DNA from: Vulcanimicrobiota bacterium | GTDB taxonomy: Bacteria > Vulcanimicrobiota > Vulcanimicrobiia > Vulcanimicrobiales > Vulcanimicrobiaceae | Assembly (NCBI GenBank): GCA_028287565.1 | Contig: JAQBPK010000054.1 | Span: 25,169 to 89,168, forward strand | Direction of reading: 5' to 3' | DNA: 64,000 nucleotides | Shown here: in pieces, positions 1 through 64,000 of the stretch | Layout: every line of letters starts with the position of its first letter | Numbering within the stretch: the first letter of the stretch is position 1 | Notes under the pieces: model-generated | Database searches by the model: none | Told to the model about the DNA's origin: nothing | What the model saw: the letters and a program-made list of their open reading frames with translations, nothing else | Program-made: the position numbers and the translations under genes

Positions 1-369
1 CAGCTTCGCGCGGACCTCCTCGTGTGCGACCCGCCATACGGTTCGACCTCGCTCGCGTGGGATCGCTGGCCGGAAGGTTGGCTGGAAACCGCGGCACTCG
101 CGTCGTCGTCGCTGTGGTGCTTCGGCACGCTCCGTATGTTCATGGCGCATGCGGCGGAGTTCACCGGGGCAAGCTGGTCGCTGCCGTCTCAGGACCTCGG
201 TTGGCTGTTCGACGACCACGTCGACGACATGCTGTGGGAGAAACATAACGGCAGCAGCTTTGTCGCGGACCGGTTTCGGCGCGTGCACGAATCGGTCGCT
301 CACTTCTACCGTGGCGATTGGAGCGCGCTTTACCACCTCCGGCCCTTCGGGGCTGGCTTGGCACGATGA
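1..369 (+). CDS. DNA methyltransferase, 3' part (5' end outside window)
   Basis: Open from base 1; VCDPPYG catalytic motif IV, then WEKHNGSSFVADRFRRVHE typical of phage N6-adenine MTases; ATGA overlap with next gene. Confidence 0.75.
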   Translation, partial: QLRADLLVCDPPYGSTSLAWDRWPEGWLETAALASSSLWCFGTLRMFMAHAAEFTGASWSLPSQDLGWLFDDHVDDMLWEKHNGSSFVADRFRRVHESVAHFYRGDWSALYHLRPFGAGLAR

Positions 370-1748
370 CGGCTGCGTACGAGGCATTCCTCGCATCGAA
401 GGTAGCGCTGGCCCAGCCGTGCGGAATCCGTGTTCCCGACGAGGCGCTCCCCTCGTGGCTTTTTGATTTCCAGCGAGCAATCACGCCGTGGGCGCTAGGT
501 CGCGGCCGCGCCGCAATCTTCGCCGCGACCGGGCTTGGCAAAACGGCGATGCAGCTCGCCTGGGCGGAGCGGGTCGCGATCGAGACCGCCGCCCCCGTTC
601 TGCTACTCGCACCGCTCGCCGTCGGTCAGCAGACCGCGGGAGAAGCGAAACGGTTCGGCGCCGCGGCAACGCTGTGCCGCGAACATTCTGACGTGCGGGC
701 GGGAATCAATATCACGAACTACGATCGGCTCGACCACTTCGACCCTTCGGCCTTCGGCGGCGTTGTACTCGACGAAAGCTCAATCCTCAAGGCGTACGAC
801 GGCGCGACGCGAGCGGCGCTGACCGAAGCGTTCTCCCGCACCGCGTATCGGCTCGCGTGCACGGCGACGCCGGCACCGAACGATATAATGGAGCTCGCGA
901 ACCACGCGGAGTTTCTCGGCGTGATGACTCGCGCCGAAATGCTAGCGACATTCTTCGTGCACGATGGAGGCGAAACGCAGAAGTGGCGGCTGAAGGGTCA
1001 CGCTGAGTCGGACTTCTGGCGGTGGATGGCATCGTGGGCTGTCATGTTCACGTCGCCGGCAGACTTGGGATTCGACGGCGAGCGCTACGTGCTGCCGCCG
1101 CTCTCGATTCGCGAGCACGTCCTCGACGCGCCCGCGACGTCGCACGATTCGCTGTTCGCCCTAGAGGCGTCAACGCTGATGGAGCGCCGCGCCGCCAGGC
1201 GTGCGAGTCTTTCGGATCGCGTGCGCCGCGTTGCCGAGCTCGTCGCGGCTGAACCGGACGAGCCGTGGCTGATCTGGTGCGACCTCAACGACGAAGCGGG
1301 AGCGCTTGCCGCCATCATTCCGGGCGCGACCGAGGTGCGCGGAACGGATGATCCCGATGAGAAGGAGTCCGCGCTGCTCGCATTCTCGCGCGGCGAAGCG
1401 CGCGTCCTCGTCACGAAACCGAGCATTGCGGGTTTCGGGATGAATTGGCAGCATTGCGCGCGGATCGCGTTTTGCGGCGTCTCCGACTCCTGGGAGGCGT
1501 TTCACCAGGCGATTCGGCGGTGCTGGCGCTTTGGGCAGCGGCGTGAAGTGTTGGTGCACGTCGTTAGTACGACGACGGAAAACGCCGTGCTGCGCAACCT
1601 GCAACGGAAGGAACGCGGCGCCGCTGCGATGACCGCGGCGATGGTGGCGCAAATGCAGCTGCATAGCGATGTCGTCCGCGGGCGACCGATCGCACCTGAC
1701 GCCGCCGAGCGACGATACATCATTCCTGAATGGCTGAAAGTAGCATGA
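366..1748 (+). CDS. SNF2/DEAD-like phage helicase
   Basis: Walker A ATGLGKTA, Walker B VVLDESS, motif III CTATPAPND, motif VI QAIRRCWRFGQ; ATGA-coupled start. Confidence 0.85.
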   Translation: MTAAYEAFLASKVALAQPCGIRVPDEALPSWLFDFQRAITPWALGRGRAAIFAATGLGKTAMQLAWAERVAIETAAPVLLLAPLAVGQQTAGEAKRFGAAATLCREHSDVRAGINITNYDRLDHFDPSAFGGVVLDESSILKAYDGATRAALTEAFSRTAYRLACTATPAPNDIMELANHAEFLGVMTRAEMLATFFVHDGGETQKWRLKGHAESDFWRWMASWAVMFTSPADLGFDGERYVLPPLSIREHVLDAPATSHDSLFALEASTLMERRAARRASLSDRVRRVAELVAAEPDEPWLIWCDLNDEAGALAAIIPGATEVRGTDDPDEKESALLAFSRGEARVLVTKPSIAGFGMNWQHCARIAFCGVSDSWEAFHQAIRRCWRFGQRREVLVHVVSTTTENAVLRNLQRKERGAAAMTAAMVAQMQLHSDVVRGRPIAPDAAERRYIIPEWLKVA

Positions 1749-2644
1749 TTGACCAATTCGTCTGCGACGACTTCGCGCTCTACAACGACGATTGCGTAGA
1801 GGTCGCGCGCAATCTGCCAGCGTCTTCGCTCCATTACGCTCTGTTCTCGCCGCCATTCGCGTCGCTCTACACGTATACGGCGAGCGAGCGCGATATGGGG
1901 AACTGCCGCGATCACGGGGAGTTCTTCGACCACTTCGCCTTCCTCGTCGCGGAGTTGCGCCGCGTTCTTAAGCCGGGACGCCTCGTGTCGTTCCATTGCA
2001 TGAACCTGCCCACGAAAAAGTCCGTGGACGGATGGATCGGGCTGCGCGACTTTCGCGGGGATCTGATCCGCGCATTCGAGCGCGAGCGATTCATCCTACA
2101 CAGCGAGGTCACGATCTGGAAGGACCCGGTGACGCAAATGCAGCGCACGAAGGCCTTGGGGCTGCTCTATAAGCAGCTTCGCAAGGACTCTGCAATGTCG
2201 CGCCAGGGCCTGCCCGACTATCTCGTCACGATGCGCGCACCAGGCGAGAATGCGGAACCGATCACCAAGGACACCACGACGTTCCCGGTCGGGCTGTGGC
2301 AAGAGTACGCGTCGCCCGTCTGGATGGACGTGAATCCGTCCGACACACTACAACGCGAGTCGGCGCGCGAAGAGAAGGACGAACGCCACATCGCTCCGCT
2401 GCAACTGTCTGTGATCCGCCGCGCAGTGACGCTTTGGACAAACCCGGCTGACATTGTGTTCTCGCCGTTCGCCGGCATCGGCAGCGAGGGTTATGAGGCG
2501 ATCAAGCTTGGTCGCCGGTTCGTCGGATCGGAGCTTAAGCGCTCTTACTACAACCAGGCGCTCGGGAATCTGCGAACCGCCGTCGCCGAGCGCGATATGT
2601 CGCTATTCGCGCAGCACCCCGGATCGGTAACGGCTGCATCGTGA
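1745..2644 (+). CDS. Site-specific DNA methyltransferase (SPPF-type catalytic motif)
   Basis: ALFSPPFASLYTY motif IV; C-terminal VFSPFAGIGSEGYEA motif I; starts MIDQFVCDDF; ATGA overlap with helicase. Confidence 0.8.
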   Translation: MIDQFVCDDFALYNDDCVEVARNLPASSLHYALFSPPFASLYTYTASERDMGNCRDHGEFFDHFAFLVAELRRVLKPGRLVSFHCMNLPTKKSVDGWIGLRDFRGDLIRAFERERFILHSEVTIWKDPVTQMQRTKALGLLYKQLRKDSAMSRQGLPDYLVTMRAPGENAEPITKDTTTFPVGLWQEYASPVWMDVNPSDTLQRESAREEKDERHIAPLQLSVIRRAVTLWTNPADIVFSPFAGIGSEGYEAIKLGRRFVGSELKRSYYNQALGNLRTAVAERDMSLFAQHPGSVTAAS

Positions 2645-2780
2645 TCGCCAGGCAAACCGGAACGGTCCGAGCGCGTAGCGCGAGTACCTCCGTAAAAATC
2701 CTTGCATATTATTCAGGAAATACTACCGAGGTTAGTCGCCGCGCACGCGGCTCCGATGCTCCGCATGGGCGGAGGGCGGG

Positions 2781-4583
2781 ATGAGAACCGTCGAAGTCTG
2801 CGACCTCTTCTGCGGCGCCGGCGGCTCATCGACCGGCCTACAGCGCGCAGCCGATGAGTTCGGCGTGCCGATGCGCTTGACGGCCGTGAACCATTGGGAC
2901 GTTGCGATCGCGACGCATTCGGCGAACCATCCCGAGCACCGGCATTGGTGCGAAGACATCGACACCGCAAAGCCGTTCAAGATCGTCCCCGAAGGCCACC
3001 TCGACATTTTGTGGGCGTCGCCGAGCTGCACGGAGCATTCGTACGCCAAGGGCGGCGGCGACGTCGACGATCAGAAGCGCGCGTCCGCGTGGGCGATTCC
3101 GCGCATGGTCGAAGCGCTGCGTCCGCGCGTCGTCGTCGTCGAGAACGTGCGCCCGTTCTTGAAGTGGGGTCCGGTTCAGGTCTCCAAGACCGGTAAGGTG
3201 CGGCCGATCGCGAGCCGCCGCGGCGAGACCTTCCGGGCGTGGTGCGCCGCGATCGAATCGCTCGGCTACACCTGCTCGTGGAACCTGCTTAACGCCGCCG
3301 ATTACGGCGAGCCGCAGACGCGCGTGCGGCTGTTCGTCACGTTCGTATCGAACGGCGTACGCTGGCGCTGGCCCGAGCCCTCGCACGCGCGGCCCGACTC
3401 GCTCGAGGTGTCCGCGGGGACGCGGCTCCCGTGGGTGGCGGCGCGGCGGATCATCGATTGGGCGCTGCCGTCGCAGTCCATCTTCGCTCGCGAGCGCCCG
3501 CTCTCGCCGAACACCATGCGGCGGATCGAGGCGGGCATCCGGCGCTACTGCGCGGGCCCGCTGGCCGAAGCGTTCTTGGTCGTGCTGCGCAAGCACGCGG
3601 ACGCGCAGAGCTGCGACGATCCGACGCCCACGGTGACGGCTGGCGGAACGCACATCGGGATTGCGGAGCCGACGCTGACGCCGTTCATCGGCGCGAACCG
3701 CACGAACAATGAAGCGCGCGACGTCGCGGACCCGATCGCGACGGTCACGACCGCGACGGGCGGCGGACTGTTCCTCGCGCAGCCGACGGCGTTCGTCCTC
3801 GGCCAGCACGGCGGGAGCGAAGCGCGTAGCGTCGACCAGCCGATCCCGACCGTCACGACGGACGGCTACACCCGCGTCTTCACGGTCGACGTGCGCCACG
3901 GCGAGGATGATATGCGGATGCAGCTCCTTGATGATCCGCTCGCGACCGTGACGGCAAAAAACGGCGTCGGGATCGTCGAGCCGTTCATCTCGTCGTACGA
4001 ACGCGAAGGCGACGGAATACCGTCTCGCCCGCGCTCGCTGGACGAACCCCTCGGAACGATCGTCACGCGCGACCGCTTCGCTGTGGTGGAACCGTTCATC
4101 ACGTCGTACTACGGCGATGGAGACGGCGGCGAGCACCAGCCGCGCTCGACGGACGATCCGCTGCCGACCGTCACGACCGCCAGCCGCTTTGGCGTCGTCG
4201 AACCGTTCCTCGCAGCGCACTTCGGCGAACGCGACGGCCAGGAGCCGCGAACGCATGCGGTCACTGAGCCGCTGCCGACCGTGACGCACCGAGGAGCCGG
4301 CGACCTCGTCGAGCCGATCATCGCACCCGCTGAGCCGAACGCGCCCGGCCGCGTCGTCGAAATCGACGGCAAGCCCTACGTGCTCGACGTGCGGTTCCGC
4401 ATGCTGCAGCCGCACGAGCTCGCGCTGGCGCAAGGCTTCCCCGCCGGTTACGTCTTCACCGGATCCAAAGCCGCGCAGACGGCGCAGATCGGCAACGCCG
4501 TCCCCGTCGGCGTCGCGCACGCGCTCGGCCGCGCCGCGCTCTACGCGCTCGGCTATCGCGAGACTGCGGAGTCCGTCGCGTGA
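2781..4583 (+). CDS. DNA (cytosine-5) methyltransferase with expanded internal repeat region
   Basis: DLFCGAGGSSTGL motif I, ASPSCTEHS catalytic PSC-like motif, VVVENVRPF ENV motif, C-terminal QGFPAGYVFTG...QIGNAVPVGVAHALG. Confidence 0.9.
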   Translation: MRTVEVCDLFCGAGGSSTGLQRAADEFGVPMRLTAVNHWDVAIATHSANHPEHRHWCEDIDTAKPFKIVPEGHLDILWASPSCTEHSYAKGGGDVDDQKRASAWAIPRMVEALRPRVVVVENVRPFLKWGPVQVSKTGKVRPIASRRGETFRAWCAAIESLGYTCSWNLLNAADYGEPQTRVRLFVTFVSNGVRWRWPEPSHARPDSLEVSAGTRLPWVAARRIIDWALPSQSIFARERPLSPNTMRRIEAGIRRYCAGPLAEAFLVVLRKHADAQSCDDPTPTVTAGGTHIGIAEPTLTPFIGANRTNNEARDVADPIATVTTATGGGLFLAQPTAFVLGQHGGSEARSVDQPIPTVTTDGYTRVFTVDVRHGEDDMRMQLLDDPLATVTAKNGVGIVEPFISSYEREGDGIPSRPRSLDEPLGTIVTRDRFAVVEPFITSYYGDGDGGEHQPRSTDDPLPTVTTASRFGVVEPFLAAHFGERDGQEPRTHAVTEPLPTVTHRGAGDLVEPIIAPAEPNAPGRVVEIDGKPYVLDVRFRMLQPHELALAQGFPAGYVFTGSKAAQTAQIGNAVPVGVAHALGRAALYALGYRETAESVA

Positions 4584-4701
4584 CCGCATCATCTTCCAGG
4601 AGCGCCCCGATGACCCACAAGCCCGAACCGACGACCGCAAAGAACGCTTTGATGGGTCGCGCGTTCCGCGCTCCTGACCCTTCGGGATTGCCGGTGGCGC
4701 G

Positions 4702-5802
4702 GTGACGAAGGGGCGCGCGCTCGTCGTGAACGCATCCGTCGACCGCCCGCGTGGTGGTCGGCAGCAACTCGTCGCGTTCTACAACCTGGGCGCGCTGAAG
4801 CTCGCGGATTATTGGCGCGAGCAGGGCTTCGACGTGACGGAGCGTCCCGCGAATCCCGAAGGCCCGTTGCTCGACCTCGACGTGCGCGGATTCGATGCGG
4901 TCGGCGAGTCGGCGATATTCTCCTGGCACGTTCCACGCGCAGCTGAGATCGCGCACGCGGCGAAAGAGGCGGGCGCGAACGTCACCGCAGGCGGTCCCGG
5001 TTTCGTGAAACTGCGTTCGTGGTTCAAGGACCGCACCGGCGTCTCGCCGTTCTGGAAGCCGCATCCGAAGTTCGACCTACAACGCGCGAAACGCAAATAC
5101 GTCTACGCGGTGCGCGGGTGTGAAGGTGAGCGCCTCGACGACGGATCGCACCGCCCATGCGACTTCTGCCCGGTCATCGCGATCGAGGGTAGCGAGTACA
5201 AGTACGACGAGGACTTCATCCCCGCCGAATGCGAGCTCACGAACAATCCGTCCGGGATGCCGGAGTGGATGCAGGAAGCGGTCATCCGCAAGTACACGGT
5301 GACCGGGACAAAGCTCATCGACATGAAGAGCGGCTTCGAACCCGGGCATTTCGACGAGGCCGCGTATGCCCGGTGGCGTCCGATCATTCGCGGGCCGTGG
5401 CGCTGGGGCTTCGACCGCATCGACGAGGAGCACAACGCGGGGCGCATGGCGCGCATCCTGGCCGACGTGTCACCGCGCCGTAAGATGGTGTACGCCATGT
5501 GCGGGCACGAGCCGATCGCGACGTGCTACGAACGGGCGCGGAAGGTGATCGAGTGGGGTTGCGAGCCGTGGGTGCAGTTCATGATTCCGCTGACCGCTCG
5601 CGATCGCTACGACCCCGCGACGTGGGCCGACGAGGATCGGGTGAAGCTCGAAAAGTCGGAGTGGACGGTGCAGCTCGGCAACGACTTCGCGCGCTACTAC
5701 TGCGGGCGCATCTGGAAGGCGTCACCGATCTGGGAGTACCGTCCGCGCATACACGAACCGCCGCCGTTCGCTGCGCTGAAACCAGCGAGCATCGCGGCAT
5801 GA
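4702..5802 (+). CDS. Radical-SAM-like phage protein with N-terminal B12-binding-like region
   Basis: GTG start; NLGALKLADYWREQGFDV, GGPGFVK, RGC-x12-CDFC cluster-like motif, WGFDRIDE and later radical-SAM barrel-like segments. Confidence 0.65.
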   Translation: MTKGRALVVNASVDRPRGGRQQLVAFYNLGALKLADYWREQGFDVTERPANPEGPLLDLDVRGFDAVGESAIFSWHVPRAAEIAHAAKEAGANVTAGGPGFVKLRSWFKDRTGVSPFWKPHPKFDLQRAKRKYVYAVRGCEGERLDDGSHRPCDFCPVIAIEGSEYKYDEDFIPAECELTNNPSGMPEWMQEAVIRKYTVTGTKLIDMKSGFEPGHFDEAAYARWRPIIRGPWRWGFDRIDEEHNAGRMARILADVSPRRKMVYAMCGHEPIATCYERARKVIEWGCEPWVQFMIPLTARDRYDPATWADEDRVKLEKSEWTVQLGNDFARYYCGRIWKASPIWEYRPRIHEPPPFAALKPASIAA

Positions 5803-5836
5803 GCAACGAAGTTCTAGGAACGGAGCGGAACGCGAA

Positions 5837-6292
5837 GTGACTTCTCACAACCTCAACCCCCCGACCCCCGATCCCTCCACCCGCGACACCGCCGCGGAGC
5901 GGGTACTCTCGATTCTGAGAAACGTCGATGACGAGACGCTCACGCAGGTCGTCGAGTACGCTGACACGGACGGCCGCGTTTGGAAGAACGACGTGGACCT
6001 CGCGCGATCGTACGTGGAAGCGTTCGCCGTTCTCCTAGAGCCCGCGCTCCGTGCCGCTCTGGACGCGCAGCCGGTGAACGAGGAGGCTGACAAGATCGCT
6101 GCCGCAATCGAGGACCGGATGCGGAAGCTGAAGCCATCGGTCTTTATGAAAGACGGCGCGGCAAACGTCATGCTCCACAACTTCGAGGTGATGGTGGCCT
6201 TCTTCGGGCGCAAGGATGAACCGAACCGATGGGGCGACCTCCGCGCCGCCCTCTCCTCCCAGAACCCCCAGAAGGGAGACGAGCGTGGATAA
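5837..6292 (+). CDS. hypothetical protein
   Basis: 151-aa ORF collinear with upstream genes, non-biased composition. Confidence 0.6.
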   Translation: MTSHNLNPPTPDPSTRDTAAERVLSILRNVDDETLTQVVEYADTDGRVWKNDVDLARSYVEAFAVLLEPALRAALDAQPVNEEADKIAAAIEDRMRKLKPSVFMKDGAANVMLHNFEVMVAFFGRKDEPNRWGDLRAALSSQNPQKGDERG

Positions 6293-6683
6293 CGACGACG
6301 TGAACGACGGAGTGGGTCGGGCGCAAGCGCCCTCGGATGCTTCGCATAGGCCCGACAAGCATCCGGCGCTCTTGGGGTTTGAGGGTGCGATGATGTGTGA
6401 GTTCTGCGGTGCGGAGGCGAGCGATATGACGCGTCACTTAACGCACGCGGAGGCTGACGCGGTGGGGTTCACCTACGATGCTGGTGACGCAAGCGACTCG
6501 CAGGAGACATCGGAGACGCCCCAGCCTGCGGAGTCCTGTCGGGAGTGCGGACACTCCGACGCGACGAGCAACAGCGAGGACGGACTCGAATGGAAGATCA
6601 GTCCAACCGAAGCGATGGCTTTGCCTTTTAAGTGGGCGCTGCCCATGACTTCTTGGGCAACCGTCCTCTTATTTGTGCAAGCG

Positions 6684-6818
6684 CTAGTTCTCGCGCAGCA
6701 GCACGGGCCCGTACAGCGCGATCATCTCGTCCGCGCCGAAGGCTCGCACCTCGCCAATCGGTTCGTAGTCGTCCGAGTCGAGCCCGGCGCGAAGCTCGTC
6801 GAGGTCCAGGGGTTCCAT
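6684..6818 (-). CDS. 44-aa small acidic protein MEPLDLDELRAGLDSDDYEPIGEVRAFGADEMIALYGPVLLREN
   Basis: Below the 60-aa track cutoff; read from the reverse strand just downstream of the XRE gene. Confidence 0.5.
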   Translation of the reverse strand: MEPLDLDELRAGLDSDDYEPIGEVRAFGADEMIALYGPVLLREN

Positions 6819-6860
6819 GCCGGGGACGGTGCCCGGTCCGGTCGCGCGGTAGTCGTCGCC

Positions 6861-7154
6861 TCAGCGGCGACGCCCCGTCGTCTCGGCGAGCCGCCGTTCG
6901 ACCTTGCGAAGCCGCCGGTCCAAGTCGTCGAATCGCTCGTTCAGGGACGAGTGCTCGCCGAGCGCGAGGTGGAGCGGGTCGATCCCCAAGGCGTTCGCGA
7001 TCCGCACGCCGAGCACCATGCTGGGGTTCTTGATCTGCCCGGCTTCGATCTGGCGAAGTGCACCCGGCGACGCGCCGACCGCCGCTGCGAGGTCCGGGAT
7101 GTTGAGCGCCTTCTCTTCGCGGATGCGGCGCATGCGCTCGCCGATGGTTTCCAC
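6861..7154 (-). CDS. XRE-family HTH transcriptional regulator
   Basis: IGERMRRIREEKALNIPDLAAAVGASPGALRQIEAGQIKNPSMVLGVRIANALGI. Confidence 0.85.
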   Translation of the reverse strand: METIGERMRRIREEKALNIPDLAAAVGASPGALRQIEAGQIKNPSMVLGVRIANALGIDPLHLALGEHSSLNERFDDLDRRLRKVERRLAETTGRRR

Positions 7155-7559
7155 CTAGCCGCACCAGGGCGGCGGCGGGATCGTCGGGTGCTTGCGCCGT
7201 TCGGCGTTCTCGGTCGCGACTTCTTCGGGCGGTCGGCGGTCGCCGTTCGCCGCGCACACCCAGACCTCGGCCTCGTTGCGGTAGCTGGTCGCCGCCAGCG
7301 CGCACACCAGGGCGAAGCGCAAGAACGCGGCGGCCTGCTCGTCGGCGGCCTGGACGACGATTTCCGCGCCGTCCGCCTTCGGGTCCGCCTGGGTGCCGTA
7401 GCGGCGCAGGAAGGCGCACAGGACGCGCGCGGTGCGCTCCTGGGGCGCGAGCATTCCGGCCGTGTTGACGTGCTGGTCGGCGTCCCCGACAACCTCGGCG
7501 ACGACGATGCGGAACAGGCGCGCGGGGCCGGTCCCCGGCTCGGTGCTGGTGTCACCCAT
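7155..7559 (-). CDS. hypothetical protein in repressor operon
   Basis: MGDTSTEPGTGPARLFRIVV..., abuts XRE start codon. Confidence 0.65.
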   Translation of the reverse strand: MGDTSTEPGTGPARLFRIVVAEVVGDADQHVNTAGMLAPQERTARVLCAFLRRYGTQADPKADGAEIVVQAADEQAAAFLRFALVCALAATSYRNEAEVWVCAANGDRRPPEEVATENAERRKHPTIPPPPWCG

Positions 7560-7561
7560 GC

Positions 7562-7583
7562 TTGCAAGATTGCAAGATTGCAA
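7562..7583. promoter_or_regulatory. three phased TTGCAA palindromes (8-bp period) between divergent genes, candidate operator
   Basis: TTGCAAGATTGCAAGATTGCAA. Confidence 0.5.
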
Positions 7584-7620
7584 AGCGGCGAACCTGCCGA
7601 AACGGCTGAAAGGTCGACCA

Positions 7621-7815
7621 ATGGCTCGCGAGGACCCGGCCCGCAAAGAGGCGGTCACGTTTCGGATCGCGCGCGACGTGCTCGCGCTGCTTCGCGCCGA
7701 AGCAATGGACGAGGGCCAGAACAAAGACAGCGGGCGCGTCTACAATCCGAGCGCGACGCTCGACCGTATCCTGCGCCAACACTACGCCGACAAACTGAAG
7801 CGCCGCACGAAGTAG
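7621..7815 (+). CDS. small RHH-like hypothetical protein
   Basis: MAREDPARKEAVTFRIARDVLALLRAEAMDE..., divergent from repressor cassette. Confidence 0.55.
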   Translation: MAREDPARKEAVTFRIARDVLALLRAEAMDEGQNKDSGRVYNPSATLDRILRQHYADKLKRRTK

Positions 7816-7853
7816 CGGTAGCGCGTAGTCCGCGTAGGTTCGCGCCTCGGAGT

Positions 7854-8168
7854 TTAGTCGTCGCGCCGAACCAATCTCAATTGCAGAAGGCCGCTCACGA
7901 TCAGCAGCCCGAGGGCGGGATTGAACAGCCACGGATTGTCGATTGTCGCTATAGCTGTCGGCTTCGCGTTGACCGGGCAGGGCGTAGTCGAACCCACTCT
8001 CACGCCTCCCAAGTGGTCGGATTCATAGGCGATTCTGCCGTTGAGACAGAGCGCCGAAAAGGACGACAGACTGTAGGGGTTGTCGTCTGGTCCTCCCGTG
8101 ACAACCTTCAAGTCGGACGAGCCTCCGACGAATGAAACAGCCAACAGGACGGACCCAAGAATGTTCAT
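7854..8168 (-). CDS. small membrane protein
   Basis: Two hydrophobic segments (MNILGSVLLAVSFVGG; NPALGLLIVSGLLQL). Confidence 0.5.
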   Translation of the reverse strand: MNILGSVLLAVSFVGGSSDLKVVTGGPDDNPYSLSSFSALCLNGRIAYESDHLGGVRVGSTTPCPVNAKPTAIATIDNPWLFNPALGLLIVSGLLQLRLVRRDD

Positions 8169-8388
8169 GCCCAGCGCCGTGCGCAGTACAGAAGACCGAG
8201 GCACGCCCCAAAGTCGACTGGTTCTTTTTAGCGATGACGACGTTCGCTGTGGTGGGGCTGGCCTATGCGCGGGGGCCGGGGTTGTCGGCGGTGGCGCGGT
8301 GGCTTCGGCATCGCTAGGGCGGAGCAATCCCGCCGCACCCATCGCCGCCGCAATGCGGCGCTCGTCATCCTGCACCGTGAACCTCCAA

Positions 8389-9609
8389 TTAGGACGCCTT
8401 CCAGAACTCCGCTTCCACACCCAACTCATAGAACGACTGAACGAGGCAGCATAGATTATGGCAAAGGATTTTAGCGAGAAGCTCGTTGACCTGAGCAGCC
8501 GGCGACTTCGACCGGATGCGCGTCCCGAACTTAGCCTTGATCATGGAGAAGGTCGTCTCGACGTTCGACCGTTTGTGGTAGTGCGCGAGGAACTCCTCGC
8601 GGCGGTACATGTAGCAGAAGTACATACGCTGCCACAGCGACCCGTCGCCCTTCGAGTTCGGGGGAACCACGTTACTCTTGAATGGGATCAGCGGGAAGGC
8701 GCGAGCGTCGTCGATAGCGGCGAGGTTCCTCTTGCTCATGTACGCCTTGTCGGCGGAGAGCATCTCGACGCCGAAGCCGCGTCGGACGGTCGTGTCGAGG
8801 AGCGCGGGTAAATGGAGCGTGTCGGCGGAGTCGGGTCCGTAGTTCTCCGTGATTTTCACGGCGGTGACGGCGTTTGTTTTCGTGCCGATAACGACGTGCG
8901 CTTTGAGCCATTTCGCCTTCGACATTTCGCGCCCGTACTTGGCGCTGAACCACCGATGATAGTCCGACGTGGTAAAGCCGGACGAGTCGATCGCAAAGTC
9001 CGTTTCCAGCGCGGCGAGCGGGACGGCGCTTTGCTCAATCAGCGCGGTGAGAATCGGGGTGAGGTCGGGGTTCTCCAGCGCGTTAAAAATGGAATTGTAG
9101 TGCGGAGCGCGGTCGATGTAGCCTTTGTCGGCATATCCCCGCAGGTCGCACATGGCGCGACGCCCGGACGTTCCGCCGTAGACCTTCATAACCGCGCAGA
9201 ACACCGCGTCCGCGAGCGGGATGCGGGGACGGCCGCGCTTATAGATCGGATTGTCGATTGCACAGCACAGGTCGCGCAGCATTGCGGCGACGCGTTCCTT
9301 CTCGTTGACCTGCGCGGCATTGTACGCGGACCATTCCTGGCGGTACGTGAGCCGCAGTTGCTCCGTCACGGTGGATCCATCCGGCGCGGTCGTTTGTCGG
9401 CGCACGGTGTACTCGACCGCGAACACGTGCTTGCACGGCTTGGCGCGCTCTTCAAAGTCCGGGCACGTGCAGGTCGTGCCGCGCCGTTCGGTCGGGTCAA
9501 CGACGTACGTGCCACTTCCGCCCTGCGACGGGACGAGCCACAGCTCGCCCTTCTGGCGAAGCGTCTTGGTCGTTGCGATTTCGAGTCCGCGCTGCTCGCG
9601 TCCGTCCAC
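8389..9609 (-). CDS. DDE transposase with N-terminal SWIM zinc finger
   Basis: CTCPDFEERAKPCKHVFAVEY SWIM motif; DFAIDSSGF, SADKAYMSKRN, RSNVETTFSMIKAKFG DDE-type signature. Confidence 0.85.
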   Translation of the reverse strand: MDGREQRGLEIATTKTLRQKGELWLVPSQGGSGTYVVDPTERRGTTCTCPDFEERAKPCKHVFAVEYTVRRQTTAPDGSTVTEQLRLTYRQEWSAYNAAQVNEKERVAAMLRDLCCAIDNPIYKRGRPRIPLADAVFCAVMKVYGGTSGRRAMCDLRGYADKGYIDRAPHYNSIFNALENPDLTPILTALIEQSAVPLAALETDFAIDSSGFTTSDYHRWFSAKYGREMSKAKWLKAHVVIGTKTNAVTAVKITENYGPDSADTLHLPALLDTTVRRGFGVEMLSADKAYMSKRNLAAIDDARAFPLIPFKSNVVPPNSKGDGSLWQRMYFCYMYRREEFLAHYHKRSNVETTFSMIKAKFGTRIRSKSPAAQVNELLAKILCHNLCCLVQSFYELGVEAEFWKAS

Positions 9610-9619
9610 TGTATTCCCT

Positions 9620-9712
9620 CCGATATATCCTTAAAGATAATATATCAGAGAGAGGTGCGAGCGTCAACGCTTTACGGATACCTTGACAATGTATCCCTAA
9701 AGATAATACCCT
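9620..9712. promoter_or_regulatory. divergent promoter/operator region: sigma70-like promoter for transposase plus two TATCyyTAAAGATAATA repeats
   Basis: Minus strand TTGACG-N17-TATATT; repeats at ~9626-9640 and ~9693-9708. Confidence 0.55.
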
Positions 9713-9718
9713 GGGCGC

Positions 9719-9859
9719 ATGGCAAAGGTGAAGCTCGACGGTTTTCGGTGCGACCGATGCGGCCACGAATGGCTCCCGCGCGAGCCCGGCAAAGCGCCCG
9801 TGGCCTGCCCGAAGTGCAAGAGCCCGTATTGGAACACGCCGAGGCGCGAAAAGGCGTAG
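9719..9859 (+). CDS. 46-aa zinc-ribbon protein
   Basis: MAKVKLDGFRCDRCGHEWLPREPGKAPVACPKCKSPYWNTPRREKA; two CxxC. Confidence 0.7.
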   Translation: MAKVKLDGFRCDRCGHEWLPREPGKAPVACPKCKSPYWNTPRREKA

Positions 9860-9958
9860 AGCGGACACGCATCCTGCAGGATACACCTGCGGGCCGTCGC
9901 GCGCCCGAACCGCCGCGACCGATTGGCGGGGCTCGACAGGCGTGCTTTAATAGGGACA

Positions 9959-10174
9959 ATGGAGACAATGCGCTGCGGCGCGGAGCCGAACCCGCGCGTC
10001 GCCGTCGCGGGCGTTCAGGCAACCGCCGCGCTGTTCGTCAATGAGCGAGGCGAACCGGTCGGCGCAATCGACAGCCGGGGTAACCTCGGCATCACCGGGG
10101 CGCTGTTTACGGTACCTTCGGGATGGGAGACGGAAGAGTCGGCGGCTCCTGAACGGCCTGTGCCTCCACGATAA
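9959..10174 (+). CDS. hypothetical protein
   Basis: 71-aa ORF, overlaps convergent gene end. Confidence 0.35.
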   Translation: METMRCGAEPNPRVAVAGVQATAALFVNERGEPVGAIDSRGNLGITGALFTVPSGWETEESAAPERPVPPR

Positions 10175-10520
10175 AGTAGGCGTCGTCGCCGAGCATTGTG
10201 GGGGTGTACTCCATGTGCGTGGCTTCGGAACCCGCTCCCGCGCTAGCGTAGAACCGAATCGCCTGATACAGGCCCGGCGGAGCGTCTGGCGGGATTTGAA
10301 CCGTGATCGAAACGCGCCGGTCGCCGATCACGACGCTGAACGCGCTATTAAACTTGTAAGCCGCCCCGCCAATACGGCGATACTGCGCCGTTGCGCGCGC
10401 CTCAGCCGGAAACGGGCCGTCAAACTCGACTTCGAACGAAAACGAGTCCCCGCGCCGAACGCGCTTCGCGTTTTGCTCCATACTGCCCTGATCCCCTTCG
10501 GCTACCGGAGCGTCAATCAT
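10107..10520 (-). CDS. hypothetical protein
   Basis: MIDAPVAEGDQGSMEQNAKRVRRGDSFSFEVEFDGPFP... Confidence 0.5.
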   Translation of the reverse strand: MIDAPVAEGDQGSMEQNAKRVRRGDSFSFEVEFDGPFPAEARATAQYRRIGGAAYKFNSAFSVVIGDRRVSITVQIPPDAPPGLYQAIRFYASAGAGSEATHMEYTPTMLGDDAYFIVEAQAVQEPPTLPSPIPKVP

Positions 10521-10623
10521 ACTCGCCACGCGCCTCGACCGGCAACCCGCGCCGCTTTGGCGCACGTGTGCCAAACTCGCGGGGTCGCGCGCTATCGCAG
10601 CGCGGCGGCGGGCGCTAGACTTG

Positions 10624-10696
10624 ACGTAGGGACGGCGGCGCGCCGATCCGCGACGGGTCGGCCAACACCCTCGTCGTCGCCGTCCCTACGTTTTTC
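10624..10696 (+). terminator. long compound hairpin followed by T-tract
   Basis: ACGTAGGGACGGCG (10624-10637) perfectly inverted at 10678-10691, inner GCCGATCC/GGGTCGGC hairpin, then TTTTT. Confidence 0.5.
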
Positions 10697-10742
10697 GGAC
10701 GCCTACGTGGTCACTGAGAGCGCAGAACGGCGCTCGCCAAGC

Positions 10743-10982
10743 CTAGTAGGCGATGTTGATGTTCCTGAGGCCCGGAAAAATCTCTGGCCCGGGAAACTGC
10801 TCATTCATTGCGTCGGTCGCGAAGTCAGAGAGGCTACTCGATTCCACGGGCCGCTTGGCCTTGATTTCGGAATCATTCTGCATATCGTAGTCGAGATACA
10901 GCGTGAAGCCGTCGAAGCGATTGATCGTCAGTCCACGGGTTGCGAGCCGCGCTGCATATGCGGCGAGCCTTGCGTCTGCCAT
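10743..10982 (-). CDS. hypothetical protein
   Basis: 79-aa ORF. Confidence 0.5.
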   Translation of the reverse strand: MADARLAAYAARLATRGLTINRFDGFTLYLDYDMQNDSEIKAKRPVESSSLSDFATDAMNEQFPGPEIFPGLRNINIAY

Positions 10983-11207
10983 AGGCGCCTCCTACCCAGA
11001 GTGGCCCACTTTTTGGGCAACCCGCGCCTTATTCGGGCAGCGCGGGTTAGATGGGCAAAGCCGCGCCGTCGTGGAGCCGCCGTTCTGCGAAGACGGAGCG
11101 CCCCATGCTCGCTATTGGTGCCGAGCCTGCTCCGAGCAACTCTACGCCACGGGCTGAGCGCCCGACCAAACGGTAGGCCAGCCCCTCGCGTTGAATAGCA
11201 CGAACAG

Positions 11208-11504
11208 GTGTCTGACCACCGCGCGCGGGACGCGACCCGCCTTTCGGACTTCGCGCCCGACGAGCTCGACGCGATCGAGCGGGGCCTCGTCGCTGTCGCG
11301 TACGAGATCGGGGAGCGCGGAACGCTCACGATGTCGGTTTCGCGGGGCCGGATATGCGACTGGGCCGCACTGATACCGGTACGCGGCGCACGCGACTCCG
11401 ACGGGCTCAGGCGCCGCCTTGACGCTTGGCGGGAGGTTCACGTCCCGGCCGGGGCCAACGTGGTGGACGGGCTGCTGCGCGTCCTCGCGCCGGACCCCCG
11501 ATGA
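11208..11504 (+). CDS. hypothetical protein
   Basis: 98-aa ORF in rightward run. Confidence 0.5.
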   Translation: MSDHRARDATRLSDFAPDELDAIERGLVAVAYEIGERGTLTMSVSRGRICDWAALIPVRGARDSDGLRRRLDAWREVHVPAGANVVDGLLRVLAPDPR

Positions 11505-11625
11505 ACGCGGCACCTCCGCTACTCGTCGCCACAACCGAATCGCGGCACACCCACCGGGACCCCCCGCACGGCCGCCGCTCAACGCCCCGTTCGGACGACG
11601 GGCGATTCGCGCTGGAGGCGATCAC

Positions 11626-12381
11626 GTGCACGATGCGATCCGCGACTTGAGCCGAGGACAAACGCTCGACGATCTGCTGGACGAGACGGAGCGGATCGCG
11701 GCCGACGGTGTGGTCGCGGCACGCGCGCGGTTCCGCACGGCCGCCGAGCTCGACGTGCTCGCGACCGCGATGGGCGCCGTGGAGGTCATCGACGGGACGA
11801 CGGGCCCGCGCATCGTGATCCCGCGCGAGCCGCGCATCGTACGAAGCATCACGATCGAGGAAGCGGACGCGGCCGGGCCCGCCGACTATGGCGTCACGTC
11901 GCCCGACGCCGTGATCGCGCGCGAGGACGCCCGGCACGGCGGCTTCGACGGCGACCCCGACCAGGTGCCGGGGTCGACGTACGCCGACCTCGAGGAATGC
12001 GCGGCCGGGAAACGGCGCGTCCGCGGCGCGAGCGGCGGCGACCAGGGGCCCAAGGCGCGACGAACCGGCGGCGCCGGCTCGATGGCGGGGCCGACGAAGG
12101 TGAGCCAGGAGAATTGGGACCACGAGCGCGGGGTGACGGGCGGCAAGGTCCGCCCCGTCGTCGTCGGCGCTCGCGTCACGCACGAATCGAAGGACGTGCT
12201 CGACGCCGACCAAAGCGCGTCGAACGGCGAGGTAATGGAGTCGGTCGCGATCGTGATGCGCAAGACGGGCCGCACGAAGCAGCAGGTGCTCGACGAGTTG
12301 AGCCGGCTCGCCGAGACGGGGATGATCGATCCGGACGTCGCCGATGCGCTGCCGACGCCGGTGAAGTCGAGCGCGGCGTGA
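11626..12381 (+). CDS. hypothetical protein
   Basis: GTG start; coupled to downstream Cys-rich gene. Confidence 0.5.
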   Translation: MHDAIRDLSRGQTLDDLLDETERIAADGVVAARARFRTAAELDVLATAMGAVEVIDGTTGPRIVIPREPRIVRSITIEEADAAGPADYGVTSPDAVIAREDARHGGFDGDPDQVPGSTYADLEECAAGKRRVRGASGGDQGPKARRTGGAGSMAGPTKVSQENWDHERGVTGGKVRPVVVGARVTHESKDVLDADQSASNGEVMESVAIVMRKTGRTKQQVLDELSRLAETGMIDPDVADALPTPVKSSAA

Positions 12382-12578
12382 GCAACGGATTCTGGCGGTG
12401 TGGATCGTGCGGCGCGGAGCACCCGAACAGTGAAGTCCACAAGCCGGGCTGCAAGAACACGGTGTGTCGGGGGTGTCATCTGCGTGGACGGCACCGAGAC
12501 GGCTGTTTGCGCGCTCCGGTTGACGCCGAGCACCCCGAGGTGAGAAAATTGGTGCACGCGATAGACCGGGACCGTTAA
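12378..12578 (+). CDS. Cys-rich zinc-finger-like small protein
   Basis: CGSCGAEHPNSEVHKPGCKNTVCRGCHLRGRHRDGC. Confidence 0.6.
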   Translation: MSNGFWRCGSCGAEHPNSEVHKPGCKNTVCRGCHLRGRHRDGCLRAPVDAEHPEVRKLVHAIDRDR

Positions 12579-12600
12579 CGGTCGCCGGTTTCTTCTTTTC
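12563..12600 (+). terminator. stem-loop terminator with stop codon in the palindrome
   Basis: GACCGTTAACGGTC perfect palindrome flanked by CCGG/CCGG then TTTCTTCTTTT. Confidence 0.6.
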
Positions 12601-12608
12601 CGGCCGAG

Positions 12609-12836
12609 GTGACGATGCGCGCGAGCGAGCGTTCGGACTTCTACGGTTGGGTTCTCGATCCGCCGCCGTCCCTCGCGATCGTCCGCGACGCGCATGGGCG
12701 CAAGGCGGAAACCGCGGTCGAGGCTGATGCGCGCGAGCGACGGCGCAAGACGATGCCGGCTCCCAAGGGTCGGCGACGGGGGCCGCGGGGACGGGTCGAC
12801 GACGTCGCGTTTCACGACGAACCGACGCGCGAATAA
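12609..12836 (+). CDS. hypothetical protein
   Basis: 75-aa ORF upstream of integrase. Confidence 0.35.
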   Translation: MTMRASERSDFYGWVLDPPPSLAIVRDAHGRKAETAVEADARERRRKTMPAPKGRRRGPRGRVDDVAFHDEPTRE

Positions 12837-12924
12837 CCAGAGCCGCCGCGACGACAAATACGCACGATAACACCCGTTCTCGTTCCTGCACGACCGAGTA
12901 CATAGAAGAGAGGCGGGTCCGACG

Positions 12925-13818
12925 ATGGCCGACGCGATCGTGCTCGTCGAACCCGCACTGCCGGCTGAAAAACGCGCTTATAAAATAAGCGACGGACGCA
13001 GGCCGACCGATCCCGAGCTGATCGACCTCTGGCTGCACGGTCGACCGCGCAACACCGTCACGGCCTACCGACGTGACGTGCGCCGGATGCTCGACTTCAT
13101 CGGCGTCCCGATCGGGGCCGTCCGACTCGTCGACCTTCACGCCTTCGCTGACTCGCTCGTCGGCGAACCTGCGACACGCAAGCGCGTGCTGAGCGCGACG
13201 AAGAGCCTACTGAAGTTCCTGGCCACGGCCGGCGCGATCGAGTACAACGTCGGCGCAGCGCTACGCGTGCCAAAGGGCCGCGACGCCCTGGCGGACCGGA
13301 TCCTCACCAAGGCCGACACGAAAAAGTTGCTCCGCTCGGGGCGACGGCCGCGCGACACCGCGCTACTGCGCCTGCTCTACGAGGGCGGCTTCCGCCGCGG
13401 CGAGCTCGCATCGCTGCGCTGGGTCGGAGTCGTTGCCGGCGAGGGATGCGCCTACGTCACCGTCGTGGGTAAGGGTTCGAAGACCCGGACCGTCCGCATC
13501 TCCAGCGACACGCTGGCCGCGCTCAACGCTCTCCGGGGCGAGGCGGCTGACGATGCGCCGGTCTTCACCGGACGACGCGGTGCCGCGCTCTCGGAGTCGC
13601 AGGTCTGGCGCGTCGTTCGCGGCGCTGCGAAGCGGGCGGGGCTGACCAAGCCGGTCAGTCCGCACTTCCTGCGACACGCGCACGCCTCGCACGCGCTCGA
13701 CGCCGGCGCCCCGATCGCGCTCGTCCGCGACACGCTCGGCCATTCGAGCGTCGCGGTCACGGACCGCTACCTTCACGCACGGCCAACCGAATCGAGCGGC
13801 AAGTACCTGCGGCTCTGA
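12925..13818 (+). CDS. tyrosine recombinase/integrase
   Basis: RLLYEGGFRRGELASLRW, SPHFLRHAHASHALDAGAPIALVRDTLGHSSVAVTDRYLH. Confidence 0.92.
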   Translation: MADAIVLVEPALPAEKRAYKISDGRRPTDPELIDLWLHGRPRNTVTAYRRDVRRMLDFIGVPIGAVRLVDLHAFADSLVGEPATRKRVLSATKSLLKFLATAGAIEYNVGAALRVPKGRDALADRILTKADTKKLLRSGRRPRDTALLRLLYEGGFRRGELASLRWVGVVAGEGCAYVTVVGKGSKTRTVRISSDTLAALNALRGEAADDAPVFTGRRGAALSESQVWRVVRGAAKRAGLTKPVSPHFLRHAHASHALDAGAPIALVRDTLGHSSVAVTDRYLHARPTESSGKYLRL

Positions 13819-13897
13819 CCATCGCGGCGCGCCGTAAGATTTCGGTGCGGTTTCTGTCCGCCCGAATGTCCCCACCCACCGACACTGAGAGGTGCCT

Positions 13898-14194
13898 ATG
13901 TCCTGGTATGTTCAATGCGCCGGCAAACCCGGTCCCGCGCTCGCTTCAGAGATCGAAAAGCAGTTCGATAACGCTCGGCGCGGCTGCGCGAACAATCCCG
14001 CCGAAGTCGCCGCGATCAACGCCCAAGCGGCACTTGTCGTAGTCGGCCTCCAGAATCTCACGAGCGACAAGGCCGCGGTCGCGATCTTCGCGTCCGGCCA
14101 CTACGTCCCGCGCAGCGAGTACAGCGGCGGCGCTACGCCCGAGCAGTTTCGCTGCGAGACGAAGGTCGAAACGCTCCTCAATTGGGCTGACTAG
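13898..14194 (+). CDS. hypothetical protein
   Basis: MSWYVQCAGKPGPALASEIEKQFDNA... Confidence 0.55.
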   Translation: MSWYVQCAGKPGPALASEIEKQFDNARRGCANNPAEVAAINAQAALVVVGLQNLTSDKAAVAIFASGHYVPRSEYSGGATPEQFRCETKVETLLNWAD

Positions 14195-14296
14195 CCTCAA
14201 CCCGTCCGCCGCCCAGCGCGCGCTCACCACGTCATCGACCGATGGGCCGACGACGCGGGGCGGCGGTCTTCACCTTTCGTCCGCGAGAAAGCACCG

Positions 14297-14518
14297 ATGA
14301 TGAGCGATGCCGAGAAGGGCCGTACGATCGTCGCGGTTGCTACTGCCTTCGAAGGCGTGCGCAACGGCGGCGAAGCGCACTGCTGCGCACGCTGCTCGCT
14401 GATGTTTCCGGCGCTGACCGAGAGCGGGAAGTGCGCGTTGTGCCGCCTTGGCGCATGGTTCGCCACGGCGACGCTTGACGATCTCGCTCGCTTCACGTGG
14501 ATGGGGACCTTATGCTGA
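14297..14518 (+). CDS. small Cys-rich protein
   Basis: CCARCSLMF...GKCALC. Confidence 0.5.
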   Translation: MMSDAEKGRTIVAVATAFEGVRNGGEAHCCARCSLMFPALTESGKCALCRLGAWFATATLDDLARFTWMGTLC

Positions 14519-14766
14519 CCGACCTCCCCGCGCACGTGCTGCGCCTCGACAACGCGGTCGCGGCGGCGGTTGCGATTCTTGGCAGAGGTATAGTCCGCCA
14601 AGTAAGTGCGGATTCGACCGCATTTGTCAATCTATCCCGCGCCCGCGTCATCCTCGGTCTCGACGCCTGTCGACTCTGCAACGGCTCGCGCCGCTCGCCT
14701 GAGACCGGCGACCCCTGCGAAGTCTGCACGGTCGTCGGCGGTTCGTGGTATCCGGTGGTGCCGTGA
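14512..14766 (+). CDS. small zinc-finger-like protein
   Basis: CRLCNGSRRSPETGDPCEVC. Confidence 0.5.
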   Translation: MLTDLPAHVLRLDNAVAAAVAILGRGIVRQVSADSTAFVNLSRARVILGLDACRLCNGSRRSPETGDPCEVCTVVGGSWYPVVP

Positions 14767-15023
14767 ACTGGCCTGAGACGATCCTCGCGCTGTGCGCGCT
14801 GCTGGGCTCCGGCGCGATCGCCGCGGTGCTGCATTCCGCGATGCACGACCGCAAGCCCCGCGCGCCGCGACGCCGACGGTGCTACTGCACGCGCCACACC
14901 GGGCTTCCAGGGCGCGGCTACTGCGGAACGAGCGCACCGGCGCCAGTGATGCCGATGACCGGCCCTTTCGGCGATCTGCCGCCGACAAAGATGCGCCAAA
15001 CCGACACCGGGGCCCGAGGATGA
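14763..15023 (+). CDS. small membrane protein
   Basis: N-terminal TM ILALCALLGSGAIAAVL. Confidence 0.45.
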   Translation: MNWPETILALCALLGSGAIAAVLHSAMHDRKPRAPRRRRCYCTRHTGLPGRGYCGTSAPAPVMPMTGPFGDLPPTKMRQTDTGARG

Positions 15024-15184
15024 CCGACCGCATCGTGTTCATCGACGACGAGCCGCTCGGCGCCAGTCGCATGCCGGACCGCATCGACGGTTGCAGCGTG
15101 CCGTACGGCCAGTTCGTGGCCGACTGGAACGGCGAGAACGAACCGGACGCCGACGACGTGGAGCGCCTCCGTGACGAAGACTGA
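15020..15184 (+). CDS. small acidic hypothetical protein
   Basis: ATGA-coupled 54-aa ORF. Confidence 0.45.
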   Translation: MTDRIVFIDDEPLGASRMPDRIDGCSVPYGQFVADWNGENEPDADDVERLRDED

Positions 15185-15626
15185 GCCGGCGCACTTCGCC
15201 TCGCGCATCGGACCCGGCGCCGTGCACGTCGATGGCCGCCGGATCGAATACGCGCTCGCGCCGTGCAACCTCACGACGCCGCGCCTGCACATCCTCGACC
15301 TGTTTCCGTGCGGCGATGAACGCGCGCGACTCACGTTCTCGTTGCAAGGTGTCACGGACGACGCGACGCCCGACCAGCTGTACGACTTCGTCGCGCCGCA
15401 CATCTACCGCCGAGCCGCCGCGTTCATCCGCGGCTGCGACGAGAACGACGTCGCGCTGCCGCACCGCTACGCGAGCTTCCCGTTCGGGATGACCGAGGAC
15501 GAGATCGCGGCGAGCAACGCAGAGCTCCGGGCCATCATCGGGCGCATGGGAGTAAGCGCCGAGTCGGCCGCGTTCGACGCGAAGGTTTCCAGGCTCGAAG
15601 ACCACCGCCGCAGGCGCGCGTCGTGA
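15171..15626 (+). CDS. hypothetical protein
   Basis: 151-aa ORF upstream of terminase. Confidence 0.6.
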   Translation: MTKTEPAHFASRIGPGAVHVDGRRIEYALAPCNLTTPRLHILDLFPCGDERARLTFSLQGVTDDATPDQLYDFVAPHIYRRAAAFIRGCDENDVALPHRYASFPFGMTEDEIAASNAELRAIIGRMGVSAESAAFDAKVSRLEDHRRRRAS

Positions 15627-15835
15627 GCGAAGCCAGCATTCGCGCCGCACATCGTTTCACGGGCGCCGACCAAGCCAGCGGCCACGCGACGGTGTGCTAC
15701 TGCTCGTGCGGCGCGCGCTGGTATGATTCGCTGCTGGACTGCCCGGCACTCGAAGCGGCACTGGACGAGCTGCATCTGGCGCGCATTAATGACGACGGCG
15801 CGCCGCACGCTTCGTTCGACAGAACCGCGTCCTAG
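15623..15835 (+). CDS. hypothetical protein
   Basis: ATG/GTGA-coupled 70-aa ORF. Confidence 0.5.
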   Translation: MSEASIRAAHRFTGADQASGHATVCYCSCGARWYDSLLDCPALEAALDELHLARINDDGAPHASFDRTAS

Positions 15836-15853
15836 CGACGCCCGGAGGTCTCG

Positions 15854-16351
15854 ATGGCTCGGAAGGGTGACGGCAAACCGACGCCGCCGAAGTCGCGGAA
15901 GCGCGTGCCGTCCGACAAACCGGGACAGCCTCGCGCGCGTACCGCACAGCAGCTGGAGCGCCAGGAGAAGGCATTCCTCGCCAGCGTCATCGACGGCAAG
16001 AGCGTCCGCGAGATCGCGGCCGAGCTCGGCGTTGACAAGGACACCGTGGTCTCGGACATCCGCCACGAAGAGCAGCGCCGGGCCGATGAGAACGCCGAGC
16101 GCCGCGAGGCGGACAAGGCCCGCTCGATCGCGTTCTACGAGACGGTCGCCCGCCGGGCGTTGCGCCGTGCCGAGATCAGCGACGAGATTCTCGAGCAAAT
16201 CCGCGACGGCGCGGAGTGCGAGAAGAAGGTCTCGGACCGCTCGTTCGATGCCGCGCTAAAGGCCCGGGAGCGGATCGACAAGTTGATCGGCCTCGACGCG
16301 CCGACGAAGGTCGACCTCGGCCTGCAGCAGTTGATGGACGCCTTGGAGTAG
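15854..16351 (+). CDS. terS: terminase small subunit (HTH, candidate)
   Basis: HTH-like SVREIAAELGVDKDTVVSDIR, directly upstream of terL. Confidence 0.65.
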   Translation: MARKGDGKPTPPKSRKRVPSDKPGQPRARTAQQLERQEKAFLASVIDGKSVREIAAELGVDKDTVVSDIRHEEQRRADENAERREADKARSIAFYETVARRALRRAEISDEILEQIRDGAECEKKVSDRSFDAALKARERIDKLIGLDAPTKVDLGLQQLMDALE

Positions 16352-16353
16352 AG

Positions 16354-17868
16354 ATGCCGAACGTCATCCGCTCCGATGCGCAGAAGCGGGCGGCGTTCGC
16401 GGAACGGCTGCGCCGGTACAAAGACGACCCGATCGGCTTCTGCCGCGACGTGCTCGACATGGATCCGCACGAGGGGCAGCAGCGTTGGCTCACGGAGTCC
16501 GGAGCGGGCCAGTGGCAGCCCGTCGACGTGAAGAGTCGCGCGCTAACGTGGCGCTGGCGCACGAGCGAGAACGCGCTCACGACCGGCAACCGCTGGGGCA
16601 AGTCGCACACCGCGGCCGCCAAGCGCATCTGGAAGGCCGTCTACCGCAAGGGTTGGGACGACGCGATCAAGGCCGCGATGCGCAAGAAGCACGCGCCGTA
16701 TCGCGGAATCAATATCTCGCTGACGGCGGACCAAGCCGGGCTCGTGTGGCGCAAGGCGTTCGGGATGCTGCAGGGGCCCAAGGCGGCCTGGCTGCTGCGC
16801 GACGTGAAGATGACGCCGTTTCCGACGTTCGAGTTCCTCAACGGCGCGCTGTTCGAAGCCCGCTCCACCGCGCGTGACGGCTTTCACCTGCTGGGCAACG
16901 ACTACGACGACGTCAACTGGGACGAAGCTGCCTTCGAACCAAAGTTCGGTTCGATCCTCGACAACGTGCTTCGGATGCGGTTGGTCGACCGGCGCGGTAC
17001 GCTCGACTACACGTCGACGGGCAACGGCCGCAACGAGTACGGCCGCTTCTTCCTCGAAGCGCGGGCGGGGAAACTTCCCGGCGTCTACGCCCAAACTGGG
17101 CCAAGCTACGAAAACCCACACGTTCCGGCCGATGAAGTCAAGAGAATCGCGGATCGCGTATCGGATCAAAAGCGCCGGCAAAACATCGGCGGCGAGATCG
17201 TCGACAACGGCGGCGACTTCTTCCCCGGCGATGACATCACAGCGTTCTGGGACTCCGACCTCAACGACCAGATCGACATCGTCAGCCGCGACGACGAGCA
17301 GATCCCGACGCGCATCCGCCTCATGCTTGGTGGGCAGGCGTGGGAGACGCGGTATCCGTCGCATCGGTACGTGCACGGCTGGGACCTAGCGGAACGCAAA
17401 GACTGGGCGACCGGATTCACGATCGACACGACGACGATGGTCGACGCGGACGGACGACCGCTCCGCATGCCGGTCGTCGAGTACGAGCGCTTTCACAAGC
17501 AAGGTTGGAAGCACGTCTACGCTCGCATCCGCGATCGCCACGCGCGATACGGCGGATCGGCGCGCGGCGTGACGGTCGTAGACTCAACCGGCGTCGGCGA
17601 CACCGTCGTCGAGGAGCTCGAAGACATCAGGGCCGAGGGCTATTGGTTCACCGGGCCCGCCAAAGACGATCTGCTCGCGAACTTGCAATCAGCGCTCAGC
17701 ACGCGCGAAGTCCGTGGCTTCTTCGTCGAGCAAGTCAACGACGAGCTGAGCTTCTACGACCGCAACGACAAAGGGCTCGTGAAAGACTGCGTCATGGGGC
17801 TCGCGCTCGCGGTGCTCTGGGCGATGCGCAACAAGCCGCGCCCGATGCTCCTTCCCCGCCTCGTCTAA
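16354..17868 (+). CDS. terL: terminase large subunit
   Basis: GNRWGKSHTAAAK Walker A-like, NWDEAAFEPKFG Walker B-like, nuclease-like HGWDLAERKDWATGFTID. Confidence 0.88.
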   Translation: MPNVIRSDAQKRAAFAERLRRYKDDPIGFCRDVLDMDPHEGQQRWLTESGAGQWQPVDVKSRALTWRWRTSENALTTGNRWGKSHTAAAKRIWKAVYRKGWDDAIKAAMRKKHAPYRGINISLTADQAGLVWRKAFGMLQGPKAAWLLRDVKMTPFPTFEFLNGALFEARSTARDGFHLLGNDYDDVNWDEAAFEPKFGSILDNVLRMRLVDRRGTLDYTSTGNGRNEYGRFFLEARAGKLPGVYAQTGPSYENPHVPADEVKRIADRVSDQKRRQNIGGEIVDNGGDFFPGDDITAFWDSDLNDQIDIVSRDDEQIPTRIRLMLGGQAWETRYPSHRYVHGWDLAERKDWATGFTIDTTTMVDADGRPLRMPVVEYERFHKQGWKHVYARIRDRHARYGGSARGVTVVDSTGVGDTVVEELEDIRAEGYWFTGPAKDDLLANLQSALSTREVRGFFVEQVNDELSFYDRNDKGLVKDCVMGLALAVLWAMRNKPRPMLLPRLV

Positions 17869-17893
17869 CCGCTCACCACTACCGGAGGTCGCG

Positions 17894-17935
17894 ATGTCCA
17901 AACACGCCGCGACCGCCACCGGATTGTGCGCGTGA
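17894..17935 (+). CDS. 13-aa leader peptide MSKHAATATGLCA coupled to portal
   Basis: Good SD GGAGGT upstream; stop overlaps portal GTG (GTGA). Confidence 0.4.
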   Translation: MSKHAATATGLCA

Positions 17936-19359
17936 GCGCCCCCACGCTGTACGGCCCCGACGGTCGCCCGCACGAGATCCGCAAAGCGGGAGTCGGCCCG
18001 ATGATCGCCGGCGCTGGTGCCACGTCGACCGTCTCGTCGATCATCGCGTCAGGCCAGCGCTCGCGCAACTACGACCTCGACGTGTACGCGATGCTGTCGG
18101 TGAAGCACCCGACGGTCTACGCCTGCATCACGCTGATCGCCGACGCCGTCGCCTCCGAAGGTTGGGAGATCGTCCCGCGAGGCCACCGCGGCGCCCAGCC
18201 GGCAAACGCGCAGACCGACCCCCGCGTCGCCGCCAATATCGCGGACGCCAACGACTTTTTCGCCATGGCGTCGCCGCACGAGACGGACCGCGCGCGAAAC
18301 CGGGGCATCGCCGCCGACCTCAAAACGTTCGGCTTCGCGGCGCTGCGCAAGAAGCGCGCGAACATTGAGGGCAAGCCCGTGCTCGCGGCGCTGGAGCGCG
18401 TCGACCCGCGAACGATCTCGATCCGGCTGAACGCCGCAGGAACAGCCGTCGACTCCTATCTGATCAAACGTCGCTCGAACGGCGCGCTCGCGACCTCCAC
18501 AAGCATGACAGAGATCGTTCCGCCCGCCGACATCGTGTTCTTCACGAGCTCCGGTGGCGACCCGATCACCGGCTTCACCTCGCCGCTCGAAGCGCTCGAC
18601 CTCACGCTCGCGACGGACCTCGCGCAGCGCCGCTATCGCGAGACGTACTGCCGGACCGGCGCGAAGCCCGGGCTCGTGCTGACCTCGGACACGTACGACG
18701 AGGACGCGTTCAAGGTCACCGAGGAGCAGATCCTCAAACAGCGCACCGGCGCGGCGAACGCGTACAAGACGCTGCTGCTGCCGGGCGGCTGGAAGATGGT
18801 CAACGTCCCGAGCGCCGGCGGCGACGACGCCGACTTCGTCGAGGCCACGGGGCTCAACCGCGAGGACATCACCGGCGTCTACCGCGTCCCGATGGGGATG
18901 GTGGTCTTCGCCGGCAACGCGCTGGGTAGCGGCGGCAAGGGCGAGGATCGCGAGTTCTTCGAGCGCTACGGCGTGCTGCCGGTCGAAGAGCTGATCTACG
19001 AGCGACTCACGATCTCCGTGCTGCGTGACGAGTTCGGCATCACGGACCTCGAAATGGTTCCCAAGCGCCGCAACGCGATGCGCGCCGACCGGCTCGACGA
19101 CGCGCTCAAGATGGTGCAGGTCGGCTTTGCGGGCGATGACGTTCGGACGTTCCTCAACGCGCCGCGCACCGAGCTGCCGGGCATGCAGACGCCGCTGTTC
19201 ATCCGCGCCGGCAAGAGCATCGCGGAAGACGAGCCGATCGATCCCGCCTCCGCAGGCGCAGCGACCACGACGGGCACTTCCGCCGACGCCGCGCAAGCGC
19301 AGCACGAGGTGGCCCAGAAGGGCGCGGGGCGCTTTCGCCGGGGACGCCAAGGCTACTGA
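17932..19359 (+). CDS. phage portal protein
   Basis: HPTVYACITLIADAVASEGWEI, PLEALDLTLATDLAQRRYRETYCR...GVYRVPMGMVV. Confidence 0.88.
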   Translation: MSAPTLYGPDGRPHEIRKAGVGPMIAGAGATSTVSSIIASGQRSRNYDLDVYAMLSVKHPTVYACITLIADAVASEGWEIVPRGHRGAQPANAQTDPRVAANIADANDFFAMASPHETDRARNRGIAADLKTFGFAALRKKRANIEGKPVLAALERVDPRTISIRLNAAGTAVDSYLIKRRSNGALATSTSMTEIVPPADIVFFTSSGGDPITGFTSPLEALDLTLATDLAQRRYRETYCRTGAKPGLVLTSDTYDEDAFKVTEEQILKQRTGAANAYKTLLLPGGWKMVNVPSAGGDDADFVEATGLNREDITGVYRVPMGMVVFAGNALGSGGKGEDREFFERYGVLPVEELIYERLTISVLRDEFGITDLEMVPKRRNAMRADRLDDALKMVQVGFAGDDVRTFLNAPRTELPGMQTPLFIRAGKSIAEDEPIDPASAGAATTTGTSADAAQAQHEVAQKGAGRFRRGRQGY

Positions 19360-20167
19360 CGCCGTCGTCCGCAAGCGGGCAAAGAAGCTCGCGGCGTCGT
19401 TCGGCCGCATCCGCGACCAGCAACGCGACGACTTCCTCGCCGCTGTCGGTCTCGACGGCATCGAAAAGGCTGCGCGCAAGAAGCCGGACGGCACCGATGC
19501 TCCCGCGCTGACGGCCGACGAGATCGCCGCCATCCGTATCGCGATCGACGAGCTCGATCCCGTGCTGTACGCCGACGCGCTCTACGACGACATGACGGCG
19601 CTGGTGGAGGTCGCGTACAAAGACGCCGCCCGCCTCCTGGACGTCACCTCGTCGTTCGATGTGCCGCCGAAGTGGGCGCTGGAACACGTTCGCGAAGCCG
19701 CCGACCACGTCGCCTCGCTGATCGACGAGCGCGACCGGGCCGCCCTCACGACGGTGCTGGAAGACGCGCTCACCGAAGGGCTGAGCGCCGCCGATACCGC
19801 GCAGCGCCTGCACGACGCGTTCGACGTCATCGCGACGCCGGAGCGTACGACGCGATCGGACGCGTGGTTCGACACCGTGGCGCGCACGGAGCTTCAGCAG
19901 GCCGCGAACGACGGCCAGCGCGCGCTGTACGAAGCCGCCGGGATTCAAACCGTGCGCTGGCAGGCTGCGGAACCGTGCGACGAATGCGCCGCCTACGACG
20001 ACGAAGTCTACGCGCTCGACGACGTGCCCGAAGGTGGCCCCCCGATCCATCCGAACTGCCGCTGCGTCCTCGTACCGATGGACGAGGACCTCGGCGACCA
20101 CCGAGGTTCCGCCGAGGATCGCGCAGCCGCCCGCCGCGGCAACCAACCCGACGACACCGAGGAGTAG
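19325..20167 (+). CDS. SPP1 gp7/MuF-like head morphogenesis protein; no convincing start codon (see findings)
   Basis: ARTELQQAANDGQRALYEAAGIQTVRWQAAEPCDECAAYDDEVY...PPIHPNCRCVLVP. Confidence 0.8.
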   Translation, partial: RGAFAGDAKATDAVVRKRAKKLAASFGRIRDQQRDDFLAAVGLDGIEKAARKKPDGTDAPALTADEIAAIRIAIDELDPVLYADALYDDMTALVEVAYKDAARLLDVTSSFDVPPKWALEHVREAADHVASLIDERDRAALTTVLEDALTEGLSAADTAQRLHDAFDVIATPERTTRSDAWFDTVARTELQQAANDGQRALYEAAGIQTVRWQAAEPCDECAAYDDEVYALDDVPEGGPPIHPNCRCVLVPMDEDLGDHRGSAEDRAAARRGNQPDDTEE

Positions 20168-20168
20168 T

Positions 20169-20384
20169 ATGCTCACCGACGACGAGCGCGCAGTAGTTCA
20201 CTCGCTGGGCAAGTGCGCCTCGGACTTCTTTGCGCTGCCCGTAATGCACCCGTCAGACGTGCGCGAATTCGAAGCCGGAACGCACTCTCTGCAAAACATC
20301 GTCATGGCTCGCGCCGCCCAGCGCGCACATCCTGCGGATTTTCCGGTGAAGTCCCTGCCGCTGAAGCCCAGGAGTACCCCGTGA
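20169..20384 (+). CDS. hypothetical protein
   Basis: MLTDDERAVVHSLGKCASDFF... Confidence 0.5.
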   Translation: MLTDDERAVVHSLGKCASDFFALPVMHPSDVREFEAGTHSLQNIVMARAAQRAHPADFPVKSLPLKPRSTP

Positions 20385-20535
20385 CCGACGACCAGCGCGA
20401 CCGCCGTCTCGACCGTGCCCAGACGCTCGCGAGCGCCGTCGGCGAGGTCGCGCGCAACATCATCGTCGCGGTCGCCGCCGCACGTGACCTTCAGGCCCAG
20501 CCGTCGAAGCCGACACCGCGTGCCGGGCTGCGCCG

Positions 20536-20685
20536 ATGACGTACGTTCTCGCAGCCGCCCGATGCCTCACGGTCTCTGATCCGCGCTACGGCCGAGCATT
20601 CGCGCTGGAGCCCGGCGAACTGATCTTCGACCCGTACCTCGTGGAGTTGACGATGCGCGCGGGGATTCGGTTGCGGCGGGTGTAG
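20536..20685 (+). CDS. 49-aa hypothetical protein
   Basis: MTYVLAAARCLTVSDPRYGRAFALEPGELIFDPYLVELTMRAGIRLRRV. Confidence 0.45.
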   Translation: MTYVLAAARCLTVSDPRYGRAFALEPGELIFDPYLVELTMRAGIRLRRV

Positions 20686-20703
20686 CGTGGTAGAATTGGC
20701 GGG

Positions 20704-21069
20704 ATGAAACGCGCTACGTTGCTCGCCTCGATAGGCGCCACCGCGCTCGCGACCGCCATGCCGCTTCCGAACCTCGGAGTCACTTCGGCCGAGTCGCTGG
20801 CCGCGACGGAAGCCTTCGTCCCGATTATCCCATGGATCGACACCGGCGCCGGCCTCGTCGCATTCGCGGAAGCAACGGCAGCGCAGCAGCAAAAAGCGAT
20901 AGCGTATGCGCTCGACTTCTTGCGCACAGCGGCGACGGTTGGGTACGTCGGTCAGATCGCCTGCATTCGGATATGCGACACGCCCGGCCGTCCGAGCGCC
21001 GAGGAACTTCGTCGAGCAGGCCTGTGGCCCGTTATGAACCGAGCGCCGAAACTGTTGACCACGCAATAA
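20704..21069 (+). CDS. hypothetical protein, possible signal peptide
   Basis: MKRATLLASIGATALATAMP. Confidence 0.45.
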   Translation: MKRATLLASIGATALATAMPLPNLGVTSAESLAATEAFVPIIPWIDTGAGLVAFAEATAAQQQKAIAYALDFLRTAATVGYVGQIACIRICDTPGRPSAEELRRAGLWPVMNRAPKLLTTQ

Positions 21070-21071
21070 GC

Positions 21072-21302
21072 GTGTCCCCCTACAACCCGCTCGCCATGCA
21101 ACGCATCCGCACCCGCAAAGCCGAGATCACGGCGCGCGTGAAAGCGGGCGAGATCACGGCGCAGCAGGGCGCGAAGCTGGCGCGCGAGTTCATCGACGAG
21201 ATGTTCCGACGACGCGGCGATCCCAAGCGCATCCCGATAGAGCGCGATGACACGCACGTCGAGACCGACGACGGCGCGTTCACGATACGCTGGCCGCGCT
21301 AG
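21072..21302 (+). CDS. hypothetical protein
   Basis: GTG start, 76 aa. Confidence 0.45.
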   Translation: MSPYNPLAMQRIRTRKAEITARVKAGEITAQQGAKLAREFIDEMFRRRGDPKRIPIERDDTHVETDDGAFTIRWPR

Positions 21303-21375
21303 CGACGAGATTTCCAAGGACCCCGAGCCGACGCGATGCGCCGGCTCTTTTCATGCCGAGAGGAACACCGCAAAC

Positions 21376-21924
21376 GTGAACGCTCGCCCGTTCGAGGACC
21401 TCAGTCTCACCGGACTGCTCTGGCTCTTCAATCGCGCCGTCCTGCATCCGCGCGGCTTCACGCTCGTCGTCATCACGGGCGACGATGGTCGCGCCATCGG
21501 CTGGCAGATCACGGGCGACGGCACGCAGCCGTTCGTCTTCGATCCCGAGACGGACGACGAGAAGTTCCGCGCCGTCGAGGCGTTCTTCGCCGCGGCCCGC
21601 TCCGAGCAACCGCAGGCCGCCGAGACCGCGTGCGGATGCCCCGCCGCCGGTCACCTCAAGACATGCGCCGTGGAGCTCGCGGACCAGGTCGCGAAGTTGA
21701 CGGCGGTGGTCGCGAGCGGCGGGCTGGAACGCTCGCGCGCGGTGGTCGCTACCGCCCTCAGTGACCATCCGTCGTTGCCGCCGCCGGTGCCCGTTGCCGC
21801 GACGGACTTCGCCGCTGCCCCCGTCACGTTCGAGTCAATCGTTTCCGCGCGACCTCGTTTCGGGCGCGACTCGTTCGACGCATCGTACGAGCAGGAGTCC
21901 AATATGGCGACGCGAGGCGCGTGA
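21376..21924 (+). CDS. hypothetical protein
   Basis: GTG start, preceded by hairpin/T-tract. Confidence 0.5.
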   Translation: MNARPFEDLSLTGLLWLFNRAVLHPRGFTLVVITGDDGRAIGWQITGDGTQPFVFDPETDDEKFRAVEAFFAAARSEQPQAAETACGCPAAGHLKTCAVELADQVAKLTAVVASGGLERSRAVVATALSDHPSLPPPVPVAATDFAAAPVTFESIVSARPRFGRDSFDASYEQESNMATRGA

Positions 21925-22313
21925 TGGCAGACGTCTACTTCCACCTGAAGCCCCAAGCGGATGCCGACCGCCGCGCCGAGCGCCAGAAGGTCATCGCGAT
22001 GCGGCGCCTTGGCTACGAAAAGAACGGCCTGCACGTCTACCTCGACAGCGACACGGCGCGCGAGATGCTGCTGGAGATCGACCGCAAGTACTTCCGCCAA
22101 GAGTTTTTCGAGCTCGCCGATCCCGATTCGAACGTCGAGGTCATCTGCCGCGGCTGCCGGCGCCGCCACATCATCCCGCGCAGTGTTCCGTCGTTCAAGT
22201 GCCCGTGCTCGCCGCATGAAGAGCGCTCGACCGGCTACAACCGCGCCGAGCTCGCAGAGCGCGATCTTCTGACCGCGCGCAAGCCCGCGCAGAGCGGCCT
22301 GCTCACCGCGTAG
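21924..22313 (+). CDS. hypothetical protein with Cys cluster
   Basis: VICRGCRRRHIIPRSVPSFKCPC. Confidence 0.55.
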   Translation: MADVYFHLKPQADADRRAERQKVIAMRRLGYEKNGLHVYLDSDTAREMLLEIDRKYFRQEFFELADPDSNVEVICRGCRRRHIIPRSVPSFKCPCSPHEERSTGYNRAELAERDLLTARKPAQSGLLTA

Positions 22314-22402
22314 CGCGCACCGCGCGCGATCCACCGATTCCCTTCGGACGGCGCTGCTGCGTCGCGTCCGTGTTCGCACACGCCCAACGGAGGCAACCAG
22401 CC

Positions 22403-23011
22403 ATGTCCGACACCAGCAAACCCACCAGTATCCTCGGCGTCATCCGCAAAGGCCGCGAGGCCCGAATCGCCGCCGAAGCGACCGCGAATGCCCCGGAAAC
22501 CACGACCGAGGAGAAACCCGTCGAGAAGGCGGCCGAGATCGACGTCCTCTTCAAGGCGGGCTCGCTCGACGCCGAGCGCGGAGTCATCACCGCCTTCGCG
22601 AGCGCCGCGGGAATCGTGGACCGCGACGGCGACCGCATCTCGCAGGACGACCTCACGAGCATGGCCTACGGGTTCACCGGCTCGCAGACGCGCGTGTTCA
22701 AGGCGAATCACACGGACGTTCTCGACAAGGTCGAGCTCGTGGGTTCGATCGTCGGCGCACCGATCCTCAAGAGCGGCCGCACGATCGCGCTGGGCGAGGA
22801 GCTTCCGCCGCAGAGCGACAGCGACCCGCGCGTTGCCAAGGGTGAAGCCGTCGACCTCGTGATCGGGATGAACATCGAAAAGGGCAAGGCGACGCACTGG
22901 CTCGTCGAGCTCGACCCGCACGACCCCGAAATCGTCGAGAAGGCGAAGACCGGCGGGCTCGCGGGGCTCTCGGTCGGCATCCGCGCATCGCGCACGCCGG
23001 CGGAGGCGTAG
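22403..23011 (+). CDS. prohead protease (XkdF-like)
   Basis: AERGVITAFASAAGIVDRDGDRISQDDL...FKANHTD...GLAGLSVGI; position before capsid. Confidence 0.7.
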   Translation: MSDTSKPTSILGVIRKGREARIAAEATANAPETTTEEKPVEKAAEIDVLFKAGSLDAERGVITAFASAAGIVDRDGDRISQDDLTSMAYGFTGSQTRVFKANHTDVLDKVELVGSIVGAPILKSGRTIALGEELPPQSDSDPRVAKGEAVDLVIGMNIEKGKATHWLVELDPHDPEIVEKAKTGGLAGLSVGIRASRTPAEA

Positions 23012-23015
23012 GCGC

Positions 23016-24137
23016 ATGCCCGAGATCAACGACCTCAGCGTGAAGGGTATGGACGAGCTCACGTTCGTCTTCACTGAATTCGGCGGCCAGAAATGGCAGC
23101 AGCGCAATCAAGACGCCATTACGCTCATCACCAAGGGCGGCCCCGAAGCTGACACCGCGAAATCAAAGTCGTTCCTCGGCGACCTGTGGAGCAAGGTCGC
23201 TGGCAAGGCCGCTCCGGCGGAAGCAACCGCGGCCGCTCCCGCCGCGACGACCAAGGCTGACGCCGAGGGTGGCGACCTCGCGACGACAATCGCCGAGAAC
23301 GCAGCCGACTGGGCCGCGCGCTCGATGTCGTGGGATGCGCTCTCGGCGCTGATCTGCCAACTGAACTGCGACCTCTCGATGGTCTTCCAGTCCGGCGATG
23401 CGTTCACCGACGACGAGAAGAAGATCGCGGCGCAGCGCTGCATCGAAGCGTTCGGGGCCGCGGCGTACAAGCTGCTCCCGATGCTGCTGGGCAACGTCGA
23501 GATCGGTCTCGTCGACGACGTCTCCAAAGCGGGCGCACGGCACTCCAAGAAGGACGCGGAGCGCATCAAAAAGATCGGCGAGCACGCGGGCGCGATCAAC
23601 GATCTGCACGGCCAGCTGATGGATGCCGAGGATGCGAAGGACGGCGCTAGCGACGAGGCGACGGAGAAGGGCGCGACCGCGCAACCGGACGCCGTTGCCG
23701 CAACGATCGCGCCGAGCACTGCTCCTCCAGCCGAAACTGTCGCATCGAAGGCTGACGCCGCGCAACCGCCCGCACAGCAACCGCCCGCGGAACCGGCCTT
23801 GGCTGCGATGCTGAAGGCGACGCTCGACGCGTTCACCGCAACGCTGCAGCAGTCGGTGACGACGCAGCTCGAAACGCACGCGAAGGCGTTTGACGATCGG
23901 TTCGTCGCGCTCGACGACAAGATCGCGAAGGCGACGGCCGCGAAGCCCGAACCGTCGCCGCTGCAAGCGTCCGTCGCGGCGATCAAAGCTGCGCAGCTGC
24001 CGACCGCGCCAGCGGGCGCGCCCGCGCTCACGACGACCGGCGAGTACAAGGCGGGTGCGCTGATCGAGCTTCCGCCGGTCCAACACGACGGATCGATCCG
24101 CGGCATCCTCAAGGCGAAGCGCGAGCAGCAGGCCTAG
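23016..24137 (+). CDS. scaffold-like head protein
   Basis: Ala/Pro-rich, coiled-coil-like C-terminal half, between protease and capsid. Confidence 0.5.
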   Translation: MPEINDLSVKGMDELTFVFTEFGGQKWQQRNQDAITLITKGGPEADTAKSKSFLGDLWSKVAGKAAPAEATAAAPAATTKADAEGGDLATTIAENAADWAARSMSWDALSALICQLNCDLSMVFQSGDAFTDDEKKIAAQRCIEAFGAAAYKLLPMLLGNVEIGLVDDVSKAGARHSKKDAERIKKIGEHAGAINDLHGQLMDAEDAKDGASDEATEKGATAQPDAVAATIAPSTAPPAETVASKADAAQPPAQQPPAEPALAAMLKATLDAFTATLQQSVTTQLETHAKAFDDRFVALDDKIAKATAAKPEPSPLQASVAAIKAAQLPTAPAGAPALTTTGEYKAGALIELPPVQHDGSIRGILKAKREQQA

Positions 24138-24176
24138 CCAATCTGTCCCGGCCGCGCGCGCGGCCGCCCCACCCCC

Positions 24177-24205
24177 GAGAGCGTTCCTTGAGCGCTCTCC
24201 TTTTT
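24177..24205 (+). terminator. terminator-like hairpin upstream of major capsid gene
   Basis: GAGAGCG-N9-CGCTCTC then CTTTTT. Confidence 0.6.
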
Positions 24206-24231
24206 CGCATGCCCGATTAGGAGGGCTCTCC

Positions 24232-25272
24232 ATGGAAATGGTCACCCAGTTCATCACGAAGGCCGCGTACGACACCTCGGTCGGCGCGAACGCGATGCGT
24301 CAGGATCTCTCCGACGTCATCACCGCGCTCGAAACGCGCGAACGCCCCGTCTCGCAGGGCGCGCCGCAAATCGACGTCGGCAACACCACGCACCAGTGGC
24401 TCGAACAGGGCCGCAACGGCGTGGCGGGCAACGGCGGCTCCCCGGTCGCCTCGTACGCGGAAGCCGCGACGCCCAACACGGCCGCCAAAGCGCCCGTCAA
24501 ACCGTCCAACAAGGTCGCGCACGTCGGTCTGACCGCTCAGGTCTCCGACACCGTCGCGGCCACGTGGACGCGCGGCGGTGCGTTCACGCTTCAGCTCGGC
24601 GACGAAGTGAAGCTCCTCACCGAAGCAATGGACGAGCAGATCGAGCTCGCGTCGCTCGACTGCCTGGACTTCATCGAGTGCCTGCACGTCTCGGGCGATT
24701 CGGCCTCGGGTGCGTTCGCGGGCGGCCAGCCCGACGGCATGATCAAGTGGATCACCGCCGGCGGCACGGTCGTCGTCACGGGCGGCACGAGCGGAACGCC
24801 GGTCAACATGGCGCTCTCGTTCATCCAGAAGGGCGCGCGTCAGGCGCTCGAATCGCACGCGCCGGCAGTGGACACGATCCTCGTGCCGCCCGAGCTGATC
24901 TACGACATCAACTCGTACGTCGGCAACGGCGCGAGCCGTCCGATCACGGTCATCGCAGGAAGCGGGCCCAACGGCCTCGGCAACCTCGTGGCGGGCAACG
25001 GAACCGTCGGCTGGGTCAACACGGGCCACGGCCTCGCAGAAGTGAAGGTCGAGCCCGATCTCTCGCCGCTGTTCAACCCGCTGATCTCGCAGTGCCACGT
25101 GATCATGTACGCCAAGCGTCTCGTGAAGCACGGCAACCTGATCAAGTTCGGCAGCGTGCCGCTCGCCAAGACCGGCACGTCGGTGCAGGTCATGGTGAAC
25201 AACGTGTTCACGCAGGAATACCGGATCCCCAAACACGCGATCCTAATTCCCAACGTCCAGTCAGCATTCTGA
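24232..25272 (+). CDS. major capsid protein
   Basis: Position after protease/scaffold, 346 aa; SD GGAGGGCT; capsid-like IDVGNTTHQWLEQGRNG... Confidence 0.75.
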   Translation: MEMVTQFITKAAYDTSVGANAMRQDLSDVITALETRERPVSQGAPQIDVGNTTHQWLEQGRNGVAGNGGSPVASYAEAATPNTAAKAPVKPSNKVAHVGLTAQVSDTVAATWTRGGAFTLQLGDEVKLLTEAMDEQIELASLDCLDFIECLHVSGDSASGAFAGGQPDGMIKWITAGGTVVVTGGTSGTPVNMALSFIQKGARQALESHAPAVDTILVPPELIYDINSYVGNGASRPITVIAGSGPNGLGNLVAGNGTVGWVNTGHGLAEVKVEPDLSPLFNPLISQCHVIMYAKRLVKHGNLIKFGSVPLAKTGTSVQVMVNNVFTQEYRIPKHAILIPNVQSAF

Positions 25273-25401
25273 GTCCGTCGGCGGATAGCGGCGTAAGTTG
25301 CTGATCCGCTACCGGCCGTGCTCGCGCGCGTCGTCATCTTCGCTTCGGCGATCGTGCGGCGCGCGCGAGCGCGGCCTCGTTCCTGAATCCCTGGAGAACC
25401 G

Positions 25402-26493
25402 ATGTCGCGTAACGGTCCACGTCAACAGCGCGTCGAGAAGCCGAGCGTTCGTGCTCAGCAGCCCGCAGCGCCGGACGACTCCACTTCGCAGCGCGCCGCG
25501 CTACGCGTCGACGTACGCGCGCTAGCGCCGATCGCTCCGTACTTGGACGCCATCGAGCCGCTCGCAGCCGCGCTCGCGGAGATCGACGTGACGTTCGCAA
25601 CCGGCGACGACGTGCAAGCCCACGACCCCATTCTTTTCATCGGCGAGCCCGCGCGCTGGCAATCGTTCCCCGACCGCCGCAGCATCGGCGCGCTCGCGCC
25701 CGACGCGTCGGCGCTGCCGGACGCCGCGGTCATCGCGCTCGCGTGCGTGGACGCAATTCTCGCTCCCTCGCAGTGGGCCGCCGGCATCGTGCGCAACGCC
25801 GCTCCCGAGCACGTGCGCGTCATCATCGCACAGCCGGGCGTCGACACCGCTGCGTTCCCGCTCGTCGAGCGCGTGCGCGGACCCGTCTTTCGCCTGCTGG
25901 TCGATCTCGGCCACGTGGATGCGATTCGCGGCGGCGCGGACCTTGCGATCAACGCCTTCGCACGCGCCTTCCCCGACCGTGACGACGTGCAACTCGTCAT
26001 CGACGCGGCCGCTCCGATCGAGATCTCGCGGCCCGACCTACGCGTCGCCTTCTCGCGCGAGCGCCGCAGTGCGGCCGACCGGGCGCGACTCTTCGCTTCG
26101 GTCGACGCGCTCGTGCACGTCCCGCGCTGCGACCCCGATGGACGCACCGCGCTGGCTGCGATGGCGGCCGGCCTGCCGGTGATCCTTGCGGACGGATCGG
26201 CGCTCCATGAGATTGCCGAGCACGCGCTCGCGGTTCCGACGCGCGACGTCCCGGCGTACGGCTCCGAAGCCGGTGCAAACGCGCGCTGGTACGAGGCCGA
26301 CGTCGACGCGCTCGCGGACGCCATGCGCTCCGTCGAGACCGACTACGCCACCGCGCTGGAACGCGCCCGCGCCGCCTCGGAGTACGTCGCGCGCACGCGG
26401 ACCTGGGCCGCAACCGCGGCGGCAATTCGAACAGCGCTCGACCGCATCGAGCACCCCGACACCTCACCCGCCGCCCTGGAGATAACCGCATGA
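25402..26493 (+). CDS. glycosyltransferase (GT4-like) in head module
   Basis: DAILAPSQWAAGIVRNAAPEHVRVIIAQPGVDTAAFP; DALVHVPRCDPDGRTALAAMAAGLPVILADGSALHEI. Confidence 0.8.
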   Translation: MSRNGPRQQRVEKPSVRAQQPAAPDDSTSQRAALRVDVRALAPIAPYLDAIEPLAAALAEIDVTFATGDDVQAHDPILFIGEPARWQSFPDRRSIGALAPDASALPDAAVIALACVDAILAPSQWAAGIVRNAAPEHVRVIIAQPGVDTAAFPLVERVRGPVFRLLVDLGHVDAIRGGADLAINAFARAFPDRDDVQLVIDAAAPIEISRPDLRVAFSRERRSAADRARLFASVDALVHVPRCDPDGRTALAAMAAGLPVILADGSALHEIAEHALAVPTRDVPAYGSEAGANARWYEADVDALADAMRSVETDYATALERARAASEYVARTRTWAATAAAIRTALDRIEHPDTSPAALEITA

Positions 26494-27170
26494 TCCGCAA
26501 GATTTACCTGGTCCTGGCGACCGCGCTGCTGGCGCTCACGCCCCTGGCATTCGCACCGAGCGTTGCGCTCGCCGATCCAAGCAACAGCACGCAGTTCGCC
26601 TTTTCGGTCTCCGGCAACGGCGTGGCCGCAACGCTGCCGCTCAACGGCCATCAGACCTGCATCACCACCATTACGAACATCGGCGGCGGCGCGAAGATCG
26701 CGCTCACCACGTCGGCCGACGGCTTCGCATTCAACGCCCCGACCGCCGGCGCCACGGTCGCCAACGCGACCGGAACGTACGTCACGTCGGTCTCCTCGCA
26801 AATGGCGATCGCCGCCACCGTCTCCGGCTACGTCTCGGGTTCGGTCGCGGGCTCGATCCACTGCTCCAGCGATCCGTACGTCGCCCCGCGCGACTTCAGC
26901 GCGTCGGTTCCGTCGGGCGCCGCGAACACCATCGTGAAGAACGCACCCGGAGCGATCGTGTCGGTGCTGATCACCGTGGCGGGCACCGGAACGGGCAACG
27001 TCCTGTGCTACGACAACGCGACGACCAACTCGGGCACCGTCGTCGCGGTCTTCGCCGCGACGATCGCGGTTGGTCCGCTCTCGCTCCCCCTACCGAAAAT
27101 GCCGCTCGCCAACGGGCTGACGTGCGTCAACGTCGCGAGCGGTCCGGTCTTCACCGTCTCCTACCAGTAA
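26490..27170 (+). CDS. exported beta-rich protein with Sec signal peptide
   Basis: MIRKIYLVLATALLALTPLAFAPSVALA|DPS; Thr/Val/Gly-rich remainder. Confidence 0.65.
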   Translation: MIRKIYLVLATALLALTPLAFAPSVALADPSNSTQFAFSVSGNGVAATLPLNGHQTCITTITNIGGGAKIALTTSADGFAFNAPTAGATVANATGTYVTSVSSQMAIAATVSGYVSGSVAGSIHCSSDPYVAPRDFSASVPSGAANTIVKNAPGAIVSVLITVAGTGTGNVLCYDNATTNSGTVVAVFAATIAVGPLSLPLPKMPLANGLTCVNVASGPVFTVSYQ

Positions 27171-27224
27171 CGCGACGGCGCTCGGCGCCGCGCAAACCAG
27201 CTACGCAGCCAGAGAGGACGACGC

Positions 27225-28421
27225 ATGCAGCTCGCCACGTCGTACCTCTCTGTCTCGGACTACAAAAAGCTCCCCAACGACAACGCGACCTTGCTGAACC
27301 GTCCCGACGATCAGCTGAGCGCGATTCTCGTGCGCGCGTCGGGCTACGCGAATGCGATCATGAAGCGCAATCTGCTGGCGCGCGAGCGCATCGAGTTCAT
27401 CACCGGCGACGATACCGCATCGCTCTCGCTGGGCTCCTCGCCGGTCATCTACGTGCGGCAGATCGAGTTCCTCCAGCCGGGCGCCAGCGGCTACGTGCTA
27501 CCGGCGTCGACGATCCTGCTGGACGCCCCCAAGGGCATCATCGAGACGTACGCGCCGATCGCGCTCCAAGGCGTCGGCTACCAGGCCGTGTTTCCGAGCG
27601 GCGTGCGGTTCGCCGTGACGTTCGCGAGCGGCTACGGCTACAATCCCGCCGCCGCCCCCGCGTGGTCGTCGGCCGACGCGCCTGTATCGGTCGCTAGTCT
27701 GGTGCCGGGCGCATCGTACACGCTGGGCATCACGACCCGCACCGCGTGGGGCGAGACGCTCCCGAGCCTGCGGACCGTCACGACGTCGACCGGCGCCATC
27801 ACGCCGACCGTGGCACCCACGCTGGGCGCGTTCAAGTACCGGCTGTTCCTGGGGCGCGGAGCGACCGCGACGACGACCGTCAGCGCGATCGCGGGAGCGA
27901 CCTCTTTCACGTTTGCCGCGAATCCCGGCTACGCGGTGGGCGCACGCATCACGCTCGATCCGATGGGCCCGCTCGCCGAGACCGTCACGGTCGTGACCGC
28001 GGGCGCGACGCTCGCAACGACGGCCGCGGTGAACGCGCACCCGAGCGGCACGCTGGTGTGCCCGGAGTTGACGCTGGTGGGCGAGATGCCCGGCACGCTG
28101 TTCTCGCCCGCGCCGATCACGACGACGATCGCGAGCGCCGCGACGCCGGATGGTCAGTACGCCGAAGTTGCGCCGCTGGTGGACTCGTCGGCTGCGCCAA
28201 CGCCGCCCGAGATCATCGAGGCCGTGCAGTTGCTGGCGCTCTCGTCCATCTACGAGCGCAACAACCTCGCGAACCGCGGCATCGCGATGACGGTGTCGGG
28301 CGAGAAGCGCACGCAGTGGAAATCGACCGAGGGGAGCAGCGGGCGCGGGACGCCGACGCTGTGGCAACAGGCCGAAGACTTGCTCGCCGGACTCAAGCTC
28401 TCGGGCGTCTTCGGGAAGTAG
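27225..28421 (+). CDS. head-tail connector-like protein with inserted beta domain
   Basis: N-term YKKLPNDNATLLNRPDDQLSAILVRASGYANAIMKR and C-term PPEIIEAVQLLALSSIYER resemble connector; middle is beta-rich. Confidence 0.6.
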   Translation: MQLATSYLSVSDYKKLPNDNATLLNRPDDQLSAILVRASGYANAIMKRNLLARERIEFITGDDTASLSLGSSPVIYVRQIEFLQPGASGYVLPASTILLDAPKGIIETYAPIALQGVGYQAVFPSGVRFAVTFASGYGYNPAAAPAWSSADAPVSVASLVPGASYTLGITTRTAWGETLPSLRTVTTSTGAITPTVAPTLGAFKYRLFLGRGATATTTVSAIAGATSFTFAANPGYAVGARITLDPMGPLAETVTVVTAGATLATTAAVNAHPSGTLVCPELTLVGEMPGTLFSPAPITTTIASAATPDGQYAEVAPLVDSSAAPTPPEIIEAVQLLALSSIYERNNLANRGIAMTVSGEKRTQWKSTEGSSGRGTPTLWQQAEDLLAGLKLSGVFGK

Positions 28422-28424
28422 TCG

Positions 28425-28802
28425 ATGTTCGAAACGCTTTCGCTCGACCGCTCCGGCGAAGACACCGAGACCGCGACGATCATCAGCGAGACGACTCACG
28501 CTGACGGCTCGACGACCGCCTCGTCCGTCTACAGCGGGGCCGTCGACTTCCAGCCCAAAACGGGCTCGACCGTCACGGATCCGTCGGGCATCAACCAAAC
28601 CGTTGACGCGCTGCTGCTGATCAATCCCGCGGCGGATGGAACGCTTCCGTCCATCGCGATCAGCGACGGCGGGCCGACCTTCGTCGCGACCGTCGCGGGG
28701 CTGCGCTACGACGTCATCTTCGCCGCGCACTGGAACGCGCCACCCACACACCTCGCCCTCCACCTCAAGCGCGGCAAGCAACGCTTCACCGAGACGCGCT
28801 GA
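28425..28802 (+). CDS. head-tail adaptor-like protein
   Basis: Position in neck module. Confidence 0.5.
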   Translation: MFETLSLDRSGEDTETATIISETTHADGSTTASSVYSGAVDFQPKTGSTVTDPSGINQTVDALLLINPAADGTLPSIAISDGGPTFVATVAGLRYDVIFAAHWNAPPTHLALHLKRGKQRFTETR

Positions 28803-28833
28803 GCGTCGTCCTTTCGCCCGCCAGGAGGCCGCG

Positions 28834-29337
28834 ATGTCCGAGATCGGCGGCATGGACTCATTACGCGCTCGGCTGAGCGCGATGAAGGCCGCGACCCAGG
28901 ACATGCGCCCCGCGCTGCTGCGCGCCGGGATCGTCGTGCTCAAGGCCGCCGCTGACCGCATCGACGCCGGTGGGCCCGGCTGGCCGCCGAACAAGACGCA
29001 CACGCCGCTGCTACACCGCACGGGGCGACTGCTGGCGTCCCTGACGCTCGGCGGTTCGGGCAACGTCCAGCAGATCGATGGCGATACGATCATGGTCGGG
29101 ACGAACGTTCAGTACGCGCGCTGGCTACAAGACGGGACGAACGGCTCGATCCGTGCGCGCAAGCAGCAGCGCATCGCCAGTAGCATGGGCGCAGCGGGCT
29201 TCCTCGTGCACACAAGGGCCGAGCGATCCGGCGGATTGCCCGCGCGACCGTACCTCTTCATGGACGAGCAAATCGCCGATCGCATCACGCACATTTTCGC
29301 GAAATACATCATGGGCGCTGGCGCGCCGGGAGCGTAG
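28834..29337 (+). CDS. virion morphogenesis protein (Mu gpG / HK97 gp10-like)
   Basis: PLLHRTGRLLASL...VGTNVQYARWLQDGTN...PARPYLFM. Confidence 0.7.
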   Translation: MSEIGGMDSLRARLSAMKAATQDMRPALLRAGIVVLKAAADRIDAGGPGWPPNKTHTPLLHRTGRLLASLTLGGSGNVQQIDGDTIMVGTNVQYARWLQDGTNGSIRARKQQRIASSMGAAGFLVHTRAERSGGLPARPYLFMDEQIADRITHIFAKYIMGAGAPGA

Positions 29338-29338
29338 C

Positions 29339-29887
29339 ATGGCGACGTCGGCAGCGATCCTGGGCTTCGAGATGCTCGACGCGCTTCACGCTGCGTTCAG
29401 CGCCGAGATGCACGCGGGCGGCAAGCTCGCGAACCTGGTGAGCCTGCGCAAGACGAATCAGCTCGCGCAGAACGCTGCGGTGAATCCCAGCGACGTCGTG
29501 GGCGGCATTAAGATGCACGGCCACGGCACACCGCGACCGGTCGGGCAGCGCGTGCGCGATGTCGACGTGCCGTTCGATATCATCCTCGCGGCGCGCTCGC
29601 AAAAGACCCCCGCCGTCGTGGGTGGAGCGGGCGGCAAGATCGCACTCGCGGATGACGCGCTCGCGGCCCTGCGCCCGGTGATCGACGACGGAGCGGGCGG
29701 CGGAGTCGTCGGCGTGCTCAACAACCCCGCGCTGTTCGGGCTACCGCAAGGCGGCCAGTCTTTGGCGCAGAGCAGCGAGCTCGGCAAGGGCGACTTCTTC
29801 GAAGACCTCCAGGGCGAGGGCGCAGATCAGTCCGTGTGGGTCATCTACGCGGTCGAGTACGTCGTCGTCGGCCGCTACCACTTCTAA
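29339..29887 (+). CDS. tail terminator-like protein
   Basis: Position between gp10-like and major tail genes. Confidence 0.45.
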   Translation: MATSAAILGFEMLDALHAAFSAEMHAGGKLANLVSLRKTNQLAQNAAVNPSDVVGGIKMHGHGTPRPVGQRVRDVDVPFDIILAARSQKTPAVVGGAGGKIALADDALAALRPVIDDGAGGGVVGVLNNPALFGLPQGGQSLAQSSELGKGDFFEDLQGEGADQSVWVIYAVEYVVVGRYHF

Positions 29888-29899
29888 GGGAGTACCACC

Positions 29900-30148
29900 A
29901 TGCAGATCAAGATGCGCGCCGACGCGCCGCAAGAAGCCCTGAACATCGAAGGCTACTACTTCGAGCGCGGCGAGACCGCACGCGACCGCGCCGGCAACCC
30001 GATCGATTTCGATGCCGAGCTCGGCGCGTCGATCCTGACGAACCCGAACTTCGAAGCCGTCGCGCCCGCGCCGGTCGCGCCCAGCGCGCCGCCTGCAAAG
30101 AACGCGCCGCCCGCGATCTCGTCCGACTCCGAATCCGCCAAGCCGTAA
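29900..30148 (+). CDS. small structural hypothetical protein
   Basis: 82 aa, SD GGGAG. Confidence 0.5.
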   Translation: MQIKMRADAPQEALNIEGYYFERGETARDRAGNPIDFDAELGASILTNPNFEAVAPAPVAPSAPPAKNAPPAISSDSESAKP

Positions 30149-30234
30149 CAACCGCGTAGCCCGCTGCGCGGGCATTCGCTCTACCTCGTAGCCGCACGCG
30201 TTCCACGTCGCGGCTTTTTCTATTGGAGGGCCAC

Positions 30235-31482
30235 ATGCCCAACGCAGTCGCACAAGCCACCAGCATCGGCTACACCAAAGAGATCACGTTCGGCACGTTC
30301 GCGGTTCCGACGATCTTCCCGAACTACGAGACGTGGTCGCCTTCGCCCAAGAACATCGCGATCAAACGCCCGACCACGCGCAGGCGCGCCGGCCAGTCGA
30401 TGCCTGCGACGGGCGGCTACGAGTTCTCAGCGTCGCTCCGCGTGGGCGCCGAGCCCGACACGCTCTTCCCGCTGCTGGCGTACTTCTTCGGCTCGCAGAC
30501 GACGCCGAGCGCGTACATCTACGCCGTCACCGCGCTGACGTCCGGTACGGCTGTCGCGTCCAACGTTTCGCTTCCGGTCACCGCCGGCACCGGCACGAAG
30601 TTCCAGAACGGCGACTCCGTCATCGTGGGCGCCGGCACGGCGAATGTCGAGACCTGCGTCATCAACGCGATCCCGACCGCGAACGCCATTCAGGTCGCGG
30701 CCACGACCAAGACGCATCTCACCGCCGATACCGTGCAGGGCCTCTCGCCCACCGCGTACGGCTCGACACTCAGCCTGGCGCTCTCGACGATCCCCTCGTT
30801 CTCGCTCGAATACAACCGCGTGAACGACGCTATCGACTACGTGGGCTGCAAGCTCGACACGCTCAAGATCAGCATCGCGCCGGGTCAGCAGCTGATGTGC
30901 GACTTCGGCCTCGTCGCGGCGAACGAAGTCATCAACGTCTCACCAACCACGCCGTCGTTCTCGACGCTGTTCCCGCTGGTGTCCGAGGCGAACATCAACG
31001 GTGCCGCCAGCGTCAACTACAACGGCGTGAACCTCACGGCCGCCAACACGACGCTCGTGCGCAAGTTCGACCTCCAGGTGAACAACAATCTGGACAAGGG
31101 CTTCCGCACTGCGGCATCGCGCTTCGTTCAGGACTTCCCGCTGGGCCAGCGCACCGGCTCGGGCTCGATTGTCCTCTCGTTCCCCGACAACACCAAGTAC
31201 AAGGACTTTCTGGGCCTCTCGACCGCGACGGGGCCGCAGGGCTCGATTGCGGGCGTGCAGCTCAACTACGCGATCTCCACGCAGAGCCTCATCGACCCGA
31301 CGCGTCTGGTCGCGTATTCGGTGAACTTCACGATGCCCAACCTGTTCCTCAACGGCGACGCCGTGCCGGGCAAGCTCTCGGGCGCGCTCGAGCAGACGCT
31401 CAGCTTCGACCTGGCGGAGACGTCCGGGGCGAACAACGACGTCCAGGCCCTCATCGTCGGCGGCTCCGCGGTGGTGTACTGA
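30235..31482 (+). CDS. major tail protein
   Basis: SIGYTKEITFGTFAVP...; position before chaperone and tape measure. Confidence 0.75.
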   Translation: MPNAVAQATSIGYTKEITFGTFAVPTIFPNYETWSPSPKNIAIKRPTTRRRAGQSMPATGGYEFSASLRVGAEPDTLFPLLAYFFGSQTTPSAYIYAVTALTSGTAVASNVSLPVTAGTGTKFQNGDSVIVGAGTANVETCVINAIPTANAIQVAATTKTHLTADTVQGLSPTAYGSTLSLALSTIPSFSLEYNRVNDAIDYVGCKLDTLKISIAPGQQLMCDFGLVAANEVINVSPTTPSFSTLFPLVSEANINGAASVNYNGVNLTAANTTLVRKFDLQVNNNLDKGFRTAASRFVQDFPLGQRTGSGSIVLSFPDNTKYKDFLGLSTATGPQGSIAGVQLNYAISTQSLIDPTRLVAYSVNFTMPNLFLNGDAVPGKLSGALEQTLSFDLAETSGANNDVQALIVGGSAVVY

Positions 31483-32078
31483 TGACCCCTGAGGAACTCG
31501 CTGCGAAGAAGAAGGCGCGCGATGCGAAGCGCAACGAGGGCAAGCCGTGCAAGGAATGCGCGGCTGTTCAGCCGGACCATGCGGCTACGTGCTCGCTGTA
31601 CGTGGCGCCGGTGGCGAAGGATGCGAGCGGAGATCTCGGGGACGCCGAGGTCCAAGCCGCGATCCTCTCGCCCAAGCCGTTCCCCGTCACGTTCGGCGGC
31701 GAGGCATCGCAGATGTACCCGCTGCCGGCGAACGAGCGCTGCGAAGTCGCATGGGAGTTTTGGCCGTCCGTGATCGGAGCGGCGCGCGAGATCGGGCCGC
31801 TTCCGATGAACGACGAGACACCCGCGGGCGAGAAGCTCGTGCTGCTCATCGGGCGCTGCGCGCGCGCGCTCGTTCGCAACGCGAACCTCAAGGCGCAGTT
31901 CGTGCGTTTCGTCGCGCGCTCGGAGTTCGCTCCCGACGCCGACCCCGATGACTCGTTGCTCGAAGCGCGAGCCAAGTTGATCGACCGCACCACCGAGCCC
32001 GAAGAACTGTTCGCCGCGCTCAGCCGCTTCTACGTGACCGAGGTGGTCGGCCCAAAAGCGATGGCGCAGCCGAAGTAG
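31482..32078 (+). CDS. tail assembly chaperone (G-like)
   Basis: Between major tail and tape measure; ends just after slippery CCCAAAA. Confidence 0.75.
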   Translation: MTPEELAAKKKARDAKRNEGKPCKECAAVQPDHAATCSLYVAPVAKDASGDLGDAEVQAAILSPKPFPVTFGGEASQMYPLPANERCEVAWEFWPSVIGAAREIGPLPMNDETPAGEKLVLLIGRCARALVRNANLKAQFVRFVARSEFAPDADPDDSLLEARAKLIDRTTEPEELFAALSRFYVTEVVGPKAMAQPK

Positions 32079-32311
32079 CCGACGACGATCTGCGCCCGAC
32101 GTTCTTCGAGATGCGCCAGGCGGTAGCAAACCGGCTGAGCCGCACCGCCGAGCGCGTCGGGCGCACGATGACGTTCGATCAGCTTCGGCTGCACTTCTTC
32201 TGGATCGAGCGCGAGCGTGCGCGTCAACTGCGCGCCGACGAGATCGCGATTGCGCGTGGCATCACGCGCGGCGCATGGGGCAAGGACCCCGACACCGGAC
32301 AAGCATTGTAA
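32057..32311 (+). CDS. tail assembly chaperone frameshift extension (T-like)
   Basis: -1 frame open from slippery site 32051-32057; SDGAAEVADDDLRPTFFEMRQAVANRLS... Confidence 0.75.
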   Translation, partial: SDGAAEVADDDLRPTFFEMRQAVANRLSRTAERVGRTMTFDQLRLHFFWIERERARQLRADEIAIARGITRGAWGKDPDTGQAL

Positions 32312-32326
32312 GGGACGGAGGGCCTC

Positions 32327-35300
32327 GTGGGAAACGTCGACGAGAAGCTCACCGTTACCGTCGCTACACCCGGAACCGATGTCGCTGCGAAGGCGATCGA
32401 AAACTTCGATCAGCGCCTGGCCGCCCTTGAGCAGGCGTACATAAAGACGACAGCCGCCGGAAAAGCGCACGCCGACAGTCACAAGTCCACTGCGGACGCG
32501 ATGCAGCACGGCACGAAGGCCGCGCACGAGCACGTCGACGCGATGACCAACGTCGCCGAGCACGTCAGCATCGCCTCTAAGGGCCTCGGCGTCCTAGGCC
32601 TGGAGGCCGACGCCGCGGCCGTCAAGGTCGACGGACTCGCCGCGGTGGTGCGCGGACTTGGCGCGGCCGCGCCAGAGCTGCTCGCCATCGGCGCAGTGGT
32701 CGCCATCGGCGCGGCCGCGTTCTCGTTCCTGAAGGAATCGGTCGACGAAGCGGCGCGCTCGGAGCGCGAGCTCGTCACGATCGGCGCACTGCTCAAGAAC
32801 CAAAGTGTCGCGGATTGGAAAGAGCAAACCAAAGCCGTCGACGAGTACGCGGCAAATATCGCGCGCACGAGCGTCTTTCAGAAGACGGACGCGCTGGCCG
32901 GTATTCAGGCGATGCTCACGGCGGGTTTGTCGTACAACGACGCTATCCGCTCGCAGTCAGCCGCGATGGAGTTGGCAGTCGCGACGACGACAAGCCTCGC
33001 ATCTGCCGACCAAATGCTGGCCGCCGCATACGACGGCCGCACGCGCACGCTTGTGAAGCTCGGCCTCATCACGAAGGAAGAGGCTAACAACGGAATCCTG
33101 TACGAGACGATTCTTCAACGTATCCACGACCGCATGGGCGGATCTGCAGCGGCTGCGCTCGATTCGTTTTCGGGTAAGGTGCAGAACCTCGCGAACCTCA
33201 CGGGGCTGCTGAAGGAAGAGTTCGGCACCGCGCTGCTGCCGGTGCTCGGTGCGTTCGAAGACGCGATGCGTGGCGGCGTCGTTGCGATGCAGCCGCTGGC
33301 GGACGAGTTCCGAAGCTGGGCGCAACAGAATCTCCCGGAACTAAAACTGGGCGCGCAGGGCTTCGGCGACCTTATGATCGGCCTGGCGGAGCGCGCTCTG
33401 CCGGCCGTTGAGCACGGCACTCAAATCGTCATCGACGAACTCGCCAAGCTCGGTAAATCTTTCGGTACATCGGATGACCCGATCGACAAGTTCAAGGCCG
33501 GCCTCCACGACGCGGGCGAAGCGGCAAAGTCGGTAAAGACGACCATCGACGCAATCCATAGCGCGCTCGCCCCGCTCGTCGAAGCCATGAAATTGTACCA
33601 CCAATGGCAGGAGGCCGGTAACGAATCGGCCCGCCAGTTCGGCGTGGTCCTCAATCCGGCCGACTTGGGTCAACAGACGCAAGCCCTCATGACGCTTAGC
33701 GGCTGGGTGAAATCGATCGCGGACTACTTCGGTGCCGCTACTGAGGGCGCAGGGAAGTTCCTGGACCGCTTACAGGGCATCACTGATGCACAAAGGGAAC
33801 TGGCGCGCGTTAAATTCTTTGAAGAGCACGGCGGTTCGCTTTCGCCCACCGCCTCGGATGCCGGCGAGGGCCGCGCCGCGCACGCCGCATCGCAGAGCGC
33901 GGCGAACGGCTGGAACAACTATCTTATCGAACAGGCGAAGCGCCTCGGGATCGACCCCGCTTTCGCGATGGCGATCAAGCGTGCCGAATTAGGCGGCTCC
34001 TATGACGGCAGCGCTACGTCGCCGGCCGGCGCGATCGGCCCGATGCAGGTTATGCCGGGCGAGCATGGCCAACCGCGCGTCATCGGCGGCGTCTCGTACA
34101 CCGAAGCCGACCTCCGTGACCCCGCGAAGAACGTCGTCGCCGGTCTCACCTATCTCGCAGAGCAGCTGCAGCACTTTCATCGCGACAAGTGGCTTGCGGC
34201 GGCGGCGTACAATGCCGGACCGGGCGCGGTCGACAAGTTCGGCGGCATCCCGAAATTCTCCGAGACGCGCGACTATGTTTCAAAGGTCGCGATGTTCATG
34301 GGCGAGCGCGGCATCCCGGGGCGTGAGTTCCTGGGTCGCGAGACGCCGCACACGGACAAGTCGCCACGGGTCATTCCCGGCGCGAAGCACGGAACCCCCG
34401 AAGGGTACGATCCGCCGGCGCCGAGCGAGGTTAAGCGCGACAAGGTTGATCCGTTCACTCAAGCGGCAAAGCAGCTGAAGGCCGATCTCGACGCGATTAC
34501 GCGCTCGGAGGAGGACTACGCGAAAGCCGTTGCGCTCGCAGGCGGCGCCGATGAGCGCGCCATCGCGACGCTCGACTTAAAGAAGAAGACCTCGGCGGAC
34601 GCGGCCGAGGAAATCGCCATCCTGAACAGCCACGTCAAAACGCAGCAGGAGCTCCAGCCGCGCCTCACCGAGCAGCTCAAGGACGAGGACCAAGCGCGCC
34701 GCGCGGCGATCGCCTCCCTCAATGCGTTCAATGCCGCCCACAAGGGCACGAAGCTCAGTAACGACGACAAAGACGAACTGAAGCGTCTCGAAAAAAGCAA
34801 GACAGAGACCGCGGCCGAGTACGACCGCACGCGGCACTACATCGAAGAGAATAACGCGCAGATCGAAGCGATGCTTCAGAAGATCGGCGCGCTCGTACCA
34901 AAGACATACGAGTACAAAGCCGCGCTCAAAGCGCTGTCTGGACAGCTCGTAGACCAGCAGCGACAGTTTGCCGATGAAGCCGCAACGTACGGTCAGTCGC
35001 TGGAAACGCAGCGCGCTTACTGGGAGCAGCGTGTTGCCGGCGCGACGAGCGCGGCGAAGGCGACCGAGTACGCGCTCAAAGTCGCAGATGCCGAGCAAGC
35101 GATCAAACGCGCCAACACCGATCTCGTCACGCACAAGGCGGTCAAGGACCAGGCCGTCCAGGAAGAGCTTGCGACGTATGGACTGAGCCTCGAAGCGCAG
35201 ATCGCGTACTACACCGCGCGCTTCTCGAATCTCAAGCGCGAGAACAAGCTCGAATGGGACGAGTACGCAGCGCTCTACGACAAAATCCAGGACCTGCACA

Positions 35301-36748
35301 AGCAATTCACCGAGCAATGGCAGACGCGCGAGTCCGGCTGGCTCGACGGGATCATCAAGCATACGACCTCACTGCGCGATACGCTTAAGAACATCTGGTC
35401 GACGATCTTCGACGATCTCGCAAAGTCGTTCGAGCAGAAGATCGTTCACGGGGCGATGTTCACGCGCCTCAACGACATGATCGCCAAGGCGTTTGGGCTG
35501 CCGACGGCGTTCGGAGCGGAATCGCCCAACGGCGGCGACCCGTCGCAAAACGCTCTCACGGCGTCAACGAAAGCGGTGACCGCCGCGACGACGACGCGCA
35601 CGACCGCAGAGACCACGGCGACGACCGCGACGCAAGCGGCTACCGCTGCGCTGGGCGGCTTCACGACGGCTCTCCAAGTCGCCGCGAGCGCGGCGGGATC
35701 GGGATCGGCGAGCGCGCTGAGCCTCGGCGGCGGCAAGGACGGCCTGAACATCGGGTCGATCGCGGGCAAGGCGATTGCGCCCGGCACCGGCGTTCCGACC
35801 GACGTGACGCAAATCGCCGGCCGGAACATCGACCTCTCGCTGCCGGGTCAGTCGTCGATGCCCGGCGGTGCCGCGGGCGGCTGGGTGAACGGCGGCGGCC
35901 TCAACTTCTCCGGCGCCGGCGCGATGCAAGGACTGATGATCGCGCAACTCGTCAACGGCATGACCGGCGGGAATCCGATCTGGGGCAGCGTCGGCGGTGC
36001 AATTGGTGGTGCGTTCTTCGGGCCGGTCGGCTCCGCGGTGGGCTCGCTCATCGGCGGGCAATTCGGCCCGCACTGGGGACCGGCGTCGAACTATCCCGAT
36101 CGCAGCGACCCGTCCTACAAGCCGTGGCTCGACGCGTACAACAACGGCTCGCCCAGCGACGGCGGGTTCAAGCTCGAAGCCGCGCTCAAGAACATCAACC
36201 CCGCTACGCTTTCGGGGCAGATGCTCGCCGACTACAACTACCTCAAGGGGCTGGGCGGCTCCAACGGCGACCTCGGTATCAAGAACGAGCACAACGGCGT
36301 CTTCACGTTCGGATCGGGGCTGACGGCATCGGTCGCGGACTTCCGCGCCGCGGTCGATCGGTTCTCCGCCGCGAGTTCGTCGCTCCAGTTCTCCTCGCTG
36401 TTCACGATCACGCGCAGCTACCCGGATCCGAACATCGGGCACCTCTCGGCAAACGGCACGTACACGCCGCAGACGATCACGGTGAATCCGAACGGGGCTT
36501 CGTCGACCGGTAGCGGCTCGACGGGAACCGGCGGCGGTTCCGGTGGCGGCGGTACCGCGAATCGCGCCGCGGACGTGCACGTACACGTCGCGGTCCAAGG
36601 CAACGTCATCGGCGCGACGCCCGAAGACCTCGGCAACGCCATTGCCCCGGCCGTCGCGACCGCACTCAACCGGCGCAACGCGAACCTCACGCCGGGCGGC
36701 GGCACGCAGTGGAGCGGCGCGGGCTCGTCGCGGTACGCGCGCGTCTAG
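32327..36748 (+). CDS. tape measure protein with lytic transglycosylase domain
   Basis: 1473 aa; AMAIKRAELGGSY...GAIGPMQVMP...NVVAGLTYLAEQL...AAAAYNAGPGAVDKFGG. Confidence 0.9.
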   Translation: MGNVDEKLTVTVATPGTDVAAKAIENFDQRLAALEQAYIKTTAAGKAHADSHKSTADAMQHGTKAAHEHVDAMTNVAEHVSIASKGLGVLGLEADAAAVKVDGLAAVVRGLGAAAPELLAIGAVVAIGAAAFSFLKESVDEAARSERELVTIGALLKNQSVADWKEQTKAVDEYAANIARTSVFQKTDALAGIQAMLTAGLSYNDAIRSQSAAMELAVATTTSLASADQMLAAAYDGRTRTLVKLGLITKEEANNGILYETILQRIHDRMGGSAAAALDSFSGKVQNLANLTGLLKEEFGTALLPVLGAFEDAMRGGVVAMQPLADEFRSWAQQNLPELKLGAQGFGDLMIGLAERALPAVEHGTQIVIDELAKLGKSFGTSDDPIDKFKAGLHDAGEAAKSVKTTIDAIHSALAPLVEAMKLYHQWQEAGNESARQFGVVLNPADLGQQTQALMTLSGWVKSIADYFGAATEGAGKFLDRLQGITDAQRELARVKFFEEHGGSLSPTASDAGEGRAAHAASQSAANGWNNYLIEQAKRLGIDPAFAMAIKRAELGGSYDGSATSPAGAIGPMQVMPGEHGQPRVIGGVSYTEADLRDPAKNVVAGLTYLAEQLQHFHRDKWLAAAAYNAGPGAVDKFGGIPKFSETRDYVSKVAMFMGERGIPGREFLGRETPHTDKSPRVIPGAKHGTPEGYDPPAPSEVKRDKVDPFTQAAKQLKADLDAITRSEEDYAKAVALAGGADERAIATLDLKKKTSADAAEEIAILNSHVKTQQELQPRLTEQLKDEDQARRAAIASLNAFNAAHKGTKLSNDDKDELKRLEKSKTETAAEYDRTRHYIEENNAQIEAMLQKIGALVPKTYEYKAALKALSGQLVDQQRQFADEAATYGQSLETQRAYWEQRVAGATSAAKATEYALKVADAEQAIKRANTDLVTHKAVKDQAVQEELATYGLSLEAQIAYYTARFSNLKRENKLEWDEYAALYDKIQDLHKQFTEQWQTRESGWLDGIIKHTTSLRDTLKNIWSTIFDDLAKSFEQKIVHGAMFTRLNDMIAKAFGLPTAFGAESPNGGDPSQNALTASTKAVTAATTTRTTAETTATTATQAATAALGGFTTALQVAASAAGSGSASALSLGGGKDGLNIGSIAGKAIAPGTGVPTDVTQIAGRNIDLSLPGQSSMPGGAAGGWVNGGGLNFSGAGAMQGLMIAQLVNGMTGGNPIWGSVGGAIGGAFFGPVGSAVGSLIGGQFGPHWGPASNYPDRSDPSYKPWLDAYNNGSPSDGGFKLEAALKNINPATLSGQMLADYNYLKGLGGSNGDLGIKNEHNGVFTFGSGLTASVADFRAAVDRFSAASSSLQFSSLFTITRSYPDPNIGHLSANGTYTPQTITVNPNGASSTGSGSTGTGGGSGGGGTANRAADVHVHVAVQGNVIGATPEDLGNAIAPAVATALNRRNANLTPGGGTQWSGAGSSRYARV

Positions 36749-37005
36749 CGGACCACGGGTTTCCCGCAGAAGCAGATGCGGCGTACGGGCCCGCCGTCGT
36801 TCACTTGGCGGTGCCCGTCTTCGCATAGGATCGCGGGCTTCCACGCGGCGACCAGCGCAGCGAGTTGCGCGTGCGTGAAGCCGCCATCGAGCGTTATCTC
36901 GTTCGCGTCCGGACTTGCGAGATAGACGTGACCGCCCGCGCCCGCGTGCTCGCCGAGCGCGTTTACCGCGGCGACTAGCTCTTCCGAAAACTCCGTCGTC
37001 TCCAT
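36745..37005 (-). CDS. small antisense gene, Cys/His-containing protein
   Basis: METTEFSEELVAAVNALGEHAGAGGHVYLASPDANEITLDGGFTHAQLAALVAAWKPAILCEDGHRQVNDGGPVRRICFCGKPVVR. Confidence 0.6.
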   Translation of the reverse strand: METTEFSEELVAAVNALGEHAGAGGHVYLASPDANEITLDGGFTHAQLAALVAAWKPAILCEDGHRQVNDGGPVRRICFCGKPVVR

Positions 37006-37051
37006 TCCTCAGCCGTTCGACCGCGAGCGGCTTTTTCTTTGAGGTGCTTCC

Positions 37052-40000
37052 ATGCCAGCTCCCGACGTTCGCGTATCGGTCTGGAAGCCGGACATGAGCA
37101 CGTGCTACACGCGCGATTGCATTGCAGATTTCGCTGGCGGGCGGATTGTATACGAAGATTCGCCGGGCGGCTGCGGCGCCGGCGAGCTCGGTCTGGGCCT
37201 GTACTACGAACAGGTCGAGCAGCGCGGCTACTACACGCAGCTCAACATCGTCGAGGTCAGCACCGGCGACGACGTGCTCGCGCAGACGATCACGTCGAAC
37301 CTCGCGACCAACAGCGATTCGCTTTCGGGCTGGTCGCTCAACAACATCACGGTCGGCACCAGCGGCCCCGGCGGCTCGACCGACTTCGAATACGCAGGGA
37401 CCGGCTCGGCCTCACCGGACTCGTTCGCGTACCGGGTTGTTTCCGTCACGGCCGGTCAGCGCTACTCGTTCTCCGTGTGGGTCGACAACTCGGCGACGAC
37501 GAGCGGCAACTGCGCGATCCAGCTCTTCAAGTCCGATCTCTCGACCGTCTATCAGCAGACGCTCATCCCGGCCGGCAGCGCCGCGGGCCGCTTCACCGTC
37601 CAGAATTGGCTGTGCCCCGGCGGCGTGACGCAGGTGGCGCTCATCGCCGCGCACGTCACCAGCGCCGTCGTGGCGGTCGGGCAGAAGGTGAAGTGGTCGC
37701 GGCCGATGTTCGAGGCCAAGAGCACCTCGTCGGCCTGGTACGTGCCCGCGGCCGCCACGACGCGGGTGTACGTGAGCGACAATCGCCCCTACGACACCAG
37801 CCAGGGCGAAGATCAACCGCAACTCTACTTGTGGGACGGCGCCGCGCTCACGATGGGAATCCCGGTCGTGGGCTCGCCCGGGCTCGACCCAGAGGCCGCG
37901 CGCTGGTATCTCACGTGCAACGCGCCGCTCACGATGCCGGGCAACCCCGGGACCATCGGCGCGTACGGCCTCGGCGCCGTCGTCGGCCGGCGGCGCTACG
38001 CGGGCGTGATCCGTCAGCGCCAGCGCACCAACGATCGCTCGCCACGCGCGACGGTGCGCCTGGGCCCGCTCAGCTCGGCGTTCGACGAGGTCCAGGACGG
38101 CTACACGGTCGGCGGCGGTTCCAGTACCGACGTCACCACCGCGATCTATCAGTTCTTGCTCAACGCGCCCGCAACGCGGTGGCCGCAACTCTCGATCTCG
38201 GCCGGCAACTTCGCCGGGACGACCGGCTCGACGTTCTCGGGCAACCGCGCCCAAGCCACGGTCGGCCAGATGATCAACGACGCGCTCTCGGCGGTCGGCG
38301 CGCTCGCGACGGCAATGACGGGCTCGACTGCGGCGGGCGCCAACACGGTGCTGCCGGTAACGGCGGGGACGGGCGCGAGCTTCGCCGCCGGCGCGACGAT
38401 CACGGTCGGCTCGGGCGCCACGCAAGAGAACTGCGTCGTCGCTTCGGCCGCGGCGAACTCCGTCACCGTCGCCTCGACCATTTACCCGCACGCGAACGCC
38501 GACCCGATCACGTGCGCGTCGCCCGACAAGTGGTTCGTGCGCGTCGGCCACGATCGCGCGCCCCGCATGGTGCGCCTGTACCGCGGCGCGACGAACGCGT
38601 ACACGTACAATCTGACGCTGGCGCAAGGAACGCACGCCTACGAGCCCGTGCAGGTGCAGGTCACCGATCAGGACTGCGCGACGTTCTACAACGCCGTGCT
38701 GGTCAACGGCAACACCAATCCCTCAACGCAGCAGCCGTATTCGGCGCTCGTGGTGGATTGGGCGTCGGTGAATCTCACCGGGCGCCAGATCGACGGCCCG
38801 CCGCAGACCATCACGGCGCTCACGTCGGATGCCGCGTGCGCAGCCGCAGCGCTGGGCCTGCTGGATCAGTTCTCGCTGGGGCAACTGCGCGGGACGTTCC
38901 GGCTCTATACGCGCAACGACTTCGTCGCCGACGTAAAGCCGCAAGGTCTCTCGAACGGCGATGCCGTGCGTGGCGTCAACAACGTCACGATCACGAACTT
39001 CGAGACCGGCGCGTCCAACGTGTTCGGCCTGGTGACCTCGGTCGTCACGACGCTGGACTTCCAAAGTGGTGACGCGTGGCAGGACGTGGCATTCCAGCCC
39101 TTCGAGCCCGACTGGAACGCCGCGCTGCTGGAGAACGGGAACGCGATCGCGACGGCGCTGCATGCGGGCGTCGGGCCCGGCGGCGGCACCGGGCAATACT
39201 CGGTCTCGCCCAACGCGTTTCCGCCCACGTACTCCTCGGCGTCGCTGGTGCTCGCGACGCCCGCCTTCACGGCGGTCTTCGGGCCGGGCGGCACGGGGCA
39301 AACCGCCATCCCAGCGCACAACACCACGCTGCCGGCGTCGGCGACCTCGTGGATCTGGCTGCAAGCGAACCTCACGTGGACCACCACGAGCACGCCGAGC
39401 AAGCCCGGAGCGGGCGCGATCCTGTACGGCTATGCAACGACCAGCGCGATCGGGATTCTCGGGTTCACGCCGAGCGCATCGGTCGAGCTGCTGTGGATTC
39501 CCGCCCCGGCCGGCACGAGCGTCGCGCTGAGCGGCCAGAGCGCGACGGTCAAGACGTACTCGACCGGTTTCATTGATATTTCGGTTACACTGCCGTTCAC
39601 TATCTCAGGCACCAGCGCAGTTGACTGGATCGGACAATTCCAAGTCCTCGTTGGGTTTTACGATCCGGCGTCGCTCGGCAAGCTCCAGCTCATCAAGTCA
39701 GAAGCAGCGGCGAAGTCGCTCACCGGCGCGATAACCGCCTCAATAAACGGGCTGCCGAAGAATTATGCCGGGCAGGCGTCTTCGTTCGCGTACTACTTCG
39801 AGCTGCGTGTTATCGCCACCGACGGTTCGTACAGCACGACATCGGTTGATTGGACAGTTGCCGAAGGAAACACCGGCGTCACGACCAGCGCGTACGCGAA
39901 CCAGCCAGTGTTGACGACATCGGCAATGTTCAACGCACAGGGCTCGATGGTGCCGTTCGTGACGGACATCAATTTAACGGTGACCGCCCCAGCCGGACAA

Positions 40001-40318
40001 ACATACATCACCGCCTCGACGAATGCAGGTTCGATATACAGAGCTGATGGAACCACGGTCAGCGTTCCGGCGCGAACCCAGAACTCATCGTCAGGACTCG
40101 ATACGACGGGCGCTACCACCTACTATGTCGCGGCATCCGTTGGCGCCACAAGTGGGACCACTGGAACTATGAGCTTCACCTTCTTCACGGGGACACCAAC
40201 GATCGCGCAGCAGCAGGCTTTGCTCGCCGACGGATATGTCGTACTCATCACTCCTGCGGCGTCGCCGCGCCCGAGCGGCGGCGGCTCTGGCGGCGGAAGC
40301 GGAAAGAGGTACCTCTGA
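37052..40318 (+). CDS. large minor tail/tail tip protein
   Basis: 1088 aa downstream of tape measure; C-term GGGSGGGSGKRYL. Confidence 0.75.
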   Translation: MPAPDVRVSVWKPDMSTCYTRDCIADFAGGRIVYEDSPGGCGAGELGLGLYYEQVEQRGYYTQLNIVEVSTGDDVLAQTITSNLATNSDSLSGWSLNNITVGTSGPGGSTDFEYAGTGSASPDSFAYRVVSVTAGQRYSFSVWVDNSATTSGNCAIQLFKSDLSTVYQQTLIPAGSAAGRFTVQNWLCPGGVTQVALIAAHVTSAVVAVGQKVKWSRPMFEAKSTSSAWYVPAAATTRVYVSDNRPYDTSQGEDQPQLYLWDGAALTMGIPVVGSPGLDPEAARWYLTCNAPLTMPGNPGTIGAYGLGAVVGRRRYAGVIRQRQRTNDRSPRATVRLGPLSSAFDEVQDGYTVGGGSSTDVTTAIYQFLLNAPATRWPQLSISAGNFAGTTGSTFSGNRAQATVGQMINDALSAVGALATAMTGSTAAGANTVLPVTAGTGASFAAGATITVGSGATQENCVVASAAANSVTVASTIYPHANADPITCASPDKWFVRVGHDRAPRMVRLYRGATNAYTYNLTLAQGTHAYEPVQVQVTDQDCATFYNAVLVNGNTNPSTQQPYSALVVDWASVNLTGRQIDGPPQTITALTSDAACAAAALGLLDQFSLGQLRGTFRLYTRNDFVADVKPQGLSNGDAVRGVNNVTITNFETGASNVFGLVTSVVTTLDFQSGDAWQDVAFQPFEPDWNAALLENGNAIATALHAGVGPGGGTGQYSVSPNAFPPTYSSASLVLATPAFTAVFGPGGTGQTAIPAHNTTLPASATSWIWLQANLTWTTTSTPSKPGAGAILYGYATTSAIGILGFTPSASVELLWIPAPAGTSVALSGQSATVKTYSTGFIDISVTLPFTISGTSAVDWIGQFQVLVGFYDPASLGKLQLIKSEAAAKSLTGAITASINGLPKNYAGQASSFAYYFELRVIATDGSYSTTSVDWTVAEGNTGVTTSAYANQPVLTTSAMFNAQGSMVPFVTDINLTVTAPAGQTYITASTNAGSIYRADGTTVSVPARTQNSSSGLDTTGATTYYVAASVGATSGTTGTMSFTFFTGTPTIAQQQALLADGYVVLITPAASPRPSGGGSGGGSGKRYL

Positions 40319-40653
40319 TGAAGCCCGTGATCGGTGTTGCGACGTCTCAGTCAGCCATTCACGGCTATCTCGACACGCACGTCTCCCTCTATCACGGCAC
40401 TCTCCTCGCGAAAGGAGCGTTCGTATTTACGGCTGTTCCGAGAGAAGGCGCGCACGACATTCACGCGGCATTCGATGCGGACCCCAGCATCTCAGCGTTG
40501 CCGGATTCGCTCGACGCCGTCTTGTCCGACGCGGCGCTGCTCAAGAAGCTGGCGAAACTCGCGCTGCCAAAGACGGCGCCGTCGGTGCGCGACGCGCGCG
40601 CGGCTCTCCACGCGCTCGGCGTCACGCACCTCTTTGATCCACGGCTGACCTAG
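40318..40653 (+). CDS. hypothetical protein coupled to tail protein
   Basis: ATGA-overlap. Confidence 0.55.
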   Translation: MKPVIGVATSQSAIHGYLDTHVSLYHGTLLAKGAFVFTAVPREGAHDIHAAFDADPSISALPDSLDAVLSDAALLKKLAKLALPKTAPSVRDARAALHALGVTHLFDPRLT

Positions 40654-41014
40654 GTGAGCCGTCTCGCAAGTCTCTTCGCTCGCCGCGTGACCTCTTCCGA
40701 AACGAGTTTCGCCAGTATTGCGGAGCGGTTATCTTGCCGCTCTTTGTGCATCATGGCTTCGAGATGATCGTCAACGGCTGGCGGCGCCAAATCATCCACT
40801 GACCCAGGCGTGTGGGTTTGTAAAGATGCGCCGAAACGCCGATGCGCGTGGACTCGAATCGAAGAGGTTGAAAAAAGCGGCGCGAGAAGGCTCCGCTGCC
40901 CCGCCAAGGTCGCGCTTACCGGACCTGACAAACGAAAACTGCAGCGCCGCCTCAGGGGGAGGTTGTAGGAGGGGGACGTGCGTTGGTGAGAGCGGCGGTA
41001 TTTCTTGCCACCGG

Positions 41015-41683
41015 TCAGCGTGACGCTGACGACTCTTCCCGCGCCAGCGCCGCCTCGCACTCGTCCCCAAACGCGTCAGAACACATTCCCCATTCGCGCT
41101 TGCCGTCGCGAACATCGCGCGCGAGTTGAGCCTTCTGGGCGTCCGTCATGTGGCCGTCGTACTCAGGGCCGTCCGAACCGTCGTAGTCGTCGCTGACGCC
41201 GAGCCCGTTGTCGAAGTCGCTCAGGATGGTCGTGACGTCTCCGACGAGCTCCCAAACGACTTCCCGGATCGCGTCGCGCTCAGCCTCGAATTCCTGGTCA
41301 TCCCCCGCGCTATTTGCGGGGATTAGCTCGTCGTTCACCTCGCGCATGATGTCCTCGATCGCGTAGATCATGGCTTTCAAGCGCGTCTGGATTCGGTCGA
41401 TGTACGGCTGGCGCGCAGCCGCCTCGTCGCGGTCCGATCGCTCCAACGGCGGTAGGGCCATCTGAGCCGCGCCCTCACGGCCTGTAGGGTTGTCGAGCAT
41501 GGCGGGACCTTCCGGCGCGCGAGCGTTGCCGCGCGCGGCTTCAGTGATGAGCCGGGAGACGACGGCAGATCGATTCCCGCCGGGCCCGCCGGCCAGGTTG
41601 TCAAGCTGAGCGATCACGCCTGGCACCAGGCTAACCCCGACCTTAACGGCGCGCTCAGCCGCGGATTTCCTCGGTCTAGTCAT
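41015..41683 (-). CDS. ribbon-helix-helix (CopG-like) regulator
   Basis: VKVGVSLVPGVIAQLDNLAGGPGGNRSAVVSRLITEAARG. Confidence 0.65.
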   Translation of the reverse strand: MTRPRKSAAERAVKVGVSLVPGVIAQLDNLAGGPGGNRSAVVSRLITEAARGNARAPEGPAMLDNPTGREGAAQMALPPLERSDRDEAAARQPYIDRIQTRLKAMIYAIEDIMREVNDELIPANSAGDDQEFEAERDAIREVVWELVGDVTTILSDFDNGLGVSDDYDGSDGPEYDGHMTDAQKAQLARDVRDGKREWGMCSDAFGDECEAALAREESSASR

Positions 41684-41747
41684 GGTGGAAATAATACTAC
41701 GGAACCCTTGCCACCGCAAGGCCGTGGTGGTACGATATTTCCACCAT
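41682..41747. promoter_or_regulatory. perfect 12-bp inverted repeat operator and leaderless promoter of RHH regulator
   Basis: ATGGTGGAAATA / TATTTCCACCAT; minus strand TTGCGG-N17-TATTAT-N7-ATG. Confidence 0.6.
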
Positions 41748-41811
41748 AACACAGCGGCCCCGCCGGTGTATCAGACCGACGAGGCCCGTCACCCGAAAGC
41801 GGTACTTTCGA

Positions 41812-42042
41812 ATGACCCAGCACCCTTCGCCCGGCCGCGTCGTCTCCCTCGCCGAGTATCGCACGAGCCGACCGCCCGTGACCGAACCGCCTCACCCGTC
41901 CCCGAACGCGCCGGCCGCCGTCGCCTCGCTCGCGCAGCGCCGCGCCGAGAACGCGCTCGCGCGCATCGAGAACGGCATGGCGGACCTCAAGGATCGGCTG
42001 CACCGCATAGCCGCACTCGCGGGAATTGAGGACGCCGCGTGA
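41812..42042 (+). CDS. hypothetical protein divergent from RHH regulator
   Basis: MTQHPSPGRVVSLAEYRTSRP... Confidence 0.5.
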   Translation: MTQHPSPGRVVSLAEYRTSRPPVTEPPHPSPNAPAAVASLAQRRAENALARIENGMADLKDRLHRIAALAGIEDAA

Positions 42043-42509
42043 ACGGCCGCGACACGCTCGCCGCGGCGGCAAAAATCGCCACGGCCGCCGCTAAGCGTCG
42101 CGACCCGCGCATGCCGCTCTCACCAGACGTACCCGCACAGGTCCGCCTAGCGCAGGAGAACCTCGGCGACTACCTCTACGAGCTTGAGTCCCAGGCCGCG
42201 ATCACGCGCACATTGCAGAAGCAGCTCGCGCGGCTGCTCGAACATCCCAACCTGCTCGACGAGGACGTCGTGTGGACCGCCCTGCGAGGTGATGGCGCCG
42301 TCCCGCTCTGGCTACGCGCCACGAGTGGCGACTGGCACTCCGACCGGTCGCGGCTCACCGGCGCGCAGGACAATCTGTGGTGTGCGCTGATGCTCGCTAC
42401 CGGCGCAGCGCGAGAACAAGCCAATGGCGACTTCGTCGACAGCGGCCCCCATCGCGCGGACTACGAAGCGACCCGGGCCGCATGGTTCGCTCGTGAGGAA
42501 GCGGCGTGA
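42039..42509 (+). CDS. hypothetical protein
   Basis: 156 aa, ATGA-like overlap. Confidence 0.55.
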   Translation: MNGRDTLAAAAKIATAAAKRRDPRMPLSPDVPAQVRLAQENLGDYLYELESQAAITRTLQKQLARLLEHPNLLDEDVVWTALRGDGAVPLWLRATSGDWHSDRSRLTGAQDNLWCALMLATGAAREQANGDFVDSGPHRADYEATRAAWFAREEAA

Positions 42510-42555
42510 CAAGCGAAAAGAGGTTTCTGGCGACGATGGAAGATGAGGTCGCGCG

Positions 42556-43200
42556 ATGACCAAGCGCTCCGCTCTCGCGCCCGTCTCAGCAGGCGCGGAT
42601 CACGCGATAGCACTGTCCGAGCCGTACGTCGCGCGCATCGTTGTGCAGGGCACCGCGCCGTTCTTGTTTCACGCGTACAACGTCGAAAGCGTAGAAGAGA
42701 AAGGCCGCGCAGCGAAAGGCTCCGCGGCGAAGAAATCTGATGACCTTGAATCGTACGTCTACCGCGTCGGCGATGACGACGAACGGCTTGGCGTACCGGG
42801 CGCGAACTTCTGCGCTGCCCTCGCGACGGCGGCAAAGTCCATGCAGGACCCGCGCTCGCCGCGCAAGTCGATGATGGACCTCGTGAAAGCGAGCGTCATT
42901 CCGCTCGATCCCGTCGCGCCGTTCGTGCCCGACGTGACGGAATGGGATTATGTCGACCGGCGGCGCGTCGTCGTGCAGCGAAACGCTGTGCCACGATCGC
43001 GGCCAGCCATGCACAAGGGGTGGAAAGTGGCGTTTACCGTCCTCGTCAACGCGCCGGAATATATCCCGCCTGACGTATTGAACGCACTCGCGGTCAAGGC
43101 CGGGATGTTCCAAGGCGTCGGCGATTTCCGGCCGACGTACGGGCGTTTTAACATCATCGCCTTCGAGCATGGTGATGTCGAATCACTCGCGAAGACGTAG
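42556..43200 (+). CDS. phage protein of unknown function (G-G/D-FRP-x-YGRF family)
   Basis: VQGTAPFLFHAYNVE...LGVPGANFCAALATAAK...NAVPRSRPAMHKGWKVAF...MFQGVGDFRPTYGRFNIIAFE. Confidence 0.65.
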   Translation: MTKRSALAPVSAGADHAIALSEPYVARIVVQGTAPFLFHAYNVESVEEKGRAAKGSAAKKSDDLESYVYRVGDDDERLGVPGANFCAALATAAKSMQDPRSPRKSMMDLVKASVIPLDPVAPFVPDVTEWDYVDRRRVVVQRNAVPRSRPAMHKGWKVAFTVLVNAPEYIPPDVLNALAVKAGMFQGVGDFRPTYGRFNIIAFEHGDVESLAKT

Positions 43201-43209
43201 ACGTAGCGG

Positions 43210-43294
43210 GGCGTGGAAAGCCACGGCTAGGTAAGCTACGCCAAGGTATGGCCTGGTGAGTCATGGTAAGGTGTGCCACGGCGAGGTATGGGAA
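43210..43294 (+). repeat. 17-unit degenerate pentanucleotide tandem repeat (G[GC][CT]NN)
   Basis: ggcgt ggaaa gccac ggcta ggtaa gctac gccaa ggtat ggcct ggtga gtcat ggtaa ggtgt gccac ggcga ggtat gggaa. Confidence 0.75.
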
Positions 43295-43322
43295 ACGGAG
43301 AACCGGCTTCGGTTCTCCGTTT
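43293..43322. terminator. bidirectional terminator between convergent genes
   Basis: AAACGGAGAACCG-GCTT-CGGTTCTCCGTTT perfect 13-bp stem. Confidence 0.7.
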
Positions 43323-43343
43323 CAGTCTCGCTCGCTCCGCGCC

Positions 43344-44342
43344 CTAGAACGGGAAGAAGCCGCCTGCACCGTACACAGCGAGCGTTCCAATCTCGGCGTC
43401 ATTCTCGCACAGCGTTGTTGAACCACCGCAGCCGACTGCGCCGCGGCGGAACTTCGCATAGTCACCCATCGCGCCCTTGATGACGAGGACGCCATACGTA
43501 CTCGGAGCAGCCAGAATCGCGCCTACGCTAAGTGTCGCTCCAGTCGAAGTAAATGGTAGCGCCGTCGAAATGGCAGCGATTGGCGTAGCGTCGGTGTATG
43601 CCTGAAAACCGGCCGGCGCGTGCAGTGTCGTTGCGGCGGTTGATTTATCAGCACACGCCGGTCCAGTAAGATAAACATCGGCGGCGCCGGTGTTCTGGGT
43701 CGGCGAGATGGTGCCGTTCGCGATTATAAGCCCTTCGACCGCGCCGATTGTTATCGACGCCGGGCATCCGAGCGTCGGGTCTGCGTAAGTACGCACGCCG
43801 ATGCTAGAAGACACCACACCGCCATAGGACAAGGTCGCGATCGTCGAACCTGTCGTGGAGCCGCCGTTCATTTGGGCGACGGCGACCGGGCCCGGAGAAG
43901 CGCTAGGATTCGACGATGGAGTTGCCTGGGGCACGGGCGATGCGACCGAACTATCGGCGACAGTGACGCTAGGTGAGCCAGAGGGTGCCGGAGCTGGGCT
44001 ACCATTCTGATCCGTGAATGAAACGATAACCGTCGCGACTGTCTCAGCGCTCGTCACGGCAAACGAACGCGGATTTATGTTCGCCGCCCCCACCTCGATC
44101 GGCTCGGCTGACGTCGTCGCGAGCGGCGACCGTCCGCGCGCCGTCGTCGACGTCGTACTCGAATGCGCCGCGCCGATCCACGACAGGTGCGCGGAGATGA
44201 CCCGCGGCGTCGGACTCGCTGTTGGTGTGCTGGTCGGCGCCGGCGTCCCGGTATTGATCGGCGGCGGGCTCGCGGCGCCACCGTTGCAGGCCGCGAGGCC
44301 AGCGGCGGCGAGCAGTACGCTCGCGGCGATGGAAAGTCTCAC
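43344..44342 (-). CDS. lipoprotein, Pro/Ser/Thr-rich stalk (lysogenic conversion candidate)
   Basis: MRLSIAASVLLAAAGLAAC|NGG lipobox; PPPINTGTPAPTSTPTASPTP. Confidence 0.75.
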   Translation of the reverse strand: MRLSIAASVLLAAAGLAACNGGAASPPPINTGTPAPTSTPTASPTPRVISAHLSWIGAAHSSTTSTTARGRSPLATTSAEPIEVGAANINPRSFAVTSAETVATVIVSFTDQNGSPAPAPSGSPSVTVADSSVASPVPQATPSSNPSASPGPVAVAQMNGGSTTGSTIATLSYGGVVSSSIGVRTYADPTLGCPASITIGAVEGLIIANGTISPTQNTGAADVYLTGPACADKSTAATTLHAPAGFQAYTDATPIAAISTALPFTSTGATLSVGAILAAPSTYGVLVIKGAMGDYAKFRRGAVGCGGSTTLCENDAEIGTLAVYGAGGFFPF

Positions 44343-44478
44343 CCTGTGTCTCCTTGGCGCTGGGCGCCGGCTGTGGTGCCTCTACGATAGCGCGCCTGGC
44401 TTCTCCGTGACCGAACCGCCGCGCAACGTGCGGTAGCGCTTCTTTCCACACGCCCCTTGGGCGAGATCGGGAACCGCC

Positions 44479-44991
44479 ATGACACCCTCTTCGGGCGCTA
44501 CGGCGCACCCGATCGTGACCCTCGTGCTCCCACAGGTTCAGACCGCGATCAATATCGCGATCGGGTTCTTCGTGCTGCTCGCCACCCTCACGGCCTCGGC
44601 GTTCCTGATCCCCAAAGCCCGGCTGATCCGCGAGCGCAACGATGCGCAGGACTGGGTGAAGCGGCTCGAAGGCCGGCTGACCGCGCAGAGTTCGGACCTC
44701 GCGGCGGTGCTGGCGAACGTTGAGGCGCTACGCGGCGAGATCGCGGGGATGCGCGATGTCATCGCGGGCATGCACTCCGAGGCGCTGGTGACCCGCAAGA
44801 CGCTCGTGGTGGCACTTCGGTACGTCGCTGCGCTCATGCTGTTCATTCGCTCGCGCCGGCCGGTCGGCGAGACGCCCGCGATCCCCGCCGAAATCAGCGA
44901 TGGCGTGCTCGACGAGATTCGCGCGCAGGAGCTGGGGCACACCGCCGACGTTCAGGGTGCCAGCGGCATGACCGCTCCGGTCGCGCCGTGA
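44479..44991 (+). CDS. membrane-anchored coiled-coil protein, lysis region
   Basis: N-terminal TM IAIGFFVLLATLTASAFLI, coiled coil. Confidence 0.5.
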   Translation: MTPSSGATAHPIVTLVLPQVQTAINIAIGFFVLLATLTASAFLIPKARLIRERNDAQDWVKRLEGRLTAQSSDLAAVLANVEALRGEIAGMRDVIAGMHSEALVTRKTLVVALRYVAALMLFIRSRRPVGETPAIPAEISDGVLDEIRAQELGHTADVQGASGMTAPVAP

Positions 44992-45470
44992 CCAAGCTCA
45001 GCCCGAACTTCTCGCTCGAAGAGCTGACGCACAGCGACACCGCGGCCGTGCACGGAATCGACAACGCGCCGCCGGCCGGATCTGTCGAGCACCTTCGGCT
45101 CGCGACGCTGGCGGTCTACTTGGAGAAGGTGCGGCGCATCCTCGGCGGTCGCGCGATCCGGATCCACGACGCCTACCGCTGCCCGCGCGTCAACGCGCTC
45201 GTGGGCGGCGTCCCGCACAGCGCGCACACCGAGGGCTTCGCGGCGGACTTCGACGTCGCGGGGCAGACGCCGTACGAGACGGCCATGCTCCTCGATGCGG
45301 CTGCGCACCGCGGCGAGCTCGTTTTCGATCAGCTCATCCTCGAGCAGCTGCCAGCTCCGACGTGGGTTCACATCGGCCGGCGGCTGCACAGCGAGGACAA
45401 CCCTCCGCGTCTTCAGCGGCTCACCAAGGCCGCGGGCGGCGCCTATCTCGACGGGATCGTGAAGCCATGA
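44988..45470 (+). CDS. M15-family peptidoglycan peptidase (endolysin)
   Basis: SAHTEGFAADFDV and WVHIG metal-site motifs. Confidence 0.8.
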   Translation: MTKLSPNFSLEELTHSDTAAVHGIDNAPPAGSVEHLRLATLAVYLEKVRRILGGRAIRIHDAYRCPRVNALVGGVPHSAHTEGFAADFDVAGQTPYETAMLLDAAAHRGELVFDQLILEQLPAPTWVHIGRRLHSEDNPPRLQRLTKAAGGAYLDGIVKP

Positions 45471-45754
45471 ACATCGCCGCCGCCCTGAACCGGCTCAATT
45501 CGCATCGCGTGTTCGGAATCGGCTTGGGCACCGCGTTGTCGTCCGTCGCGATCCTCGCCGCCGACCACAGCGTCTCGCAGCAGATCGCGCACGTCGCGGC
45601 CTCGCACGGTGCGGTCGGTCCGATCGCCGCCGATGTCGCGGGCGCGTGGTGGTCGACGGCCGTCGCGTCCGCGCAGGCTGCGCTTCCGCCCGCCATCATC
45701 GCAGCCGCGTTCGGACGCCCGCCCAACGTGCCCGCCGGTCCGGTGAAGCCGTGA
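45467..45754 (+). CDS. holin-like membrane protein
   Basis: Hydrophobic segments, ATGA-coupled to endolysin. Confidence 0.55.
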   Translation: MNIAAALNRLNSHRVFGIGLGTALSSVAILAADHSVSQQIAHVAASHGAVGPIAADVAGAWWSTAVASAQAALPPAIIAAAFGRPPNVPAGPVKP

Positions 45755-46002
45755 AGTGGCTTCTGCTCGCCGTCGCGCTCGTCGTGCCGCCGTCCGCGAT
45801 GCTCGCGGCGCGTCCGCTCGACGGACCCTCCGTTCATGCCGGAACCTGGCACGTCGAGTACTGGGAAGCGGGCGGCGAGTTCACGCTGCGCGTTTCGGAG
45901 GCTGCGTACCGTGCGGACGTCGCGGCCGGTTCGTGCGGCCCGCGGTCGCACGTCTCGCTGTGGCCGCGCTCGCGCACCGTCAGCGTGGTCTGCCAGGTCT
46001 GA
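45751..46002 (+). CDS. exported small protein of lysis cassette
   Basis: VKWLLLAVALVVPPSAMLA signal sequence. Confidence 0.5.
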   Translation: MKWLLLAVALVVPPSAMLAARPLDGPSVHAGTWHVEYWEAGGEFTLRVSEAAYRADVAAGSCGPRSHVSLWPRSRTVSVVCQV

Positions 46003-46016
46003 ACGAACGGGTCGCG

Positions 46017-46091
46017 GATAACGGAACAGGTCCACGCGCGCAGCCGTCATAACGGAACACTCGTCCTCGTCGAGCTACCGATAACGGAAAC
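46017..46091. repeat. three direct repeats (G/C)ATAACGGAA(C/A)(A/C), 31-32 bp apart
   Basis: 46017-46028, 46049-46060, 46080-46091. Confidence 0.65.
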
Positions 46092-46470
46092 CGTATGGGG
46101 GTAGGGTCGCCGCCCGGCACACCTGTGCCAACCTCGCCCCCGCATCCCTAGCGCCGCGCCGCTCCACGCGGTACGATGGTCGCGAGGCGGCGGCGTATCG
46201 CGGCGACGCGATCCACACCCGACGTCGTCGCCTCCACGTTGACAGCCGCCGCGAATCGCCGTACGATGTGCGCGCTGGGGCGAGCGCCTCGAAGCCCTGG
46301 CGCCGAACCGGACCGCGGTTTTAGGCAGCGTCGGTCCCTCTCGCGCTCGGATACCGGCACTAGCGAAACTCTGGCCGTCGCCTTCACGGGCGGCGGCCTT
46401 TTGCCGTTTCAGCGCTCGTGCAGGAACAGCGCCGTCCGGCGACCTGGTTCGACGAGGTAGTACGCAATGC

Positions 46471-46659
46471 TCACGAGCGCGTCTCGCCCGTTGAGTCGGG
46501 CGGCAAGCGACGTCGCCGTGACGGCCGCTCCGGCACCATCACGCGCTCGACGAGCCGCCTCTCGCTCTCGGTGGGCTCGTATCGGTTGACGGCGAGCATG
46601 CTCTCGCGTGGGTCGCGCGTGCGGTCGCCATCGAACGGCCCGCCGACAAGCTCGATCAC
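46471..46659 (-). CDS. MIxLVGGPFDG family small phage protein, possibly frameshifted
   Basis: MIELVGGPFDGDRTRDPRESMLAVNRYEPTESER. Confidence 0.5.
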   Translation of the reverse strand: MIELVGGPFDGDRTRDPRESMLAVNRYEPTESERRLVERVMVPERPSRRRRLPPDSTGETRS

Positions 46660-46684
46660 GGCACCTCGGTCATCCGCTGCTCGG

Positions 46685-46861
46685 TCATCGCGGCGTCACC
46701 AACTCCTCGACGCGCGTGCACTGTTCGAACGTCACGTCCGCGAAGAACGGCGGCTGCTTCGCGACCCACGTCTCGGCGGCTTCTTGCGATTCGAAGGGGC
46801 CGTGCACGCGCTCCACGTCCGCGTCGTAGTCCGGCGTCATCTCGACGACGACCCAGGTCAC
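46685..46861 (-). CDS. hypothetical protein
   Basis: VTWVVVEMTPDYDADVERVHGPFESQEAAETWVAKQPPFF... Confidence 0.5.
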   Translation of the reverse strand: MTWVVVEMTPDYDADVERVHGPFESQEAAETWVAKQPPFFADVTFEQCTRVEELVTPR

Positions 46862-47055
46862 AGCTTCGGCCTGCGCTGGTTCGCGCCGTCCGTCCAGCGC
46901 AGCGGTGGTCCCACCCGTGCAAGCCGCGCGTTCGCGGCTGCGACCATGAGCGCGGTGCTGCGCGAAAGGCTGTCGTTGAGGTCGGCCATTCCGATCAAGA
47001 ACTTCCGCCACCGGCGGCGCTCAGACGGCGACAGGCGCTGGCGCGGGAACATCAT
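46858..47055 (-). CDS. hypothetical protein
   Basis: 65 aa, overlaps next start. Confidence 0.5.
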   Translation of the reverse strand: MMFPRQRLSPSERRRWRKFLIGMADLNDSLSRSTALMVAAANARLARVGPPLRWTDGANQRRPKL

Positions 47056-47103
47056 GCCGCCATCCTACCATGACCGCACGCCCGCCGCCGCGAACCCGGC
47101 CAT

Positions 47104-47313
47104 ATGCGATCCGACGAATGGAGCGATCTAGACGCGAGCGCGAGGGGGCGCGTGGAGGTGGCGCGCGATGCGTTAGTGGCCGCCGTCGGTGGAGGCGATC
47201 CGCTGAACTTCGACGAGGACCATATCGCGCTCGCGGTCGTGCGGGCCCTGTTCCCGGGCGAAGAACGGTGCGGGCCCGATTGCGGCGTGACGCACGCGCA
47301 CTACACGGTCTAA
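47104..47313 (+). CDS. hypothetical protein
   Basis: 69 aa. Confidence 0.45.
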   Translation: MRSDEWSDLDASARGRVEVARDALVAAVGGGDPLNFDEDHIALAVVRALFPGEERCGPDCGVTHAHYTV

Positions 47314-47337
47314 GGCCCGGGTCCCCGCGCACGCGGC

Positions 47338-47697
47338 GTGGAATTGGGCGGGATGGCGCACGTTGTGGATTCGCTGATCTGTCGCGACTACGGATACGCA
47401 TGGCGGGCCGGATGGCGCTGGGTGCTATGGTACGCGCGGTACCGACGATTCCTTGCCGCGCTCCGCACCGTCTGGTACACGCTGATTCTCGGTCACATCG
47501 GAGAAGCGTGTCGAGAATGCGGACGGCCGTATCTCCACTGGTGGGCCGCCGACGATCTCTATGCGAGCGCGACAGGCAAGGGCCGAAGATCAAACGGTGA
47601 AGCGGCGCCCGGTCTGTACTGTCTCGAATGCTTCGACCGCAAGGCACTCGCGCAGGGGATCAAGCTGCGCTGGATTCCCGAGAGGTGGACACCGTGA
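47338..47697 (+). CDS. Trp/Cys-rich hypothetical protein
   Basis: ACRECGRPYLHWW...LYCLECF. Confidence 0.55.
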   Translation: MELGGMAHVVDSLICRDYGYAWRAGWRWVLWYARYRRFLAALRTVWYTLILGHIGEACRECGRPYLHWWAADDLYASATGKGRRSNGEAAPGLYCLECFDRKALAQGIKLRWIPERWTP

Positions 47698-48242
47698 GCA
47701 CCTCGACCGGCGGCCCGCCCGGCCGCGACTGGACCGACGAGGACGCCGCCGAGACGTCCGCGATGTTCACCTGGCTGCGCGCGATAGCGTTCGATCCGGC
47801 GTCGTACGTGGTGACGCGCGACGGATGCAGCGCAACCGTGTCGTCGCGGCTGGCCGTGCAGATGCCGGAGAAGCGGGACGCGGATGGCACCGCGGCCGTT
47901 CCTACGCGGTCCCCTACCGTCGTGAGCAACGACCCACTCGGCGAAAGCGCGCGCGAGCGTCTCTGGGCGCACCCGGCGACGGTGCTGCCGCTTGTCGACG
48001 GCGTCGAGGTTCGAATCACGCCGAAGTCGCCGTTCATCGAACGCGGCGCGCCGCGAACCGCGCCCGCTCAGTGGCCGCCGCTCGGGACGGTGTTCGCGCC
48101 GCACTTCTCGCGCGCGGACGTGGAGCGCGCCGCCGATGCTGTCGCGAACTACGACAGGCACTCGGCGTTGACGAGCGTTGCTACGGTTCGCGCTGCGCTC
48201 CGCGCCGTGTTCCCGCACGCGACGTTTGAGGGCGAGACGTGA
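47694..48242 (+). CDS. hypothetical protein
   Basis: GTG start, GTGA coupling. Confidence 0.5.
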   Translation: MSTSTGGPPGRDWTDEDAAETSAMFTWLRAIAFDPASYVVTRDGCSATVSSRLAVQMPEKRDADGTAAVPTRSPTVVSNDPLGESARERLWAHPATVLPLVDGVEVRITPKSPFIERGAPRTAPAQWPPLGTVFAPHFSRADVERAADAVANYDRHSALTSVATVRAALRAVFPHATFEGET

Positions 48243-48502
48243 AAGGTCGACAACGCGGCGCACGGTACGATCCCGAGCCGCCGCACGCGCTCTGCGAGAT
48301 AAACGCGTTCTTGCGCGAGCATCTCGGCAAGCAACTCTTCATCGACTACGGCTTCCGCGACGAGGATAATCGCTCGTACTCCGATCTCGCGACGGCCGCT
48401 ATCGTGAACGAGGTTCGCATCCCGGTCGAAGTGCGACTCGTTGACGCCGAGGGCGAAGCCGTGTTTTGCACGGAATGCGTGCCCGCGAGCAACGCGTCGT
48501 GA
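48239..48502 (+). CDS. hypothetical protein
   Basis: GTG start, coupled. Confidence 0.45.
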   Translation: MKGRQRGARYDPEPPHALCEINAFLREHLGKQLFIDYGFRDEDNRSYSDLATAAIVNEVRIPVEVRLVDAEGEAVFCTECVPASNAS

Positions 48503-48717
48503 CCGCGCTCGACGTCATCCTCGCCGCGCTCCTCATCCTAGCACTCGGCCCGGCGCTCGCCTTCATCGCGGTCGCCATCGCGGTCCTCACGATGCGGCCG
48601 GACGACATAGCGGCGCAGAAGGCGCGACACGACGCGGCGATCGCGGAACTCGGGCGCGCGTTGACGGAATCGTTCGCGCCGATGCTGGCTGTGATTGCGG
48701 GAGCGTTGCGACGGTGA
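48499..48717 (+). CDS. small membrane protein
   Basis: VILAALLILALGPALAFIAVAIAVL. Confidence 0.5.
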   Translation: MTALDVILAALLILALGPALAFIAVAIAVLTMRPDDIAAQKARHDAAIAELGRALTESFAPMLAVIAGALRR

Positions 48718-48890
48718 GCCTCGTCGTCATCGTGATCGTCGCGATCCCTGTTCTCGCTGGAATAGCCTTCGCAGTCGTCGTGGAAGGCACGTACGCAGCG
48801 CTGCTCATGTGCGAGTCAGATGAGGAGCGCGCCGCGCTCCTCTCCACCTTGCCAAGGTTGGCACGCTGGGCGTTCGAGGTGACATGGTGA
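48714..48890 (+). CDS. small membrane protein
   Basis: SLVVIVIVAIPVLAGIAFAVVVEG. Confidence 0.5.
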   Translation: MSLVVIVIVAIPVLAGIAFAVVVEGTYAALLMCESDEERAALLSTLPRLARWAFEVTW

Positions 48891-49303
48891 CTGCCGACCG
48901 TGGTGAGAACGCCAGCAGACTGCGTCTGCACAACTGCCAGGCTGGCTGTCGCGACCACCGTGTCCAGGTATGGTTCGCGGACGGCAGCGAACGCACCATG
49001 CTGTATGACGAGTACCGCGACCTGGAGCTCGCGAACCTACGAGCCGTGCGATTCCTGTCCTACTTCGATGCCGATCCGCCGCAACCGCCGGGCGAAGACG
49101 ACGAGATTCGCGTCTACTATCCCGACGGCACAACCGAGACGATGACGCGCGCCGCGCATCGGCAGAAGTTGCTCGCGTGGATCGCGCCATTCGTGCATCC
49201 GGGCGATGACGTGCAGGTCAGCTGTGACGGCATGAGCGTGCGCGTTCATCGGCGTTCGCCGGGCGTGATTCCGATCGGCCCGCCGTGGGTGAGCATCGGG
49301 TGA
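48884..49303 (+). CDS. hypothetical protein
   Basis: 139 aa. Confidence 0.5.
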   Translation: MVTADRGENASRLRLHNCQAGCRDHRVQVWFADGSERTMLYDEYRDLELANLRAVRFLSYFDADPPQPPGEDDEIRVYYPDGTTETMTRAAHRQKLLAWIAPFVHPGDDVQVSCDGMSVRVHRRSPGVIPIGPPWVSIG

Positions 49304-49454
49304 GCGGCGAGAAGCGCCCGATACTGGATGTTCGCGCTTGGTGGTATCTCGGACGGGAAGGCGACGCGACGACGTTTCAATTTGGCGACGCGCCGCCATC
49401 GTACGAACTTGAGTACGCCCGCGTCACCGATCCCGAACCCGAACCGGACGAAGC

Positions 49455-49712
49455 CTAACCCCGCCCAAACCGCCCCACATCGAAATGCGCCGCCAGCGAG
49501 TCGGCGATCACCCGCGCCGTCTCAGCCGTGCGCTCCGGCGTGAACGCGACACGGTCGCCGATGCGGATAACGACGTGCGCCGGCTCATCCTCGACGATGA
49601 TCTCTGCGGCACCGTAGCGCAGTACAACCGTCTTGCCGCGCCGGGTCGCGCGCACGTCGAGCTTGGCGCGCAGGGCGGCGACGAGGGCGTGGGTCCAAGC
49701 TTCGAACGTCAC
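49455..49712 (-). CDS. hypothetical protein
   Basis: VTFEAWTHALVAALRAKLDVRATRRGKTVVLRYGAAEIIVEDEP... Confidence 0.5.
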   Translation of the reverse strand: MTFEAWTHALVAALRAKLDVRATRRGKTVVLRYGAAEIIVEDEPAHVVIRIGDRVAFTPERTAETARVIADSLAAHFDVGRFGRG

Positions 49713-49797
49713 CAGCCGTAGAAGTCGCGGTGCGCGGCGACCGCGTTGAGAATGTCGTCGTCTGAGAGCGGGCCTGGGTCGGGCAGCGCGGCGCCGT

Positions 49798-50241
49798 TCA
49801 TCGGTCGGAACGCGCGTGGCTGAACGCGCTTCGCACGAACTCGACGACCTCGCGCTCGGTCGCGCCGATGGTCGCGGCGCGCTTCGCACACTCGTACACG
49901 GCGGCGATCTGCCATCGCCGTTCGTCGTCACCGTGCTTAGCTGGATCGTATTGCTCGGACACCGTGAGCGCGTAGGGCTTGCCAAAGCCGAGGCGGATGT
50001 ACGCGAGTTCGATTGCCGTCTCGACGAGCGCGCGAATCTCATGCTCGGTCCGCGTATCGCCCGAGCGCAGCGCGCGCTCGACGCCGGGGATCGTCTCGGC
50101 CGCGCGGTCGCGCGTGACGAGTACCAGCGCGGTCGCCAGTACGATCTCGGCGTCCGTCTCCGGCAGCGCGCGCACCGCGTCGCACACGACGCGGCCGGCG
50201 GCGTCCATCTGATCGCTGCGCGCAACGAACCTATCTTCCAC
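49798..50241 (-). CDS. hypothetical protein
   Basis: 147 aa. Confidence 0.55.
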   Translation of the reverse strand: MEDRFVARSDQMDAAGRVVCDAVRALPETDAEIVLATALVLVTRDRAAETIPGVERALRSGDTRTEHEIRALVETAIELAYIRLGFGKPYALTVSEQYDPAKHGDDERRWQIAAVYECAKRAATIGATEREVVEFVRSAFSHARSDR

Positions 50242-50373
50242 GGCACGCAGTTCCGAGCGGCGCGTGGACGACTTGGCCGCCGCTCAGCGGATACCGAATC
50301 GAGAGCGTCGGGATGAAGGTGTCGCCGTCGAACGAGACCACGTCCTGCCACGCCGGGAGATAGCGGTCGGCGA

Positions 50374-50700
50374 TCATGGCTTGCGCTTCGCGCGCGGGCG
50401 CTTCGGCGTGGCCGCAGGAGCCGGCTTCTTCGGAACCGGCTTCGGCGGCAACGTCGCTCCGTGTCGCTCCGCCTCTTCGACGACGAGCTCGCCCACGGCG
50501 GCGGACTTGCTTCTGACTCCGCGTCGGGCGACGACGAAGTCCAGAGCTGCGCGCTCGCGCGGGTCGAGTGTAATCTCGATACCGCGCGCACGGTCCTCCT
50601 CTTCGAATCCCGGATGGCCGCGCCGGTTCCCGGTCGCTTTGCGGACCACGTCCGGCCGATTAGAAACCCGGGCAGAAAACCCTTGCGTCGGCGTCGTCAC
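50374..50700 (-). CDS. RHH-like regulator with Lys/Pro-rich tail
   Basis: GIEITLDPRERAALDFVVARRGVRSKSAAVGELVVEEAERHG; GTG start 6 nt after TATAAT. Confidence 0.5.
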   Translation of the reverse strand: MTTPTQGFSARVSNRPDVVRKATGNRRGHPGFEEEDRARGIEITLDPRERAALDFVVARRGVRSKSAAVGELVVEEAERHGATLPPKPVPKKPAPAATPKRPRAKRKP

Positions 50701-50749
50701 GGTGCTATTATATACCCGGACGACAAAATGCACCATAGGGAAGACGAAG

Positions 50750-50935
50750 ATGCCGCACAGCCTCACCAACACCCACCGCTCGAACCTCCGCCGCATCCCG
50801 GTCGCGCTGCACTACCGCGCACACCTCGCGGCCGATCCTCCGTGCGGCAACCGCTACGGGCGCGCGACGAGCCACCGCGACGCCGTGACGTGCCGCGAAT
50901 GCCGCGAGGGGCTCGGGCTGAAGGACGCGGCGTGA
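50750..50935 (+). CDS. hypothetical protein
   Basis: MPHSLTNTHRSNLRRIPVALHYRAHLAADPPCGN... divergent. Confidence 0.5.
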   Translation: MPHSLTNTHRSNLRRIPVALHYRAHLAADPPCGNRYGRATSHRDAVTCRECREGLGLKDAA

Positions 50936-51072
50936 TGGCGACCTACTTCCCGCCCGTGGTCACCGAAGGAATCGCGCCGCATCCGTTCGCCGGCGACCGT
51001 GACGGGCCGTGCACGAGTTGCGGCGACCCGTTGTGGACGCATGATGAACCCGATGCGAGCGAGGTGGCGTGA
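50935..51072 (+). CDS. small Cys protein
   Basis: GPCTSCGDPLWTH. Confidence 0.45.
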   Translation: MATYFPPVVTEGIAPHPFAGDRDGPCTSCGDPLWTHDEPDASEVA

Positions 51073-51296
51073 TGCGCTTTCAGCTCACCATCGAACTCCG
51101 CGACGGCATGACGGGCGGCTCAGTCGCTCGCGCGATCCGCGGCGTTGCCGCTATCCTGAAAGCGTACCGCGCAAACGTCGCGCTATCTCCGCTGACAACG
51201 AGCGGCGCGGGCGGGCTGATCGAGTCGGCGCTGACCGTGCGTGATTTGCAAGGGCGCGTCATCGGCTCGTGGTCCGTCACGGAGGACGAGTCGTGA
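51072..51296 (+). CDS. hypothetical protein
   Basis: 74 aa coupled. Confidence 0.5.
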   Translation: MRFQLTIELRDGMTGGSVARAIRGVAAILKAYRANVALSPLTTSGAGGLIESALTVRDLQGRVIGSWSVTEDES

Positions 51297-51685
51297 TGCG
51301 CCCCGATACCGCGAAGGCCCCCGCCGACACTCTCGCGATGCTCGATGCAGCGCTGGCTCGCGCAGACAGATACGGACGCATACAGTACGCTCGCGTCGCG
51401 AAGGGGCAAGTCGTCGATTACGCTGCGATTGGTTCGACCTTCGAGGATGACGCGGACTTCGTCGTTCTCCCGCATTCGTTCGCCACGCCCGGCGTCGTAT
51501 TCTGTGATGACAGCCGCGGCTTCGTTCACCCGTTCGACGAGGCTCGTCGGCTCTTGGCGAACGATGCGCCAGAGGCACTCTGCTCCTGCGGCCACGTAGC
51601 AGGGTCGATGAACTGTTCGAACATGAGCGCCGAAGCGCACGGCGGCGGGACACTCGCGCTTCCGCCGAGCGAGGCAAACCGATGA
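51296..51685 (+). CDS. hypothetical protein
   Basis: 129 aa coupled. Confidence 0.5.
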   Translation: MRPDTAKAPADTLAMLDAALARADRYGRIQYARVAKGQVVDYAAIGSTFEDDADFVVLPHSFATPGVVFCDDSRGFVHPFDEARRLLANDAPEALCSCGHVAGSMNCSNMSAEAHGGGTLALPPSEANR

Positions 51686-52119
51686 CAAACACCGCGAAGG
51701 CCCTGAGCGCCGCGGAACTCGTGAAGCTGGCGGAGGAGGCTGCGACGGAGTGGTTCGCGCGATCCACCCGTATCACGAAGGGCGTTCCGTACATGTGCGT
51801 CTACGAGGACGGCTTATACGACTACGCCACGAAGTTGCTGACGCAATGCCAAGGCGTCAACGGATTCGACCTCGTCTTCTGTGCCCCGCTCACCCCCGAG
51901 AACGTCGCCTCCCCGCTCGCGCTGAAAAGGGCGCTGCTCGCGAGCGCGATCGTGGTCGAACCCTCGACGCCACGAAGCCCGCGATGGTTCTTCGCAAAGC
52001 TGGGTGGCCGAATGATCGCTACGCCCGCGAAAAACGGAGAAGGACCGACGCCGGAGATCGCGCTATCGCGCGGCCTCGACGCCCTACTCGCGTCTCCCCC
52101 GCCCGTGGAGAAGGCGTGA
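51682..52119 (+). CDS. hypothetical protein
   Basis: 145 aa coupled. Confidence 0.5.
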   Translation: MTNTAKALSAAELVKLAEEAATEWFARSTRITKGVPYMCVYEDGLYDYATKLLTQCQGVNGFDLVFCAPLTPENVASPLALKRALLASAIVVEPSTPRSPRWFFAKLGGRMIATPAKNGEGPTPEIALSRGLDALLASPPPVEKA

Positions 52120-52514
52120 TGGCCGACAAACCGCCGATCCGCGCCGATGCAGCCGAATGCCACATCGTCTCGTACGCCGATTTCGTGCGAATGCCGGAAG
52201 GGACGATCTTCTCGACGTGGGAGCCGAACATCGTTGGCGAGCCGATGGTGAAAGGCGAGACGTGGTTCGACGAAGACGGAAGCCCGCTCGACTTCATCGA
52301 GTCCACGCTCGGCGCTCGTCTGTATCTCGAAGACAAAGGGGGCGTCGACCACCGCAACCCACGCATCGCGGTCGACCGAATCGCCGGTCGTAACGGACTG
52401 TTTGAGCGCGAGGCGGAGTTTATCGTGTATCCGCCCGCCGCGATCCGACTGATGATCGCACGACTTAAAGAGGCGTTGGCGGCGTCTGCCTCGGGCGAAA
52501 CGGAGGGTGCGTGA
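52119..52514 (+). CDS. hypothetical protein
   Basis: 131 aa coupled. Confidence 0.5.
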   Translation: MADKPPIRADAAECHIVSYADFVRMPEGTIFSTWEPNIVGEPMVKGETWFDEDGSPLDFIESTLGARLYLEDKGGVDHRNPRIAVDRIAGRNGLFEREAEFIVYPPAAIRLMIARLKEALAASASGETEGA

Positions 52515-52651
52515 TGCACATTCAACCTGACGCGTGGTGGTGGGCAGTCGCCGGTGCCGGGCTCGGCATTCTGTGGAGCATCCAAGCCGCGCTCTATCGT
52601 ATCGCTCGCGCCGTCGAAGCGGCGAACGACATTGCGCGGAAGGAACGCTGA
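52514..52651 (+). CDS. 45-aa single-TM protein
   Basis: MHIQPDAWWWAVAGAGLGILWSIQAALYRIARAVEAANDIARKER. Confidence 0.5.
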   Translation: MHIQPDAWWWAVAGAGLGILWSIQAALYRIARAVEAANDIARKER

Positions 52652-53106
52652 TGGCTGAGCACAACGCTGCCGAGATCGTCGGGCTGGCGCGCGAGATCGT
52701 CCCGAAGCAATACGACGGCGCGCGGCGGATGGCTGCGCGATACAAGCACGAGTACATGAACGTCGTTCGCGACGTCACGGGCGAAGCGGCGGCCTACACG
52801 ACGCGCTACCGTCCCAGCGAGAAAGCCGTGCTCTCCGCGCCGCTAAACGCCGAGACGACGGCTTCACCCGAGGCGCTCTCGCGCGCGCTGGTCGCCAGCC
52901 GCATCGTCGTCGAGGACGCATGGCTCCTGCGCGGCTACAAGACCGCGCGGCTGACCGGCATCGGCGGTATCCGATCATTCAGCACGTCGGGCAGCGAGGA
53001 GGATGCGCGCAACGGGCTGCTCGACCACCTGTTCGCAACGGAGCCCGACGCAGCCCACGCGCGCCTCGTCGAGTCCATCGTGTTCGATGCGGAGGGGACG
53101 TCGTAG
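52651..53106 (+). CDS. hypothetical protein
   Basis: 151 aa coupled. Confidence 0.5.
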   Translation: MAEHNAAEIVGLAREIVPKQYDGARRMAARYKHEYMNVVRDVTGEAAAYTTRYRPSEKAVLSAPLNAETTASPEALSRALVASRIVVEDAWLLRGYKTARLTGIGGIRSFSTSGSEEDARNGLLDHLFATEPDAAHARLVESIVFDAEGTS

Positions 53107-53873
53107 TGCGATTCTTCGTCGGCCTGCACCATCCGCACGTCGCCGGGCGATTCGCCACCGCGTTCATCAGCGTCAACGCGCTCCGTCGCCGCAAGGGCGC
53201 GTTCCCGGCGCAGGACTGGATCATGGACAGCGGCGCGTTCTCGACGATTGCCAAGCACGGCGGCTATCCCGAACCTGTCTCCGAATACGCTGCCGAAATC
53301 CGGCGCTGGGCCGCGAACGGCAACCTGCTTGCGGCGGTCGCGCAGGACTACATGTGCGAGGCGTGGATGCTCGCGAAGACGGGGCTCACCGTCGCGGATC
53401 ATCAGCGCCTCACCATCGAACGCTACGATGAGCTAGCCGCAAACGACACGGCGGGTGTGTGCGTCATGCCGGTGTTGCAGGGCTTCGAGCCCGCCGAGTA
53501 CGTCGCGCACCTTCGCGCCTACGGCACTCGCCTCGCGCCCGGCGCATGGGTCGGCGTCGGCTCGGTCTGCAAGCGCAACGGCAATGCAGCCACCATCGAA
53601 GCCGTGCTGCGCGCAATCAAGAACGAGCGCCCCGACCTGCGCCTGCACGGGTTCGGGCTGAAGACCACGGCGCTCGCGTCGGAAGCGGTGCGCGAGCTGC
53701 TCGACACCGCCGATAGCATGGCGTGGTCGTACGCCGCTCGGCGACAGGGCCGCGACGCGAACGATTGGACTGAAGCACGCCGGTTCGCCGATCTCATCGA
53801 GACCATGCCGATCCAGCGCCGGCTGTTCGCGCAGCGCGCATCGTGGCGACCGGCGGAAGCGGCGCTGGCGTGA
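53106..53873 (+). CDS. DpdA-like DNA 7-deazaguanine transglycosylase (TGT-fold) candidate
   Basis: FISVNALRRRKGAFPAQDWIMDSGAFSTIAKHGGYPEPVSEYAAEIRRWAA...MPVLQGFEPAEYVAHLRAYG...VGVGSVCKRNG...LHGFGLKTTAL...ADSMAWSYAARRQG. Confidence 0.7.
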   Translation: MRFFVGLHHPHVAGRFATAFISVNALRRRKGAFPAQDWIMDSGAFSTIAKHGGYPEPVSEYAAEIRRWAANGNLLAAVAQDYMCEAWMLAKTGLTVADHQRLTIERYDELAANDTAGVCVMPVLQGFEPAEYVAHLRAYGTRLAPGAWVGVGSVCKRNGNAATIEAVLRAIKNERPDLRLHGFGLKTTALASEAVRELLDTADSMAWSYAARRQGRDANDWTEARRFADLIETMPIQRRLFAQRASWRPAEAALA

Positions 53874-54745
53874 AGCCTGACGCCTACCAGATCCTCGTCC
53901 ACTGGATCACCGAGCGCGAGACCATCCGGCGCAAGAAGGAAGCGGGCGAGCCGCGCCCATGGACGAGCGATCCGATCCTCGCGGAATGGCGCTTCTGCAA
54001 CGTGAACCGCTGCGACGACCGCGAGACGCGCTGGATCTTTGAGCACATCATCGCGGCGCACGCCGACTCCGAGACGCTGTGGTTCAACCTCGCGATCGCG
54101 CGGTTCGTGAATTGGTCGCCCGCGCTCGCCCACATCGGGTACTTCGACGAATGGAATGCCGAGCATTTCGTCTGCGCCGTCCTCGACATGCAGCGCCACG
54201 GCGAGAAGGTCTACACGGGCGCGTACATGATCCCGGCCGGCGGCTCAGGTGTCCCGAAGCACGAGTTCCTCGCGGACGAGGTGTTCACTCCGCTCTGGCG
54301 GCTGCGCGGCGAGCGCCCGTGGGCGAAGCAGTGCTCGGAATGGGACGCGTTCTTCCGGCGCGTCCGGTGCATGGGCGACTTCCTGCGTAACCAGATCATC
54401 ACCGATATGAAGTACACGGCGGACTTACCACGGGACGCGACGCCGGATTGGACGTGGTTCGTGCTCGCCGGGCCGGGAACGCAGCGGGGACTCAGCCGCC
54501 TCCACGGCCGTCCGCTCGATACGAAATGGCGCGTTGACAATTCATGCTACGCGCTCTACGGGCTACGCGACCGACTGCGGGCGGACGGCGTTCTCGCCGA
54601 GACGCCGACAATCTTCGACGACCTGAACAACGTCTCGAATTGCATGTGCGAGTTCGATAAGTATTCGCGCGTGCTCCTCGGCGAAGGAACGCCGCGCGCG
54701 CGGTATGCGCCGCGGGTGATGGGTCTGTTCGGCGCGACGGGCTGA
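53870..54745 (+). CDS. hmU DNA kinase / alpha-glutamyl-putrescinyl-thymine pyrophosphorylase-like base hypermodification protein
   Basis: WRFCNVNRCDDRETRWIFEHIIAAHAD...VLAGPGTQRGLSRLHGRPL...NCMCEFDKYSRVLLGEGTPRARY. Confidence 0.7.
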   Translation: MKPDAYQILVHWITERETIRRKKEAGEPRPWTSDPILAEWRFCNVNRCDDRETRWIFEHIIAAHADSETLWFNLAIARFVNWSPALAHIGYFDEWNAEHFVCAVLDMQRHGEKVYTGAYMIPAGGSGVPKHEFLADEVFTPLWRLRGERPWAKQCSEWDAFFRRVRCMGDFLRNQIITDMKYTADLPRDATPDWTWFVLAGPGTQRGLSRLHGRPLDTKWRVDNSCYALYGLRDRLRADGVLAETPTIFDDLNNVSNCMCEFDKYSRVLLGEGTPRARYAPRVMGLFGATG

Positions 54746-54749
54746 CCAG

Positions 54750-55101
54750 CTACCGCCGCCACCGCCGCAGGATCTCCGCGCGCGGCTCCCGCCAGCGTCA
54801 TCCGCCCTGAGCAAACTGCCGCATGCAGCGCGTTCTCGTCGCGGTCCTTCGCCTTCGCCTCGGCACGCGGTTGCGGCGCGAGGTTCGCGACGTCGTTCGT
54901 CCCCGCCAGCTCCAGCGGTATGACGTGGTCGAGCGTCCAACCGCGACGCTGACCGCGCGGGATGCCGGCGGCGGCGTAGACGCGATCGCGCACGTCGCGC
55001 GGCACGTGACGGTGGGCGCGCGCGTAGCCCGGCGTGCAGACCTGCGCGGCCGTCACGGTCGGATCGAACGCGCCCAGCGCGACGGCCAGCAGTAGTACCA
55101 T
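54750..55101 (-). pseudogene. exported HNH-type protein, apparently frameshifted near its C-terminus
   Basis: MVLLLAVALGAFDPTVTAAQVCTPGY...RGWTLDHVIPLELAGTNDVANLAPQPRAEAKAKDRDENALH; +1 frame restores AEPRAEILRRWRR-stop. Confidence 0.6.
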
Positions 55102-55193
55102 GCGCGTTAGTCCGTCGCCGAAGCACGCCTCCCTGCGCGACGAAGCCCGAGCTGGCGAAACCCGGGCTTCGTTCACCGCGCCGCGGGCGGCGG

Positions 55194-55601
55194 CTACGAC
55201 GTCCAATCGTACCGGAACGGCAGCGGGAACGGCACACCGAGCCGCGCGCATTCCTCGCGAGCTAGCCGCGTGATCTCGTCGCCGTTGACCATCGTGCGTA
55301 TAAAGTCTGTCTTGCGGAGCGGCCCTTTGGGCTGCAGCGTGATGCCATAGACGCCGCGCGACATTGCGCACGTCCACGCCCCGCCAGTGTAGTCGTTCCA
55401 AGCCGTGAACGGACGGCCGTCAGCGTCGAGGAACGCAAGGACGCATGGCGCGGATAGCTGCGCCTCAAGGCGGAACACGCGTGCTCCGCGGGCTATGTGG
55501 TGCTCGATCGTCGCCGACCGCAACCCCGCCCCCGCCGAAACCGGCACCGCGGCTGCGGCGAGCGTGGCGGCGATGGCGGTGAGGAACTTGGTTCGGATCA
55601 T
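55194..55601 (-). CDS. exported hypothetical protein
   Basis: MIRTKFLTAIAATLAAAAVPVSAGA signal peptide. Confidence 0.6.
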   Translation of the reverse strand: MIRTKFLTAIAATLAAAAVPVSAGAGLRSATIEHHIARGARVFRLEAQLSAPCVLAFLDADGRPFTAWNDYTGGAWTCAMSRGVYGITLQPKGPLRKTDFIRTMVNGDEITRLAREECARLGVPFPLPFRYDWTS

Positions 55602-55960
55602 GCTGCCTCCACAATCTCTGGTCGTTCGCCACGCGCCGCACGAGCTTCCGCGCGAAAGAACAGCGCTTCGGACGGCTCACCGCGCTCCGCAAGCGATCGC
55701 TCCCGATACGTCTCGCGCACCAGGATGCCGGGGTAGGCGAGGAATCGGTAGACGACGACTTCCTCGGTTTCTCCGACTTCGGACGTCACACTCGCTGGGT
55801 CCCCGTCGAGATAAAACGTCCTCATCCACCGCGAGGCGCAAACACGCTGAAGACGCACGACGCTCGGCTTGCCGCCCGGTAGCGCGCTGGCAAGCCGCGT
55901 CGCCGCGAACAGCACCGCCGTCGCGCCCGCGTAGTGGAGCGCAACGCGCAGCAGGGTCAC
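55598..55960 (-). CDS. hypothetical protein with N-terminal TM
   Basis: coupled to 55194 gene. Confidence 0.45.
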   Translation of the reverse strand: MTLLRVALHYAGATAVLFAATRLASALPGGKPSVVRLQRVCASRWMRTFYLDGDPASVTSEVGETEEVVVYRFLAYPGILVRETYRERSLAERGEPSEALFFRAEARAARGERPEIVEAA

Positions 55961-56157
55961 GCCTCGCGCTCCATTGCATCGGCCAGCTCGCGCAAACGTC
56001 GCGCGACCTGCGGGAGGTGTTTCTTGGGAACCGTGAACTGCGCGGCGCCGTAGAAGCCGCCGCCATCGTCGGGCGTGATAGCGATGACGCGCTCGCCGTC
56101 CCCCGCGTCCATGTCGCGCAACGGAAGCGAGAACGTCATCTGTGGGTAGTACCTCAC
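55957..56157 (-). CDS. hypothetical protein
   Basis: 66 aa coupled. Confidence 0.5.
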   Translation of the reverse strand: MRYYPQMTFSLPLRDMDAGDGERVIAITPDDGGGFYGAAQFTVPKKHLPQVARRLRELADAMEREA

Positions 56158-56513
56158 GCCGCCGGCGCCGCGTCCGTCGAAGCAGCCTCGGGCGCCGCGG
56201 CCTTCTCATCGGCAGCGTCCGTCTTCGGCACGTCCTCCGCGAACGAGATCCCGTACCGCGCCGCCGCAGTTTCGAGATCCATCGGCGCCGCCGTCCTCGT
56301 CGCGGGATCGTAGACGATCACGCTGCCGATGCGCGCCGCGACGTCGCCGGTCGGCGTCTCGATCCACGTGTCGGCTTCGGGTCGCAGGATGATGACCTCG
56401 CGGCGTTCGGACGCGCGGGTGCCGTGCTCTTCGGCGAGCTCGCGCATCGTCACGGCGGTGATCGTGCGCGGGAGCTTCACGGGGGCGAGCGGTGTCTGGG
56501 CGGGCGTGGTCAT
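56154..56513 (-). CDS. hypothetical protein
   Basis: 119 aa coupled. Confidence 0.5.
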   Translation of the reverse strand: MTTPAQTPLAPVKLPRTITAVTMRELAEEHGTRASERREVIILRPEADTWIETPTGDVAARIGSVIVYDPATRTAAPMDLETAAARYGISFAEDVPKTDAADEKAAAPEAASTDAAPAA

Positions 56514-56524
56514 GGTGGGTCCTT

Positions 56525-57118
56525 TCAGAGCGGGTGAGGTCGAGCGCCGGCGGCGCGGGCGTCGAGCGGGCGAGACCGGACGTTCGGAATGAAGACCGTT
56601 TGAGAAGCGCGGCAACCGCGCGGGCAAGGCTTCGACGTGATGCCGTACGTGCCGAAGTTGTCCACAGAGATCGGCTCGTTAACGAAGCCGCTTCCGCGAC
56701 ACAGCGCGCACGGCGGCGGCTGGACGCGATAGCCTTCGCGTTCCAGGAGCGCCTTTGCGGCGGCGACGTCATCACGGATCGTCCGGTTCTCGTGCGCGAT
56801 ACGCGCGATTTCGTCGACCAACCATTCCAGCGCCGCTTCCCGGTCCTCGCCGAAGCGAACGCCGTGCGCGACGTGGACGAGCTCGTGCCGCACGATGTGC
56901 TCGATACCGGCTTCGTGGGTGAACGCGCGCGGGTCGATAAAGATCAGTGCCTCGCAGCCGTTCTCCTCAGGCGACCCGAACGTCGCTCCGTACGTATCCG
57001 TTCCGTGCTTCGAGAGGTCGCTGATCTGTACGCCAATCGCAACGTCGCCGAGGTCGAGCCAGCCGCGCTCGCTTTCGATGATCGTCACGACGCGCTCGCG
57101 CATCTGCTTCCTGTTCAC
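56525..57118 (-). CDS. metallopeptidase-like protein with C-terminal Cys motif
   Basis: HIVRHELVHVAHGVRFGED (HExxH); CALCRGSG...CPRGC. Confidence 0.55.
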   Translation of the reverse strand: MNRKQMRERVVTIIESERGWLDLGDVAIGVQISDLSKHGTDTYGATFGSPEENGCEALIFIDPRAFTHEAGIEHIVRHELVHVAHGVRFGEDREAALEWLVDEIARIAHENRTIRDDVAAAKALLEREGYRVQPPPCALCRGSGFVNEPISVDNFGTYGITSKPCPRGCRASQTVFIPNVRSRPLDARAAGARPHPL

Positions 57119-57699
57119 GACGCCCTCAGCAGCGGCATACGCCCACGCCGCGCGTCCGCGCGTTCGCGGGCCTGCTGCGCCGTGATGCGGCGGTGGCACG
57201 GGCCACACAGCGTTTCAAGGTTGTCGAGGTGGTGGATGCACGATACTTCGGCGTGCGCGCCGAGCGCGGGCGTCTTGTGGTTCACTTCGAGCTGGTACCG
57301 GCGCGCGAGTGCGGCCTTCGCGTCGTCATGCGCGGTGAGCGCGTCGCGAAACGCGCGGCCCGCCTCGCTCCGGTGCCATTCGAAGAGCGCGCACGGGAGC
57401 GGCGACGGGAACACGGGGCGCACCGGCAGCAACGCCGACTCAGCCTCGGGCGGTGCTCCATCGGAGCCGCATCGCACGCACGCGTAGTCGTCGCGCTCTA
57501 AGGCGGCGGCGCGTGCGCTCGACCAACCGTGGTTGTTCCACGCCTCACGGTATGCGGCGCTCACACACCCGTCTGAGCACCAGCGGCGTCGGCGTGGCGG
57601 AAGCGGCGCGCTGCACGCGACGACAGCGCAGCGACCCGGGACCGCCTGCAACTGCGGCCGGTACGGACACGACTCCGGCAGCGTGTCGAATTGGTTCAC
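57115..57699 (-). CDS. HNH endonuclease
   Basis: YACVRCG...LEVNHKTPALG...HLDNLETLCGPCHRRITAQQ. Confidence 0.75.
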   Translation of the reverse strand: MNQFDTLPESCPYRPQLQAVPGRCAVVACSAPLPPRRRRWCSDGCVSAAYREAWNNHGWSSARAAALERDDYACVRCGSDGAPPEAESALLPVRPVFPSPLPCALFEWHRSEAGRAFRDALTAHDDAKAALARRYQLEVNHKTPALGAHAEVSCIHHLDNLETLCGPCHRRITAQQARERADARRGRMPLLRAS

Positions 57700-57868
57700 G
57701 ACGCCTTCCCCCTCGCACGCGCCGCGCACAGCGAGCAATCCGTGATCGTCCGCACCGTCGGCGCGTCAGCCGCGATCGTGAGACCGCAGTACGTCAGCGT
57801 GGCGTTCCAGTCCGCGTAGTGGAAGAAGGCGGCGCGGTCGTTGTCGGATGGCTGGGCTCGGACGGTTC

Positions 57869-58747
57869 TCATTCGCCGCGCGCTTTTGCGATCTCGGCGG
57901 GGGTGGCGGGTCGAACCCCCATCGCCGCCAAGTGCGGATCGTCGCACCGCACCCCGCCACCCGTCAAACGAATGGCGCCATCCGTATCTACAATGCGTAG
58001 CCCGTACGTCCCGATGTGGACCCAATCGCCCGGCTTGTACGTCGGCTCCGGCTTCGGTTGACTGAGGAGCGCGAGTATCCGGTTTAGCGCCTCTTCGACG
58101 CTCATCGAGCCCGGAACGACGACGCCTTGCCGTTTATTCGCATAGACGGTCGCGTACACGGCGATAGCGTGTAGCAACGGCGCGCGAACGTCCGCCAGCG
58201 TCGGCCCCGGCTCGCGCAGCACGCCGCGCAGGCCGTGCAACAGATTGCGCGCCGCTTCGTGTGCGGCGTCCCTCTCTTCGTCCGTGATTCTATCCGGCAA
58301 TATGCTGCCGTGGCGAAACTCGAAGAGGGCGCACGCCGTGAAGTCCTGCGCTTCGACCTCGCGCCGCTCAGCGTCCGTTAGCTGCGCCCGGCATTGCGGC
58401 GAAGCGCACGCGGCACGCGGTCCGTCGACTTTCGTGACGCCGTGCCGCTCCTGGTGGAGATGGCTCGTCGGGAGGACCTGGTTCGTCAGCAGCGCGAGAA
58501 CCTTGTTGCATGACACGACTTCGCGCTGGTCGCCGCGGTCGCGGGCTTCGTCGCGCAGGATGAGGACGCTGGTGCGGAGCGTTGCGAGCGTCGGCTCGGC
58601 AGGATCGCGCAGGAGCCTGCGCTCGGCTAGCAATGCGACCGCCGTTGAAAAGTAGGTGTCCGCTCTATGCGCGCACGCTTCAAGGGCGAATGCGTAGTCG
58701 CGCGATAGCGTCCCATCCGGGTCGATGCGCTTGAGAATGTCGCTCAC
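57869..58747 (-). CDS. hypothetical protein
   Basis: 292 aa, coupled. Confidence 0.5.
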   Translation of the reverse strand: MSDILKRIDPDGTLSRDYAFALEACAHRADTYFSTAVALLAERRLLRDPAEPTLATLRTSVLILRDEARDRGDQREVVSCNKVLALLTNQVLPTSHLHQERHGVTKVDGPRAACASPQCRAQLTDAERREVEAQDFTACALFEFRHGSILPDRITDEERDAAHEAARNLLHGLRGVLREPGPTLADVRAPLLHAIAVYATVYANKRQGVVVPGSMSVEEALNRILALLSQPKPEPTYKPGDWVHIGTYGLRIVDTDGAIRLTGGGVRCDDPHLAAMGVRPATPAEIAKARGE

Positions 58748-58839
58748 CGATCCTGCACCTTGCAGCCGAGCGCGTACAGCAGCAGCCCCGGGACGGCGAA
58801 GAAGAAGCCGACGATCTGGAGGAGCGTGGAAAGTCTCAC
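58744..58839 (-). CDS. 31-aa single-TM peptide
   Basis: VRLSTLLQIVGFFFAVPGLLLYALGCKVQDR. Confidence 0.4.
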   Translation of the reverse strand: MRLSTLLQIVGFFFAVPGLLLYALGCKVQDR

Positions 58840-59228
58840 GTCGCCCGCTTCTTCGCGCGAGCCGCCTCGGTGCGCGTGCCCTTCTGCTCGGCGGCGGCAC
58901 GCGAGACAGTCGCGACCTTGCCCACGACGTTCTCGCGGTACCATTTGCGGATCGCGCGGCGCTTCTTGCCTGGCGACTTCACGCGCGGCGGAAGCTCGCC
59001 GAGATGCGTGGCGCCCGTCACGGTCCCGAGCGCGGGTGGCTTCTTCGACAGCGCCGCGCGTGTCCCGCGCAATCGCGGCGCGTTTACCACGAGCGTTCCT
59101 TTCCTCGCGCTGTCGTGTGCCAGGCGCGGATACTTTGACGGCTTGACGGGCTTCGGCGTGACGGCGCGCTTGGATTTCTTGTGCTTCACGGCGGCGGCGA
59201 CTTTGGCGTCGCGGAGGGCGGCTTTCAT
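58836..59228 (-). CDS. highly basic protein
   Basis: Lys/Arg-rich 130 aa. Confidence 0.5.
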   Translation of the reverse strand: MKAALRDAKVAAAVKHKKSKRAVTPKPVKPSKYPRLAHDSARKGTLVVNAPRLRGTRAALSKKPPALGTVTGATHLGELPPRVKSPGKKRRAIRKWYRENVVGKVATVSRAAAEQKGTRTEAARAKKRAT

Positions 59229-59431
59229 TCGGTGATCTCCTGAAGGTCGGCATACGCGCGGACCATCGCGACAGCGTCGCCGGAACGAAGGGCGGCGCGG
59301 GCGCGTTCCAGCGCGGGCCGGATGATCGCATGCAGCGCGATCTGTGACGCGGGCGGAATCGCCTCGTACTGCGACGCGATCTCCTCGACGCGAGCGATCT
59401 CACCCGGAAGGGCGGTAGCGACTGAACTCAC
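59225..59431 (-). CDS. hypothetical protein
   Basis: coupled. Confidence 0.45.
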   Translation of the reverse strand: MSSVATALPGEIARVEEIASQYEAIPPASQIALHAIIRPALERARAALRSGDAVAMVRAYADLQEITE

Positions 59432-60033
59432 GCGTGCCCCACCCGCCGCGCCACACGATCGCGCTTGTTCGCAGCGCGACGCTTCGCCGTGCCTTTCTGC
59501 TGCGATGGCTCCTTCGCGATCCGCGCGCGGCGTTGCGGGTCCATCGCGCGGGAACGCTGTGCGCCGGATGGGGTCCATAGTTTGGTGGGCTTTGCGATGT
59601 GCGTTACTCCGAATGACTGGTTTACGAGCGGCGCTGCGACGATATCCGTGCCGAGATCGAAGTGCAACGTCTGCACGTAGTCGAGGATCGCGGCACCGGC
59701 TCGCGCACCGAGGCGCTCGTCGCACAGCGCGACGAAGTCCGTTTCCTCGCCCTTGCGGCGCGGCGTCATTGCGGCGGAGAACACGACCGGGTGCGCCTCG
59801 ATGAGGTCCGCTATCTCGGCGAACGATAGCCCGGCGTCGTTGCACCGTACGAGCGCGTCGACTTCGAGCTTTGTGAAGCCGAGCGCCTGGGCGACGCGTT
59901 CGTATTCGCTCGATAGAGGCGATGCGAAACTTTGCATTGCCTCCCCGATCCAAACGTTCGGCTCGACGGCCTCTTGCGCCATCCCGGCTTTGAACACCGT
60001 AAAGGTCGGGCCATAGTCCCACGAGGCTAGCAC
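59428..60033 (-). CDS. hypothetical protein
   Basis: 201 aa, basic tail. Confidence 0.5.
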   Translation of the reverse strand: MLASWDYGPTFTVFKAGMAQEAVEPNVWIGEAMQSFASPLSSEYERVAQALGFTKLEVDALVRCNDAGLSFAEIADLIEAHPVVFSAAMTPRRKGEETDFVALCDERLGARAGAAILDYVQTLHFDLGTDIVAAPLVNQSFGVTHIAKPTKLWTPSGAQRSRAMDPQRRARIAKEPSQQKGTAKRRAANKRDRVARRVGHA

Positions 60034-60255
60034 CTACTCGATGACCTCCAGCGCGCATCCGACGAAGCACACGCCCGCGGTTGGATCGTCGGGCGGACCG
60101 ATGCGAATGGTGCCGGTGATTTGACGGTCCCCGTTCGCACGGAGCGCTGTCGTTACGAGGTCGCGGTTTTTCGCGAAGTGGTCGCGGTCGGTTTCCACGA
60201 CGGGGATTTCCGGCGTGACGAGCGGGGCGAGTGGTGCGAGCGCGGTGGTCGGCAT
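60034..60255 (-). CDS. hypothetical protein
   Basis: 73 aa. Confidence 0.45.
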   Translation of the reverse strand: MPTTALAPLAPLVTPEIPVVETDRDHFAKNRDLVTTALRANGDRQITGTIRIGPPDDPTAGVCFVGCALEVIE

Positions 60256-60465
60256 CGTGGCCCTTTCGAGAGATGAAGCCGTTGCGGTCACAGCCATCCG
60301 GCCGCCCGCGCGAAGATGAGGCCCGCGACGCCAAGCGTGAACCATCCGAACGGAATCGCGAGCGACGTGCCGCCTCTCGTGACGGTCATCATCGGACCGG
60401 GCGGGATCGGTTTGAATGCGCGGCAGTCGGGCTCGCAGGGGGCGTGCGTGCAGGTCATCGGCGCG

Positions 60466-61017
60466 TTACTTCGCCACCTTGAAGATCACCGGCTGCGTGT
60501 CGTCCTCGGTCGGCATCGACGAATAGTCGTATTCGTTGTTCGTCTGAACGAGAACGCCGTCCGACGTATAGAAGAAGACGCAGCGATCGCTCTTGCCACC
60601 GTACGATCCCATGTCGTTCGCCTGATCGACGACAGGCGCGTCGTGGTAGCCGCCGCCGCTGCCGCCCTGCCAGAGCTGATGCTGCGAAGGCGTGAGCTGA
60701 GCATCGCACGGCAACACCTTGCCGCGCACCTTGAAGTGTCGTACCTTCTGCCCGATCGCTGGCGGGTAGATCGTGACGTACCCGGTGGTCCCGACCTGGG
60801 CCATATCGTGCATATATTCGCCGAGTTGCTCCAGCTCGTTGTTTCGCGTGATGCGCCGCGCCTCGCGTTCGTAGATCAGACGTCCTTGATCTTTGAGCTG
60901 GAGCTGCTCCGTGGTCGTCAGGTTGTTATCGGTCGCGCCGCCGTTGCCACCGCAGCCCGAAGCGGTCGATTGCGCGAGCAGCATCGTCGCGAGGACGCAA
61001 GACTTGAAGATCATCAT
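60466..61017 (-). CDS. lipoprotein
   Basis: MMIFKSCVLATMLLAQSTASGC lipobox. Confidence 0.6.
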   Translation of the reverse strand: MMIFKSCVLATMLLAQSTASGCGGNGGATDNNLTTTEQLQLKDQGRLIYEREARRITRNNELEQLGEYMHDMAQVGTTGYVTIYPPAIGQKVRHFKVRGKVLPCDAQLTPSQHQLWQGGSGGGYHDAPVVDQANDMGSYGGKSDRCVFFYTSDGVLVQTNNEYDYSSMPTEDDTQPVIFKVAK

Positions 61018-61457
61018 TTGTCGCAGGCTCCCGGGTCGAGGTGAGAAGGCAGGCTGATCGAGCGGAACTGTCCGCTGTTGAAGTTCGTGGCTTGGCCGTT
61101 GTAGTCGGTCGCGATAGCCGTGCAGGCTTGCTGATTGGCGACGATGCCGTCCCGGTCGGCCTTCAGCGTATCCATGTCGGCCTTCGCAGCGGTGTCCGTT
61201 GCGAGCGCCTTCTCGAAGCGCGCGACGTTGGCGAGTTTTGCCTCGTATTCCTGATTGACCGCGTAGAAGTAGTTTTGCTTCTGAATGATGTTCCCGGTCT
61301 GGAGGTTCGCGCCCTGAACGCGCGCCGGCGCGGTGACGGCAAGCCCGAACCATTGGGTGTACGCCCCGATGATTCCAAGCGCGGTGACGACGACAATCGC
61401 GACGACGATCGAAAGGCTGATGTAGCCGCCTGCGCGGGCGGTGTCGCGGCCGTTCAT
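61014..61457 (-). CDS. membrane-anchored coiled-coil protein
   Basis: LSIVVAIVVVTALGIIGAY TM, helical C-terminus. Confidence 0.5.
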   Translation of the reverse strand: MNGRDTARAGGYISLSIVVAIVVVTALGIIGAYTQWFGLAVTAPARVQGANLQTGNIIQKQNYFYAVNQEYEAKLANVARFEKALATDTAAKADMDTLKADRDGIVANQQACTAIATDYNGQATNFNSGQFRSISLPSHLDPGACDK

Positions 61458-61533
61458 CGCAACCTCGCCCGCAGCCGAACGAGCAGCAGCGCGGGAGCGA
61501 GGCGGCAACCGGTGCGGGGGCCGCGGTAGACCC

Positions 61534-61851
61534 TCACGATGCGCTCCCGTGCGGTGCGATGACGCGGTCGGTCCAGCGCTGGACGACCTGATCGATTGCG
61601 CTTTGAAGGCCCTCCGCGGTGGGCTCGATTGCGCCGTGAATGTAGACGTTGACGACGGTGGGCTCGCGGAGCGGGGCCGAGCCGAGCGTGAATGCGCCTT
61701 CGCTTTCGCGCGACTCGTCTGGTGCGGCGGTATCCGGTCCGACGACGATGCGCCGCGCTTCGTCGAGGACTTCGAGGGCGTCGTCGGGGTGTTGGCGGCC
61801 CACGAGGTTCAGTATCTGCCCGACCTGGATTTGCTTTTCAACCGGATTCAT
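61534..61851 (-). CDS. hypothetical protein
   Basis: 105 aa. Confidence 0.45.
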   Translation of the reverse strand: MNPVEKQIQVGQILNLVGRQHPDDALEVLDEARRIVVGPDTAAPDESRESEGAFTLGSAPLREPTVVNVYIHGAIEPTAEGLQSAIDQVVQRWTDRVIAPHGSAS

Positions 61852-62075
61852 CACGCGACCGCCCGCGGCACGTGCGTCACGGACTTGGTCGGGAACATTC
61901 CGGCGATCTCCAGATGCGTCAGCGCCATCGCGCGCTCGCGGCCGTCGGGGTACTTCGTGCGGATCAGCGCGTCGAGGTTGTCGAACATCGAGCGCCCCGT
62001 CTCGATCAGCGCCGCCTCTTCGGGCGTCACGGACCCGACCCGCTCGTGCGGGCCGGGCTTGCGTAGATCGGCCAT
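61851..62075 (-). CDS. hypothetical protein
   Basis: 74 aa coupled. Confidence 0.45.
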   Translation of the reverse strand: MADLRKPGPHERVGSVTPEEAALIETGRSMFDNLDALIRTKYPDGRERAMALTHLEIAGMFPTKSVTHVPRAVA

Positions 62076-62302
62076 CAGACGCCGACCGTTTCCGGGAACA
62101 CGCGCGACGGCCACCCGCCCGGCGGCGCGGCGCCCTCGGCGTGGTACTGATGGTCCATCGCGTTCGCGTCGGGCAGCACGTCATTCGCGAGGAAGCGCAG
62201 CGCTTCGGTCGTCGCGTGCGCGTGGCCGTGATCCATCGCGGAGAACGTTCGGGTGCGCGTCGGCCCGAACGAACCCGCGACGGTGATCGTGATCTGGCCC
62301 AC
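62075..62302 (-). CDS. hypothetical protein
   Basis: 75 aa coupled. Confidence 0.45.
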   Translation of the reverse strand: MGQITITVAGSFGPTRTRTFSAMDHGHAHATTEALRFLANDVLPDANAMDHQYHAEGAAPPGGWPSRVFPETVGV

Positions 62303-62305
62303 CGG

Positions 62306-62677
62306 TTACGTGCCGGTCGTTCCGAGCGCCGCGTCGATGCGCGCGAGCGCGATCCCGAGCGCCTTGGTGATCCCGGCCTGCACCGTCGTCGTGAACTGAC
62401 GCTCGGCCGGTGCGGCGGCGGCCTGGAAGAGCGGGGCAACGAACGGGCGCATCTGCGAGGGCACGAAGTCCATCGCGACGTCCGTCACGGCTTGCTCGAT
62501 GAGCGGGATCTCGTTGCCGAGATTCGTTGCGACGTGCCCGAGCAGGACGTGGATGCCAGCGCGCGCGTCGGTGAGGGCCTGGACGCCCGCGGCTTTGGCG
62601 TCGGTGATGACTTGGTGCACGGCGGGATCCGCGAGGATCGTCTCGGTCGTGGTCGGCGTGGTCGCCATGGTCGTCAA
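62306..62677 (-). CDS. hypothetical protein, first gene of leftward right-arm run
   Basis: 123 aa. Confidence 0.5.
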   Translation of the reverse strand: MTTMATTPTTTETILADPAVHQVITDAKAAGVQALTDARAGIHVLLGHVATNLGNEIPLIEQAVTDVAMDFVPSQMRPFVAPLFQAAAAPAERQFTTTVQAGITKALGIALARIDAALGTTGT

Positions 62678-62940
62678 GGCTCGCTCCCTGCCGGCGGTGC
62701 CGGCGGTCAGCGCGCCCGGCGGCCATTCGCGGTCCGCGAGGCGCTAGGGTGTTGCGGGACCGTTGACGAGGAGCGACCTTTCGCCCTGCGCGCGAGGAGT
62801 CACCCGGGTGTCACGGGCCTTCCAAACGGTTCCACTTCGTTCCACTCCGAAGCACTTGATTCGAGGCGAAATGGCCAACGCTGCACTGCGTTTCTCGGCG
62901 ATTTACGCACAAGTCTTCCGTGCGCACCAAAGCCCAACGG

Positions 62941-62989
62941 TTTGCCTTCCAAGCAAGAGTCGCGGGTTCGATTCCCGCCGCCCGCTCCA
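62941..62989 (+). tRNA. 3' half of tRNA-Gly(TCC): phage attachment-site remnant (attR)
   Basis: Anticodon arm TTTGC-CTTCCAA-GCAAG, T-arm GCGGG-TTCGATT-CCCGC, acceptor CGCCCGC-T-CCA; no GCGGGCG 5' half upstream. Confidence 0.85.
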
Positions 62990-62993
62990 TCCG

Positions 62994-63021
62994 AAAGCCA
63001 TACGGCGTATGGCTTTTCTTT
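62994..63021 (+). terminator. tRNA terminator
   Basis: AAAGCCATAC-GGC-GTATGGCTTT then TCTTTTTT. Confidence 0.8.
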
Positions 63022-63228
63022 TTTCAGCCGATCGCCGAACCGAGGCTGTCGCCGAAGATATCAGCCGCTCACTGGTAAGGCAAAGTGCCGTATCTTGCGC
63101 GCAACCAAAGCTGTTGAGCCGCGTTGCAGTCGGCGACATCCCGCGCGCGCAGTTCCAATTCGTCGCCGACGTCGTACGCCGAGCGGACGCTATGCGATCG
63201 TCAAAAGGCTGCGTGCGGGCCGTGCGCG

Positions 63229-63999
63229 CTAATGCTTTCGCTCCGACAATGTGGCGGTCCAGGCACGAAGTCTTCCGAGCACGCGTCTGACGCGCCGGTA
63301 GGATGCGGTGCTGCCATTCGCTGCGCTCGGCGCGGGTTCGACGACGCCGTTATCCGTCGCGACCGGCGCCGGCTCTTCCGCCGCGGCGTCCCGCGGAATC
63401 TCATCGGGCGCGTCAGGCACGGCTGTCGTCGCAGCCTCCGCCGGATCGTGCGGCACCGCGGGACCGGCGTTCGGCACATCTTCAGCAGCGGCAACGGCAA
63501 CGGCGGGCGGAGCCGCGGCGGGCGCTGGCGGGGGCGTGGGACGCTGTTCCGTTTGCTCCACGATTTTCTCGATATGCGCGCGCAGGTTCGCGTACGCGCC
63601 GATTCCGAAGCGGCCCGATGCGATGTCGGCGCGCAACCACTGGTTGAGCAAGAGCTGGCGGTAGAAATGGTGGCGGTCCACTTCGCCCGTGACGGTGTTG
63701 CCGAGGACGCCGGACTGCTGCGCGCGCGAGCGCCAGTGGTAGAACGCCAAGTACTGCGGGATCATGAAGACTTCGTACTTGGACAGAAAACGGATCAAAA
63801 AATCCCAGTCGCCGACGTACGGGATTGCTTCGTACAACGCGCCGAGCTCCTCGAATGCGGCGCGGGTGAACAGGAACGAGATCGGCGGGATGAAGTTCGA
63901 CGCCAGCATGCGGTCGAGGCTCAGAAAACCCGGCGGCGCGAAGTCGTTGAACGGCTCGATCGAATCGGTCTGCACGAGGTTGCCGTGCACCTGTTCCAT
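63229..63999 (-). CDS. host family 2 glycosyltransferase, C-terminal part with Ala/Pro-rich tail
   Basis: SFLFTRAAFEELGALYEAIPYVGDWDFLIRFLSKYEVFMIPQYLAFYHWR; continues past window end. Confidence 0.75.
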   Translation of the reverse strand: MEQVHGNLVQTDSIEPFNDFAPPGFLSLDRMLASNFIPPISFLFTRAAFEELGALYEAIPYVGDWDFLIRFLSKYEVFMIPQYLAFYHWRSRAQQSGVLGNTVTGEVDRHHFYRQLLLNQWLRADIASGRFGIGAYANLRAHIEKIVEQTEQRPTPPPAPAAAPPAVAVAAAEDVPNAGPAVPHDPAEAATTAVPDAPDEIPRDAAAEEPAPVATDNGVVEPAPSAANGSTASYRRVRRVLGRLRAWTATLSERKH

Positions 64000-64000
64000 C

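Follow-up and report, generated by a model that had tools for sequence, protein, structure and literature searches.

DpdA-only phages were described by Hutinet et al. in 2019, and host or exogenous precursors were proposed for them (PMC6884629). They formed the largest phage group in that survey, in which the inserted base and its source were left open and YhhQ was correlated with no phage group (PMC6884629). The DNA of Mycobacterium phage Orion, which is DpdA-only, is without 7-deazaguanine (PMC6884629). 5hmdU DNA kinase activity has been established on phage DNA (PMC7653180).

In the locus described here, a gene of the DpdA family (gene A) is followed on the same strand by a gene of the HMUDK_hel family (gene B). 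The first-pass annotation had reported two overlapping open reading frames with a GTGA junction at 53106-54745, and the coordinates and the overlap were confirmed in the sequence.

53106..53873, + strand: gene A, DpdA-family (TGT-fold) DNA base transglycosylase, 255 aa, GTG start
53870..54745, + strand: gene B, HMUDK_hel (5-hmdU DNA kinase helical domain, aGPT-PPlase clade 1), 291 aa, GTG start
53870..53873, + strand: GTGA stop/start overlap of A and B

The preferred reading, to which a probability of about 50% is assigned, is that A and B are two separate modification genes that lie side by side, namely a DpdA that inserts salvaged 7-deazaguanine and an orphan HMUDK_hel protein.

Genomic Context

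The source MAG comprises 4.8 Mb in 399 contigs and is 83.7% complete. The window, which is the whole 64,000-nucleotide stretch that was analysed, corresponds to C327:25169-89168. The first 4.3 kb of contig C327 are occupied by host genes that are cysE-, cysS-, rlmB-, and sigH-like, as judged by eye from their translations. The integrase and DNA methyltransferase genes are as follows.

C327:5131-6321 (L010): integrase 1, after the host genes
12925-13818 of the window: integrase 2
1745..2644 of the window, + strand: N6/N4 DNA methyltransferase (PF01555, E 4e-16)
2781..4583 of the window, + strand: C5 cytosine DNA methyltransferase (PF00145, E 3.5e-38)

YqaJ and RecT recombination genes and a gene for a DnaB-like helicase are located near integrase 1, to the left of the window. 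Portal, tail, and endolysin genes are found within the window, together with terminase and major-head matches that are both weak. On the basis of the integrases and the phage structural and recombination genes, the element is therefore taken to be a single prophage or a nested pair; the two integrases may mark two nested or tandem integrated elements in C327. The two methyltransferases that had been noted at the left end of the window are present according to Pfam, and each represents a separate modification capacity.

Three other genes of the element were recorded. The gene at 4702-5802, directly after that of the C5 methyltransferase, encodes a protein that is rich in Cys over one stretch and matches a B12-binding profile below the threshold. 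At 25402-26493, amid the head and structural genes, lies a glycosyltransferase gene whose match to PF20706 (GT4-conflict) exceeds the cut-off, and a DUF5131 gene at L010:19126-19899 gives a match to "radical SAM mobile pair protein A" that falls below the cut-off.

Genes A and B are preceded by the other genes of an operon.

50750..53106, + strand: upstream operon genes, with successive overlaps of 1-4 nt

All eight of the other operon junctions (50750 to 53106) overlap by 1-4 nt each; the start of gene A overlaps the upstream stop by 1 nt, and gene B is the final gene of the operon. Because overlap is general in the operon, the A/B overlap carries little weight, and the GTGA coupling was dropped as the mark of an A-B unit. 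Both reading frames are selected by codon-usage scoring, and their codon use resembles that of the rest of the window. The three upstream operon genes that were scanned against Pfam (50750-53106) gave no match. Two of the upstream genes, 51682-52119 and 52651-53106, are paralogues (36% over 92 aa), neither with a Pfam match; the latter is located directly upstream of dpdA and the former three genes earlier.

Identification of Gene A

Gene A matches the Pfam family DpdA (PF23859) with an E of 1.6e-40 and 139 bits (cut-off 27), and PHROG 1279, "queuine tRNA-ribosyltransferase", with an E of 1.1e-61. The AlphaFold (AF2) model, built from an alignment of 36 sequences, has a mean pLDDT of 89. The best fold match of this model in the PDB is 7ui4, the DNA preQ0 insertase DpdA (E 2e-7, probability 1.00), and this entry is followed by a long series of tRNA-guanine transglycosylases. 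The family-conserved motifs DSGAF (D41), QDYMC (D81), LQG (Q125), VGVGSVCK (G152), and ADS (D203) are retained in A, and these five residues and their neighbours are invariant across the 36 DpdA sequences. From motif and spacing, they are taken here to be the equivalents of D102, D156, Q203, G230, and D280 of TGT. When the DpdA profile was compared with the host TGT using hhalign, the DSG motif alone was aligned and the result was non-significant. The closest relatives of A in cultured phages are encoded by Sinorhizobium, Rhizobium, and Microcystis phages (52-58% identity). A search of PDB sequences with A or B returned no relative, and no NCBIfam model matches either protein. The substrate of A would be DNA rather than tRNA, and the base inserted would be a 7-deazaguanine.

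Supply of the 7-Deazaguanine Precursor

The prophage scans revealed neither a gene for preQ0 biosynthesis nor one for a Vut_1 transporter, in agreement with the earlier statement that preQ0 pathway genes are not recognisable in the window. The host MAG encodes TGT and QueD. For QueC, the MAG holds a divergent family gene only (L142:1270-1866, contig C53), which adjoins a phosphoribosyltransferase gene, and the QueC matches in relatives of the same genus, one of which is 99% complete, are weak only. The host genus thus seems to be without a canonical QueC. Since QueC is divergent in the MAG and weak in the genus, de novo synthesis of preQ0 by the host is doubtful and salvage is more likely.

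The neighbours of dpdA in other elements bear on the same question. A gene of Vut_1, the queuosine-precursor transporter family, has dpdA as its direct neighbour on a plasmid of Nocardia and on five phage contigs, among them that of phage phiLM21 (gp25/gp26). On one short viral contig, dpdA is overlapped by a gene for QueD (PTPS).

L002:8771-9295: Vut_1 gene beside dpdA (phage phiLM21)
L028:6761-7309: Vut_1 gene beside dpdA
L029:6744-7271: Vut_1 gene beside dpdA
L254:3106-3606: Vut_1 gene beside dpdA
L259:8710-9207: Vut_1 gene beside dpdA
L160:4405-5004: Vut_1 gene beside dpdA (Nocardia plasmid)
L032:2350-2760: QueD (PTPS) gene overlapping dpdA

The occurrence of Vut_1 and QueD genes beside close relatives of A therefore supports the salvage of a 7-deazaguanine precursor, and the Vut_1-dpdA arrangement is likely a precursor-salvage pairing for DpdA-only phages. 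The proposal in the first-pass annotation that host precursors may be used gains from these neighbours and from the TGT and QueD genes of the host; the apparent lack of a canonical QueC in the host genus counts against it.

Identification of Gene B

Gene B matches the Pfam family HMUDK_hel (PF18723) with an E of 3.6e-37 and 129 bits (cut-off 25), and PHROG 2396 with an E of 5e-53. The family scores of A and B are far beyond chance. The AlphaFold model of B was obtained from an alignment of 35 sequences with a mean pLDDT of 91. Among the predicted viral structures of BFVD, where the matches range from E 2e-15 to 2e-7, the top match is to PhiW-14 (E 2e-15, TM 0.84), whose protein carries the name 5-hmdU DNA kinase helical domain, and the 5-hmdU DNA kinase of SP10 is also matched (E 1.6e-7). 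Nothing significant was returned by the fold search against the PDB; the top entries were a 5-PmdU glycinyltransferase and a DNA glycosylase, with an E of about 1. All of the residues that are invariant over 35 homologues (21/21) are retained in B, which deviates at 5 positions that are conserved at ≥85% in the homologues. Judged from their sequences, neither A nor B resembles a pseudogene, the frames being full length and the invariant residues kept. Both family assignments made at first sight, DpdA-like with a TGT fold for A and hmU-kinase/aGPT-PPlase-like for B, are borne out by Pfam, PHROG, and the fold matches (7ui4 for A; PhiW-14 and SP10 for B).

A tree was built from 135 HMUDK_hel proteins, with a bootstrap that is not fully settled; in it, B clusters with L166 (support 100/99) on a long branch (1.34). 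A TS-like gene neighbours L166, and the two proteins are placed inside a part of the tree that is mostly TS-linked. A separate alphaproteobacterial clade, mostly from prophage and viral contigs, is also without a TS neighbour, and a search for a conserved neighbour within this clade found none. Since B and the alphaproteobacterial clade both lack the TS neighbour, the orphan HMUDK_hel seemingly arose more than once.

HMUDK_hel is also encoded in bacteria, where its cassette neighbours are MazG-type, TS-annotated, and HTH/ImmA-IrrE genes; four further genomes from the family of the MAG have it too. In addition, the domains that were newly validated in anti-phage defence include a "5-hmdU DNA kinase" domain and a thymidylate synthase (PMC13092281). 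These cassettes and this domain therefore make defence a reasonable rival for B, which would then be a prophage-borne gene directed against invading DNA or nucleotides and unrelated to A. However, B belongs to the phage branch rather than to the branch of the bacterial cassettes, the cassette partners are absent, and PADLOC gave no match for A or B. A defence role is thus distinctly unlikely.

Two cassette arrangements were recorded among the bacterial loci. In two genomes of the MAG's family (L161 of G065 and L162 of G090), HMUDK_hel adjoins MazG_C, as confirmed in L161, and a nearby gene is TIR-like by eye; these are candidate defence cassettes. On the plasmids L155 and L156 the order, as annotated, is HTH, ImmA/IrrE, thymidylate synthase, HMUDK_hel, and NTP pyrophosphohydrolase, and this cassette is common to Sinorhizobium and Allocoleopsis, a rhizobium and a cyanobacterium.

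Partners for Thymidine Hypermodification

The prophage was scanned for the genes that would serve B. No TS-like dUMP hydroxymethylase gene was found with the profiles, which confirms the earlier remark that none is recognisable, and no ThyA (PF00303) match was found in the MAG (83.7% complete). The profile for a P-loop kinase of the M6 gp54 type had no match in the window or in the C327 flank. From gene order, gp54 and gp55 of M6 are presumed to be the P-loop kinase and the helical domain, respectively. The profiles for the amino-acid:DNA transferase (ADDT) and for the M6-type radical SAM protein gave no match in the prophage. A TET/JBP search of the MAG also gave no match, but its controls gave none either, so that this negative carries no weight.

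With precursor and partner genes missing, A and/or B could be remnants that have no present activity. The unmodified DNA of Orion (PMC6884629) sets a precedent, from which it follows that A might be inactive or might insert a different base, and a truncated dpdA is known in another contig (L323). The full-length frames, the window-like codon use, and the retention of every family-invariant residue argue against such decay, which is considered rather unlikely.

Occurrence of the Gene Pair in Other Genomes

Our own profiles were used to scan loci taken from IMG/VR and GTDB genomes, some contigs having been fetched twice. None of the 153 DpdA loci has a nearby HMUDK_hel, TS-like, P-loop, or ADDT gene. 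At the HMUDK_hel loci, a TS-like gene is near in 103 of 128 and a P-loop kinase gene in 31 of 128; a piece of DpdA is near HMUDK_hel in L121 only. The adjacent dpdA-HMUDK_hel pair is not repeated in either set, so that the survey for conservation of the pair across phages returned no recurrence as neighbours. When whole records were scanned, HMUDK_hel was found in 1 of 50 DpdA records, and DpdA in 1 of 50 HMUDK_hel records.

Both chemistries are present in two other records, though never as neighbours. The first is the phage record G374 (IMGVR_UViG_3300037068_000078; L321 and L322), the sole other phage record found with both genes intact. Its DpdA gene is 26 kb from HMUDK_hel, which lies near a TS-like gene and a gene for a radical SAM/SPASM protein, and G374 is a candidate for two parallel base modifications. 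The second is G300, a Hydrogenedentota MAG, in which a truncated dpdA (L323:1678-2007) lies beside a full thymidine hypermodification (hmU) cluster.

These two records, and the 5hmdU DNA kinase activity established on phage DNA (PMC7653180), would favour two parallel modifications in the present prophage as well, with 7-deazaguanine inserted by A and 5-hydroxymethyl-dU phosphorylated by B from an hmU source that was not recognised. Against this stand the TS-like hydroxymethylase, found in neither the prophage nor the MAG, and the P-loop kinase, not found in the prophage. Two such modifications are highly unlikely here.

If both genes were placed at random among approximately 135 genes, adjacency by chance would be expected at about 1.5% by our own arithmetic, and room is therefore left for a functional link. 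A and B could form a true two-gene module in which A inserts 7-deazaguanine, with B targeting that same DNA or base or partnering A. The genes are adjacent, overlapping, intact, and on one strand. B is without any of its usual partners and is located on a long branch beside a relative with a TS link, which would fit a change of role, and the proteins that its fold weakly resembles, the 5-PmdU glycinyltransferase and the DNA glycosylase, are handlers of single bases in DNA. B might then serve as a DNA-binding, base-flipping, or specificity partner that replaces the kinase domain. However, the pair is unrepeated at the 153 and 128 loci, the two other records hold the genes 26 kb apart or with dpdA truncated, overlap is ordinary in the operon, and the 21 invariant residues kept in B favour the usual chemistry of the family over a new role. 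The combined-modification module put forward in the first-pass annotation therefore loses ground to the survey and to the general overlap in the operon. The module is unlikely, and the partner role of B is equally so. Joint work on one base, in which HMUDK_hel modifies the 7-deazaguanine inserted by DpdA or directs DpdA, is highly doubtful.

Proposed Functions

Two separate modification genes, side by side, therefore remain the preferred reading. A and B would have met at the accessory end of an operon in a temperate phage, each acting independently of the other. DpdA is predicted to replace guanines of the phage DNA with 7-deazaguanine (preQ0 or a related compound), used as the free base. This base would be provided by the host or by salvage, because neither prophage genes nor a complete host pathway were found. 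B would be derived from a lineage that served thymidine hypermodification and is now without the hydroxymethylase or the P-loop kinase. With its family residues intact, B probably still binds DNA and perhaps flips a base.

The Vut_1 and QueD neighbours point to precursor salvage for DpdA-only phages and make salvage testable. B has no recognised hmU source or kinase partner, yet it keeps the invariant residues, which raises the question of the function of the helical domain by itself. If A and B did act jointly, two chemistries would be joined that the survey otherwise found apart. If they acted on one base, this would be, to our knowledge, the first pathway to combine enzymes of the deazapurine-insertion and thymidine-hypermodification families.

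Comparison with Known Systems

Gene A is like the DpdA of the DpdA-only phages, such as Orion and Salmonella phage 7-11, in the TGT/DpdA fold, in the motifs, and in the lack of preQ0 genes found. It is approximately 41% identical to the mycobacteriophage DpdA set and is nearer to the DpdA proteins of the Sinorhizobium, Rhizobium, and Microcystis phages. Some of these sister phages carry Vut_1 beside dpdA, whereas none was found in this prophage. Gene B is of the same family as gp55 of Pseudomonas phage M6 and the proteins of Delftia phage PhiW-14 and Bacillus phage SP10, with the same all-helical fold and every invariant residue. Unlike these, B has no TS-like, M6 gp54-type P-loop, or amino-acid:DNA transferase neighbour and is adjoined by dpdA instead. 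The G374 phage has DpdA and HMUDK_hel in one phage, as here, but the genes are far apart and HMUDK_hel is near a TS-like gene. In Sinorhizobium phage phiLM21 (gp25-gp26), the DpdA is 54% identical to A and its gene overlaps a downstream gene at the position of B; that gene encodes a Vut_1 family queuosine-precursor transporter rather than HMUDK_hel.
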